Below are positions 1-64,000 of a DNA stretch of 64,000 nt, piece by piece. The notes under the pieces were generated by a model. That model did no database searches and was not told the DNA's origin. It saw only the letters and a program-made list of their open reading frames with translations. The stretch's first letter is position 1; every line of letters begins with the position of its first letter. This DNA is from Amphibalanus amphitrite (Eukaryota > Arthropoda > Thecostraca > Balanomorpha > Balanidae): the NCBI RefSeq assembly GCF_019059575.1, contig NW_024881592.1:496001-560000 (forward strand), read 5' to 3'. The translations under genes and the position numbers were made by a program.

Positions 1-957
1 GCTCATGCCGGTCTTTTAGGGCCCCACGCTGACCTCTGAGGGCCCATGTTGGCCTGTAATGACCCACATTAGCCGCTGAGAGCCCAACTCGGTCACGGAT
101 TGTCTCAAACTACAGGCCTTTGTAGTTTGCAGGCCCTGTACTGGTCTCTGAGGGCCCTAAACTGGCCTCTACGTGAAAAGATACATGGGTGGGTTTCTGA
201 AGATCAGAGGGCTCACGCAGTCTCCGGCACAGCCTTACGTTGGTCCTGATCGAAATTACTTTACGTCCTGATGGTCCCGCGCAGATTTCCTCATATTTCG
301 ACGTCGGGACCCCATGAGCCGGTGTGGATCCTGGGGCTGGCATAGACTGATGAAGTCCTTAGGGCTCAGGGCCAGTCTTTTTAGCAGTAAGACTAGGCAG
401 GTTGAGTGAGCCCCAATAGAGCCGTTGCGAAGCCCCGCAGGAGTCGCGCGCGGCCCTCAGATGCCAATTTTGAAAGCTCGGAACCTGTGGGGGGTCTCCA
501 GAGGTCGGTGTACCTACTCTCTCCCGCCGCCACACAACCTATACGTTACCTATATGGGTAGGTAAATGTCATAGTCTGAAAATGCTCTCTGGGTTTCACA
601 TGCTTGTTCAAAGCAAGAGTACTTTTCCGAATTGTTTTATAGTGGTAAGGTCATGAATCCGCGTGCCTGACCTTCCAGTATACCTATGCTACACCGTTCC
701 GTCGTCATGGTGCAGTGGGCCGACCGGTGGAAGCACCGTGGGACGGGAAATGGAACTGGTGATTTTGCCTTAAATTGAGCTTAAAGATTTCACGCAAGAA
801 TCAGATGGATGAAGCATAAGTAATGCCAACTGCGCGGCACCTCGTGGACGTAAAAAAATAGCCGATCACCCCCCCCCCCCCTGCCGGTGACGGATAAATG
901 TTATGTCCCGCGAGTGTGACTTTGGCCCCCCCTTTTGCTAGCGGCTGCGACCGCCAG
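1..957 (-). mobile_element. Truncated hAT-like element, inverted copy of 40228-43588
   Basis: This stretch is the reverse complement of the larger element that begins at 40228. Bases 1 to about 520 match 43588 down to about 43078, and about 521-957 match about 40690 down to 40228. The inner end at 957 reads GCGACCGCCAGTG, the inverse of the CACTGGCGGTCGC end at 40228. The other end lies outside the window. The first 350 bases are a degenerate minisatellite built on GGCCTCTGAGGGCCC-like units. This copy lacks the roughly 2.36-kb insertion carried by the 40-kb copy. No coding capacity was recognised. Confidence 0.8.
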
Positions 958-3900
958 TGATTGTTCGGATGTTTGGTTTGATGCCGCATTTATAGCCGTA
1001 CGTTATTTTTTGCAGAGTTAGACAGAAGGGAGAAAATATGCTCCGCCGGGCCCGGGTGATATAGGGGCTAGGTCTTGAGACCAGCCGAATTAATCTGCCA
1101 TCAGAAGTCACAATCAGGCTGAAACCTATATAGGTCTCCGACTCAGCGTGTAAGTAGCTCTCTGCCAGAGCAGAGTTACCAAGGAGTGGGTGCTCCGCTC
1201 CCTTTTTAGCTATTTCAATTAGGTGCAGCGTTGCCACCCAGATCCTCATCTTTCATTGCAGGCCGCATAAAACGTTAACATACCATTTATTTTGTTTTGC
1301 AAACGTTAAACATCCTCGCCGACAGGCAAAATTATGATCCTTTCTGTTATGCCTTTAGGGAACTACGGCCCGGTAATGGTTGATGGTTTTTTAGTCGCAA
1401 AATCCATTGATGTTTTTTCATCATGTGACATGTCATCGCCTTATGCTTACACCGGTTCGCGTCGCGGCGCTCTGTACAAATCATGCACCCTTTGCACGCT
1501 ATCCTCCGTCGTAAAGGGTGCCACGTGCGACATTTACTTATCGGGTCCGTAAGCGGATGGCAGATCCTTGCGGCCACCCAGTGACCGTCTGCAAATAATT
1601 AGACATCATATTTCACCGAATTACATACGATATCATGGATGAACTGGTAGGAAAATGCATTTATAATGTGCTCATTGTCACAAGCATGTCATTAGCCAGA
1701 AGCCAGTCTAGACTATATCTGATGTAGATGTCAAAGATGTTCGAGTAGGTGCATCCATTGATACTTTGAACACTTGTTGTACATTGCATGTACAGTGATT
1801 GGAGAAATGAAATACTTTCGATAACTGGACCCGCCTACGAGACGCACACCGCTCGGCGCTCACCTTCCCAGGCGCCCGTTATGGCCGACGAGCGCCTCCA
1901 CCCTCAGTTGACGCTGTCGAGCGTCGTCATTTACGAACTGTCAGCAACATAACTGCAGTCCGAAAGACGAACAGTTAGTACTTAGTAGGTAACTAAATTG
2001 ACAAAAAAGAAGCATCAAAATCGGAGACATTTGACCTCCGCTGACTCCTTGGTCTAAAGAATGCTGGGCACAATTTATCCCCGACTTCAGCCCCACGGGC
2101 TTCGCAAACTGAAATATTCTGAAAACCCGACTCTACCGAGTCCCTGAAACACCGCAAATGACATACGGCGCAGCATTGTTATAGCATGGGTGATCGAAGA
2201 AAATAAGTGAAAAGACGGTGCGGCGGCCGCGTGCCATAGTGCTCTTGCGTCTCGGGCGCGTAACATAAGAAGAATGCAAGCATACAGAAAACAGACTACA
2301 TTTATTAGTTAGGAGATGACGTTGTTATATGTATGTAAAAGATGACATAGCTATGTCAGCGCGCCTTAGAAACAAAGTTAAATTTTCGATGGGTAAATCT
2401 TTATGGCTCACCTTGTAGATAACTATTAGATGGTTCGGCTAAAACGGACCGGAAAACTTGTGCCAACTGCACTGTGTAGGGTATGCTAAAAATATCAATC
2501 GGATACTTGAAAGAAAAATAGTTGGCTTTTTGGCTGTTTTTCATTATGAGCCCGATTTCGGCTTATATCTCGGGGAGGGACTTGGGTACGAACCGACCGT
2601 TATTTGAATCAGAAATGAAATGTTTTATTGCCTCCAGCTGTCGTTACAGCATATAAGACCTTTGGCTAATGATTGATTGGAACTTCACGAAAGAAAAGTT
2701 TATCGATCCCGCTAAGTCGGATAGCTGTGTAGTAAAGGACGATATACTCTAATCGGATCAAATGTTATGTTCTTGTTATTAACATTTCCTTGGAAGCCTT
2801 GGATATCATTTTTAAGTTCAATTTATTCCTTGTTTCGAAGAAGCAGGCTGCGCCTTAGTTTGAGTGTGCAGTGTAGTAGTTAGCACACCGTCAGGTACCT
2901 GTTTTGATTACGTTCACTGCCATTTACAAAACTAAAGCAAAAGCTCCTTTTTGTATCTGTAATCGGGCTTCATGTGTTTACAAATAGGTATAACAGATCC
3001 CGAAGAGTATCTGTTAATGACTTATATGTGACTTCTTATAAGTTCAGCTCAATAAGCATCGATATTCGTCAACCGAACCGATATTTCCGAATTCATAAAC
3101 ACGATCAGGTACATGTATAAAGGCGTTGAGTATTCAATGAAATTTTGTCCATCAGTACTTGCTAGTTGCTTGTACAAACTGTTACATGTTTTCAATTTAA
3201 GAATTAGTTAAGATGGTTCCCGAAGAGATCCAAGTCGAGGTTTGATGTAGGTAGTTATGATGTGGAAATTTTGCTCGTCACCAAGAGACTGGATATCAGG
3301 AAGTTTGTTATAGCATAACGTACTAAATTTCTCAAGTACTCAAGTAGCTAGCCAAAAGCTGAAGGCACTGCAAATAGGTAAAATGGCTTCATTGTAGATC
3401 GATTAGTTTCTGAGATATAACCGGAAACGTAAAAGTGCAAAACCTACCGTCTCGCGAGAGCCGTACATACATGAAAAACGACAGATTCTGCTCCCTTCAC
3501 CTAGGCGCAGGTTGACGTGACTTCTTATTATTGATGGATGTAAAATAAATATCTGTCATTTAGACAGCAAAAAGGTCTGTCTAACTGCCACCAGTAGCTG
3601 GTCATATCATATCACAGACTCACTCAGCAGGGAGCTAAAGTTAAAGTTATAATAGCAGACCGAGCATTGGAGACCACGAGCCACACTTTTTGCAGTCGTA
3701 AGAATGTAAATTGACACGAAAAGAAAGCTTACCTATAAAAACCGTACCATTTCCACCCGCCGCATATAGTCGTGAGAGCGGCTAATGCGTGACCCTCGGT
3801 AGACAATCTGATTTGCACGCTTTATTGCTATTGAAGGTGTATACGTACACTGTATGCACGTACCTACAAGAATGCAAGTAGGTATACAGAGATGCACTTA

Positions 3901-5784
3901 TAAATCGTTTTTGCTGTAACAGAGCATTGGAACTGACTCAGATATGGTGCAGCGATATTAGGTTCCCCGCGCAGTATAGGATTGAGCCGATCACGCGTTG
4001 TATAGCCAAAAGGACAGATTCTGCCGCACCGCGCAGCCAATCAGATCTTCCGGAAATCCGCCGATCATCGCCCGCTAATTTACACGAGAGCCGCTAAACT
4101 TCCACAAATCGGCCGCCCACAGTTCGCTAATCTCCGGCAGCGTCAGATTTGGTATTATCATCGCAAGCCGGCGAATTTATTAGCCGCAAAAACGCGCACA
4201 GAGTAGGTATGGTTGGGCGGCGCGGAAGGGTGCCGCGTGCCGGCACGACACTCGAGTTCCGACACTCGGAGTTCCGATCAGACACTCCCGAGTCGGGAGG
4301 CTGGCGCGCGGCCCCGCCCCGGCGCGCAGCACGGCAGCCGGACGAGGGGCGCACGGGGGCGACTTTCACCGTCGTTCTCGGTACGGCTGCGGCGGCGCGG
4401 GGGACGATTGCCATGAGCCAGGGCATCGACCCCCCGACGGCAGCTGGCGTGCTGGCGTTCGGCCGTCATTCGTGTCGATCGCTCCGGCCTCGGGCACGGA
4501 AAGATTCCCGGGCGGCCACTAAATCTATCATGCAGGTTACCGGGGCAGACGGGACGTGACAGGAAAATGCTGGGTACTTACAGATTGTTCCAGGGTAATC
4601 GCATTACTTTGCTCCAGTAGCGTGAGCACTTTGCCTATTCAATGTTTGGCCATTTGAAAGGTGCTATGAAGGGGAAGGTATAACAGACTGGAACCATTCA
4701 GAATAATGTGGACGTTCACGAAGAATGAAGGTTCGAGAATCGAGGACGAGGAGGGACCCGATCGCGATTCTGTCACTACTGGGAATGCGAGGCACGCAAA
4801 GACAATGCCCACATGCATTATAACCTGTGTACCAGCCATACGCAGTGCTCTAAGCCGAGGATTAGTAGTTTTCAGTTATTCTTGGCCATAAAAGCTGACA
4901 GATCTGGTATTGTTTCTCAATAAAAATGTTAAGGTCAGCCGCACACTGCAAATTATGTGTTTTCACAAGCCACTGCAGTTGGATTTTCAAGCTCGAATTG
5001 TGTCGCACATGTGTATATAATCTGTCATCCAGTTTACAGTTACATCCAGACTACTATACTACTATCCCCTCCTTTATTATTGTAACAGGCATGCAATTTT
5101 ACCGCTACAGCAAACTGCTGAGATTATCTACTTTATTGCCGCTAAGACCGTTAAATGTGGATGTTATCCGGAGAAGTTAAATTTGCCAGCGTTGACAATA
5201 GCCTTGTTTTGCAATCTTATTTACAGTTCGTCTCAAGCGGCTTCCTGTATTCAGACTGCAGTCGTCTGATGTGCGCCATCAAAGTTGAATGCTCCACCAC
5301 GCGGGGTCTCCATTGAGTGATCACCGATTGGGCTTCAGCGGAAGAGTGGCACTACCAGGTGTCTCCCAGCTCGTCGTCCTGACGTCAGTTGACGACACGT
5401 GCGTCAAGAGAAACACGGACCACGTCAGAGAACGATATGGTGGCATCAGACGCAGCCTGGGGTCTGCGTCACGCCAGGTGTGCTGATAGACCTGCACGGT
5501 GAGAGGGTCACGACACGAAAAAATAGAGCCCACGTGTGATGAGGTGCACGGCAGAAGCATGTTGAGTGAAATGCGACAAGTGAGAGCGTACGTGATAATC
5601 TGCACAAACAGAAAGGACCTAGAGAATGACAATTTTAAAACATGCGGTTTGTTATCTTAGTTAGATCGCATTGTTTTCAAGCCCAACGCTTTTACCAACA
5701 GCTTAACGTCAAAATCCACCAGACTTCAGTCTAGCTCCCCATCCCCGGGCAATCTGTAATTCAAACCATAACCTGGGTAACAAT
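958..5784. other. Intergenic sequence downstream of MAU2, no gene recognised
   Basis: Mostly AT-rich sequence with only short open frames in all six frames. A GC-rich stretch at about 4149-4559 has overlapping open frames on both strands, as GC-rich DNA often does, and none has a recognisable domain. No transposon ends could be paired here. Confidence 0.5.
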
Positions 5785-5930
5785 GACCACGATAGTGTTG
5801 TTGTCGTTGCATGATGTAGTGTTGCCGCCGGTAGCGACTGTATGGTATGATTTTTGTTTTGTTTTGATTACTGAATCGTGTGTGAGACAATAAAGCGATT
5901 TGAATTGAAAAAAAGACCACGATAGTGTTG
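5785..5930 (+). mobile_element. 5'-truncated non-LTR retroposon with target-site duplication
   Basis: The 16-bp sequence GACCACGATAGTGTTG occurs at 5785-5800 and again at 5915-5930. The 114 bases between end in an AATAAA-containing 3' end (AATAAAGCGATTTGAATTG) followed by an A-run. A direct target-site duplication plus a polyA-terminated, heavily 5'-truncated insert is the signature of LINE-type target-primed reverse transcription. The 3' end resembles Jockey-like LINE tails. No reverse transcriptase sequence is present. Confidence 0.75.
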
Positions 5931-6454
5931 CATGAAGCATGACGTCCGTCAGGAGCTGGGCCCGATGCTGGGTACGCGTGGGACCCAGTGACCAGCTTAC
6001 AGCTTACTTCTTCGCCCAGGCGCTGTTCGGTCGCGGTTTTTATCAGCATGCTGGCGCATCTCGTCTTATTGGTGAAATTCACATGGTGTGTACGGTTGAC
6101 CAATGAGACATCGAGAAATGCCAGGAAGTAACTTTCACGGATGGTAAAATCGGTGGAATGCTAATGAAGACAGACACCGAATAGCGCCCCAGCCAGGCGA
6201 CTGAGAGGCAGCTGGTTACACAGCGTTATCGTGCTACTCGGACCCTGAATCTGGTAGACACCATTATAACGCCAAATCAGAAATGCTATGAGCCTAGGTG
6301 GCCTTCATTCTTCAATGTAAAACAGAACTCATGGCAGGATGTGTGAATGAAATCATCCTCCCCGACGTCAGTAGCGTGGACATTTAAGAGAGCAGCACCA
6401 TCCCAAAGCTATTCAAACCTTACAAACGCTCTCAGAATTAGTCGCGTTGAGGAT

Positions 6455-6460
6455 TTTATT
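6455..6460 (-). terminator. Candidate polyadenylation signal of MAU2
   Basis: TTTATT on the plus strand gives AATAAA on the minus strand, about 240 bases past the MAU2 stop codon at 6698. It is the first canonical hexamer found downstream. Cleavage would be expected 10-30 bases further, near 6430-6445. Transcript data were not available. Confidence 0.5.
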
Positions 6461-6697
6461 ATGAGCTAAAAATCTGTACATAAAACAATTACAAGCATCA
6501 CCCTACCAGCAATATCGCACTCCAATAAAAAGCATACACGACGAATAAATACACAGTTCTGGCGCGCGCCCAGTGTCAGGGGCGCCCGGCGCGCTGATCG
6601 CTCGGCGTCGCCCGCACGGGGAGCGGGGCGGAGGCGGGCGCAGCCACCGCGGCGTGAGTTGTACTTCTATCACAAGTGTGCGCGGCGCGGCGCCGGC

Positions 6698-7725
6698 TCA
6701 GCGCATGCCTCCGCCGCCGTCTGGCGCCGCCGGGTAGTGATGTCCGTGACTGTGGTAGTGGTGCGTGGGCATCATGGCCTGACCGGCGGCCGGGTGCGCC
6801 GCGTGTCCGTACATGCCCTGCAGGCCGGCCAGTGGGTGGTGGTGCGCCGCCGCCGCCTGGAAGCCCAGCGCGCCGCCGGGGCTGCTGTGCGCCGGCATCA
6901 CCAGGCCGCCGCCGGCCGCGTGGTGCGCGCGGTGCGCCACGTGCGGGTCCACGGCGCCGTAGCCGGCCACGCCTCCGCCGTAGCCGGTCGGCTGGTATCC
7001 GGAGAGCGGGCCGCCCGCAGACACGGCCGACATACCCATCACGGGACCGTGCGCCGCCGGCGCCTGCTGGGACCGTGCCGGCGTGTGCGACAACGCCTGC
7101 GCAGCCACCGATGACCGCACGTGCGCCGGCGTCTGGCTCGCTAAATGGGCCGGCGATTGACTGGGCATATGGGCTGGAGACTGATTGGACATGTGCGCTG
7201 GAGACTGATTGGACATGTGTGCTGGCGACTGATTGGACATGTGTGCTGGGGACTGGTTGGGCATATGGGCCGGGGATTGGTTGGACATGTGTGCTGTTGT
7301 CTGTGCCGGCACCTGGGTCGGCACGGGCGGCCGCGCCGGGGCGGGTACCTGCGGAGGCGGCGCCGGCTCTCTGGTGGGCGCGGGCGCGGGCGCCGCCACG
7401 GGCGCCGCGGCGACAGCCGGCGTGGTCACCGGCGGCGCGGCAGTGGCCGCCGGCGCCGAGACCGGCGCAGGGGCTGATGCCGGCGCTACGGCCGCCCGGA
7501 CGGCCGTGGCGGCGGTGGCCGCGGGCGGGGGCGGGGGCGGCGCGGCGGCGGCGGTGGCCGTGGGCTGCGCGGTGCCCGGTAGCGGACCGTCCGTCCAGCG
7601 GAGCAGCGCGTGGTGCGGTGAGTGCGAGGCGGCGAACTGGTCCTTGACGAGCGTCTGCGAGAAGCTGGTCTGTTTCTGCAGCTCGGCCGCCTCCTTGGCG
7701 TGCTCCCCACAGGACCGGTACAGAT
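6698..7725 (-). CDS. MAU2: MAU2 exon 11 (last, with long low-complexity tail)
   Basis: The first 47 codons ([20 protein letters not shown] to WTDG) are the conserved MAU2 C-terminus, spliced from acceptor GACAG^AT. The remaining 295 codons are Ala/Pro-rich, then an octapeptide repeat, then Gly/His-rich, ending at TGA (6698-6700). The exon is very GC-rich, so other frames are also open. The frame shown is the one in phase with exon 10 and with homology. Confidence 0.9.
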
Positions 7726-10700
7726 CTGTCGGCAGCGGGAAGGGGAGTTCGGTCACTCACGGCACTTCGACGGTAGCCGAGCGGACCACATCGGCGGCCG
7801 GGGGGGGGGGGGGCACAGCAGGGGCAACAATTATACACACCACATAGGGACAACAGGGGCCAGCAAACATACACCGCACGGGGACAACAGAGAACAACAA
7901 ACATACACACCACACACCACACGGAGACAGCAAAGAACAACAAACAAGTATACCACTAAGCAACCACAGGCGACCATCCAGGCGAATCACCACAAAACAC
8001 ATGGGGCACAGCTGATTCAATCAATAGCCGTCGTCTCATGCAATTGGTCTCCATTAAGTAGTTTTCCTGAATCAACTGGTGTATAACGTCAACAGACCAC
8101 AAGTGCCTGGCTGGTGACCGTTACGTCATTCCCTTCGGAGAACGATTGTGCCCGGCGGATGTGGTTTGCTGCCCACGCCCGTTCAAACAGCCCCTTCGGG
8201 CCTCCGTCGCTCTACACGTGTGCTTCGATAAAAGTCACCGTTATATCACTTCAGTGAAAGAGAAAACAAAAATCAAGGCCATTTAACGAAATATATCTAC
8301 TTGTCTTGAGATATGAGCGACAATAAAATGTCAAATGGGACATTTTGCGTCGTAAATGTGCTGAAGCAAAGAAAGCATTTATCACTGGTGGTAACATATT
8401 TACGTCAGAGCAGCGTCATTAGATGACACAAATACAGCACGGTCTAGCGACCCATCCTTCGGGCCGCGATTGCCGCTCACCGCACATCATTAGATTCGTT
8501 ACACATAAAGGAGAAAAGCGCTCGTCAATGGCGACAGAGGAGCCCTCATTGGAGACTCGCGCATTCATATGCAAAGTGACTAAATCCACGCAGCAGCCAA
8601 CTCCCTGTTTCGATGCAAAGCTGCCCCTCCCCGATTTCCTTAGGATCTCGGTCAAAAGACAGGGCAAACCCCGCTGCACCATCCGCGCCACGGACCACAC
8701 CATGACCTTGCAAATTCCTCCACGATGCCGAATTATTCGCGGCAGACATAGTTTCGAGCGAGACAAAGTACATTTGGTCACTGCGGTTTGTCATCAGCTT
8801 CTCCACAGCGTCATTAAACAAATGACAGTCGTTTGTTCACAACGCCAGCCACAAAACTCAGCCACGTCGACCGGGCAGGGCCAAGGCTGACATTTTTCGC
8901 CGATACTCTGTGCAAAGCGCGGCGTGGCGGTGGCGGGGAACGACGCACGTGGTCCGGCCGACGATGCCTGGTCTCGGCGAAATCTGTCCTTGACAGGTTG
9001 TGTTCGCACGCACCGTTCGAGGAAGCGCCAGGTCGTTGGCAGGAGGGAGAAGTTTACTTCGCAGAAGGATTATCCCCGTCTGCAGCCCTGGGACACAAAA
9101 ATAAGCTGCAACATCTTCCACGGTGGATGCAACGATAAATCTAGAAGAAAATTCCACCTATTCAACTATTCCATCGGGCGGGCAATCCACACATAGTTCG
9201 AGATTGTTTTCGCCACCGCAGCCGTCCAGAATCCGAAAAAGGCGACCACCGAACGGCATAAGGCAACCGACGCAGTCAGGTTCCAACAACAATTATCTGT
9301 AGAGAAACAACATCAGTCAATATGGGACATTTATTGCTGGATTGCAAACGGAATAATCTCTGTTCGACGCGAGAGACAGTTACTGAAGGAACGGGTTTAC
9401 ACTTTTTTCACGTTAACAACAGTGATGGTAGTTTGGAGAGTAGCAACAGTCCATTGCAGCAGCCAACCTTCATATCATGCCATGAAAACGGATGGACATG
9501 TTTTGGTTGAAGTGACGTGAAAATGAGCTTCTTTTAGTCATCACCTCTTCCCGGACCTGTCTGTTGAACTTAGCAACGAAATCAGCCTTATGTGTCGATG
9601 TTCGTTCTCTTGAGACAATTTTCATTTTTTTATTTTTAGTAGCTTAACAACATTCCACACCTTCAGACGGCCTTGGTTACATCCTAAAACCGAATGCAAT
9701 TCGAACAAGTTTTGCGATGTTGAGCATACTCGAGATAACTAGATGCAAACTCATGTAAACGGTTAGCATCATCTTAACACACGGCCAAAAACGTACCAGT
9801 TGCACTAAAACAATCTCAAGCAGCCATTCCGTCCACTCGACCTCATGTTATTAAACAAATCTCTGTCCTGAGGTACGGCGTAGCCACTCGAGGGGCAAGC
9901 ACTGCTGAGGGTCTGGCACAGTACATCGAGCCACTCTAACGTACCATACCGCATCGCTCGCCCTTCGAACGGCGCTATTCCGAACTCGGGAGTGACATTC
10001 GCACGCGTCTCGTATAGATGTGTGCGATTCATTGCATCAGCGCTCTGGGGCGCTCGTAACGAACAGAACCAACCCAATGCGAAGGTATGATCTAAGCGTT
10101 CCTAGAAATGCCCTTCGACCGGTCAATCTGCAAGAGCTCAACATTAACACGTTTAGCCGCGCAGTAATGTGCAAAGCTTGAGAAAAATACCCCAGCGATG
10201 AGCTGAAAGGGGCGGTTTTGATGACATTTGATGTCACACAGGCAAGCTTAGGTGATATAATCTTGCAGGAATGACGCTATCGTCTTCAATCCAGGCGCAG
10301 CGTCACATCTGCATAATTTATCAAAGAAATACTCGCCACCGATAGTTTGCACAACTGTAAATTTCTTCGGGATGTCAGTACGGATCGATACATGTGAATT
10401 AGTGATGACGGACCCGAGCGATAACTTTTACTAAATAATCCCATCATTACCAAAACAATTAGCAACCATCGGTCGGAAAAAACGATGCCCTATCTGACAC
10501 TGTACACTAGGGTGTCCCAAGCATACATGGGAAAAACAAAATTATGAAATATTCAAGGGGCTGAAGTTTGCCCCGGTTCCACTACCGGTAAGGAAGACAC
10601 TGGTCGAGTTTCAGAGGAATCAGAGTATATTTAGAGGTTGCGAGCTTGTGCACTTTTTAACTGAGCAAACCCCATTCCATAATATGTGTAGTAGGGTGTG

Positions 10701-13700
10701 TCACTAATCGCAATGCAAGGTGCTCCATCGATTTTATTGTGCTCCACTCATGTGGAAAGGGCGTGGCATTGTTAATTTCCCGCAAATTTTAACCCCCAGG
10801 CGGCGCCGAGCGAGAGAAGTTTGCCCTATCTCACAACATAGGCGACCCTAGCGCCCCTGGCGGCTGTTTGCGAAACTAACAGGCCGTTGACTGTATGGGC
10901 TTATCCCTGCTCTCTGTAAGCGCGTCTAGGGACAAATAATAGTATGGGCAGATTGCAGAGAGTGCAAGCTAATGACGAATACCTATAATGAATACAATAT
11001 ATTGTCACAGGGGCCCAGGAACATTCTTCAAGTTGGAGTGCAAGCCCAAAATACCTGACATGACGCATATGAAATAGTAGCGTAGTCAGGGGGTCCCAGG
11101 AGGCACGTGCCATCTAGTCCCCCCCCCCCTATCGCATTCAGAGGACCCCTCGGGTCGGAGGGGCTCTGTGGCACCAGTTTACCGCTCAGGGTCTATGCTG
11201 GCCATATTTCGATTCAGAAAGAATAGGGCTCGTAACAGCACCTCGTGAGTCCAAAGAAGCCTCACTAAATTGTCCATGAGGGTTACACGCCGGCTTCTGA
11301 AGGCTACTGGCGGCCTCTGAGGGCCCTTTGCCGGCCTCTTATGGCCGCTAGCGTGCCTCTGAGAGTCCTTGCCGGCCCAAGAGGGGCCATATCTAGGGCC
11401 TTACGCCAACCTGTAATCAGTAATGGCCTCACACCAATGTCTCTGACGGCCCCATTACGACGACTGTGAGACTGAGGGCCCTCACTGGTGCTTCTGAGAG
11501 CCCACCCGGCCATAAAGACCCCTGCGGTACCAACTGACTTCTGAGGGTCCACGCTGACTATATTTCAGCTGAGAAAGACCTCACAGGTCTCGTAAGAGCA
11601 CATCATGAGCCCCTAAGTAGCCACACTAAGATCTCCGTCAGGGTCTACGCCGGCTTCTGAGGATCCCATAACGGAGACCGTGAGGGCCTTCAGCAGGGCC
11701 TCTGAGGGTTCACAACCAGCACCTCTGAGAGACCCACACCAGTGGTTCTAAGGGCCCATAAGGACACCACTGAGGGTCCCCCAAGCCAGTGCCACACCAT
11801 TTATGCAACCCTATATTGGTGGCTCTGAGGTACCCACACCTGCGCCTGTGAGGGTTCGGCAAAAGCATATCTGACGGCCACCTACCTGCAACTCTGAGGG
11901 CCCTACACCAGAGAGTGAGGGCCGCACTGGCGTCTCAGAGTACCTTGTCGGTATCTAAGGACCCCACAGGGCTTCTGAAAATGCCGCCGGCCTCTGTGGG
12001 CCCCTTGCCGGTCTGAGGTCCCCCTCCCCGGTCGTTGAGGGCCCCCTGCCGACTTTTAAAGGGTTCGCACCAGCAGCTCTAAGGGCCACACACACACCCA
12101 CATGTAACGGACCCACACCAGTGTCTCTGAGGGTCCACAACGGCGTCTGTATTCTGTGAGGACCCTCATCGGCGCTTATGAGGGATTCACACTAGCACCT
12201 TTGAGGGGCCACACGGGCGTCTGTGAGGACCCCACACCAGTGCTTCTAAAGGCCCCTAATTGGAGGCTCTGAAGGCCCTGCATCGGTGATACTGAGGGTC
12301 CTACCAAAGGCACAACACAAGCCATTAGTCTCCTTCTGAGTCCCACACGCCGCCCTCCCACCATAAGCGGCGGAACGGGGAGGGCACCGGGGCACCGTGC
12401 CCCCTCTGATTTGGGCATTTTAACATTAGCCCTATGGGCGTTGCATGGAAAGAATGGGACCAAAAGTCGGCAGTGCCCCCCCCCCCTCCACTTAATTGAA
12501 GGTGTTCCGCCGCTACTGCCTCCCACCGGAGCGAGTAAACCCTTATCAATCAACGACTTTACCACCGTTGTACGTCATAATGTTCTCATCACGCCAAATC
12601 AAATACCATCCGGAACCAAATGGTCCAGTATAAAATCTGACCTACCAAAGTTATGATCAAGTTCAGATAAAATCAAAGTGGGATGACAATAGCAGGTGTT
12701 CTTAAATCGATGCCGAATCAGCAGAAACCATTCACATGCAAGAGAAATACCTTGTGCTAATGTTTATATAAAAACAAACATGTAGGTCCATAAAAGGGAG
12801 CAGAGATCCTTCATCGTTGCATCAATGTTGAGGGGGCGGCGCCCACTCGGCTCTCAAGTTGGAGGGGGGGGGGGGGGTAAGCGCCCCCACTGCCCCCCCC
12901 CCTGTTCCCCGGGGTCTATGCAGTGAACGACGCTACAAAAAAAAACATGTGACACCTAATAGCAGGCACTATAAACATGCGCTCGTACGTATCCCGTCAG
13001 ACCAGGACGGGGATCGGGGGTAGTACTACGCAATATACATTAACACAGAACTATTTCGTGCTTTAAGATGCATAACATCACATTTTCACCAGCATTCTGA
13101 GTGCCAGACAAGCCAGCAGCAAGGCGTCATTTCGGTAAAATGCATTTAATGATGATCGTAAGCTCACAAAGCATAGCGAGCGTGTTAGTTCAAAACATTG
13201 CCGCTAGGGGCGCTGAAGTCGCTAATGCTGAGAGATAGGCCAAAGTGTCGGCGGTCGGCGCCGCATGGGTGTTAATATTTGGGGGAAATAAAAAATGTCA
13301 CACAGTTTCTACGTGTCTGGGGCACGATAAAATCAGTGGAGCACCATGTTTTGCGAAAAAAGTGCCCAAAATGACACACCCTAATGTGTAGGTATATACC
13401 GATTGAACAAGCATGACAAATCAGGGTATTTAGACAATTTTACAGCAGAAGGTAGCACTGCACTATCTATGAAACACTTGCTTTGTCTATCCATCCTTGA
13501 TTTTCTTGGGCTGCGCCTGCTGATGGTGATGCACTAGCTGAAGCAGGTATTGCTTCTGCTCTTCTGACTTGGTGGTGGTGTTGTACCGCTAGATAAGCGA
13601 GATTCCCCGTTCGGCGGCATCATTGACGATATTAAGAGCCCTTGCTCTATGGCTGACCATGTGATAGGCTGCGTCGTCCTTCCTTAAACTCCTTGGTTTA

Positions 13701-16700
13701 TTTCGCGATGAAACCTGGGTCCACCACCAGAGTCGTCAGCAGGAACATGGATGGACCAGGAGGTTACAAAGTCTTCGAGAGGAATACCAATGCTGCTTCA
13801 ACATGGCGGCAATTGGAGATCGTCATATTCCGTCTCAGGCTAAGCAGTAGGACCGTAAGAGGGACGACGAGCTGGTCAGAGAAGCGGCCGGCTTCCCGCA
13901 GGAGGTGCCGGCAGAAGCAAAGGCCATCACAAGTGCCGGAGCAGGGGCGGCTGCAACTGCTTGACGCATGACATGGCCAGACTCCTTCTTCAAGAGGATC
14001 TGAGGAGACCGGATGCCGACCTCCACCTCAGTCTCTGGCGTAAGCAAGGGCTAGGCGGTGGATGCCTATCGGCATCAACTACGTGCTGGATACTGCAGTA
14101 GGTATGTCGTACCAGTACATCCACCGGATCGGCCGCCTCCCGGCGCGGACCTGCCCAGTGCCCAGGGTGACCCGACCTGCGGTACTCAGCGGTGAGGTGC
14201 GCCGTTTGCAAGGAGACGACACACCTGACCATATCCTGATCCGGTGTATGTGCCTGGACGATCTTCATCTTAAGTTAACCGGCAACAAAGATGCGACCGA
14301 GACGCAGCTGCAGAGAAGGGAAGTGATCGCGGCCTTTGCCCGCGACTTCAGGCACCATCAGGAGCCTAACGATGGTTTCTGGAATGATGCTCGTCGATGG
14401 TCGCCTTGCGGACAGTTTGAAGATGAAAATTGTGGCCAACCTCCGGAAACCGCCAAGGAAACAGCTGAAACGACTGGAGGGAAAAAGTGCGAACGATTCT
14501 GCCCCGTCTGAATCATGCCATGCATGCGATCCTAGTAGCCATGTTAAAATGCACCTAAGAAGAGATAAAAATGTTCATTTGCTCGCAACCTCTAAACGTA
14601 CTCGGATTCACTTGAAATTTTGTCAGCATCATATCCCAGCCAAGTGGAATGGGGGCAGCCTTCAGCCGGTCAAAAATTAACAAAAAAGTTTTTTTGGGAC
14701 ACCCTACTGTACACTGACAGTCAAAGCTCACTTTCGCCAGACTAGCGACCAACAACCAATAACGGATTAAACCGAACACCACAATCCCATTTTGGATAAT
14801 TATTATTCGAAAAAGCCAGCGTTCCCAGCTTCCCCGACCTTTCTGGCAACAGATGCACAAGAAACAGACTCCCATCGACGCCGTCACAACCCGTCCCGCG
14901 CTGCTATCACCGATCAGTAGCAATGCCGGTGATGGTATCTGATGACGTCATTTCCGCGGTCGCCAATGACGATCGCCATGACGCCATTGCGGTGACCAGG
15001 CGCACACCCACACGCACACGCTGTCCGACCACGAGATGTGATAGGAGGGCCGGCGGGACGGGTAGCAAGCCGGATGATCCGGGTGACGGTCACACGACCA
15101 TTCAGGAGACATTGCGACGAAGACTACTGGAGCAACGACCTTCAATGAAAGGAAAGAGCTCCTCGAGTGGTTCTGGTGGAGAAAGCCAGTCTTCGATGAA
15201 TAATGATGACGTTATTCACCTCTTAATGCGGCAACTCTCAGTGCTACTTGGTTTTCTCTCCGCTTAAGGTCATGCAAAACGTTGACACAAATTACGGTTG
15301 AGTGTTTCTATGCTTTACATGGCATCCAAGGCGCACCTTTGTGACACTTCACGGAATAATGTGGTTTCACCTCCCCCTACACCCTCCCTCAGGCCGCGCC
15401 TTGTTGACACCCCTCTCAGAATGAGGTGCGCCCCGCCCCCAGCGCGCACCCAACAGCTTGCGGTCCGGCTCACCCACCATTCAGCGTCGCGGTGCTACCT
15501 GGAAGAGCTAGTGCGCCGCGCCGCGAGCTGCTTACTCGTCTGGCGGACCCAAAGTAAAGCGTGGGTCCTCGGCTGGCGGAGTGCGACTCACGCCTTCAGA
15601 ACAGGCTCGGTGCCAGCTCGCGAGGCTCTATTCTCGGGATTCGTTAGCGTTAACACGCTTTGTCCAGGTGCGGCCAGCAAGAGACAGCTTGCAGCCGCGT
15701 CACTGGAACGCGTGTAGACAAAACCGCCGGCAAGCAAAGTGGGTGATGTATCCCGTTCCTTCTCTGTGCCTTCTTTCCTCCGTCCAAGATCGGCATTTTC
15801 CCTAGACACCAGATCGCACCGCCTGATGAAAGCCCCCATCTGGTGACACCATGGTCAAAGCGGCCGCCGCCTGCCGACCGGCCGTTGCCCAGTCCGTGTG
15901 TCGCGGCAGTGCGGCACCCAGACGCTGTTTAGTACACACCCCAGGGGGCGGCCGGACGGCGCACCCCGCCCACCCAACACGCAACGCCTCCAGACCGTCG
16001 GGGCGGCACGACAAGAATGCCCCAAAGCCGCTTTACCTGAACACAGCATCACGCTGGCTGGCCCTTCTCCGTATCACGACTTGGGCAAGATGTCACTGAT
16101 TGCCTTCTGAACACGAAAAACGCCGCTAATCTAACCTTCCTCCGAAACTCGTCCGGCCCAGCGCGGCGCGGAATTCCCTATTCAGAGGCGCGATCATCAG
16201 AGAAACGCCTCGGCCGCAGACGCCGGACATGGCTCAATCCGAACCTCGGTGAACATGCGCCTCGTGACGGGCCCAGTCAACAACAGGTGGCCAGCCAGCA
16301 CCTCACGTGGAAGGAATTCCACCCCGCCGGTACCGCAGACACCCCAGAAAACGGCCTGTTCGTGTCAGAGCAGCCGACACTGAAACTGCCGGTCAACTGT
16401 GTGACAGACGTGCCTGAGAGAGCGACGCTGGATCCCATCAGCCATGGCCAAATGGGTGAAACAGCCGAGCCGGAACCCGTTCATGAATGGAGCCCAGTTT
16501 TGGGTAGTGGCCGTGTTTACAGTCACGGCCGCGGGCCAGGAAGCGGCCAGGCGCGCCAGAGACCAGGATGCTATCAGCTATCTCACGCAACATCGCGGCT
16601 CAGCCGCAGCGAGTTCCTAGGTAGCTCGCTTTTCGGCCCACGGGTGTCGATGGCTGTCGGATGGATCGTGGCCACCCGGCCAAGTTGAGCTCCGTTTGCG

Positions 16701-19700
16701 TTAACCTGTGCCAATATCTTTCCCACACGGCGCGTAGGCACGCCCAGCGTCGCCCGAACCGCCGCCTCTTCACTGGAACGGCGCCCCCACGCCGGTCGGC
16801 GCTCGTCTCCCGTGCACCTGCTACTTAACCGATATGGGGACCATCGGGACTCTCGGGACTCAGGGGTCAGAGCCCCAGTGAGGTGACTCACGACACTATC
16901 GAGCTAGTAGGAAGGAAGAGGAGAGTTGACAGACAACATCCTACAGCCAGTCAGCGCTGCAGTTGTCTGTCCGCACCTCTTGGGTTCATCTGAACTCCCA
17001 CCTCCCCCCCGTCCTCACAGCCCCACTGTAACGGTACTCACCGACCCGGCGCGACGGCACGGGTTGTTTGTACAGTCGGTCGGCGCTCTCCGGGGACCAT
17101 AAATCGACCATGCCATAACCATCAGCCGATGGCGAGTTTTAAATCCATGTGATTTGTGTAAGCGTGCCGCGCCGGCTGCAATCGGTCCGCATATTTATCG
17201 CCGTCGGTGCACCGGTTTCGGGTGGTTGGCTGGGCGACATCCGCTTCGGACGGTCTGGCTGGACATAGCGGTCTGTCCACTCCGGCGGGCTGGGTGTCTA
17301 CCGTATCGACATGTAGCCTCACATCCAGCTAGACAGCAAACATAGACATCAGCACAGCGAAACCGGATCGAGGTTCGGCCACACTCAGTGAGACACACTC
17401 GGCCCAGCGAGACGTCCAACGCGCAATGGCAGTCGGATATTTCAACATGCTTTAAACACGCCATTACTGACGACGTAATTAACAGAGGTGAAATTCCTGA
17501 AACCAGTCGCAGCCACCGAACCGGCCACTTCAGTTACCAGTTCGTGTCACACCAAAGCGACCGCACACCATGCTCGCTGCCACGTGCAGGTTTCACCTTC
17601 CCCGCCAGCACCTAACCCCGCGCGGTGGACCGGCGCTGCGCGGATCATCCCGGGGGCGAACATCACGTCTTCATATCGGTGGCGACAGGAACACCTGTAG
17701 CCGGCGGTGTCAACACGACGCGCGGGACCGGGCGGGCCGTACCGTTACTGGCGGCAGTACCGCTGTCACCGAGACACGACCGAGCATGTGACCGATACCG
17801 ACACCCGCTGACCGAACTGAGCCGCTGATGGGCCGATTGGTGAGGTGACCGGCCAGGGTCCACCAGCCGGCGGCCGGCCCTGTGATCCGTTCACCTATCA
17901 TGTCTACCGGGTGTGCTAGGCGGAGGAGAGACGATACGATCCCCAGGGAGGAGGATCTCACCGGTAGTCCAACCCGAGAGGACTGAGTCACACCACCGAT
18001 AGCCGAGCCCCGGTCGATCGGACACGAACCGGACAGAACGGCGACCGTACGGTGTAACGGGACATTCACTGAAAATACTCGCCGCCAGACGAGTGTCAAG
18101 CGGCTGTCAAAGGGCCGGCCACGGCCTGTCCATCACTGCCAATAACTGCCACCGGACTGTCACGCCATGCCTGCAAACGAACTCTGTCCGGCGGCTGCCA
18201 CAGTACTGTCGGATGTCTCCTGACAGCTGTCACACGCGGGTCACAGTAGTGTCATATGCCTTACATGCGGCCGGGCTCATTCTGTAATGCATTCAGCAAC
18301 ATCTACGGAAACAGGCGTTCAGACTAGCCGTTGCCTGGCTCCCTAAACGACACAGCAAACCCTCGTCAACCCTTCCCATCGGTCCTCGCCTACCCGACAC
18401 AAATCCCCCACCGACCCGACACAGGTCAGTCGCATCAGTCACAGCTGCGTCGGGCCGACCAGTCCTGCACCTGCGGTCATCAGCTCCAGACTATTTCAAT
18501 GTCTGGCGATATCAATCACAGAATGTCGGCATCGTCGCAGCATCGACGATGCCGCATGGTTGCCGGACGATGGTTATCGCATCTAACACACGAGGGGCGT
18601 AGCAGGCCACGCTAAAAAAAAAAACGGCCACCACCGCCCGGCGGCTCGTAAACAATGCAGCCGCCCGTCAGTCTGCATCGGAAAAATACAGCGCCTCTAA
18701 TTGTGGTCACCGCGGCTGAAGCCGGGTCTAGTGGAGGCGCTGCTCGACGACAGCCAGCCGGGTCCCCACTGGGCCCGATCGTCTCTGCAACGCGCTGCAG
18801 GGCCCGAATCCCGCAGCATTTTTCACCGGTTCCGGTAGAGGGGACACTCCACTCTCCAGGGGGATGATTTTTGTCGGCTGCGCCTGTCGGGGGGCCAGCG
18901 GTCACGCCGTCGTCGCTGCTGCAGCTGTTATTGTTGCCACAGCAGCGGTCCACCGTCGGGCAGTGACCCCTGACGACTGGAGTGGTGCTGGAGGACACGA
19001 GTTGGGGGCGCCGACGGGGAGCGACCATCGGGACCCGACGGCGGTCCCCGTCACCACGGCAGTCGGACGGACCGTCCGCCGGGACCTAACGACCGCTCAT
19101 TAGGACTGACGAAAGCCCTAGTTGTCACGGCACACGGCAGGACCGTGCGCTGGGCACTGAGATCGTCTAACGGGACCTGACGAAAGTCCCAGTGTCACGG
19201 CACACGGCGGGATCGTGAGCTGGGGCCTGACGAAAGTCCCCGTAGCCGCAGCAGCCGGTGGGGCCATCCGCTGAACACTGACGGCTATCCACAGGGACCT
19301 AACGAAAGCCCCAGTTGCTACAGCAAACGTCTGCCGAGGACTGACCGCCGGGCATACACCGGAACCCCATCAAAGCCTCAGTTACCGCCATCGACAGGTA
19401 AAGATGGAGATCTACCTCTACTGAACCTCTACTACGGCAGGCGGCCTGAACCACATATCACACTACGGACAGAAGCACCGGCCGACCACAGGTAAAAACG
19501 GACCAGTCCTCTCTCGCCGGAGAGTGCGATTGTCACTGGCACGGTGCACCTGATGACCCCCACGGTCGGTACGGATCCAGACTTCCTACTAAACACGCAG
19601 TCTTGTTCGGAACGAACGCCACATCCCGCGGAGTAATGACGATTGGTTCCTAGGAACCGCAACAATGTTCTCGAATGCTCTGTAGAACAATGACGGGCAA

Positions 19701-22700
19701 TCATTAGTCTCATTCCTGTGTCCGGTAGCAGATGCGGCCGTCTGTCAGCGAATCAGCCGAGAAAAACTCAATGAGAGCTAATAACAACAATACGGTTACG
19801 ACCATTGAACAATCATTGTTTTGCATGATTAGCCGATTACTAGCTAAAACATCTAGCCAGCAAGCTCATGCAGAACTATTTTTATGACCAATTAAGAACG
19901 ACAGCCGCTGGAAACAGTCCCCATACTCCACACATGCAGGCATGATTGACAGCGGGTGAACCCGACAAAAAGAAAACTTTTAATTAGTCTAGCTTCCAAA
20001 AACCTGACCTCAGTTAAGGCAACGACCTCTCAAGTGAATGACATACTCTGTCATCACAAAATGTCTGTGGATTTGCAGCAAGCCAAAGCAACAACTTTTG
20101 TTTACAAGTCCCACATCTGCCAAATCTCCCACCATTCTGCGACCGCCCACACCATTGTTGGCAGAAATCGGTGAAACCGTCTGTAGCCCACGCTCTGAGA
20201 AATACCCCATAAACAGTCGGTAGTCGCCAGTTGCAATGCGGTTAGCGGAATCCCCAATCGGTAGCAGCCACCAACCAGCGCACCAATCCGCTGCCCAACG
20301 CGGATGCTACACCCACATCCATCCTCGCCATACAGCGCACCATCTGCGACACCGCGGCGACAGGGGGCGCCCCGGGTCTCCTGTCGGGCCGGCCGACCCC
20401 ACAGTGCCGGTAAACCCAGCGGACGCATGGTGGTGGCTGGGGGATGCCACACGCAGCGCCGGAATTAACACACTCCGCAAGAGGATGGACAGTACATACT
20501 CCAAGTGGCTGGCTCACCACAATGCGGGGAGTCTTAAACACAAGACAGTACATCATTCCCTGGAATATAATTTGACAGATGACCTGGAATGGGAATGAGT
20601 GAAAGCTGGGGCCTGGCGTTTCGGGATCACTAAGCTCGAGCAGTGATAACTGCTAAGAAAAGCAGCGATAACACATCGTATCACCAGCGGGAGACAAACC
20701 ATGAGTACGTCCCACTGATCTTACCTTTGAGCACAGCCGAAGCCCACAGCTGAATGTTGACGTCCGGGATCTTGCTGGCCAGCTGCATGGCCGGCGTGAC
20801 CATGTTGAAGCTGTCCCGGTTGTTGCCCAGCGAGAGGAAGATGTTGCCGAGCAGCACCAGCGAGCAGGAGGTCAACCGGTTCAGCTCCTCGGCGTTGGCC
20901 ATCTTCAGCGTCTCCCGCAGGTAGCGCCTGTTGGAAGGGGTGACGTGCTGTAAGACGATACAGACCAGCACTCACGTCAGGCGGCGGCCAGGCGCCGAGG
21001 ACGTCATTCGACAGGGTGAGTGACCCAACCTCCTCCGTCGACGCCCTACTGATTCTCGGAAGGGTAAAGAGAAGGGAGACTTGGTACAATCGCACGCCTT
21101 GAGAGCGCTCTCGGCGGCTGATGTCATCGCTTATGCAACAAACGATAGCGCGAGTGGGTGACTATATTTGGTCAGTGCCGGCTGGCGAGCATCGGAAAAC
21201 ACGGTGAGATAGGTCAGGCAATTTCCCTGCCGCCAACACCGCTGCGGGCGGACGATTTTTCGTAAGGCGCCGCTGTGTGGAAATTCAGGCCGTGTTTAAT
21301 TGGTTCAGCAGGCGGACGTGATCTTCCGCTGGCAGACCCACATCGGCAGCAGGATGTTCCCCAATCCAAGGCCGTCGCTGAGACGTGAGTCACTGATAGT
21401 AACAGCTCGCACGCGAGCGGCGTCGGCCGGGGCCAGCGGACGCTATCTTTCACCGCCTAACACAGTTCTCGGCAAATATGTGCAGCTATGCAACCGCAGC
21501 CGGGGTGAGCGACCTGTTCGCCCGCGCGTTTTCAGTTCATCGGAACACTCGGCGGCGCGCAGTAGCGCCCTCGGTTGGGCAGATGTCTGCACCCGATATC
21601 CCGTGCGGTAGTCGGCCAATCGCGGGAAAAGGTGCCATTATCGTAACGGACTCGCACCCAAGTGGCTGCTATGCCATTCCATGAAGTCAGCTCATACACT
21701 TTCGAAGGGATTGGTCGGGTGGCAACGCAGCGCCTAGCCCGAAAATCGTTCCGCCGAAGCGCACATGGGACCGTAACAGGATATATCGCCACAGGATCGA
21801 AAAGTCCCATTGCTCTATGGGCGCGGTGCATCCCAGCAGCGATGTTTTCCCTCCGCCTGGCACGTCGATCCGCCGTGACTCACGGCAGGGCAGACCTGCG
21901 GGCGGCGCTGTTATTTTTGCTCTGGTTAACAAGCTCGGGCGGCAGCTGTGTCGCTCGCCTCCTGTTGTGTCGCGGTCAGTTAGCGGCACAACACTTAGCA
22001 CCAGCAGATGTCCAGTCCCAGGGCCTTCGAGGGCACTTTTGAGCGCCGCCGACCGAAATAAACGGTACACCTGGTTCTCAACCACACCGCACAGACCACA
22101 GCTACAGCTGGGAGCAAAATATGAAAATCATATGCTTCGACTGACCTATTTTCCCCACCAGCTACAAGGAAGAAACATTTGAGGCTGCTTGTAAGGCATT
22201 TCTTCTCCACGACATATGTCAGGTTGTGGACCACGCTGTATATAGCGACATTTTTGGGCGCGTAGCTGAGCGGTGTCCGGTGTTCCCCGGTCCCGACTCC
22301 GCTACTAGCGTGGGACGCCACACATACGTCGTCACAACATACTACTGGGTACCGTGCACATCCCGGAGACGGGACGTTTTCCCCAACCGGGGCTACTCAT
22401 AGACCAGGGCTAAAAAGCCTACACCAACTGGTAAACGAGTTTCACATTTCATTGGTCAAACTACGGCAAGTGAAATGGACAGTAAAATGGTGTCAACATG
22501 CCACACCTGCTCAGTGTCCCAAAATTATATTTTAGCTTGGGTGTCAGAGGGGAAAATTATTCCGTAGACAGGATGAAGAGAGTGAAAAATTGCCGGTAAG
22601 GTAAAGCTAACAACAGATGCGAGGGATAAGAGTGGAGTAAAAACAAATTGATAGCTTGCATTTTCACAAAAAAAATGATAGGGTAGACTAGCGTGTAATG

Positions 22701-25700
22701 TAGGGAGCATCGATATGTTGTTTAAGACCATGTACGCATATGCCCTTTGCTTTTTACGTTCGGAGTGGAACATTGATCTTGAAAGGTTGAATTGAGAGTG
22801 GAAAATGGTTTTCATTTGGATGTCGTTTCACACCCAAATCGATTAATTTTGGGACACTGCACCTGCTCTAAGGTAGTTTAAAAGCACACTTGAAACAAAA
22901 CATTTTTGTTGATATTGTTATCCTCAAACGTCGAGTAACGACATGCAACCTAATCCCCATTCATGACACCAAGTGTGTCAATGCCCCCCCCCCCTCCCTC
23001 TACATGCACCCATTCACTGCACCGACTGGCACCGACACCCTCCCCCTTCCCCCTCCAGTCGGCGGTGGAACCCACTTGGCGTCATTGAAGGCGCGCTGGA
23101 AGAAGCCGTGTAGTCCCTGCACATAGTAGCTGGCGGCGCGCAGACTGTGTGACTGACTGGGCAGCGACTCGGGACTGATGCGGTCCAGCAGGCCCAGAAA
23201 GTCCGACTGTCGACCGGTGCGCAGGTACACGATCGCCAGGTTCATGTTGACGAACGTCCATAGCTCGCGCTCTTGTGATGTCTGTGGGTGGAAGGGGGGG
23301 GGGGTCAGCCGGGAGGGCGGGGTATGAGGGGTGGGGAGGTGCACAGGGTCAATTCGTGCACAGAAGTACACACATCCAAGGCAGACAGAGAACGACATGA
23401 TAAGATCAAGATGTGGATGGTAAAAGAGTAAAATGAAATGAGCGTTTGTAATAGAGGCTAGGGGATTACTATAAAACGAATTTACTTTGGAAAGAGCTGT
23501 TTGCAGTGGCACAATGGTGGTTCGAATTTCGTTAGAAGAAAGCTTTCCCGTCTTCACCGAAAGGACCATTCTAATGTGTAAAACAATGAGGACAATGCAT
23601 GAAAGGCACAATGTAGACAATGCAGTTCTTCAAGTAGGTATCGACTTTATCACCATGTTTGAACAGAATTGGCGAGGATATACCCACGCTACAAGCCACT
23701 GTAAGCCGTATTAACGGCAAGTTCGCATTGTGTGAGCGCCACCTGCGTTTTGAAGAAATGTCTCTCAGCACAGAAGCCTGTGGTGAGCAAGCAGCTACAG
23801 TTATGACAAGGTATATCAGTTGCATTTCACCACTGGGCCATTCCTGTTTATAGGACTGTTGGGACTTGGGAGCCGAGTGGTTATTCCGCTACTGCGTATC
23901 GAGCTCTAGGATGAAGGACATCGGCGCGGTCAATTTAACTGCGAATACACGACCGCACACGCCAACACCAAAAATCACTGTATGAGCAGTGTGCATCATC
24001 AAATCAACCATTCGGCCCAAGACAAGCACAAACCATTTCAAAAAGGCCCAATAAAACATCTGGAGCTACCAACAGCAGCAGCATTCTGTGGTGGGCTACA
24101 CCATGCCCTTCTCCATACACGGGTCAACGGATTTCCCACAGCGCCGACGGCGCGGCGCGGAAAAATCCCGGCGTACAGCTCGCAGCCGGGCGGCGCTGCG
24201 CCGACCGAGCCCACCAGCGGACTCCGCACCTCCTCCCGGTACACAACTGGAGCGTGACTGGAGCACCCGAAAAATCCACCCCCAGTGACCCGCCGACAAA
24301 TGAGATGCTGGCAAACCCTTGTCCACCCACTATCAGATGGAAAACTTCCGTCCATAAATCAAGCACTGCAACAAAACCGGGCATTTTTCCGAGCAGCACT
24401 GACAGGATCCTGTAGGCAGCCTCCCTAATGGAGCATCATTCAGCGCAGAGACACGCTGAAAAGCACGCGAATCCGCCGACGGAATCCAGGAACTCGCCGG
24501 TAGAATGATTCCCCCGAGCTGTGTGTGGCACTGGCTCGGTAAAAAAGCAAACGTCTCTGCGATGTACGCCAGGCATTCCCGGCATGCGAGCATTTCGGTG
24601 CAGCCAGGTTGAATAGAGTATCCGTTTCGGATGTCATGTGCAGATGAGATGGCTACTTATCGATACAGGACAGCGTTTGCAGGAGGCTTGACGTGACGGC
24701 CGCCATCATCCGTGCGGCTGATCTGACCTCTGATTCAGGCCAAGGCCATGGAGTCAACGTGCATCAAATCAATGAACATATGACAAAAGCTCGCTGTCAA
24801 ATATCAAACGTTTATAGGTCACGCGCTGCTCTGAATTTCAATTGATCAGCAATGACCGCCTGATTCAAGATTGTCCATATTTGCCGACGACGAAGTTAAA
24901 AAAACCATTGATAAGTAATTGAGAATCTCTGTCAAACTGACAACAATTGATGTCATCAACATGAAGGGCCGAAGGCCCTATAATTCTACGAAGATACAAA
25001 TATGAGCATTTCAGTTTTCAGAACAAAATCTAAGGAAGGTAATCGAATTTGCAGTTTGCACAGTGACAATCGCCCTAACTAAAACGATAGTATAAAAATA
25101 CGTGTTAACATCTATAAATTTTTATCGCAAGCAATGTGTGACCCTCTTTTTATCAGCTCCTTTCGTTGGCCGCTCAGCACTAAACCCCTCACGACTCGTG
25201 AAACTGGGTTCCCAGTCGCGTGCGAACTGAAGCGCTGGCGACAAAAGCCATGTCAGCAACGTCTCAGCGATCACAGTTCTGTTTACTATCGGCTGCACAA
25301 AACAGACGACCGGGCAGCGGCGGCCGGAACCGGGCCCCATCCGGTGCCGCGCGGGCCCAGCCTCATCTCCCGTCTGCTAGTCACGATCCGCCGCAGCGAC
25401 AGATGCCCGCTGCCACAGAACACAGATGCCCGCCACCTGGACGCATACCTCCCGACCGCCAAACAGTGCTGCTGTTTACCGCTGACCAATTACTGACACG
25501 GTGGCAGCGACAGCTCGTACATACATAGCTCGGCAAACAAAGGACATGCATGAGCGCTGCAGTCACCTTCCTGTGACCGCCGCCACACGCCCCGACGGAC
25601 GGCCGCCACCCCACGCTGGCGGAGAGCCACCCCACGAGCCGCCGGCGCTGATTCGACCGCTGGACTCTGGCGACTTCTGTCCGTGGCGGCGTGGTCTGCC

Positions 25701-28700
25701 GCCCGATCGGCGCCCGGATGTTTGGCCACAGGGGCGGCTACCGTCCGGAATGACCGCCGTTCTGGGCATTTCCAGTTGCGGCACGCAGATGTCTGGGCCT
25801 CCATCTAACACCATTGAGGCAGAAAATGTTTGCAACTGCGGAATGGGGTCATCTAGAGTCGTTCTGACGTAATCCCCACCGATAAATGCACATCAATGAC
25901 CAATGACAAGGTCATATGCGAATCAAAACAGAAAAGAACATTTTTAAGGAGCTCTTGGATAAGGGTGAGACATGATTGATATTAGAGCGCTCCTGGTACC
26001 GAGATATGCGGTCAGATGATTTCCACATACCGTGGCCATGGAAATAATTCAGCGCAAAATTCCCACAGCCGTGCTCGGTTTTCCACTCCAGCGGGCGGCC
26101 CGGATCAGCGTCTGTTCGCGATCGGCGCTTCCGAAATCCTCCGTCCACGTTGCCCTACCGAGCGGCGGGCGGGCGGGCGGGCGGGCCGCCGACTTCGCCC
26201 ACCACACCAGGTAGGAGCGGCGCCGGGCCGGGCGGCAAGTTCACAGGTGGGAACGGGTCGCGGCGCCCCCGCAGGTGTCCTCGTCCGTTCGCCGAAACTG
26301 AGTCAGCGCAGCGGCAGCGCCGCACTACGTCACAGCCGTACCACCGATCATACGACACCGGTGACGCGATGACTTTTGTCACAGAACGACAAAACTGCGC
26401 CGGCACCTTGTACCGCGACCCTGCCACGACCTCTCCGTTCGGAGTAGTGGCGCATTCAAATAGCAGTCCGGTTTCGGCCGGGAGACGTGGTCTGTACTTT
26501 CCGCCAGAAACGCCCCGGACTGCGGGCGGAACGCACCGGACAGGTGAACTCAGTTTCTCCGGCTGCGGCGCGATCACAGCCGACCGCCGGCTCGAAAGGC
26601 ACCGACACAAACATACGCAGCCGCACCGGAAAGACCGGCGTCCATTTTTCTTGTTCCAGTTTTTTTACCTCATTTGCGACAAGCACCCACTACTTCACGG
26701 AGGCTGCCGGATACAATAGAACTACTACCACGGTCAAGCCGCTGGATGAGCCACCAGCACAGATAAAAATCGATTAACCCGCGCCCTGCTGGGGGGGGGG
26801 GTGTTTGAACACCCCCCCCCCCTGTGGTTTTTCGCGAATATCTCAAAAACGGCGGCGCGGAGCGCCGCCGTTTTTGGTACACCTTATCATACATCAATTC
26901 TACACATGTTGTGAAAATTTCAGACCAAGGTCATTCAAGGTCAGGTCACCAGGTCACTCGAAGTGACCTCACCTCATAAAAAGTTTCAATGTCTGTCATA
27001 GCTACACCGAGTGACCGATCGCTTTGAAACTTTCAGCGATTGCTAAGAGCATTAGCATGTACAAAATGTATATCTCAGAATTTTGATATCGATGACCTAA
27101 GGTCAGGTCAATTTTGCGACCTCACCATTATAAGTCAATGGGAGAAAATTGAAATGCGCCTGTTTTGGACGAAAGACATTATAAACACTCCCAAACACTG
27201 AATTACAAGTGGTTTAGACACACTGAACATGAAAATGGTGTCTGTGACCCCTGTTTATGCCCTGAGGTCATCTTAGGTCACGAATGGTATCTAACAGTTT
27301 TTCGCAAATAACTTTTGATAGAGGCATGCTAGAGCGATGAAAACGCCTTAGATGTGTTCAGCTCGACGATACGGATCGACTGATATGCAACATGACCCTT
27401 TCCGGTCAGGTCATGACCTTGACCTGAGGTCAAATTTTCAAGTTGACCTTTCAAGGTCAAATTATAGTTCGTTCGATGCGTCTTGACGAGAGGAACACGA
27501 TGCCGGTAAAAGTAGGTAAGCTCGTACAATGCTTGGGTCAAAAGTTATTGCAGAAAAACTGTTTCCGAAAAAATCGGCTATTTTTGCAGTTTTTGCCCCC
27601 TGCAGGCAAAACCGTTGACGTTAGGTCAAATCTGAGAAAATTACTCAGAAAGGGCGTTAATAGGGCTATCGAATGCGCTTTTCCGCGGCGCTGTAGCTCT
27701 ATTGGTTCCCGAGTTATGCGTTGGCTTCTTGGAAATTTTCGACATTCGACCTGGAAATCGGCGAAAATTTGCCTTCAATGGCCTCTGGTGACCTGACCTT
27801 TGACCTGCCCAAAAAATTGACCGAAGTGATTTCCTCATTATTTTTGACGCTCTTTCGAACGCCGCCTTCCGCGTATCGCTACGTGGCCCAGGAGCCGAGT
27901 TAGAAGGGGGGGTGTTCAAACACCCCCCCCCCAGCAGGGCGTGGAAATCCAGGACCCCCAGCCGGGCGCGGGTTAACGATGCTGGTTTTGAACATGCTGC
28001 TGGAACGATAACAATAAGTACGTAAAAGCGAATGGATCATTTCAGGAACTGGCTGATTTTTACTTACGTCATATGAGACACGATGAGGAAATGCACTGAA
28101 CTCCCATTACACAAGTTTTGCCATCGGAGACATCGGTTCCCAGATACGTTCTGACCAATATCCGACAAACAAACGACCTGCCGCGGCTCGGAACAGTAAT
28201 CCGCCAGTTATCCTGTCCCGTCTGTGACCACTTTCCAGAACCACCGCACTCGCCAAAGATAGTCCCGCTCTCCGTAGGATGCCGCGGCTGGCGTTCGGCG
28301 AACCGGCCGCCGGCAGCTCAGACGGCCCAGTGCAGATCTCCGTCTGGCCGCCCGACCGCGCACCGCAAACACACGAGGTCACACGTGGAGTCGGGGAGGC
28401 CAGGTGCCCGGGGCAGGTCCACAACAGACGCCACGGCGTCTACGGCGACGGCCGCGCAATGGGTCAGACACATTAGGAGCTGGCACCCCAGATAGCTGAG
28501 GCGGAGGGTGGAGGGACGGCCACCGTTCCTGAGGCGATTCTAATCACCAGAATTAATTCCATGAGGCTTCGCTAGCGCTACCATAAGAACAGATGATAAC
28601 TGGGTGACCTAGAATATGCGAGAGGAGGGGAGCCACGGGTCAGCCGAGTCCACGACAGCTCGGGCGGTTGGTACTTGATGAATCGACAAGCCCAGTAGTC

Positions 28701-31700
28701 GAGTCTACGGACCGAACTCAAAACCTGAGTGGCCAAGCACTTGGTAAACGGGCTCAATATTTAAAGAGAGACGAACCTGGTGCAGCTAGCCAGCTGATGC
28801 AGATTTAACTTCTAGTTTAGTTTCCTGATGATAATGCGCGAGACGACATCATGACGATAAATGCATACGTGTGACAGTGGTAGACTAATTAATTACAAAC
28901 TGTGCTTGCTGTATTGACCATACCAAGAGCATGGTCAACAAACAGATCAATGGTCCACATTATGTTCAGTTGCAAGATGGTCATCAAACACTATTGTAGA
29001 AATGAGCCTGAAGCTTAGCCTTCAGATGAGCCTGAACCTTAGCCTTCATCGTTGCCGATATTGTAAGCGACTGTACCAAAGTCATCCGACACTCAGCCAG
29101 CTACACGCTGACTGGCCACGAGCGTCGCGCACTCACCCGTAGTGCAGCGTTGAGCTGGGCCTCGGCCGGCTCCATACAGTTCATACTCATGGCGTACAGG
29201 CCAAGCACAGTGTGGATCTGGGCCCTGCCGGAGGGACAAACACAACAGTGTCAGCACATAGCAAACACAATGAACCTGGTGTCAGAGCATACCAAACACT
29301 GTGGATCTGGGGCCCTGGGCCCTGCCGAAGGGCAACACAACGCGGGTGTCAGAACATATCAAACACTGGATATGCTGGTGTCAGAACATACCAAACACAG
29401 TGGATCTGGGCCCTGTAGGAGAACAAAGACATCGTTGTCCGAACATACACACAGAGGATCTAAGTCCTACATGCTGTATGTGAGAACAAATACATGGGCA
29501 TAGCGGCGAAAACTCTCAGGTGAGCACCTCTGACTGTGTGAGTTTCGGCTCTGTCGGATGGCAAACGCACGCACGCACGCACAAAGCGGCGTCAGGTGTC
29601 AGGGGACAGTGGTGCCAGGTGGATAAAGTAGCGAACACAGCAGAGTCGGGAGCGCATACAGAGGGAGCATCGGACGAATGTCTCGGGAGTTGGAGTTACA
29701 GTGGCGCAACGGCCAGAGAGCAAATACGACCAGCAGAGGGCAGATCGGCAGCGAGCGATGCGCACGACAGGAACAGCTACTGAGTAGAAACTAGCAAGTG
29801 CTCCAGAAATTGCTGAGATAAAAGAGGGGAAAAGCTAATGTGCAATTGCGTTGACTGACAGGCTGACAAAATAAAAGGGATGCCGTAGGATGGGGAGGAA
29901 GAATTGCAAAACAAAACGGTTACGCGGCAGAAATAGGGTCCATGGACATCTGGATAGTGGATGGCAATCACGGAGGTCGCCTAAGCAAATAAACGTTTCA
30001 TCAAGCTATCATAGAACCCACACACGTAAACCCAAAACGATGTCGGGAACCTCTCTAATCCCCCAGCACCCTGCGCTGCAGGCACAGACTGCCCCACACA
30101 CGGTACCAGCGACACAATCAGCAGAGTCATCTGACACAGGAGCACGCGGGGAGCCGCTCTCGGGTATACCGCCGGGGCAGGGAAAACCTATCGTCCACCA
30201 AGACACGCAGACGGGGGATTCGAACCTCGACTGAGAAGAGCCGGGATAAGGGCGAATGGAACCAGCGGCTCGGCTGTATGGAGTTAGTTATGGCATTTAG
30301 CAGGCGTCATCAGATGATGTCATGATGTCAGATAAAATTGCTGAATTGGTTATGGATAACATTCACGCACTTGTCATGGATAAGGACACTCAAATTCACA
30401 CGTCAAATGACACAACGCTAACCAGCAGTTAAGTTACGAAGCGGGAGGGAGCGTCTAGCAAAAGCGAACCGTAATCCCGTCCTCGGCTACCCAAAACGAC
30501 CCAACATCGGCACTCCTGCCGCACCACCGGGATATCCATCGCCCTCCTCGCGGAACCCCTGGGCCAACCCCCCCCCCCCCCCGACCGCTGGGCCACCTCT
30601 CCCGCCGACCCCTGGGCCACCTGTCGTCCGCGCCGCATCTCGTCACCTGTGTCCGCTGAGCAGTTTGGGCCGCTGCTGGCAGATTTGACACAGGCTGGCG
30701 ATCTCCTGAATGGCGCCGGCGTTGTCGCCTATTACCAGTCGACACTGGACGATGTGCTCCAGAATCATTAGCTGGAACGTATGCAGGATCGGACGGTCTG
30801 CAGAGGCTGCCGGCACCGAGAGGTGGTCAGTAGAGACATCTAGCGAGCACGGGACGAAACAGTGGTGGGGGACAACATCGCTGTAGGACGGCACCGGCGG
30901 GGGCTCAGCCCCGGGAAACGGTGCGCAGCACGATCTATGCATATTATATTACATACCCTTACGAGCCGTTACAGTGACATAGGCATGAGCGCAACAGCTA
31001 AAATGTTAAAATATAAAACACTGCAGGATAAACCATTTGTCTTCAAGAAACACGGATATCCAAAAGGGATCTGGAGTGGAAATTCACAACAAATTCAACG
31101 ATACCTCCTGTAAATAACATCAACACACCTGCGATTCAAAAGCAAAAGCTAAACAGCGCCTCACACGTCCCCCTAAGCTCACACGTCCCCCTAAGCTGTA
31201 AATTCTTACGTCAACGAAAACACTCATTGCCACCTCATTGTCCGCAAAACCGTTAGCGATGCTTTCACTGTGACATTCATGGGCGGTTTTCCCAGACCAT
31301 TCAAACACCGCTATCCCTCTCCACACCCCTAAACAAGACTGAGTCTACACATAAGCATCACCCTCGGAAAATGCAACAACTCAAGCTCGGAAATCAGTCC
31401 GACTAAAGTCCAAAAGCAGCCTACCTTTACCACCCGCAACAGCTGCTGCTCAACCAGCTGTTGTGACCAGCACCCCTGAACTCCATCCCCCAGTTCCCTC
31501 CCTCCCCTCCAAATCTCTCACCGGTGAGGGCGCCGATCTCATTTAGCGCCTTGTCCGAGTACTTTTGCGCCTTGTCCATGTAGCCGGCCTGCATGGAGTG
31601 CATCACTGTCACCAGGTAGACGACCACGCGCAGCTCCTCCTTAGGCAGCCACATGAACATGTCGGCCGTGCTCGCTGACGCCGGCACCCGGTCTGAAAGG

Positions 31701-34700
31701 CGACAGGGAAGGGAAGGTCGGACACACGTCAGCGGGACACGGGCGGGAAGATAAGGTGGCCGAAATGAAACACCAGACGGCTCGGATGGTTACTCCGAGG
31801 ATAAATTATAGCTCAGCGGCATTATATTATCAAGCTTTCAAGATACTTTCGATGAGCTAACCAATCACAATAAGCACAAGCAAATTCCTAGTTAACAAAG
31901 CCTCTAGGCAGTCTATATTTTACAACTGAAACACAGCATCATGTCGATACACCAGATACCAGCTCCTCCTGATTTAATATGAATCATTACCCAAAGCAGC
32001 GACATCACTAAGGGGCCACAGACGGCAAAACTGAGACAGCGGCCGCGTAGCCGCAGTCAATGGCCCAAACGGTCTCGATGAGAGGGACCGCTGAATTCAC
32101 CACCACACCGTGGTGACCCGACGATCATAGGCAGTGATTATCATTAGCAGAAACAGCCCTCGTCATGCGGAGGCAGTAGCAATGGCAAGGGAGAAACGGA
32201 AGAAACAGTTTCGACGACTGAAGTCCATGTCATTAGGGAATATGTCCATAGCGAGGTTCAACCCGAACAGGAGGACAGCATGGGTCGAACAGAACGAGGC
32301 GAACCGACGACCCAGGTAAAGGCGAGCCACTGCACGAGACGAGATCGGGCAGTCAGGCGCCAGAGAAATCTACCGAGGCAGGCGACACAGGGCAGGTGCA
32401 AACTAGTAAGAACCGGGTCTGTGTCGGTTATGAGCGGAACTCTGGCCAACAGCGTCACTTAGCAGTAGGCTGACACGCAGCAGCTCCAGATATAACCTAC
32501 AAATAGCCCAGTGGGTAGGTATTGCTAACAAGTAACAACAAGCAGCCGCACGGGGCAGAATGATAGGTGCGACGGCGCGGTAAGATACCATCGGAGACCA
32601 GAAAAACAAGCGACCGCAGAAAACAGATTAAGTGCGACGGCGCAAGGAGGCGACGACAGGCGCCCGAGAGAATCGCACACGGCTCGCCGACCGATGTTCA
32701 GTGAAAGATCGAGCTAACGTTACAGGCTATTAGCTCGCTGTAGTGTTGACGTCAGTGGCGCAGTGTGGAACAATTATTGCTGCCTGAGCCAGTTGCTACA
32801 TCGTCAAATGTAGAACAGGTGTCTCCAATGCCCTCGCAACAGTGCAAACTGACCCTGGGGAAAAGAGGGCGCCTCGGGTCCGAACACCTCCCGAGAGCTC
32901 AGGGTTTGGGCGACTCATGCTCAGAGCCAAATCTTTTAAATGCAGTAGAAAGAATTTGGCAGACCAAGCTAACGTTTTAATGAAACGTTTTGTTCCCTCC
33001 GATACGCATTTGCTAACACTGGTATCCTTATACATACATATATGTTCCAAAACCCGTACATAGAATAAGAAGTACGGCACTTTATAAAATTAGGCCCTTG
33101 CTTCTGATGGCCCGCAGATGCCTTTTCGGTAAAACGCAAGCATCAATTACTCTATACTCTATATCCCTACCGTGCCAAATAAGATGTGTAGCGGTCGACT
33201 ATTCACTACAGATGCGATAAAGCAGAAAGTCGGTGGGAATCCGATAAAACCAACGTGCACAAAAACAGAACAAAGCCAGCCGCTATCGTAAACCCAACAA
33301 TAACGCATATCAATGTAAACAAATCATGGTTCGATGCAAGTTACATCTTGTAAAAGGGCATAGAGCTCATGCTGCACGAAGGGAGAATACATGCATTCAG
33401 TGAAAAGTCGATACAGCGCCGGGGATAACAAAACAACTGAGAAATAGGGAGGAGAGAAAGGGACAGGCTCTACACAAAATGAGTGCTTGGTGTGCGAACA
33501 GCACAGCATACTAACCTATCCGGCACCCCTGGCACCAACGAAATAACTTGGACGAGATCGGAGATCAGAGTACCTTTTGCTTTCCAACATGTGCATCCAA
33601 ATACACACAGGCATAGCCTAACTACAGCAAACACCAGCGTGAGCCAGCCATTGTCGTTTTACGAATCTGTCGCTGCCCGATGTTTCCATGAGCACCGGCG
33701 GAGCCCACTGACCTTCGTCGGCCCACTTGGCGATGTCCTCCACACTCTGCTGCAGCTGCTTCAGCCACGACTTGCTGCACTTGACCTGGCCGGCCAGCAG
33801 GTAATAGCAAGTCTGTAGAACCAGGAAGAACACCTGGGGGAGGCGGGAGCGGTCAGTAGCCGGACGACTGAACGGCAGTTTGACGACTGAACGAACGGGG
33901 GGAGGGGGGGGGGGGCGGTCATTGAGTTAAATGACTGAGCGGGAGGGGGCGGTCAGTAGTTTGACGACTGAGCGGGAGGGAGGTCAGTTTCTGAACGACT
34001 GAACGGGGGAGCGGTCATGAGCTAAACGACTGAACGAGGGGGGGGGGTCAGTTTCTAAGCGACTGAACGGGAGAATCATCAGATGGCAGCTCGCAGCTCG
34101 GTGTCCAAAGTCGACAAATTTCGTCCTGTTATCCTGTCCAATGTGATAATTTCATTGCCTAACCCGAAAGTAACTGTCGTTCGGGCAATAAGTGGATGGA
34201 AACAACATAGTAATTACGCTAGTGACTAGAGGGTAATGGAAAAGTCACTGACTCCGCACACATACGGGCAGCAGCTGAAAGGGTCCAGTGTCATGCGATT
34301 TCTACCAGAGAAACAATCCGACATTGCTTACAGTGGCCAAACAATGCACTTACGCATCACGGGCATGGCTAAAAGGCGAGTCTCTACCAGTCTACCACAA
34401 CCTACGCCGCTGAAAGCGAGAAGACAAGCACCACCGAGCAGAAATGACACTAAATTCCTCCAAATGAGCACGTCCTGGTGCGCCACCGCTAGACAGTACT
34501 GCGTCGGGGACACGCACCGCCAGCGTGTCCACCGGCTCATACCTTGAGGTACTCCTTCTGTTGGCTGCTGCCCTGCCAGGCGTCCACGAGAGGGCCGCCC
34601 TGCTGCAGCAGAGGTGTCGCTTCACTCAGCTTCCGTTCAGCCAGCAGCAGCTGCGACACACAACAGCAAACAGTCGGTTATATAGGCAGCAAGCAGACAG

Positions 34701-37700
34701 TTCGTCAACATTGTTCCCCAGCACACAGCCCGTCGTCATTGTTCCCTCCGGCCCTTTCAGGGAGGTGAAGAAGGACGCTCCATAGGACGCGGAAGCCAGC
34801 GGCCAGGGCCACTATCACGCCCGGTCGTCCTATACAGCGGCTCCCACCAGATTCTAAAATAGAATCTCGAATGGGCAGTCGGTAGACTCGGCACATGCCT
34901 GGTCCCTGGGGACGTACACGCCGACGAAAACCAATAGGCGCACGGATACGTCGTTCATGCAGAGCAAATTGCAGTTGATTTAGAATGGTAGCCACATCTG
35001 AAAGCATTGATACCTTTTGAGGTGGCAAGGTGGGTGAAAAGGTGAGTTACTTATGAATCATCAACAAAATAGTGCTGGTAATGCTAGCATTATTGACGAT
35101 TACAAATCCAAGCACCACAAAAAGGACCATATCGAAAAAAAATTAAGCACGGGTGTTCTCACAGTGTAAGCAGTTCCCTCTGCATCATATTAATTCACCT
35201 AATTAATTCAAAGAGATGGGATGCCTGCTCATATTAAATAACTGTTTCAACTGCTCATTTTAATAAAAGCAGCAGGTCACAGTATCCGTTTGTTGCTCAC
35301 CATTGCCTTGCTAAGGAGGAACAGAATCTGCGTGTAGCCGGCACCTGAGATGCGGGTGAACTCGACGCCGACGCCGAGCAGGCCGCAAGCCGACACAAAG
35401 TCCTTCTCCTTGGCATGCAGTTGCTGCGGGGAAACCCAATAAATGGCAGTCAGCCAGGGGCGAGGAGAAACCAGGTGAAAATGTGGTATCTGTGTCTAAC
35501 GTCAGGAAGTTATCTTTATAACTGGAGACAGGTTAATTATTTATTATGCAGTGTACACTATCAATTGCATAGCATTTAAGAAAAAATTGCATTGACAAAA
35601 TATGATGGTGACCCATCATTCAAGCTTATGTTTTGAACTATTTTCATGAACAAACAACTGCACTCTGTCAGAGTAAAGGATAGTAAATCATCTTCAGCTC
35701 TCGAACACACGGTGTGTCAAGACTGTCCCGGCACTGGTCGGCCGGACGCCGCAGTCCACCCACCGCCAGCTGAAACAGTAGTCGGCAGTGCCAGTAGCAG
35801 TTGCCCTGCGATATCTCGATGGCGCGCCGCAGCTTCTCCTTGGCCCACTTCTGCTGTTGCTGCTGTTCGAACAGCTGCGCCAGCACACTGGCCGACTCGA
35901 ACTTGACATCGTCGAATGAAGAGATGCCCTGCGACAGATCCCACTGTGGACAAGAAAGAAAGAAAAATTGATAAGTGGGAATGTACTTTGAGAGGTGGTA
36001 GGGAGAGAGTGCAGAGAAACTCATGAGATGGGAGTGGGGCTCATTGAGCACTACCTAGCCTTACCTAACGAAACCTCACCTCACCTCACCTGACTCAACA
36101 GGTGGTCGGGTGTAGCCTATAAACGTCTTGTGTATAAAGTATTGGATGTAATGAGGTCAATGATAGCTACACTTTTTATATCTTAGAATTTTGATACCAT
36201 GACCTAAGGTTAGGTCAATTTCTTGACCTCTCCATTATAAGTCAATGAGGGGAGGGAGGAAATGAACCAACGCGTCGGATGGTCCAATATACCATGAATG
36301 ACTTCATATACGATCAACCTTGACTATATTCTGTTCCATAAAAGCTTGCGGTCGGATTTCCTCCAGCATTTTGCTCTGGCTTCTCCGTTCATTATTTTGC
36401 GACCTTGAATGTAAGAGCTGCGTATACAGAAACCTCGCACTGCTTTCAGCAAGGCACTTCGGCCGCAAGCTTGGAATGAAACAGAGTATATCTTGAGGCC
36501 TTTTTTGCTCTTGGGCAACTGTAATGTCATGTGACGTCATCAAGTCATAGTCATAGTCATAGTCATAGTCAGGTTTATTAAGAGCTCCATAAAACATGGC
36601 TTTTCTGCCCTCTCGTCAATACAAGTTGTAAAAAAGACGAACACATAAACTATCTAAAAATATGTCCTAAAAAAATATGTCCTCAAGGGTCACCAAATGT
36701 TTTTTTTTTTTTTGCTAATATTTCCTTACAGGAACAAGATACAGCCGCGCGGATGGTCTCATTGTGTTCAGCTCGTCAAGGCACATCGAGTGATAATACA
36801 TGCTGACCTTGGTCACGTGACCTGAGGTCAACCTTTAACCTTGACTTTTTGAGGTCACCACATATACGATTCGATGCGGATTGACGAAAGGATCACGATG
36901 GTGCCATTAGTTTGTTCCTAGCTTGGCTACTTCGAAAGTTATTCGAGAAAAAACTATGTATCTTCGTTTCTAGTGCTGCCATTTTGACTTTTTTCTACCC
37001 TTGTGATGTCACCTTTGACCTGACCTGAAAACGACCTTCGTAAAAATTGCAGATCTTGCAGATCTTGTCCGTGCGCATCCCAGCCGTTTACCGCTTGTCG
37101 CTAGCTTGCTTCGTTCTCGAGATCTAACCCGCAAGTTTAACCCGCGCACCCCCATCGGTGCGCGGGTTAAGAGGGTGCAAAAGGCAGCTATAGCCAGAAG
37201 CGATACAGAGCCAGCAGAGCAACACTTATATCTGTACCTGCCTATCCTAATTTTCTTCTTCTTTTTTTTTGATGACTGGAATCAGATTCTTCACATTGCC
37301 TTTCAAAAATGTCGTGCCCCAAAACACCAAAATTTAGCATGCTTATTGCTTAACAATAAACCCATTTTTGTAAAATTTTACTCTATAAGCTCACAAGACA
37401 ATAGTGCGACCAGGATGCTTAAGCATGTTGTGTATCAGTAATCAGTATGCATGATTAGACGATTGTGATAGCAAGATAGTTGAAACAGCACTAGAGTATG
37501 GCATAATCTAGATGGTAAGCTGTAGGCTGGTAGGGTAGTAGGCCAGGATAGGTCGGTCAAGATATAGATTGAGTGGCTTCTTATTCTGATGACCAGCCCA
37601 GGTAGAGAAAAGTAATGTAACATGTTTTTGACATGGACCAATCGAGTCCAAGCAAAGGAAATTGTTCTGATAAGTAAAGGTCTTAAATTTCACTGTAACC

Positions 37701-39591
37701 ATCACTAAAAATTCACCCAGCCCCATGCATCCCTGTAGTAGAGCAGGCAGATCTGGCAAACCCTTGGCATTACCCAATATGTTTATCCCTGCAGAGCAGT
37801 CTGAGCCATGGCGGAGTCTACATATGAACCCACCTACCCTTTTTAAAATGAGATTAATAGCAAGTGGTATCTGTAACCTTTTAAAGGAATTATACCACTT
37901 TTAACATGGGGCTCTGAACTGGAATAGCAATTTATAAGCTTGAGCTGAGAGTTGAAACTAGCACAAACCAAGGAGCTTTCATGGCCCTGCAATCACCCTG
38001 GGCAAAAATATTCTATTTCTTGTTCCAAAATTAGCGCCTTATGCAGGAGTCAGGTGTCTTACAGAAGAATGTCAACTCAAGAAGCTGTCAGCCAATCAGC
38101 ATGCAGTTGTTTTTAAACTACACAATACAATTGGTCAACATATAATAGGTAGGTAAACTTCCTCTAAAACACTGTTTAGCCTCAGCCATAGATAATTAAT
38201 ACCCCTTCAGAGTTCCAGAAAACATTTTTAAAATTCCTTTAGTGAGTATTAGTATTCTCTTTTTTAGCATAACATAAAAATCATAAACAATAGCAAAAAT
38301 TATTTGAGGAAAGTGGGCAAACAATTATGGGCGCGCTATTTCTCAACTGGAGAATTTGCCATCTGGCACGTATAATGGTGCTAGCAAAGCTTGTTATATA
38401 AGATCAATGCTAGACATACAAGAATAAATGTCTATCAATGAATTTCTCATGTAGTGCCATTTTACGTGTCTATGTCCATCTAGTACTGTGCTTATATCTA
38501 TATATAAACATGTTACCAGCTCATTTAACAACATTTTTTTGTTTAATAAACTGGTTTATGATGATAATTCACACATATAACGGCTATTACAAGTCGCCAG
38601 CTGATTGTATCCAGTTGTTAACAAGGCCCACAATTATCAATACATCAACCACTCAAGAAACATTAGGGTTGATAGATTCATATCATTTACACTAGATAGA
38701 AAAATCAATTTGTAGCTAATGAATACTATGAATGCATTCACCAAATACACGTATGTTTATAAATACGATACATTATCAGATTTCCAAACATTATAATTTA
38801 GCAGCTCCAATTGCACCATAAATGTAACAGACGCGCCATAATTGAAACAACTTTCAAAATAAAGTACATTTACAGTGAAAAATAAAACTAAATCAATTAT
38901 AAGAGCAATGCAAAACTGATGCACTATAATTTGTGGGTGGGAATTTTCACAGGCTCCGATTTCATTCAGAAAACCCTTAAACTAAAAACCAAACATTTCA
39001 TGTAAGGGTTCTGCAAGCTTGAGCTCAAGCTGTGAAAACTTTGCAATTTATATTGTTAATAAGTAAATACTAAATCTAAATACAACAGTAAAAGACTGAA
39101 AGGATTGCTATTAAGTAACTGAAAAATGTTCAATAGAAACGAAAAAATATTATGGATGGTTTAAAATGCAACATCATTGTTATGCTGCGACTGCCTATAG
39201 CTCGTTGAATGAGCAACGGTTTCGGTTTGCGGTGAAAGCGGCGTCGTTTTCCAAGCACATCGGCGCGGCCAACGAACAATTTGAACGGAAAAATTATAGA
39301 AACTTATGTTTAATGCCCTGAGAACAGAATGCGCATACCAATTTACGGATTATCTTCGCCACTTACCGCCTTTTCCAGGTGTTTACGGGCGAGATCCGAA
39401 TTTCTTGTGTGGTTCAACAGGATGTTCCCCAGCTGCAAATGCGTTCTAGCCTCCACTCGTGGGGGCGGATTGAAGTTAAACACTGCCTGCAGGCACTGCA
39501 CACACGATTTTATGTCAGGTGGCTTCAAACTTCGAAAATGTTCGGCCAAACCGAGCAGCGACAGATACCAAGCATCCTGACTTGACGCCAT
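6698..39591 (-). CDS. MAU2: MAU2 chromatid cohesion factor (SCC4, cohesin loader TPR subunit), 11 exons
   Basis: MAU2/SCC4 binds the N-terminus of NIPBL/SCC2, and the pair loads cohesin onto chromatin in the nucleus. Eleven coding exons on the minus strand, all with GT-AG junctions and compatible phases, join as 39591-39367, 35943-35764, 35423-35301, 34650-34543, 33833-33713, 31692-31522, 30797-30647, 29224-29137, 23281-23076, 20927-20725 and 7725-6698. They sum to 2604 bases, or 867 residues plus stop. Residues 1-570 follow vertebrate MAU2 along its length, with shared stretches such as WYLx[49 protein letters not shown] and WTDG. Vertebrate MAU2 is about 613 residues. The excess is a low-complexity tail after WTDG (569-572): Ala/Pro-rich to about 668, seven AHMSNQSP-like octapeptides (670-725), then Gly/His-rich. 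The start ATG has A at -3 and G at +4. Confidence 0.95.
7127..7294 (-). repeat. MAU2: Coding 24-bp minisatellite in MAU2 exon 11
   Basis: Seven tandem 24-base units encode AHMSNQSP with small substitutions ([24 protein letters not shown]). The unit length is a multiple of three, so copy-number change keeps the frame. Confidence 0.9.
7726..10499. other. MAU2 intron 10, 3' part: low-complexity repeats, no gene
   Basis: Near the exon, bases 7800-7960 hold a G-run and then degenerate tandem units of about 35-45 bases rich in ACATACACACCAC and GGGACAACAGAGAACAACAA. The rest, to 10499, shows no coding homology and no paired transposon ends. Confidence 0.6.
10692..13383. mobile_element. hAT-like element (inner, nested) with long inverted ends
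   Basis: The ends TAGGGTGTGTCA (10692) and TGACACACCCTA (to 13383) are flanked by the 8-bp duplication ATGTGTAG at 10684-10691 and 13384-13391. Roughly 200 bases at each end are imperfectly inverted, including the GTGCTCCA and CGCCCCTGGCGGC-type stretches. No transposase was found. The middle is filled by a minisatellite (11140-12330). The termini resemble those of the outer host element, so the two may share a mobilising transposase. Confidence 0.8.
11140..12330. repeat. Degenerate GGCCTCTGAGGGCCC minisatellite
   Basis: About 1.2 kb of variable-length units (roughly 25-40 bases), each centred on CTCTGAGGGCCC or CTTCTGAGGGTCC and separated by CACACCAGTG or TTGCCGGC-like spacers. Similar units occur at 1-350 and, inverted, at 43080-43920. 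It lies inside the inner hAT-like element. Confidence 0.8.
14715..19074. other. MAU2 intron 10, middle part, no gene recognised
   Basis: GC-rich, apparently low-copy intron sequence with short overlapping open frames on both strands (for example 16287-16688, 17710-18099, 18612-19028). None has a recognisable domain, a consistent splice context, or similarity to MAU2. No paired inverted ends were seen. Confidence 0.5.
19075..19345 (+). repeat. Degenerate tandem repeat with GGGACCTGACGAAAGTCCC stems
   Basis: Four to five units of about 55-70 bases begin with GGACC/TGACGAAAG-type sequence followed by GTCACGGCACACGGC. They fall near 19080, 19104, 19171, 19225 and 19290. In the best unit, GGGAC and GTCCC flank CTGACGAAA, so each unit can form a short hairpin. 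Confidence 0.6.
19390..20724. other. MAU2 intron 10, 5' part, no gene recognised
   Basis: Intron sequence next to exon 10. Open frames at 20102-20556 on both strands are GC-driven and show no domain. No repeat boundary was identified. Confidence 0.5.
20725..20927 (-). CDS. MAU2: MAU2 exon 10
   Basis: Encodes [20 protein letters not shown] to QLWASAVLK. The acceptor is CCAACAG^G and the donor AAAG^GTAAGA. One base carries over to exon 11. It corresponds to the RFLRETLKMSNAEDLNRL block of vertebrate MAU2. Confidence 0.95.
20928..22503. other. MAU2 intron 9, no gene recognised
   Basis: Sequence between exon 10 and the MITE at 22512. Short open frames on both strands, no recognisable protein and no paired element ends. 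Confidence 0.5.
22512..22859. mobile_element. 348-bp hAT-like MITE
   Basis: The ends are CAGTGTCCCAAAATTA at 22512 and TAATTTTGGGACACTG ending at 22859. Both are flanked by the perfect 8-bp target-site duplication CACCTGCT (22504-22511 and 22860-22867). CTTGGGTGT near the left end pairs with ACACCCAAA near the right. It is too short to code for a transposase. It lies in MAU2 intron 9, about 220 bases from exon 9. Confidence 0.9.
23076..23281 (-). CDS. MAU2: MAU2 exon 9
   Basis: Encodes [20 protein letters not shown] to QRAFNDA. The acceptor is CCACAG^ACA and the donor CCAA^GTGGGT. Two leftover bases join exon 10 to give Lys. It matches the NHQELWAF...NLASVYIREG segment of vertebrate MAU2. 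Confidence 0.94.
23282..26773. other. MAU2 intron 8, 3' half, no gene recognised
   Basis: No coding homology. A small perfect hairpin AGGGCCGAAGGCCCT lies near 24966, and a (GGGC)n run lies at about 26163-26187. Open frames between 25134 and 26719 are in GC-rich DNA and look non-coding. Confidence 0.5.
26778..27972. mobile_element. TTAA-flanked element, complete copy (piggyBac/Kolobok-like MITE)
   Basis: Bounded by TTAA at 26774-26777 and 27973-27976. The left end is CCCGCGCCCTGCTGGGG and the right end CCGGGCGCGGG. Just inside each end sits a G-run/TGTTTGAACA/C-run palindrome, and near the left end an AAAACGGCGGCGC hairpin (26845-26875). The 1.2-kb interior has no protein. It is dense in AGGTCA and TGACCT half-sites, for example a direct repeat with 4-base spacing at 26928-26943. 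The TTAA duplication and CCC...GGG ends are typical of piggyBac, and Kolobok also uses TTAA. It lies in MAU2 intron 8. Confidence 0.85.
27977..29136. other. MAU2 intron 8, 5' half, no gene recognised
   Basis: Intron sequence between the TTAA element and exon 8. Open frames near 28107-28495 overlap on both strands and show no domain. Confidence 0.5.
29137..29224 (-). CDS. MAU2: MAU2 exon 8
   Basis: Encodes [20 protein letters not shown] to NAALR, homologous to the AQLHTLLGLY TPR of vertebrate MAU2. The acceptor is CCGGCAG^GG and the donor CGG^GTGAGT. The acceptor and the first exon bases are copied in the tandem repeat that lies upstream in intron 7 (see 29200-29470). Confidence 0.92.
29200..29470. 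repeat. Tandem repeat that copies the exon 8 splice acceptor
   Basis: Three to four units of about 60-100 bases share GTGGATCTGGGCCCTG followed by CAGAACATACCAAACAC-like sequence. The first unit includes the 5' end of exon 8 and its acceptor. Later units near 29300-29335 and 29399-29421 keep the minus-strand sequence CAG/GGCCCAGATCCAC, or a variant of it, inside intron 7. Confidence 0.75.
29471..30646. other. MAU2 intron 7, remainder, no gene recognised
   Basis: Contains an (ACGC)n run near 29566-29582 and a C-run near 30568-30583. The GATTCGAACC word at about 30217 was checked as a tRNA T-arm and rejected. No coding homology. Confidence 0.5.
30647..30797 (-). CDS. MAU2: MAU2 exon 7
   Basis: Encodes [20 protein letters not shown] to [10 protein letters not shown]. 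The acceptor is TGCAG^AC and the donor ACAG^GTGACG. It leaves two bases (AG) that complete an Arg codon with exon 8. Confidence 0.93.
30798..33712. other. MAU2 introns 6 and 5, no additional gene recognised
   Basis: Intron 6 (30798-31521) and intron 5 (31693-33712), separated by exon 6. They hold only short open frames. A tandem duplication of CTCACACGTCCCCCTAAG lies near 31161-31197. No transposon ends were found. Confidence 0.5.
31522..31692 (-). CDS. MAU2: MAU2 exon 6
   Basis: Encodes [20 protein letters not shown] and [20 protein letters not shown], the best conserved block of the protein. The acceptor is TTTCAG^AC and the donor CCG^GTGAGA. Phase 1 on both sides. Confidence 0.95.
33713..33833 (-). 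CDS. MAU2: MAU2 exon 5
   Basis: Begins [18 protein letters not shown] after the acceptor CCCCAG^GTG. It ends GAC GAA G with donor G^GTCAGT, leaving one base that completes an Asp codon with exon 6. It matches the VFFLVLQ...AGQVKS..K.CLKQLQQ region of animal MAU2. Confidence 0.93.
33834..34085. repeat. Minisatellite in MAU2 intron 4
   Basis: Five to six degenerate units of about 40-55 bases built from GACGACTGAACGGGG, GAGCGGTCAGT and TTTCTGA-like words with variable G-runs. The array starts immediately upstream of the exon 5 acceptor. Confidence 0.75.
34543..34650 (-). CDS. MAU2: MAU2 exon 4
   Basis: Thirty-six codons, [15 protein letters not shown] to QQKEYLK. The acceptor is TCGCAG^CTG and the donor AAG^GTATGA. 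Phase 0 at both ends. Confidence 0.92.
35301..35423 (-). CDS. MAU2: MAU2 exon 3
   Basis: Forty-one codons, [19 protein letters not shown] to LFLLSKAM. The acceptor is CCGCAG^CAA and the donor ATG^GTGAGC. It is phase 0 at both ends and strongly conserved against vertebrate MAU2 (LxxLEKDLVSACDLLGVG). Confidence 0.95.
35764..35943 (-). CDS. MAU2: MAU2 exon 2
   Basis: Sixty in-frame codons from [10 protein letters not shown] to [11 protein letters not shown]. The acceptor is TCCACAG^TGG and the donor GCG^GTGGGT. It contains a run of five glutamines followed by [11 protein letters not shown], where vertebrate MAU2 has an acidic or mixed segment. Confidence 0.94.
36060..37136. mobile_element. Degraded TTAA-family relic in MAU2 intron 1
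   Basis: Shares interior sequence with the complete TTAA elements: the CTAAGGTTAGGTCAATTTC block near 36204, the CCATTATAAGTCAATG block near 36231, and TGACCT/AGGTCA words at 36806-36856 and 37005-37050. The true ends were not found. It contains a CATAGT hexamer repeat (about 36544-36570) and a T-run near 36700. Confidence 0.6.
37137..37170. mobile_element. 34-bp TTAA-bounded hairpin, minimal terminal-repeat remnant
   Basis: Reads TTAA, CCCGCGCACC, a 6-base loop, GGTGCGCGGG, TTAA. The outer bases match the termini of the TTAA family. It looks like both ends of an element with the whole interior missing. It could also be a chance palindrome or a hairpin product of imperfect excision. Confidence 0.65.
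37171..39366. other. MAU2 intron 1, 5' part, AT-rich, no gene
   Basis: Notably AT-rich compared with the rest of the gene. Open frames such as 37435-37777 and 38438-38695 are short and unrecognised. No repeats with paired ends were seen. Confidence 0.5.
39367..39591 (-). CDS. MAU2: MAU2 exon 1 (start codon exon)
   Basis: Encodes residues 1-75, from the ATG at 39591 to HLEKA, and covers the first TPR. The donor reads GCG^GTAAGT at 39366. The exon ends in phase 0. Confidence 0.93.
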
Positions 39592-39760
39592 TTTTAAGAC
39601 TGGTCGGCAGCTGCTGCCACCTGGTGAGCGGCGCCGAAAGGTGGAACGTCATCCAACGGGCGGAGCCTCCAACGCCGTGTGGGATTGGTCGATATGCGGC
39701 GGAGCTGGCTCGCGCTACAACTGATGATGTCACCAGCGGGTGAATGAGCCGCGTTCCGGG
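39592..39760 (-). promoter_or_regulatory. Probable MAU2 promoter/5' UTR region
   Basis: A GC-rich stretch directly upstream of the start codon, flanked by AT-rich DNA on the intron side. It holds CCAAT on the minus strand at 39684-39688, about 95 bases before the ATG. No TATA box is evident, as is common for housekeeping genes. The transcription start is not known. Confidence 0.45.
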
Positions 39761-40699
39761 AATATCGTAACCCGCCGCCCACCCAGCGTAACGGCTGTCC
39801 CACAGCCGCCTGCTGCCCCCCCCCTTCCCTCTTGCCTATCCTCGGTCTGTTAGGGACCGATCGACGGCATCATGCAGCCCGCGCCCCGCTGGGGCTACTG
39901 GATTTTCACGCCCTATTGGGGGGTGTTTGAACAACCTTCTTGCTCCGTCGGCTCCGACGGCCCACGTATAGCGACATGCCATAGGCGGCGTTCGAAAGAG
40001 TGTAGAAAATAATGACGAAATTGTATCGGTCACTTTTTAGGTCAGACTAAGGGTCAGGTCACTGCAGAGGCCACGGCAGGTAAAATTTCGTCACTTTCCC
40101 AGTCTAAATTTACAAATTTCCCAGTCTTTCCCAGTCTAAATTTACAAATTTAGCTAATTTTGGACAAACCGGTGCACATAGCTAAGGAACGGATAGAGCA
40201 ACAGCGCCGCGGAAACACATTTTCGATCACTGGCGGTCGCAGCCGCTAGCAAAAGGGAGGGCCAAAGTCACACTCGCGGGACATAACATTTATCCGTCAC
40301 CGGGAGGGGGGGGGGGGGGTGATCGGCTAATTTTTTACGTCCACGAGGTGCCGCGCAGTTGGCATTACTTATGCTTCATCCATCTGATTCTTGCGTGAAA
40401 TCTTTAAGCTCAATTTAAGGCAAAATCACCAGTTCCATTTCCCGTCCCACGGTGCTTCCACCGGTCGGCCCACTGCACCATGACGACGGATCGGTGTAGC
40501 ATAGGTATACTGGAAGGTCAGGCACGCGGATTCATGACCTTACCACTATGTATAAAACAATTCGGAAAAGTACAGATACCTCTTGCTTTGAACAAGCATG
40601 TGAAACCCAGAGAGCATTTTCAGACTATGACATTTACCCATACCTACCTATAGGTAACATACCTAGTTGTGTGGTGTGGCGGGAGAGAGTAGGTACCTA

Positions 40700-43059
40700 C
40701 ACTGAGAAACACTCAAGCCTATCCATGGTTCTCGGAGACCATGCAGGGGTCGTTCTGGTCTTGTATGAGAGCCTCAATTGGGGAGAACTTTGTTTACAGT
40801 TGTTGGTCTCCAGTTTGGTAAAGTTCTCAGGTTCTCCCCGTAACGTTCTCGAGTGAGAATGGTGTGCTATCTTGAACGAGAACTTTGCCCGGATAAGGTA
40901 CTCTTATACTGCGGGATGATCTCCCATGAGAACCTTTACCAGGTCATGAGATCATAAACGAACACAATTCCCGCTCATAATATGATCCTGTATGGTCTCC
41001 GAGAACTTTACAACTTAAGAGCGCCGGCTTTCCTGGCACGGCATTCGCGCTCACGACCCATTCCCCCCTCTCCCCTCCCTATAGAGCGCCAGCTTTTCAT
41101 GGCACAGCATCCGCGTTCTCGATCCTTCCCATTCCCTCCATGCACAAACAAGGTAAAGAACAGGCATGTATATTTATTGTGTCAGATGTCAAAAAACTCA
41201 CTCTGGAACAGAACATGCGATGCAGTCATTCGATGCGAACATTTTGTTTCAAAAGCTGCCCAAACCCTTTCGCTTGCCGCCCCAGTCAGTACCGACCAGC
41301 GTGCTGAGTTTCAACTGTGTCGTTTAGCAAGAGACCATAATATCTCCCGGTGCACGACAGCTCAGTCCCTTTACTTTACTTTTAACACGGAATGCAGGTA
41401 AGTGCAAAAATGCATGTCAAGCGGCGTTCCCCACGGTCCACACTAGACTGTGCGAACGATGTACAATTCAAACACTGTTAAGTACAGGCACGTACAATAG
41501 TTACACAGGCACAGACATTAAAAAGTTAATACAGGTAAAATGTATGTGCTGGCATGTGAACACCACCGACGGCAGTCCATGTGAGACCGAAGTCTAGCCA
41601 TAGGAGCGGCGGAGGCGACGACAGCCGGTTGGCCGCTCTAGACAGTTTGCGCAGCTGGTAGCTGCATCTGGCTGGGGAGGAGCTACTCCAGCATGGCAGC
41701 CTGCTGACTGCTGAACCATGAGCGCCATCAGACGCTCCAGCTGCTCGTTGTCTCCCATCACCGGTACGAGCGATCCGACAAGACGGTGTTAACTTATGTG
41801 CGTCTCTGAATCGGTGTCGCGCACAGGGTCAATCTCACTCGCGTACTGGCCACGCATATTATCGATTACACCACTATTTCACTATTTCACTGTGGCCGGA
41901 CCGTCTCGGCGAACACGCCTCACCTCACCTCGCGGCACTCAGCTGTGTTGACACCAGCGCCGCTCGGACGATACTGACCCTCGGCCGCTCGGCCCGGCCC
42001 GGCCGGTCAAGGTCGTTCAAGGTTACGGCTGTCAAGGCGCGACACGCGTGACCCAGGGCCAGGACACAACAGGGACATTTTGGCGTTGTGCCCGATGAGT
42101 TGCCTCACTTCGGTGTCCAACATTGAGAGCATCGTCTCTACGGCTTCTTGCTCTGAAAGGGAGAGTAAGACAAATATTAGAGAAACGGCAGAAACGCTTA
42201 ATTTCTGAGCCATATCCTCAAAGCACACGAATTGGTATTTAAGCAGATTTTGCTAACACTGGCAAACAGATGGCAATCGCAACCTATATCCCAAAAATGG
42301 GCAATGGCACACAGATTTTGCCACCTCCCAGAGTAAGTAATTACCTTTGCTGTGGTTACTTTCAGGCTGTTAAGTGCACACAAAGAATACAGAAAACAAA
42401 CTCACCATGAGACGTTCGCGCTGTGCGCCAGACACCAACTCGCGACAGGAACAACCACGCTGCCGGCAGCCTTTGCAGTGCTTTCGAGAAAGGAAGGACC
42501 GGAAGCACTGAGGCATTATAGAGATGTTCCTTAGGGATATCCATTTGAATTGGTTTGAACTGTTAAAATCGATAAACATCGTGTCATATAGTAAGGCTCT
42601 TTTTCATTAAAAATTATTTCTTCTACTGAAAAATACATGTTTTATTTTTATCAATAATTGCTATTTTCCTAAGCGAAAATGGAATCGCAGCACTTCAAAC
42701 TGCTCTACTCTTAACACAGCGCCACCTACGCCTTTAGTTTCCTTCTGTGCTGACATCTGTCGTCAAAACACGTCAGCTGCGAGAACTATAAGGAAAAAAG
42801 TGAGAAGTTTACCATCCTTTCTGACCGAATGACTGCTGGTTCGAATCTCACCGCAGACCGACTGTTTGCGTTACACGGGTAGCTAGACAACTTCCAGTAC
42901 TAAACTATCTCGGTCAAGACCAAATCCACTCCTGAAACCAGAGTGGAGACCATGCACAGTTCTCGGGAAAGACCAATTCCTCAAAGCGGCAAAATGGAAA
43001 CCATCGAAGGTACTCAGGTGAGTACTATCAGTATAAGTTCTAAAATGTGTTTCTCAGTG
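40700..43059. mobile_element. Inserted element with CACTGAGAAACAC ends, type uncertain
   Basis: CACTGAGAAACAC at 40700 is the exact inverse of GTGTTTCTCAGTG ending at 43059, and TA flanks both sides. The corresponding place in the inverted copy near base 520 is empty, which supports an insertion. Subterminal GAGAACTTT and AGTTCTC words recur. Interior open frames (40982-41401 plus; 41594-41758 and 42007-42228 minus) give no confident protein. A TA duplication would suggest Tc1/mariner-type, but the flanks are not clean. Confidence 0.6.
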
Positions 43060-43079
43060 TACAGTCTACACCGACCTCT

Positions 43080-43925
43080 GGAGACCCCCCACAGGTTCCG
43101 AGCTTTCAAAATTGGCATCTGAGGGCCGCGCGCGACTCCTGCGGGGCTTCGCAAATCGCAACGGCTCTATTGGGGCTCACTCAACCTGCCTAGTCTTACT
43201 GCTAAAAAGACTGGCCCTGAGCCCTAAGGACTTCATCAGTCTCTGCCAGCCCCAGGACCCACACCGGCTCATGGGGTCCCGACGTCGAAATATGAGGGAA
43301 TCTGCGCGGTACCATCAGGACGTAAAGTAATCTCGATCAGGACCAACGTAAGGCTGTGCCGGAGACTGCGTGAGCCCTCTGATCTTCAGGAACCCACCCA
43401 TGCATGTTTTCACATAGAGGCCAGTTTAGGGCCCTCAGAGACCAGTACAGGGCCTGCAAACTACAACGGCCAGTAGTTTGAGACAATCAGTGACCGAGTT
43501 GGGCTCTCAGAGGCTAATGTGGGTCATTACAGGCCAACATGGGCCCTCAGAGGTCAGCGTGGGGCCCTAAAAGACCGGCATGAGCCGTCGTTGGACCCCA
43601 GAGGCCAGCAGAGGGCCCTCAAAGGCTAAGATGGGCCCTCCTCAGAGGCCAATGCAGGCGCATCGGGTCTTCAGCAGCCAGTGCGGGGCCCTCATTGGCA
43701 CCTAAAGGTTCGTCTTGGGACACCACAGACAGAAATAAGGCCACCAGAGACCGGTGTGAGACCCTCAGACGCCGGTTGGGACCCCTGAGGCCGGTTAGGG
43801 GCCCTCATAGGCCAGATGTGGGGTCTCAGAGGTTGATGTAGGCTCTTAGCGGTCAACGTGGGCGCTTGACCGCCACTGAAGTTCCCTCAGAGGTCAGTGT
43901 AGGACACTCAAAGACCGGTGTGGGA
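43080..43925. repeat. GGCCTCTGAGGGCCC minisatellite, second array
   Basis: Repeated units such as CCCTCAGAGGCCAGTGTGGG, about 25-35 bases each. The part up to 43588 is the inverse of bases 1-520. It ends where the mariner inserts. Related to the array at 11140-12330. Confidence 0.8.
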
Positions 43926-43929
43926 GCTA

Positions 43930-45290
43930 CAGGGTGTCCCATAAGTTCGTTCTCACATTATATTTGCATGTGAAACAGAGTACATTGCGTTTTGATATAT
44001 GTATGACCCCTCAATGTGCTCCGCTCCCCATTTGATAGGCAAACACATGAATACATGCTGTGGCATGCCAACCGGCATGTATGGCTGCATAGCAGGCTTG
44101 AAGTTAGCCCAGACTGACTTGACATGCGTCGTGAGCTCCTCGAGGCTGGAACAGCGCTTTGCTTCGACGAGCCTCAATTTCAGTATAACCAACAAATTTC
44201 CATGAAATTTTGATCCGATGAGTTGCCTGGCATGTGATCTTGCCACAAACGCCTGTCACAGTCTCCTTGCACCGCTTTTAAACTTTGCTTGACCTGTGTA
44301 CTGATGCACTGTCTTGCCTGGAGATGGGCCTACGACCTCCCGGGATGCCATTTTCTCCTCTATAAATGTGTTCATACTCGCGGTTCGAGTTCAGCTTGAA
44401 GGCTAAAACTCCTCCTAGATGTTCTTGGAAAAGCATTCTGCTTCCCAAAACTGTTTCTGGAGTGCCAATCGCAACCTGGTCAGCGTCTGGACGCCTATGA
44501 CCCCACAATATCGTGACCCTGACCTTTTGCATAGGAAGTTAACGGGACGAAACGGAGGCCTCCTTCGCCCTTATGGGGTTGTTTTCGGGTTTGGACGGGT
44601 GTTTCATCTCGAACGTGGACTAGTTAGTCCAGATGACCTGATTGATGTCCTCAGCCCCTTATAGTGTTTTAGCCTCAGGCATAACGAAACTCATGTTTGG
44701 CCATTTTAAGACGTTTTTGACTGTTTTGAGCCCTCCGGTAAGCAAAGCTTAAGTCACCTTGAGTCATGTACCCCGAAAGAACACTCTTAGACAGCTGGTA
44801 ATTCATCCTGAAATGTCTGCTTACCAGCTTTCTAACCCTTTGACCTTTTTGATGGCCATTTTGGCGCCGCACAGTTTTGGCCACTTGGCTCACTCCTGAG
44901 GGCTGACTGGAAAGAGGATAAACTTGCAGTGATTGACTCCCGACAAATCATCGGCGTCACTTGCTGACTGTGCGTCCAGTTAGCGATGGACATTGGCTAC
45001 AGACTGGTAGGCCTCAATCACCCTCAATCGTCGCGAATGGCCCACTTGCGGACTAAATACCGAGACGTACCCGTATCGGAGACCTCTATGTTGCGGCGTT
45101 AGCCGTCTCTGTAGGAAGCGGGCTCTCTAGCAAAAACTATTTTGTCTACAGAAATTAGTTACTGTGGAGCATATTGCTACCAGCCATGACAACCACGTAA
45201 GCTCAATTACGAACCGATTTCAGCGTGCCTTTGAGCAAGAGAGCCTATAAGCGAAAAATTTAGGTGAGAACGAACTTATGGGACACCCTG
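43930..45290 (-). mobile_element. Tc1/mariner element, 1361 bp
   Basis: The inverted ends CAGGGTGTCCCATAAGT (43930) and ACTTATGGGACACCCTG (to 45290) extend over about 27 bases with full symmetry. The TA target duplication lies at 43928-43929 and 45291-45292. Length and ends are typical of a single-gene mariner-type transposon. The coding region is decayed (see 43953-44660). Confidence 0.92.
43953..44660 (-). pseudogene. Degenerate mariner-family transposase
   Basis: Transposase fragments lie on the minus strand in several frames. Near 44600-44640 the sequence VIWTN-stop-STFEM sits where related transposases have a VxWTDEStFE-type motif. Here the first catalytic Asp has become Asn and the next residue is a TAG stop. 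Near 44290-44530 are VTILWG and QDSASVH, in the places of the VMVWG and QQDxAxxH motifs around the second catalytic Asp. The C-terminal part (43953-44246) includes SSLEELTTHVKSVWANF. Frameshifts and stops make it non-functional. Confidence 0.75.
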
Positions 45291-45561
45291 TATATTAATA
45301 GCTGGGCGTGGGTTTTTTTAGCCTTGTGACGATCGAATAATTGCCAGGGCCCCATACACATATATGGGGGCCCATTGGTTGTTTGAGGTGGGGGGGGGGG
45401 CAAATGATATGATGGCCCCCTTTATTGACCTTTGGGGGGGCATGGCCCTGATGCCCCCCCCGCGACTGCCACTGTGTACACATTACAGACATGCCTCTGA
45501 GATTACATACTAGCTCATGCAAACTCTATGCAGGCCCCGGAGTTCCCAAGCTAATCCTTAA

Positions 45562-46465
45562 CCCGCGAGTTGCTGGGGGGGGGGGGGCGTTAAACGCCCC
45601 CACTTTTTTCGCCGGGCCATAGCATGGCGCGCCAAATTTTGGGTACCTGTAGGGAATTGATTGAAGTTTGTTGTGACAAATTTTCAAAAAAAATCGGTCG
45701 GAAAATTTTTGAGATATCGAGGTGTTAGTGACGTCATGATTTCTGAGTTTTCGACCAAAAACGGCATATGTTCAAAAAATTATATAAAATCACAGAATAG
45801 ATATACAGACATGCCGTAAACGCCATTAGACTGCCAATACCTTGAGCAATCAAATGGCTATCTTCGATTATTGATTATTGTTCCGCATTTTCCAAAATCT
45901 TGAACTGAATCTTGGCAATTTCTCGTGACTACTTCACGACCATGATGCATGCATTTCTTAAATTGAACTTTTTGAGCCAAACACGTACACATATGAGAAA
46001 AAGGAATGTCACCATCGTTTTCTACGCTCCAAATTACCCATAAAACATGTGTCACAGGCTGCGAATATCAGTTTTGATTTTCGGGGATATGTGCCTACCC
46101 GGTTGACCTGACCTTGACCCTGACCTATGCTTGACTGACCCCTACATGGAGCTGACACTCTTGTAGGCCTTATATGATGGATTGTGCATCGTTTTGACAG
46201 AGTTTCTGACGAGAGGCGCCCATTGCGAAGCCCTGAAGTCCATGCTACTGAAAGCCCGATTTCAGGTGTTTGACCTGACCTTGACCTGACCTGTGACCTC
46301 AAAATTCAACTTTAAAGTACTCATCTGAAGCGTCTCGTCGCGCTCTTTCGTTTGCCGCCTCGTGCGTTTCGCTGCGCCTATTGGTTCTCGAGTTATCGGC
46401 TGGGGGCGTTTAACGCCCCCCCCCCAGCAAACGGTGGGTGGCGAAATACCCCAGCAACTGCCGGG
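45562..46465. mobile_element. TTAA-flanked element, subfamily with GCGTTAAACGC hairpin
   Basis: TTAA lies at 45558-45561 and 46466-46469. The ends are CCCGCGAGTTGCTGGGG and CCCCAGCAACTGCCGGG. Inside the left end is G-run/GCGTTAAACGC/C-run, and inside the right end G-run/GCGTTTAACGC/C-run. The 904-bp interior has no protein and contains TGACCT clusters near 46103-46140 and 46270-46300. It shares its right TTAA with the next element. Confidence 0.8.
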
Positions 46466-46469
46466 TTAA

Positions 46470-47403
46470 CCCTCGCCCGTAAACGGCGATCTGCCACCTT
46501 CGCCCATGCAGGGGGGGGGGGTTGGTGCGACCCCCCCCTTGGCGTTTGAAAACGGAGCGTCGTAGAGCTTAGCGGAATAGACCAACGGATTGCTCTCGCC
46601 GAGATCTCGCGATTGGTGGTATATTTTTTGGTCCTAGGTCAACATTTGACCTACTTTTGACCGGTCAAAGGTCAAATTTTCGGAAAAATAGACTTTTTTC
46701 AACTTTCGGCGGCGATTGCGGCAAAACGGTGGGAGATATCGACTTGAAACCTTCACTATCGTATTCCTTGATCAATTCTCTATCGTTTGGTATGTATTTC
46801 GTTTCCCTAGCTCTAAAAATGGCGCGTTGGGAGCGCCGCAAGTCGGCAAGGTCACAGTAGAAATTCGAAAAATCAAAATTAAAATTTTTGAAATCTGATT
46901 GTATTTTTGGATTTGGGAGGTCCATTTGCTCCCTATAGAAGCTAATATTGCTGCATATTCCCATTGAGGTGACAAGAATTAGCAAAATAGTGGTTCGGGC
47001 GCTTTTCAAAAATAGTACCGGACGCTGTTCCTCTTGTGACGTCATAGCTCCGTGACCTGACCTGACCCGGTCAAGTTTCTTATACCATATGATAGCCAAT
47101 ACTTGCCCCAACATGCATGGGAAGTTTCATCACGATCCATCAACCGATCTCCGTACCACCGGCAGGAAACCTCGGGCGTTGGCACTCAGTTTGTGAAAAT
47201 CCGGCCGGAGGCTGTTCCCTTTGTGACGTCATAACTCCGTGACCTGACATGACCCGGTCAATTTTTTTTTATCAAAAGATGCGCAAGGTTTGCTCCATAA
47301 GGTACCCAAAATTTGGCGGCGCTGCGCGCCGCCGTTTTTGCACTATTTCCGAAAAACCTCAGGGGGGGGGGTTGCACCAACCCCCCCCCTACATGGGCGA
47401 GGG
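46470..47403. mobile_element. TTAA-flanked element, CCCTCGCC subfamily
   Basis: TTAA lies at 46466-46469 and 47404-47407. The ends are CCCTCGCCCGTAAACGG and CATGGGCGAGGG. The subterminal hairpins read G-run/TTGGTGCGA/C-run and G-run/TTGCACCAA/C-run. It also has a GGCGGCGCTGCGCGCCGCC hairpin near 47313-47334. It abuts the previous element at a single shared TTAA. 934 bp, no protein recognised. Confidence 0.8.
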
Positions 47404-48158
47404 TTAAGAAACCAAGCCGGCATGCGGCGTCACCACCGGGCTTCTGATGAGCACAGCACCAACCCATGAGGTCTTACTTTAGTGTCTTAGAGCCAATCTC
47501 CTTTAGCAGGGCCCACCCACCACTGCCGAAGGGGGTCTCATGCCAGCCATTGCTGGGCCTACGAGAGCCTCAAGTAAACCCACGCTGATATTCCATATAA
47601 GATCCGGCCATATTCGTGAACCGGTGCCAGCGACGCTGACCGCCAAATTGACAGAATGCGAAACTGAGCCCACTCATGAGTTACTTATGAGTGAAATTTA
47701 CGTCCTTTGATGGCGCAAGAAAGGAAATGAATCATACGAAAAGCTTTTCTAGGACTTTTGTTCGATCTGAAAGGTGGGGCCAAAAGATAGTATGGCCCCA
47801 CCTTTCAGCACCAAAGGGGGGGCCATGGCCCCCGTGGCCCCCCCCCCCCTGGGACCGCCAGTGTTTTCGATAGCTCTTTTACCGGTCTCTCTAAGTATTT
47901 CTCTAAGATTTGACCTAGGGCCTTCTGCAGCCTATAGGCTGCAGGAGGCAAACACTGCCAAATAGACGCATTTGCTGAAACAGTTTTTTCCGCATGCAAT
48001 AACTTAAGACTTAAAACTTTGCACGACCTTACATTAAGCAGCATCATGTTCTTCTCGTCAAGACGCATCGAATGAACTATAAGTTGACCTCGAAAGGTCA
48101 ACTTGAAAGTCTGAGATTGAGACTTTGAGACTTTGAGACTATCAAACAAACGAATAAA

Positions 48159-48200
48159 CGCAAGTGTGTCGTTTTGAATATACAAAACGACACACTTGCG
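48159..48200. repeat. Perfect 18-bp stem hairpin
   Basis: CGCAAGTGTGTCGTTTTG, a 6-base AATATA loop, then the exact inverse. No TTAA or other duplication flanks it. A second, different repeat (TCCGACTCCG-like) follows at 48202-48213 and again at 48549-48583. Confidence 0.85.
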
Positions 48201-48230
48201 AGTCCGACTCCGGTAGGGTCCGCCTACCAA

Positions 48231-48960
48231 TAATTTCAAAATTTTAAGAAAAGCTCTACGACGCTGCAGGAAAAGAATGGCTCCGATATTCAGAAAGTGA
48301 CGCCCGTAAACAAACGTTGTTCACGAACTTGTCATGAACAAATTTACAAACACCAAACCCTAAGAATAATATCGAATTCACGTAACTCTCATTAGGTAAA
48401 TCAGTGAATGAAAATGCTTTGCTGTTTATAATTTAGCATGTAGGTACCTAAATGAAAGTACTGAATGTATGAGTTACAGGCATGGTACTTCGTGATCCTG
48501 CAATAAACCAGGAGTTTCGGAGTCGTAATAGCAGTATTTCAACTCCGTTTCCGAGTCCGACTCCGATTACGACTCCGACTCCGAAACCTGCATGGTTATA
48601 GAAGCTCTCTGTTACTCCTAGTCCTCCCTCATCGATTATCGCATCTTTGGTCTCCCCGCACCACATGGACATTGACGTTATCATTCTTGAGGCAATATAG
48701 TCGAATAAAAAGTATATTTTCTTGACGAATGGAGCGTTGCAGACATATCTTTTGTTAACATATACGATTTATAACATAACATATAGCATATTAACAATTA
48801 ACTTCATATAAGCATAGAAAGAAATAGAAAACAGTGCCTTGAAAGTAACCACAAGCCGTCCATTTTTTTAAGGGCAGGAGCACGATTGGCCTGATAATAA
48901 TCGTCTCGGCTCCTTCAGCTGCGCTACCGAGCTCAATTCTTATTGTTCAGATACAACAGA
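48231..48960. other. Intergenic sequence, no gene recognised
   Basis: Only short frames. Contains a degenerate CCGACTCCGA repeat near 48540-48590. Confidence 0.5.
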
Positions 48961-48974
48961 ACATCCAACACCTT

Positions 48975-49205
48975 ATTCCTATACGACATCGTGCTCACGG
49001 TTCACGGTTACCGTCCGACATAGCAGCGGATTTCACAGCTACCATCCGAATTAACAGTGAACTTCACTGTTACCGTCCGACATAGCAGTGCAATTGCAGT
49101 GCAGTTCATGATCACCGTGTGACATAGCAGTGCAGTTCACGACTACCTACTGTTCGACAGCAGTGCAGTATACGGTTATCATTCGACACAGTCCAGTACA
49201 TTTCA
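48975..49205. repeat. Minisatellite of about 45-55 bp units
   Basis: Four to five degenerate units of the form CAGTGCAGTTCACGGTTACC followed by GTCCGACATAG (roughly 48990, 49050, 49090, 49125 and 49165). Similarity falls off toward the edges. Confidence 0.7.
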
Positions 49206-50386
49206 TACGATCGAATTCTTACAGTTTCATGCTAAAAGCCGGGTAGACAGAACAATAGCCTATATGGTGGCGGATGTTCATTGCTCACCATATAGACGTG
49301 CAATACAAAGACCAATCTTAGCGTGTTCCACAAAATGAAAACTGAACAGAAGGCTATTAAATTCTGTTAACTACTGATTAAGATTAAATTATTAACAAAT
49401 GGCACATCTTGAGTTAAGCTGATTGCCATAAACTGTGTCCATGGCTGGCTTTCCAATTAATATTTCGGAGAAGAATAAATGTATGTAAGGTAGGTTATCA
49501 GAAGTTTGTATCGTTTTGCTCTGCCGTGCTGATGTTTGAAGCATTGCTGTTCTCCATTATACTCAAGACATAGACTACACCCACTCCAAAGATATAGAGT
49601 AGTCTATGCTCAACTGATAATTATAACTCATAGACCGTTAAAAACAATAACCACTGAGTAAAAACGAACAGCACATATACCTACGTAAGTTTCATAAACA
49701 GCAATAAACATGTAACGTTAAGTAACATTCAACCGCAATCATCATTTGTTGGACAACCGAATACTACCGATAACTTTATGAACGAAGTATAAAGTATCAG
49801 AATCAGTACAAGGGTCTGAACCATTGTATTCGGTATGGTGCAACATTGGACATGAAGCCGTATTCGCTGAAACTATTGAAGATTTAGAGAGACGCTCGCA
49901 CACTCACAAAAAAGTAGGTATTTGAAAAAAGTCAAAGTCCATGAGGCATACGGCTAAGACCAACGGTGCAGTGGCCGATAAGCTAGAGTGACGGAGAGAG
50001 AAAAACCTGACAAGTCACCCGATTTTTTCGACCAAATGCCCACACAAGGGGAGGGGCACGTGCAGGCCCGTGCCCTTTCGATTTGAATTGGGGAGGGGGG
50101 TATTTGAGGCGGGCTTCGGCGGCCTCAAAGGGTCCTCAAAGGGCCCACAGTCTTTTGAGCGTCGAAGACCGTCTAAAATGAGCTGAAATGATGCAATTGA
50201 AAAGACTAGGAGGGCCAAAATCGGGTCACAACAGGCCCATGAGTCCATGTAGGGCAAGGTCTTCGGCTGGGGCCTGGGGCCCTTCGGCATGGGGGGAGGG
50301 AAGTTTGCAGGTCGTGTCCCAACCATTCAAGGATCCATATGTGCGCACCTGTTTTCGACCACACGTTCCTACCTATCATACACGGA
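49206..50386. other. Sequence downstream of the GPCR, no gene recognised
   Basis: Lies just past the GPCR stop, so it should include the 3' UTR. No AATAAA was found on the minus strand close to the stop, so the 3' end is undefined. Open frames are short. Confidence 0.4.
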
Positions 50387-52051
50387 TTAACGAAGTGGCT
50401 CCACGTGATTTAGCACGCAGCGCACACACCGGTGGAATGAGCGTATGAACGCCTCACGGAAGTCCTTACTGAAGATGACGCAGACGAGAGGGTTCAGAAC
50501 TGCAGTCACGCCTCCGCTTGTCGTTATCATCGTGAATGTGTAGTATCTCTCGCTGGGCATCACCACACACCTGAGACCGCTTGTGTACTGATAAACCACC
50601 AGTATCGGGGCGAACGAGATGAGGAACGTCAGCAGGTAGGTGATCATGGCCATGGTAGCCACCACGTCCACCCTGCCGGTCCTCCGAACAGCGGGTCGAG
50701 CCACTTCTGCCACCGGGAGCAGTCGCGCCACCGCCGCCGAGACGCTCCGCTTGGCGACGTCCCTCTGAGACACGTCTGGTGAGCCGCCAGGCTCGACGGC
50801 TGCTGCGTTCTCCGGTCCCGTAGAGTCGAGGGTGGATGGTTCCAGGACAACCTCTCGGCGGTACCCGGAAGGGCCTGGAGTGGGAGAGTCGACGGGCTGG
50901 CGCTGAATCTCGGACTCGCCAGTGGTGGCAGGAGGGCTGGTCTGCACAGGAGTCTCGGGACTGCCGTTGTTCTTGTTGACGTCATCTGGTTCCGTGCTGG
51001 CTGGAGCTTGTTCAGACTCTGAGTTTCGTTGTGGTGCGGTAGGGGTGCTGACGTTTGCTTGCTGCCCGTTCGCCTCTGGAAGCAGAGCAGTCTGCGGCGG
51101 CTGGCCGGCCCTTTCAGCGAATGCTGACTGTTGGTCTGTGGGTAGCTGATCGCTTGATGTTTGGTCGCCGAAGCAGAAGCACGATATTTGGAACGCATCA
51201 ATAAGTCGTTGATAAAATTTCTTCTGTGGAATGTTCTGAGGAGCCACACTGATCACCACGAACCTAGAACTAAGGACCTTCGACAAAATCTTGATATAGC
51301 AAAAAGATATGATAGCAAAGCCGATTACACATTCAATGATAAGAATGACCAAATATTCGGAAACGCAAATTCCCTCCGGAAGATTGGTGACAATGTATCC
51401 GGTTGGTGTCCTACCAAGATATGTTGCGCATTTGTACTGAGTGCAGGGCAAAAGCAGAACCAGCCGCATCGCACAGGGAAACAAAGCAAGCGATGTGAAA
51501 CAGAGTACATTTTTCCATTCCGTTGGGTAGTGGTGGTCGCATACTACCAGCAAGTACCGCAGCACAGTGATCGTAAGTATAAAGCCGAAGTTGAACGAAA
51601 ATGCGATTGAAGACAGATAATATCGAACTTCACAAAAGACAGAATTCGTCACTGGCAGATCATGCGCCTCAAAAATTGGAGGTACAATCCATATCAGCTG
51701 GGTGATGCACAACAGCGAAACTAGGTAATTCACTAGCGTATGCAGCTTCTTATTGAGGCAAATGGTCAGCAGGACAACTAAGTTGAGCGCTACCGCCAGG
51801 ATAACTGTGACCGTTACCACCGCTACGAACGTTTTGTAGGCTCTATCAGTACTGATGGGGTCGTCCCCTTCCTTGGGCTCGCATATCAGCTGTGAGCTGT
51901 TGTCGGCAATGTGGCGGGCGTTGCACGTCAGCCGCTCCTCCAGGTACAGCAGACAGGTACTGGAGAGTCTGGGCAGCAGTCCTTCTGGAAGACTGCTGGT
52001 GAAATTATCAGTCTCATTACTGGAGACGGCTTGTGCTTGAGAATGACGCAT
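50387..52051 (-). CDS. Divergent orphan rhodopsin-like (class A) GPCR, intronless
   Basis: A 554-residue seven-transmembrane receptor in one exon. I chose the ATG at 52051 over the upstream GTG in the same frame. There is no signal peptide. The extracellular N-terminus (about 70 residues) has NET and NSS glycosylation sites. Approximate helices: TM1 75-98, TM2 106-127, TM3 140-172, TM4 182-203, TM5 230-259, TM6 463-488, TM7 505-528. Loop 3 is about 200 residues, Ser/Pro/Gln-rich. Class A hallmarks are altered: the Asp of TM2 is replaced (Gln118 aligns there), DRY is LRY (164-166), CWxP reads SFAP (P482), and NPxxY is NPLVC (520-524). Cys140 at the top of TM3 is kept. The short tail has several cysteines that could be palmitoylated. 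Ligand and subfamily are unknown. Confidence 0.85.
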   Translation of the reverse strand: MRHSQAQAVSSNETDNFTSSLPEGLLPRLSSTCLLYLEERLTCNARHIADNSSQLICEPKEGDDPISTDRAYKTFVAVVTVTVILAVALNLVVLLTICLNKKLHTLVNYLVSLLCITQLIWIVPPIFEAHDLPVTNSVFCEVRYYLSSIAFSFNFGFILTITVLRYLLVVCDHHYPTEWKNVLCFTSLALFPCAMRLVLLLPCTQYKCATYLGRTPTGYIVTNLPEGICVSEYLVILIIECVIGFAIISFCYIKILSKVLSSRFVVISVAPQNIPQKKFYQRLIDAFQISCFCFGDQTSSDQLPTDQQSAFAERAGQPPQTALLPEANGQQANVSTPTAPQRNSESEQAPASTEPDDVNKNNGSPETPVQTSPPATTGESEIQRQPVDSPTPGPSGYRREVVLEPSTLDSTGPENAAAVEPGGSPDVSQRDVAKRSVSAAVARLLPVAEVARPAVRRTGRVDVVATMAMITYLLTFLISFAPILVVYQYTSGLRCVVMPSERYYTFTMITTSGGVTAVLNPLVCVIFSKDFREAFIRSFHRCVRCVLNHVEPLR

Positions 52052-52826
52052 TACGAACACATTCGGTCCTTTGTACTGAACTCAGTTTTAACTGCTCGCA
52101 GTGTTTGGCTTTACGGCAGTTTAAATCGCTGCACGCACGGTTAACACAAAACTTTTGTGAATATTCCAGTGTCAAAGATCTGTCATCGGTGACTAGCTTG
52201 ATTGTCTTGTTCGACAAGCCTGATTCCACATCACCTACTGTCTGCAAACAACAGAAATTTGTCTGTGATATCTGCCGTTACCTTTCAATTTCACAAATAA
52301 GACCCGCGGGAGGATTGCAGCTCTAAACCGTTAACATTGACAGTCTAGTGATCGAGTATACAGTTTTGCCCATAGTCACATGGGGTAAAGCTGCCAGCTG
52401 TCAATCTCACCATGCCAGCTGGCCAGCCTCCTGTCCAAAAGGCGCAGCGTTTTGTCGCTCCCTCCGCGGCTCAGCCAGCACTGGATCGGACAGCCGGCCC
52501 GCGCGGCTCGAGACCGACGCCGTCCGACGACTGAGGACTGGACGGGCGGTCAGGGCGACTCGGTGGCTGTAGTCGCACTGAGACCGACTCTGACCGGCGA
52601 CCAGCACAGGCCGACTGCTGGCATCGATCAGTGGGTGTTCAGTGAGAGACGTGCTCTGTCACAGAGCCGGGAACACCGCGCTAATGAGCACCGTGCTTGG
52701 TGCATCCGCACCCGGAACTCACTCACAGCAGCCCGAGCCTTTCACTGTCCTTCCATTGCCCAGCTCGGTTCGTGGACTGATCGCTGTTAGAACACATGGA
52801 TTTCAAAGGTGGATGCAGTGCGGCTA
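52052..52826. promoter_or_regulatory. Region upstream of the GPCR, includes a GC-rich block
   Basis: Probable 5' UTR and promoter of the minus-strand GPCR. The 52430-52760 block is GC-rich with an open frame on the plus strand (52452-52790) that has no recognisable domain and is probably not coding. No TATA box could be assigned. Confidence 0.35.
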
Positions 52827-53286
52827 TAGCTGTCACAGGTGCCATTTTTCGGTTCAGTGTGTCAATTTTACCTGCATCCCGATGTTTGAGAGTGTCTAGA
52901 ATCGCGTTCGTGCAAAAGAGACGCTTTTCAATTTTCTCCCATTGACTTATAATGGATAGGCCGCTAAATTAACCTGACCCTAGGTCATCGATATCAAAAT
53001 TCTGAGATATGCGTTTTATAGATACTGTTACTCTTATCAATCGCTGAAAGTTTCAAGGCAATCGTTCAGTCGGTGTAGCTATGACGAACATGTCATTTTT
53101 TTATTATGTGAGGTCACTTGCAATGGCGTGACCTGGTGACCTGACCTTGAGCGACCTGGGTCTGAAATTTTCACAACATGGGCGGAATAGATGCACAAAC
53201 AGGTGTGCCAAAAACGGCGGCGCGTTTTTGAGATATCTGCGAAAACCGCACGGGGGTGTTCAAACACCCCTTCTGCCCGGTGCGGG
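52827..53286. mobile_element. TTAA-family element, left-truncated copy
   Basis: The right end GTGCGGG is followed by TTAA (53287-53290), with a GGGGTGTTCAAACACCCC hairpin and an ACGGCGGCGCG remnant just inside. Going left it matches the complete copies (GGTCACTTGCAATGGCGTGACC, CCCATTGACTTATAATGG, GGTTCAGTGTGTCAATTTTACC) until about 52827, where homology stops without a second TTAA. Confidence 0.75.
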
Positions 53287-53290
53287 TTAA

Positions 53291-53740
53291 CCTGCCAATT
53301 TAGCCTGAGGTCAATGCCAATCATGTCGGGGAAGGTCATGCTTCAAGGCTATTGACTCGTTTCGCTGAGCTAAGCAGTAAGGCATATCAAAGTTTCTTCA
53401 TTGCTACAGCATATCCCTAAAAGATGCTGTGGTAAAGCTTTTGAAAACCTTGTATACGACCTAAGATGACCTCAGGCGTGTGAAGTGGGGTAACAGAACA
53501 GGTGCTATTTCCCGGCAAAGTATACCTACAATGCCTTTGAGGTATATGTTTGAGAATGCTTAATGCGACTTTCGCTCAAAAAGGCGCAGTCCACTACTTT
53601 CCAATTGACTTCCAATGAAGGCGTTGCAAAATTGAACTAACCTTTGGTCACCGATGGCAGAAATCTGAGATACCAGTTTTATATTTTATATGACGTCATA
53701 TATGAAAGTCTCCAATGCAAAACCTCACATCGGACCTTCC
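53291..53740. mobile_element. Older, more diverged TTAA-family fragment
   Basis: Continues past the TTAA with recognisable but diverged family blocks (CCTAAGATGACCTCAGG near 53460, CCAATTGACTTCCAATG near 53600, CTTTGGTCACCGATGGCAG near 53642). The element at 52827-53286 probably inserted into it. Confidence 0.5.
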
Positions 53741-54180
53741 AAGAAAAGTATGAAATCACGTTTCCAGGTGGTCAAGATGGTGAGAAACCGAAAAAGAATG
53801 AAAAGCAAGAGCGCTATGAAACTACTATCCCTGGCTTCAAGTAGGGTCGAAACACATCGACTCAAGTTCACTGTCAACCAGTAAAATTGGATTGAGATAG
53901 CAATATGTTACCCCTAGAGGCTAGAACTCCTACAAAGCACCCACAATTTGTCTATAGGCGTGGCACTTAGTAAAAATTGGATTTGGATGTCCTCATTGTT
54001 TCTCAAGCTGCGCGACCGGTCACTTTGGCCAGCATTGATCCGTCTTCTAGACATGGGCAAAACCAAATGCACATCGTATTAGCAAATAACAACGCATGCT
54101 CCAGGTATCCTCAACTAAGTAAACCCTGCCGCTATAGATTGGTTCGTCTCACATTTCCTTTCATTTAGAACGAGTCTAAT
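53741..54180. other. Spacer between the receptor 3' end and repeats
   Basis: Short frames only, no domain and no paired repeat ends. Confidence 0.4.
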
Positions 54181-54186
54181 TTTATT
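54181..54186 (-). terminator. Candidate polyadenylation signal of the LRR receptor gene
   Basis: TTTATT on the plus strand (AATAAA on the minus strand) about 540 bases beyond the stop at 54723. It is embedded in an AT-rich stretch, so it is only a candidate. Confidence 0.4.
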
Positions 54187-54722
54187 TATCATTTGTCACC
54201 ATGCATTCCCAGATCCCACACAGCAATACACAGGACATATTTTCGAAGGACAGAGGAAAGCTATAATCAAATCATGTATACGCTCTAGTTTCATGGCCTA
54301 GCTCGTAAATCGTAGGTAGTTGTTGGCGACAGCTCGGCAACAAAGATGGAGGGTGCAGCATACCACAACGTACCACACCTTACCCATAGCTGAACAATAT
54401 ATAAAAGATAAGCAATAGGTAGCGATTTCACAGCGACCCCACGCTCTTAGACTCCCATAGGCCAACAGACGTAACACCATGGATGCTAACCATGATTTTG
54501 CAGTTGGCATCAGATGCTTCCAAAGTGAAAGCAAAGGGCGGACGTCGTAGCGAGTTCACTATAACCCGCAAACATATAAATAAGTAACTACTTTCCATTT
54601 TACTCCGCACAGCTACAGCATGTACTCCTACAAGTAGATAAATGTCCACTCACACTGACGTAAACATAAGGCCACAGCTTGGGCACACAACTTCTGCGAG
54701 CCACGCGTGGGACGGGGGCATG

Positions 54723-57122
54723 CTAGCGCCGATCTGTGGGCGAAGCTCCGGGCATCGACTCATACAGAGGATTATCAACGAGCTCGTCGACGTGCTGACT
54801 CTCCCACTGAACCGAGTCACCGGTAGTCGAATCAATTTCAGAGTACAGGGCCTCAGTGGGTGCCGTCTCCTGACAATTTTCAGTTTTGAAGGCAGCATCG
54901 TCATTGGAGGCTGCAGATGATGTCGGGTTGTAAGATAGGTTGGGTCTAGTGAGACATTCATCATCCTCAGATCGTTTGTTTTTCCTGCCCTTTACAACGA
55001 CGGCATAAGTAGCAGAACCACGCTCATCCTCTACTACGGTACTACTGGTTTTCTGCTTGTTTTCGTTGTTAAGGACACATTCCTGCTCAACATGAACTGG
55101 TGGCGATCCCTTGATGTGCAACACTTTGCAATGCTCTTCCAGCGATCTGCTTGTAGCTCTTTCGCCTTTTGACACCACTGCATAAGCAGGCATATCTTTG
55201 TTCGTAGTGTCAACGTCATGAAGTGTCTCTGCACTTGCGCCACTAGGATTGTCAGCATGGTCGCTTGGCTCCGAGCCGTGGATGCTTCCACCATGTGTGC
55301 CATTTGCGGTAGCTACTTGTGACATATTGTCATCAGTCTTTCCCTTCACAACACTGGCATAAAGAGGGAACGGTCCCGTGGACTTGCTGTTGTTATCAGT
55401 TCCTCCCGCATTTTCTTTTGACTTTTTCTTTACTACTTTCGCATACACTGCTTGAACTGCATCCATAGAATTTTGCTCTGACGTTTCCTCGCTTTGGAGG
55501 GGGGTTTGCCTCAATGTCTTCATGGACACGCTCGGTTGCGTCTTTTGACCCGCTACTTCTGTACTCATGGTTGCAAACTTTTCAGCCGTCACATCCTCAT
55601 AGACAGATTCATATTCGTTTTCCACACTCGGTTGTCCGAACTGTAAATCCTCGTAGGCAGTCAAGCTGATGGACATGACCGTCTTATCTTCACCTGATTT
55701 GTCAGCAGAGACGAGGATCTCACAATACGTCTGATCGTCCTCGCCATCATCAGCTGGCTTCTTGGTCAAAGGGGGCTCTTCGGTGGCAGCATTCTCGACA
55801 TGCACAGCGCCTGTCTTCGCCTCGCCAGGGAAGTCCTGGCTCGCTCCAGCCCATCGTCTCTTGACAAGGATCACCATCACCACAACCAGAAGGACCGGAA
55901 CCGCAACCAAGGCGAACAGCGGGCGCACAGTGTTTTCCTCCGAAGATTTGTCGGGTTGTTGGTCTGCGGCCGTCCCCTGTTCCTCGGATCCAGCGGATCC
56001 TGGTGAAGTGGTACTGCCCCCTTCCTCCCGGCAGTACTGCTCGATAAACTCGGACGTAGCCAAAGTGACGTTATCGAGCGAGCACGAGCTGTCGTGGATC
56101 AGTCCTTGGAGTCGGAGCTCCCCTTCTGTTCTGTTGTGAGATGGCGCAGCTTCTGGTCCGCGCACAAGTCGCTGAAACAGTTGTCCGACGTTACACATGC
56201 AATCAACATGAAGCGTTAGCTTTTGAACAGCCACGTTGGCGCCATTGACAAACTGGAGGGAGCCGTTTTCTGCCTGGTGGACGGATAGTCTAGTGATGTT
56301 AATGGATGCTTCCGAATGGCCAATTTGCAGACCTCTGAAGCTGTTTTCTCTTAATTTGGTCACATTGTTTCCGTCAAGCAGAATGTACCTTGTTGCCCTT
56401 ACAATCAGCGCATCTGACGCAATGTCCTGGAAGGTGCTCGCCTTTATCGATAGTGTATCTACTGGCAGTCGAAATGCCTCCGTTTCAATCACACCAATGC
56501 TGGCTGATTCAATAACCACACTGTTGATTGGTGTGCTGAAGGCCTTGGACTTGATTTGCGGAAGGCGGCAGGATCTTACGACCAGACTGTTCATGCTGTG
56601 CGCATTGAGACATTCCTTTCCGACTTCTGAAACATTCGCAGAGTGCAGCAAAAGGTTTTCAATGTGTCCACCAAAAGTGTTGAAGGAGCACGTGGGTAAA
56701 GTGGAGTCTTTAATCATGAGGTGGGAGACATTTGCTTTAAATGCCCCTCCTTCGAAATTAAGTGACGATATGTTTTCAAAGAGCACCTTGCGAAGTGTTG
56801 AAGTGCTTGAGAATGCAGACCACTTCACCATGGAAACTTCCACATTCTTGACGATGAGCTCGCTGTCGTGACCCCAGCTGTTGATTGCATTTGAATGTAT
56901 CTCCAGGTTCACCACGTTGTCGATTATCACTGATAGAGCTGGATGGTGAGGTTCACGCATCAGGGAGTCTTCCAACAGCAGCAGTTTGCTGATGTTGCTA
57001 AATGTGATATTTTCTAGACTTTCCCTCGAGTACAAGAAGTCCTTCTGTACTTCGATTGTCTGGATGTTGACTAGGTTGACTGTTCTCATTGTTTCTGGGA
57101 AGCTTTGCATCATTATTCTTAT
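54723..57122 (-). CDS. LRR-like type I receptor with multiple tyrosine motifs, last exon (5' incomplete)
   Basis: The frame is open through a splice acceptor TTGTTTCAG^ATA at 57123, so 57122 is taken as the start of the last exon (799 residues). A first exon with a signal peptide must lie upstream but was not found. The ATG at 57113 is the alternative start. Residues 1 to about 300 are irregular leucine-rich-like repeats of about 20-25 residues (patterns such as IxVIExxAF, LxSLVVRSCRL) with about ten N-glycosylation sites. A CMC...C...C cap (about 307-364) resembles LRRCT. A Ser/Glu stalk precedes one membrane helix (about 402-421) and a KRR stop-transfer. The 378-residue tail has YxxL/V/I at Y466, 490, 504, 508, 560, 588, 647, 706 and 760, then NPLYESM (Y787). 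These are typical SH2/PTB docking sites, so a signalling receptor is inferred. The ligand is unknown. Confidence 0.8.
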   Translation of the reverse strand: MRIMMQSFPETMRTVNLVNIQTIEVQKDFLYSRESLENITFSNISKLLLLEDSLMREPHHPALSVIIDNVVNLEIHSNAINSWGHDSELIVKNVEVSMVKWSAFSSTSTLRKVLFENISSLNFEGGAFKANVSHLMIKDSTLPTCSFNTFGGHIENLLLHSANVSEVGKECLNAHSMNSLVVRSCRLPQIKSKAFSTPINSVVIESASIGVIETEAFRLPVDTLSIKASTFQDIASDALIVRATRYILLDGNNVTKLRENSFRGLQIGHSEASINITRLSVHQAENGSLQFVNGANVAVQKLTLHVDCMCNVGQLFQRLVRGPEAAPSHNRTEGELRLQGLIHDSSCSLDNVTLATSEFIEQYCREEGGSTTSPGSAGSEEQGTAADQQPDKSSEENTVRPLFALVAVPVLLVVVMVILVKRRWAGASQDFPGEAKTGAVHVENAATEEPPLTKKPADDGEDDQTYCEILVSADKSGEDKTVMSISLTAYEDLQFGQPSVENEYESVYEDVTAEKFATMSTEVAGQKTQPSVSMKTLRQTPLQSEETSEQNSMDAVQAVYAKVVKKKSKENAGGTDNNSKSTGPFPLYASVVKGKTDDNMSQVATANGTHGGSIHGSEPSDHADNPSGASAETLHDVDTTNKDMPAYAVVSKGERATSRSLEEHCKVLHIKGSPPVHVEQECVLNNENKQKTSSTVVEDERGSATYAVVVKGRKNKRSEDDECLTRPNLSYNPTSSAASNDDAAFKTENCQETAPTEALYSEIDSTTGDSVQWESQHVDELVDNPLYESMPGASPTDRR

Positions 57123-57456
57123 CTGAAACAAGGAAAATATGGTCAGAGTCCTGTAGACATGCTCGTATATATTTGAACTGAGAACTTTGAAACGTTTTGC
57201 ATATCATAAGCACAAGCAATTGTGCAATACTAGTCGTTTTCACGACGGCTTATATGGCAAATGCACCAGACTTGATCATATTTGCACCTAACCTCTTTTA
57301 CTTTTTAATCTTACTTTTCAGAGATTAGACCGACTTTTTTAATGAACGGATTGTCAGAGCCGGAGCCTACGCTAAACAGAGCTTGTTGCGTAGACCCCGA
57401 CCCTCACCGTCCGATCGCGCAATTTCGGGTAACGGGAGGATTTGATTGGACAAAGT
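57123..57456. other. Presumed intron upstream of the receptor exon
   Basis: No convincing upstream exon. A short frame starting MKTTSIAQLLVLM at 57243 looks like a signal peptide but has no usable donor (see rejected items). Confidence 0.4.
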
Positions 57457-57749
57457 TTAACCCGCGCCGGGCCGGTGCTCCGCAACTTCCGCGACGGGCC
57501 GGGGGGTGTCTGAGCACTGATTCTGGTCCACGTAGCGCGTAGCGACACGCGGTAAGCGGCATTCGAAAGAACGTCCAAAATAAGGATGAAAACACTTCGG
57601 CCATTTTTTGGTCAGGTCAAAGGTCAGGTCACCAGGTCACCAGAGGTAAAAATGTTGGCTATTTCAGCATTTTGGAAACTGCCAACGGCTAAGTCAGGAA
57701 ATGATAGAGATACAGCGTCGCGGAAAAGCGCATTCGATAGCTCTTTTAA

Positions 57750-58938
57750 CCCGCGCCCTGCTGGAGGTCCTGGATTTCCACGCCCTGCTGGGGGGGGGGG
57801 TGTTTGAACACCCCCCCTTGTAACTCGGCTCCTGGGCCACGTAGCGATACGCGGAAGGCGGCGTTCGAAAGAGCGTAAAAAATAATGACGAAATCACTTC
57901 AGTCAATTTTTGGTTAGGTCAAAGGTCAGGTCACCAGAGGTCATTGAAGGCTAAATTTCGCCGATTTCCAGGTCGAATGTCGAAAACTTCCAAGAAGCCA
58001 ACGCATAACTCGGGAACCAATAGAGCTACAGCGCCGCGGAAAAGTGCATTCGATAGCCCTTTTAATGCCCTTTCTGAGTAATTCTCTCAGATTTGACCTA
58101 ACGTCAACGGTTTTGCCCGCAGGGGGCAAAAACTGCAAAAATAGCCGATTTTTTCGGAAACAGATTTTCTGCAATAACTTTTGACCCAAGCCTTGTACGA
58201 GCTTACTTTCACCGGCATCGTGTTCCTCTCGTCAAGACGCATCGAATGAACTATAACTTGACCTTGAAAGGTCAACTTGAAAATTTGACCTCAGGTCAAG
58301 GTCATGACCTGACCGGAAAGGGTCATGTTGCATATCAGTCGATCCGTATCGTCGAGCTGAACACATATAAGGCATTTTCATCGCTCTAGCATGCCTTTAT
58401 CAAAAGTTATTTGCGAAAAACTGTTAGATACCATTCGTGACCTAAGATGACCTCAGGGCATAAACAAGGGTCACGGACACCATTTTCATGTTCAGTGTGT
58501 CTAAACCACTTGTAATTCGGTGTTTGGGAGTGTTTATAATGTCTTTCGTCCAAAAGAGACGCATTTCAATTTTCTCCCATTGACTTATAATGGGGAGGTC
58601 GCAAAATTGACCTGACCTTAGGTCAACGATATCAAAATTCTGAGATATACATTTTGTACATGCTATTGCTCTTAGCAATCGCTGAAAGTTTCAAAGCGAT
58701 CGGTCACTCGGTGTAGCTATGACAGACATTGAAACATTTTATGAGGTGAGGTCACTTCAAGTGACCTGGTGACCTGACCTTGAATGACCTTGGTCTGAAA
58801 TTTTCACAACATGTGTAGAATTGATGAATGATAAGGTGTACCAAAAACAGCGGCGCTCCGCGCCGCCGTTTTTGAGATATTCGCGAAAAACCACAAGGGG
58901 GGGGGGGGTGTTCAAACACCCCCCCAGCAGGGCGCGGG
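57750..58938. mobile_element. TTAA-flanked element, complete copy, nested
   Basis: TTAA lies at 57746-57749 and 58939-58942. The left end is CCCGCGCCCTGCTGGAGGTC and the right end CAGCAGGGCGCGGG. 1189 bp, in the opposite orientation to the copy at 26778-27972 and very similar to it throughout. It contains the everted half-site pair at 58259-58274 and AGGTCA-AGGTCA-TGACCT at 58293-58310. Confidence 0.85.
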
Positions 58939-58942
58939 TTAA

Positions 58943-59918
58943 CCCGCGCCGGGCCGGGGGGGTGTTTGAACACCCCCCCCCTGCGGTTTTTCGCAGATAT
59001 TTCAAAAACGGCGGCGCGGAGCGCCGCCGTTTTTGGCACACTTGTTCGGGCATCTTTTCCGCACGTGTTGTGCAAATTTCAGACCCAGGTCGCTTTAGGT
59101 CAGGTCACCAGGTCACGCCAAGTGACCTCACCTCAGAAAAAATAAGAATGCTCGTAGTCGTCATAGCAAGTCAACGGGAGAAAATTGAAAAGCGTCTGTT
59201 TTGCACGAACGCTATTCTAGACACTCTCAAACATCGAGATGTAGGTAAAATTGACACACTGAACCGGAAAATGGCAACTGTGACCCCTGGTTATGTCCCC
59301 GAGGTCATCTCAGGTCACGAACAGAATCTAACAGTTTTTCGCTAATAACCTCTGATAGAGAAGCGCTAGAGCGCTGAAAACGCCTTAGATGTGTTTGGCT
59401 CGACGTTGCGGATCGACTGATATGCAACATGACCTTTTCCGGTCAGGTCATGACCTTGACCTGAGGTCAAATTTTCAAGTTGACCTTTCAATGTCAAATT
59501 ATAGTTCGTTCGACGCGTCTCGACGAGAGGAACACGATGCTGGCAAAACTAATGTCATAGCTCTTTTGAGTCAAAAGTTATTGCCGAAAAACCACTTTTC
59601 GTAAAAACGGCTATTTTTTTAGTTTTTGCCCTCTGGAGGCTAAACCGTTGACCTGAGGTCAAATCTGAGAACATTACTCAGAAAGGTCTGTGAAAGGGCT
59701 ATCCAATGCGCTTTTCCGCGGCGCTGTAGCTCTATCGGTTCCCGAGATAGTCGTTGGCAGTTTCCAAAATGTTTGAACAGTCAACATTTTACCTTTGGTG
59801 ACCTCTGGTGACCTGACCTTTGACCTGACCCAAAAAATGACCGAAGTGTTTTCGTCCTTATTTTGGAAGTTCTTTCGATTGCCGCTTGCGGAATCTCAGA
59901 GCACCGGCCCGGCGCGGG
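58943..59918. mobile_element. TTAA-flanked element, nested and abutting the previous one
   Basis: TTAA lies at 58939-58942 (shared) and 59919-59922. The ends are CCCGCGCCGGGCCGG and CCGGCCCGGCGCGGG. 976 bp. It keeps the G-run/TGTTTGAACA/C-run hairpin and the ACGGCGGCGC hairpin (59004-59034) at its left end only. Confidence 0.8.
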
Positions 59919-60244
59919 TTAACGCTCTCTCGCCAATATGCTCTCAGGTCAACGGTTTAGCCTCCAGAGGGAAAAACTCCAAAAATAGCCGTTTTTGCGA
60001 AAGTTTCATTTTCGGCAATAATTTTTGACTTAAGGGGCCACGACATTTCTGTTGCCAGCATCGTGTTCCTCTTATCGAGACGCGTCGAATGAACCATATT
60101 TTAACCTTGAAAGGTCAACTTGAAAATTTGACCTCAGGTCAAGGTCATGAGTCATGACGTGACCGGAAAAGGTCATGTTGCATATCAGTCGATCCGCATC
60201 GTCTGCTGAATACATCTAAGGCGTTTTCATCACTCCAGCATGCC

Positions 60245-60840
60245 CAGTGGCGCGGGAACCGGGGGGCTATCGGGGGCTGAGCCCCTCCAACTTTTCGGCT
60301 GGGTGCGGGGTGGGGGGGGGGGGGGGGCTCGTAATGTATTCGAGCCCCCCAGCTGGAGGAATCGAAATCGGAAATCTACCAACATAATTCCATAGATTCA
60401 TACATAGGCGCGGGAACCGGGGGAGGGGGCAGTGGGGGAAGCTTGCCCCCACAACTCTGCGGCCATGGGGGCGGTGCCCCACAACTTTTCATGAGGCCAG
60501 GAACCGTTGGGCAGCTTGTCCTCCCCAAATTAGGAGTTGTGGGTCACAAAGGAAGAAAGCATGTAAGTGAAAAATCCACCTCTTTCACTGGCTCGGCAAC
60601 TCATTTGGCAGATTAAAACCTTTATTCCAGGCTGCCAAAACGGTAGTTCCTTCACTCAGCTGAGACGGAATACCTCACTTTTTTGCAAATATTTTCGTTT
60701 TTTTTTCGTTGAAAAGGCCAAGGTCTGAAAAATAAGTCGCCTAAAACCGGTGAGAAAACTAGATTTGGGGGTACCTTAGGTTGATCTCTATTTTGGGTCA
60801 GTCCCCCCCCCCCAGTCTGAAAGAAGTTTCCGCGCCACTG
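60245..60840. mobile_element. 596-bp hAT-like MITE
   Basis: The ends CAGTGGCGCGG (60245) and CCGCGCCACTG (to 60840) are flanked by the 8-bp duplication AGCATGCC (60237-60244 and 60841-60848). The interior has G/C-runs and a second GGCGCGGGAACCGGGG near 60409 that resembles the left end. No protein. Confidence 0.88.
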
Positions 60841-61146
60841 AGCATGCCTCTATCAGAAGTTATTAGCGAAAAACTGTTTAACACTATTCGTGACCTGAGA
60901 TGACCCCGGGTACATAACGAGGGGTCACAGTTGCCATTTTCCGGTTCAGTGTGTCAATTTTACCTGCATCCCGATGTTTGAGTGTCGAGAATGGCGTTCG
61001 TGCAAAACAGACGCTTTTCAATTTTCTCCCATTGAATTTTAATAGGCATGCCGCAAAACTGACCTGACCTAAGGTCACCGATATCAAAATTCCCAGACAT
61101 ACGTTTTATAAATACTGTTACTTTCATTCATCGCTAAAGGTTTTAA

Positions 61147-62190
61147 CCCTCGCCGGCTGAGGGGGGGGGGCGGGTGCCCCCCCCCATAGGGTTTTTTCGC
61201 GATAGCTCCGAACACGCTGGCGATAGAGAGCTACAACTTGGCATACCTGACCTTTGATCCAAGCCGCATCTTTTGACTTCAACCGCACTTTTGGGTCAGG
61301 TCAGTTCACTGACCTATGACGTCATAAGTGAACCTCTGCACGGTTTTCAGATGTCGCAACTTCGCAACGCCCTCACTGCCAGAGGAGATGTCACAGGGAA
61401 ATGAAACTTGCGGGATCTAGTATCCATTATGAGTCTCACAACTTGTATATCTCGGATTTTTCCTAAAGGTCATATGAGGTCAGGTCATTTTCGTGACCTC
61501 ACCATTATAAGTCAATGGGGAAAAATGAAAACTGCTATTCTGGCGCCGGGAACGATCTCCAACTATCTCAAGCACACAGAATCGTGATTTGATGCACTCC
61601 TTGCAAGGTTAGATGCGTCACTTTTGCAATTTTGACCTTCCGTGACGTCATTTATGACGTCATCAAGGTCATATTAGTTTTTCGTCAATACCTAACTCCC
61701 GATCAAATTGAGCTAGCAAGTCGAGAAAGCCACCAATGGACTCAGGAAGACCTGCCGAATCGAAAGATATGCGACATGACCTCTTTCGACCAACTTCGTG
61801 ACCTGGGGGTGCTGACCTGACCTTGACCTGAGGTCAACACCCTAAGTTGACCTGACCCGAACAAAAAGTATATCATTCGACGCGCCTGAGCAAGGCGAAC
61901 ACGATGCTGCCCAAATCGCGGCTCTGCGGCCGATTTTTTGCGAAATTTTTCACCATAAACTGAACCGTACCCTGGGGCACTTGACCTGACCTCAGAGGTC
62001 ACCGGTTGACCTAGGACCTTAAAATCGGGTACCAATCTCTGCGTCTCGTAACGGCGCACACGCTCGTTTTTCCGCGACGCGCTGGCTCCACCAGGGGCGA
62101 AACGGCGAGGGGGGGGGGGGGTCGTTATATAGCTATATATAGCTATATAATTCTGTATTAATTATTAATTTTAATATTATATAGCTATAT
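61147..62190. mobile_element. CCCTCGCC-type TTAA element with lost right end
   Basis: TTAA at 61143-61146 is followed by CCCTCGCCGGCTGAGG and a G-run/GCGGGTGC/C-run hairpin. The right end should read GGCGAGGG-TTAA. GGCGAGGG is present at 62105-62112 but runs into a G-run and an AT-rich palindromic stretch (62124-62195). TGACCT words are dense at 61480-61500 and 61790-61850. Confidence 0.65.
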
Positions 62191-62365
62191 AATTCTGTCG
62201 GTATAGCTATGACAAGCATTCTAATCTTTTCTGAGGTGAGGTCACTTGGCGTGACCTGGTGACCTGACCTTGAGAGACCTGGGTCTGAAATTTTCACAAC
62301 ATGTGCGGAAAAGATGCACGAGCAGGTGTGCGAAAAACCGCAGGGGGGTGTTCAAACACCCCCCA

Positions 62366-62518
62366 GCCCAATCTTACCAAATGCCATGAATGCGCATTCA
62401 CGGCATTTGGTAACATTCAGAAATATTCCACATTCACTTATTCATTCGTTCTGATATCAGTGCCGTTAACTCCAGCCGATGCTGCCAAATCCTATTTACG
62501 GCATTGGTAAGATTGGGC
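62366..62518. mobile_element. Small 153-bp inverted-repeat element
   Basis: GCCCAATCTTACCAAATGCC at the left pairs with GGCATTGGTAAGATTGGGC at the right, with one base missing. The left end also contains its own hairpin (TTACCAAATGCC...GGCATTTGGTAA). No target duplication could be assigned with certainty. Confidence 0.7.
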
Positions 62519-63479
62519 CCAGGTCAGGTCATTGGTCAGATCACCAAGGGTCAGCATATAAACCCTACTTTACTAGGGTTGTGCGATGCATGTTTATGGC
62601 CAGTTTTAGATTTTCGGCTCAATGCACAGTGGGGATTTTTCCGATCTAGCGCCTATTAATTCAAAAAATATTTTTTGGATTTTGGTTTATTTTTTTGTGT
62701 CAGTAGGGCTAAGAAATGTCTGAATTTTTCATATATGGCATTGTTTTATCTGTATGTCCACAGCAAAACTAGGAAAAATGCGCCCAAAGTTCACACTCAT
62801 GCGTGATTACTCAATGGGCTCAGCAAGGCGCGAAAGTATAGCTCAATTTCATTGTCCTGTCCTGTTGGTTTTAATCTTGCGAGGTCTTAAAGTTGCATAT
62901 CGTCTGAAAGGCACCTTTATTAGGAATGGAATGGCAAACAGAAAGTATGCCACAACCTTACTAAGGTCACAAAAATTCCCTTTACAAAAACCCTTACAGA
63001 CACCATATTGAAGGAATGGTATTCTAAATAAATGTAGGAAATCAACAATGTTCTCCACACTTTTCCACTCCGAAATATATCCTATCGAATTCGCCACTTT
63101 CTTCTGCACAAGACAACGCCTAGTTTGGCTGCCGAAACTTGCCTGAACACGGAATATTCACATTAGAGTATCTTAACACCCCACTCGAGGAGCGCTAGGG
63201 CTAACAGCACGATATAGGTATGTTCCGGACATAGGCGAATAATTTTACTTCGTGATTTATATGATGCATATTTTCTGAGACACATTCATTAGGAATAGGA
63301 TGACAAGCGTAAATCATACATACCGTAACCTTATTAACCATCGCACTTGTGGGGAGGGGGAGGGGGAAGGGGTCGGATAAAACCCCATGGTTTTCCGCAA
63401 ATTACTCGCGCAAAAAGCGGCCGATCGCGCCGAAACTTTCGGTACCCTCGAGATCATCAACTTTACATCTAACCTAAAA
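62519..63479. other. Intergenic, no gene recognised
   Basis: AT-rich, short frames only. Frames at 62754-63011 and 62849-63109 overlap on opposite strands and show no domain. Confidence 0.4.
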
Positions 63480-63930
63480 ATTTCATGAGTCTGACACAAC
63501 TGACCTTTGACCTGTGGCATATTTCTCGAGACCATGTTTGGCCGGAATCGCGATTCGGCGTATGCCAGCTCACATTATCCGCGGTTTCCAGTCTTTTTGT
63601 GGTTTTAAACGTTCAAATATGTGAAATGATGTTGGTGCCATGCATAATGGTGGGTGTCAAGGTCACGTGAAGGTCAAGTCAAGGTCATTGACCTTTTGAT
63701 GACCTTGGTTCACTTTTTCGAGTTTTACTTGTTTCCAGGGTAGTTTTTGGTGCTGATTTCGATTTTAGCAGCCATTTGAATATTCACGAAGTAGTTCTAG
63801 TGCCTTCGTTCCATGTTACGAAGCTATCAGTAGTAGGTGACACTTCTATGGATGGCCGGCAGGACGCCTACTAATTGATCTAACCTGACCTGACCCGACC
63901 TGGCCTAAATGCATAAAGACATCGTCTGTG
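63480..63930. mobile_element. Diverged TTAA-family-like fragment rich in TGACCT/AGGTCA
   Basis: Contains TGACCTTTGACCTGTGG near 63502 and a cluster of AAGGTCA/TGACCTT words at 63657-63710. CTAACCTGACCTGACCCGACC follows near 63880. No ends found. Assigned on word content only. Confidence 0.35.
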
Positions 63931-64000
63931 ATCAAAAATAACATGAAATTCGTGATCAGCACCCCAAAATACCCCGTAACACCCTAACTTTGCGAAGTTT

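Follow-up and report, generated by a model that had tools for sequence, protein, structure and literature searches.

An expanded family of LRR-like, probably phosphotyrosine-signalling receptors in the barnacle Amphibalanus amphitrite, with paired-receptor-like exchange of cytoplasmic tails

A long open exon in the genome of the barnacle Amphibalanus amphitrite has a predicted product that ends in a tail crowded with tyrosine motifs, which raises the question of what kind of receptor it encodes, and whether this receptor stands alone in its genome. An earlier note on the same DNA had described it as an unusual receptor. In the following, the window is the whole stretch of 64,000 nucleotides that was analysed, and the window gene is the gene to which the exon belongs. 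The best explanation, and in our judgement a probable one, is a phosphotyrosine receptor family that has expanded and exchanges its tails in the manner of paired receptors. The main interest lies in the family and its tail exchange, and the function proposed for it is deduced from sequence.

What had previously been observed at this place was borne out, i.e. an open exon encoding an LRR-like ectodomain, a helix and a tail with tyrosine motifs (Table 1). The exon is a single open frame that starts right after a clean phase-0 acceptor (TTGTTTCAG/ATA), and its product contains one hydrophobic helix, preceded by an ectodomain with seven cysteines and ten N-glycosylation sequons. The tail, given as 378 residues in the earlier note, comprises 379 when recounted from KRRW. 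Support was obtained for a type-I receptor whose ectodomain is LRR-like and whose tail has a strong excess of YxxPhi motifs.

Table 1. Features of the receptor gene, in window numbering; residues are counted from the start of the 3' exon.
Feature	Position	Strand	Remarks
Candidate first exon	66863-66654 (= G000:C95:562863-562654 = L009:3863-3654)		beyond the window
Phase-0 splice acceptor AG	57123..57124	(-)	homologous exon start in 23/25 family loci examined
3' exon	54723..57122	(-)	799 codons + stop
Ectodomain part, LRR-like repeats	55926..57122	(-)	residues 1-399
Transmembrane helix LFALVAVPVLLVVVMVILV	55863..55919	(-)	residues 402-420; KD mean 3.36
Cytoplasmic tail, from KRRW on	54726..55862	(-)	residues 421-799; 11 tyrosines, 10 in YxxPhi
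YCEI	55716..55727	(-)	
YEDL	55644..55655	(-)	
YESV	55602..55613	(-)	
YEDV within SVYEDV	55590..55601	(-)	sole strict ITIM match; YGDV in C28 copy
YAKV	55434..55445	(-)	
YASV	55350..55361	(-)	
YAVV, first of two	55173..55184	(-)	
YAVV, second of two	54996..55007	(-)	
YSEI	54834..54845	(-)	
NPLYESM	54753..54773	(-)	NPxY + YxxM

All ten YxxPhi motifs listed in the earlier note are present as described (Table 1), the last of them, YESM, sharing its tyrosine with NPLY (residues 784-787). YxxL/I/V/M is found at 10 of the 11 tail tyrosines; when the tail was shuffled 20000 times with its composition preserved, the mean was 1.7 and no shuffle reached ten. With the narrower YxxL/I/V the count is nine against a shuffled mean of 1.5, and again 0 of 20000 shuffles reached the observed number. 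The claim of one strict ITIM also proved correct, SVYEDV being the only match to [SIVL]xYxx[ILV] in the window tail. As to the ITAM-like pair YEDL/YESV, the spacing of 10 residues was right and a loose ITAM pattern (V accepted, gap 6-12) is matched, but the strict pattern (YxxL/I, 6-8 residues, YxxL/I) has no match in the window tail, which was consequently rejected as a strict ITAM.

A copy of the gene on another contig (C28) is 94% identical to the window exon product over 799 residues, and 95% identical in DNA over 4.4 kb. A GPCR gene of the window (50387-52081) adjoins this copy too, in the same order and with 94% identity, and we read the C28 copy as the other haplotype. The earlier note had named loss of the motif tyrosines in orthologues as an observation that would speak against its proposal; the allele-like copy retains 10 of 10 motifs and the eleventh tyrosine, the comparisons beyond it being with paralogues. 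For the allele pair, dN/dS is 0.35 in the ectodomain and 0.73 in the tail, the latter value suggesting relaxed or fast evolution. Nucleotide differences in the tail fall on codon positions 1, 2 and 3 in numbers of 2, 13 and 10, i.e. there is no silent (third-position) excess in the window tail of this pair (P 0.3), and the ectodomain of the same pair exhibits such an excess (P 0.009). When 11 pairs were compared, a silent excess at P < 0.05 was present in nine ectodomains and three tails, and the tails are therefore taken to evolve fast. The lack of third-position excess neither refutes nor proves translation of the tail in this frame; the support for the frame comes from its being open in both copies and from the motif statistics, and not from silent change.

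The genome that was searched amounts to 807,550,619 bases in 2644 contigs, with both haplotypes present. The window exon product as query gave 58 matching stretches, corresponding to 56 places, and a second family member gave 88; the union of both queries is 80 places, a number that counts each haplotype separately and may include a few remote LRR genes. With these approximately 80 places the receptor is no lone oddity, but belongs to a large gene family of this genome. The family is highly divergent from the window gene: the first match after the haplotype copy is 26% identical, and among the 58 matches every ectodomain besides its own copy is less than 31% identical to that of the window gene. 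The window tail as genome query, with E up to 1, matched only its own two copies, and the idea that it was copied from the tail of another gene was discarded on the same result.

In 21 aligned ectodomains, the cysteines 145, 171, 310 and 347 are invariant. The profile built from these members matched the solved structures of LRIG1 (8.1e-12), TLR2 (9.2e-6) and LGR4 (1.5e-4), and in Pfam LRR_8 was matched by 14 of the 21 members (E up to 0.1) and Beta_helix by 11 of 21. For the window member alone every Pfam match was below the family cut-off, and NCBIfam and single-sequence PDB searches with its protein gave nothing useful; we take the family ectodomain for a diverged LRR. Pfam matched no Ig or sushi family, either in the window protein or in any of the 21 members. 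Toll and other arthropod LRR receptors resemble the predicted window receptor in the type I topology, the extracellular LRR and, given its probable first exon, the cysteine caps, but differ in that the 799-residue exon product has no Pfam match to a TIR domain at E up to 1.

In several relatives of the window gene, a signal peptide and a four-cysteine cap are encoded by a separate exon further upstream, which ends at a phase-0 donor, and a tblastn search with the upstream exon of one relative matched in 8 family loci, the source of the query included. Within the 64-kb window no convincing candidate for a first exon was seen. In the 26 kb upstream of the window exon, one open stretch has the properties of the relatives' first exons, with 70 codons, a signal-like helix, the same cysteine order and a phase-0 donor (ACA/GTAAGC). 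Since its tblastn score to the exon of the relative is poor (E 0.65, with a chance match in the same region at E 0.23), this stretch is regarded as the probable, and not as the established, first exon of the window gene; with it the intron would span 9.5 kb and the precursor would have 869 residues.

The enrichment in tyrosine motifs extends to the tails of the family. From 40 loci four without a clear helix were dropped (L016, L028, L029 and L040), and the remaining 36 tails were collapsed to 22 distinct ones at 70% tail identity; loci L051-L057 are outside these motif and context counts. In the 22 distinct tails YxxPhi occurs at 63 of 126 tyrosines (shuffled mean 18.4, maximum 33 in 5000), and at 53 of 115 when the window gene is left out. 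An aliphatic residue is found at position +3 of 63 of 124 tail tyrosines (51%) against a background of 14.7%, with corresponding values of 7.5-28% for 14 other residues, and at position -1 of 33% of the tail tyrosines. For ectodomain tyrosines the +3 value is 30%, as compared with a background of 26%. The motifs are unevenly spread, with two or more in 11 tails, one in nine and none in two; the window gene has 10, L032 at least 8 (its tail ends at the locus edge, which makes the count a lower bound), L015 7 and L025 5. Around the 63 motifs, acidic residues at -3 (2.35x), aliphatic residues at -1 (2.8x) and acidic residues at +2 (3.5x) are enriched, and basic residues at +2 are depleted (0.73x). 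Such a context is favoured by Src-family kinases and many SH2 domains, and AP-2 prefers the opposite at +2. The context of the YxxPhi motifs thus fits the Src/SH2 type rather than the AP-2 type.

Other motif types were counted in the same 22 distinct tails. NPxY is present in four copies in three of them (shuffled mean 0.37; 2 of 4000 shuffles reach four), an ITIM with T allowed at -2 in 10, and a strict ITAM in L041 only. In eight non-overlapping close pairs (14 were compared), 35 of 37 motif tyrosines are kept against approximately 32 expected from flank identity, as are 10 of 14 non-motif tyrosines; the excess is not significant, and better conservation of the motif tyrosines than of their flanks in close pairs was not upheld. 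Motif tyrosines are kept in 2 of 4 cases in L026/L037, and in 1 of 3 and 1 of 1 in the class-B pairs (classes are defined below). The tails of the window gene and L015 both have SVYEDV, four YAxV motifs and then a C-terminal NPLY, but the evidence for shared descent is weak (z 2.8), with 25 of 400 motif-keeping shuffles reaching the same likeness.

It is in the L025 subfamily that near-identical ectodomains were found on different tails in linked genes. Eight members of this subfamily have a tail of class A and seven a tail of class B, the tails being 51-99% identical within class A and 19-44% identical between the classes. L025 and L027 (A) are 97% identical to L031 (B) in the ectodomain and 28% in the tail, and the loci L025 and L031 share a contig, approximately 9 kb apart. 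L036 (A) is 83% identical in the ectodomain to L047 and L055 (B) with tail identities of 41% and 36%, respectively, and L057 (A) is 85% identical to L051 (B) in the ectodomain, with a tail identity of 24%. The reverse combination is seen for L034 and L036, with 75% identity in the ectodomain and 96% in the tail. The two parts of the proteins accordingly gave conflicting trees: the ectodomain data reject each tail class as a clade (p-AU 1.1e-67 for A and 8.3e-61 for B), the tail data reject three ectodomain groupings (1.6e-7, 1.4e-45 and 7.3e-28), and in the tail tree class A and class B form one clade each with 100/100 support. DNA similarity stops 24 bases beyond the helix for L025/L031 and 64 bases beyond it for L036/L047, and in the third swap (L057/L051) the break is approximately 60 residues ahead of the helix. 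L051 has an interrupted ectodomain (one TGA and one TAG) and a tail that runs off the locus end, L057 is without the last two class A motifs, and the reading frame of L040, on contig C1194, contains a stop; these caveats leave two exchanges out of three unaffected. Clusters of the genes are located on contigs C1385 and C1194. No tail-swapped partner of the window gene was found among the family matches.

Among the members fetched, class A tails contain 2-6 YxxPhi motifs and class B tails 1-3, and the tails of the two classes are distantly related (z 5.6 for L025/L031), so the classes are diverged forms and not wholly different tails. In the eight class A tails, four of the five columns with motif tyrosines show no change in any tail that has them, and 87 of the 194 columns of the alignment are invariant; the fifth motif column is lost in two tails and absent in two. 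The class A tails also contain a proline run, PLPPPPP.

The L025/L031 difference could not be explained as a frameshift, since the DNA similarity does not continue beyond the helix region and since the tail of L031 is homologous to those of L047 and L049. This homology, as well as the position of both genes on the same contig, also argues against the swapped tails being assembly or haplotype artefacts, an explanation that might be entertained since the assembly contains both haplotypes and since L025 and L031 are nearly identical across part of the ectodomain. As the ectodomains of the other two swaps are 15-17% different, a chimaera of a single gene cannot account for them, and an artefact seems very improbable. 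It might further be argued that the tail is a fast-evolving and weakly constrained disordered segment, its motifs resulting from descent and low complexity and having little function site by site. The window tail without third-position excess, the 11 of 22 distinct tails with one YxxPhi or none, and the close pairs, which keep their motif tyrosines barely above flank level, are in line with this. Nevertheless, the preferences at +3 and +2 recur over 22 largely unalignable tails and are absent for other residues, and the four invariant motif columns out of five in class A exceed the overall proportion of invariant columns; we give little credence to a tail without function at its sites.

Both YxxPhi and NPxY are well known as sorting signals, and the motifs could mainly be AP-2 endocytic signals of a scavenger or uptake receptor, with NPLY as another internalisation signal; the recurrence of NPxY in three of the 22 distinct tails would agree with this. 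However, ten copies far exceed what sorting needs, the acid enrichment and basic depletion at +2 are the opposite of the AP-2 preference, and the aliphatic -1 and acidic -3 residues suit Src-family substrates, which makes sorting as the main role quite unlikely. An adhesion or developmental LRR receptor with a scaffold-docking tail, its expansion and tail turnover serving recognition of cells or individuals and not immunity, would be in accordance with the top profile matches among solved structures, which are LRIG1 and further LRR proteins of adhesion and signalling, and with the class A proline run. Barnacles settle in groups, and this habit too would agree with such a role. Tandem copies, high divergence and tail exchange, on the other hand, suit recognition families better than housekeeping adhesion, and we regard the adhesion reading as rather unlikely, although the data do not separate immunity from other kinds of recognition.

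The family can be compared with known systems. Vertebrate paired receptors (KIR, LILR, SIRP and FcR-like) are encoded by clustered genes, and have near-identical Ig ectodomains with different signalling tails. The L025 subfamily is like them in its clustered genes with near-identical ectodomains on different tails. Activating vertebrate paired receptors usually have a charged helix and signal through an adaptor; the helices of L025 and L031, by contrast, are without charge. The ectodomain of Hydractinia Alr is of Ig type. According to the available text of PMC12065747, families with activating versus inhibitory tyrosine motifs occur in vertebrates and also in a tunicate and a cnidarian, with Ig-type ectodomains; the Botryllus fester co-receptors and Hydractinia Alr candidates have tails with ITIM, hemITAM or core YxxI/L/V motifs, for which a balance between activation and inhibition has been proposed. 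Botryllus FcoR differs from the barnacle family in having an Ig/sushi and not an LRR ectodomain, and in a tail choice that is partly due to alternative splicing (PMC12065747).

Outside vertebrates, phosphorylated ITIM-like tyrosines in an LRR receptor have already been described from amphioxus. This protein, BbLcLRR, has an LRR ectodomain, one helix and ITIM or ITIM-like tail tyrosines, is a substrate of the kinase Lck, recruits SHIP1 and, less strongly, SHP1/2, and is inhibitory in Jurkat cells, as stated in the portion of PMC8211107 consulted. It is a chordate protein, 699 residues long, which has a WSC domain and in which three phosphotyrosines are the major ones, the likeness being one of description only, and the same portion of text mentions no family or tail exchange, unlike what is seen in the barnacle (PMC8211107). 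Drosophila Draper, an arthropod receptor like the window gene product, carries an ITAM and NPXY, and its forms Draper-I (ITAM, Shark) and Draper-II (ITIM, Corkscrew) have opposite outcomes from one receptor; it differs in its CED-1 family ectodomain, and its tails arise by alternative splicing of one gene and not from gene copies (available text of PMC4503800). In the open-licence PMC literature, as far as its accessible text goes, no description of a clustered, tail-exchanging LRR receptor family in a crustacean was found. A clustered arthropod LRR family that swaps tails at the membrane would represent the same wiring on another scaffold, and offers gene pairs that can be tested.

For the phosphotyrosine receptor family favoured here, we infer the following mode of action. 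The receptor would be located at the cell surface, and would consist of a signal peptide and four-cysteine cap (encoded by the upstream exon), the LRR-like ectodomain, one helix and an extended tail, probably disordered, that functions as an array of phosphotyrosine docking sites. When a ligand binds or the receptors cluster, the YxxPhi sites would become phosphorylated by a Src-family kinase, and SH2 proteins would dock to them, those of the SHP-2/Corkscrew type at ITIM-like sites and those of the Syk/Shark or PI3K types elsewhere, with a PTB adaptor at NPLY. The same ectodomain lineages on YxxPhi-rich or generally poorer tails could then give different readouts of one ligand, possibly as opposing signals in defence or self-recognition. 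Taken one step further, the family might be an arthropod paired-receptor system in which a ligand can mean go or stop, with recombination homogenising or exchanging the ectodomains, and with tails of a motif-rich and a motif-poorer class; this extension is tentative, and we would place it somewhat below an even chance. The window gene would then be the most heavily armed tyrosine-array member of an LRR counterpart of KIR/LILR/SIRP that evolved independently in crustaceans, and gene pairs would do what Draper does by splicing. The genome itself encodes an SHP-2/Corkscrew orthologue with tandem SH2 domains and a phosphatase (1.8e-237 to human PTPN11), as well as PLC-gamma, and contains 75 SH2 stretches.

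A proline run, MPLPPPPPTE, is conserved in the class A tails, one of two diverged tail classes in the receptor subfamily around locus L025 (found at L025, L034, L036, L038, L039 and L057, with a variant form at L056), and is a possible SH3, WW or EVH1 site. L040, on contig C1194 of the assembly, is possibly a pseudogene or a sequence donor.

At L025, L027, L031 and L047 long ATG microsatellites precede the frame, upstream of the exon start, and read as poly-Met in the receptor frame; they may aid recombination among copies. The direct repeats in the window, which include AGGTCA-rich stretches and lie immediately upstream of the receptor exon, are probably part of an interspersed repeat.

The GPCR encoded in the window has a long third loop, and since a genome search with it returned 58 matching stretches it represents another expanded family. 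The second half of the frame at 23000-23629 presumably resembles the cohesin loader MAU2/SCC4.

Features in the window and the family locus L040
Feature	Position	Strand	Remarks
Class A GPCR exon, intronless-looking	50387-52081	(-)	7tm_1, E 3.2e-7, at its cut-off
Open frame	23000-23629	(-)	
Low-complexity frame	6698-7756	(-)	Repeated 12-residue units
Direct repeats, diverged	57456-57937		98 + 51 bases, spacing ~300
L040	G000:C1194:19233-20393		Ectodomain 99% identical to L025; in-frame TAA
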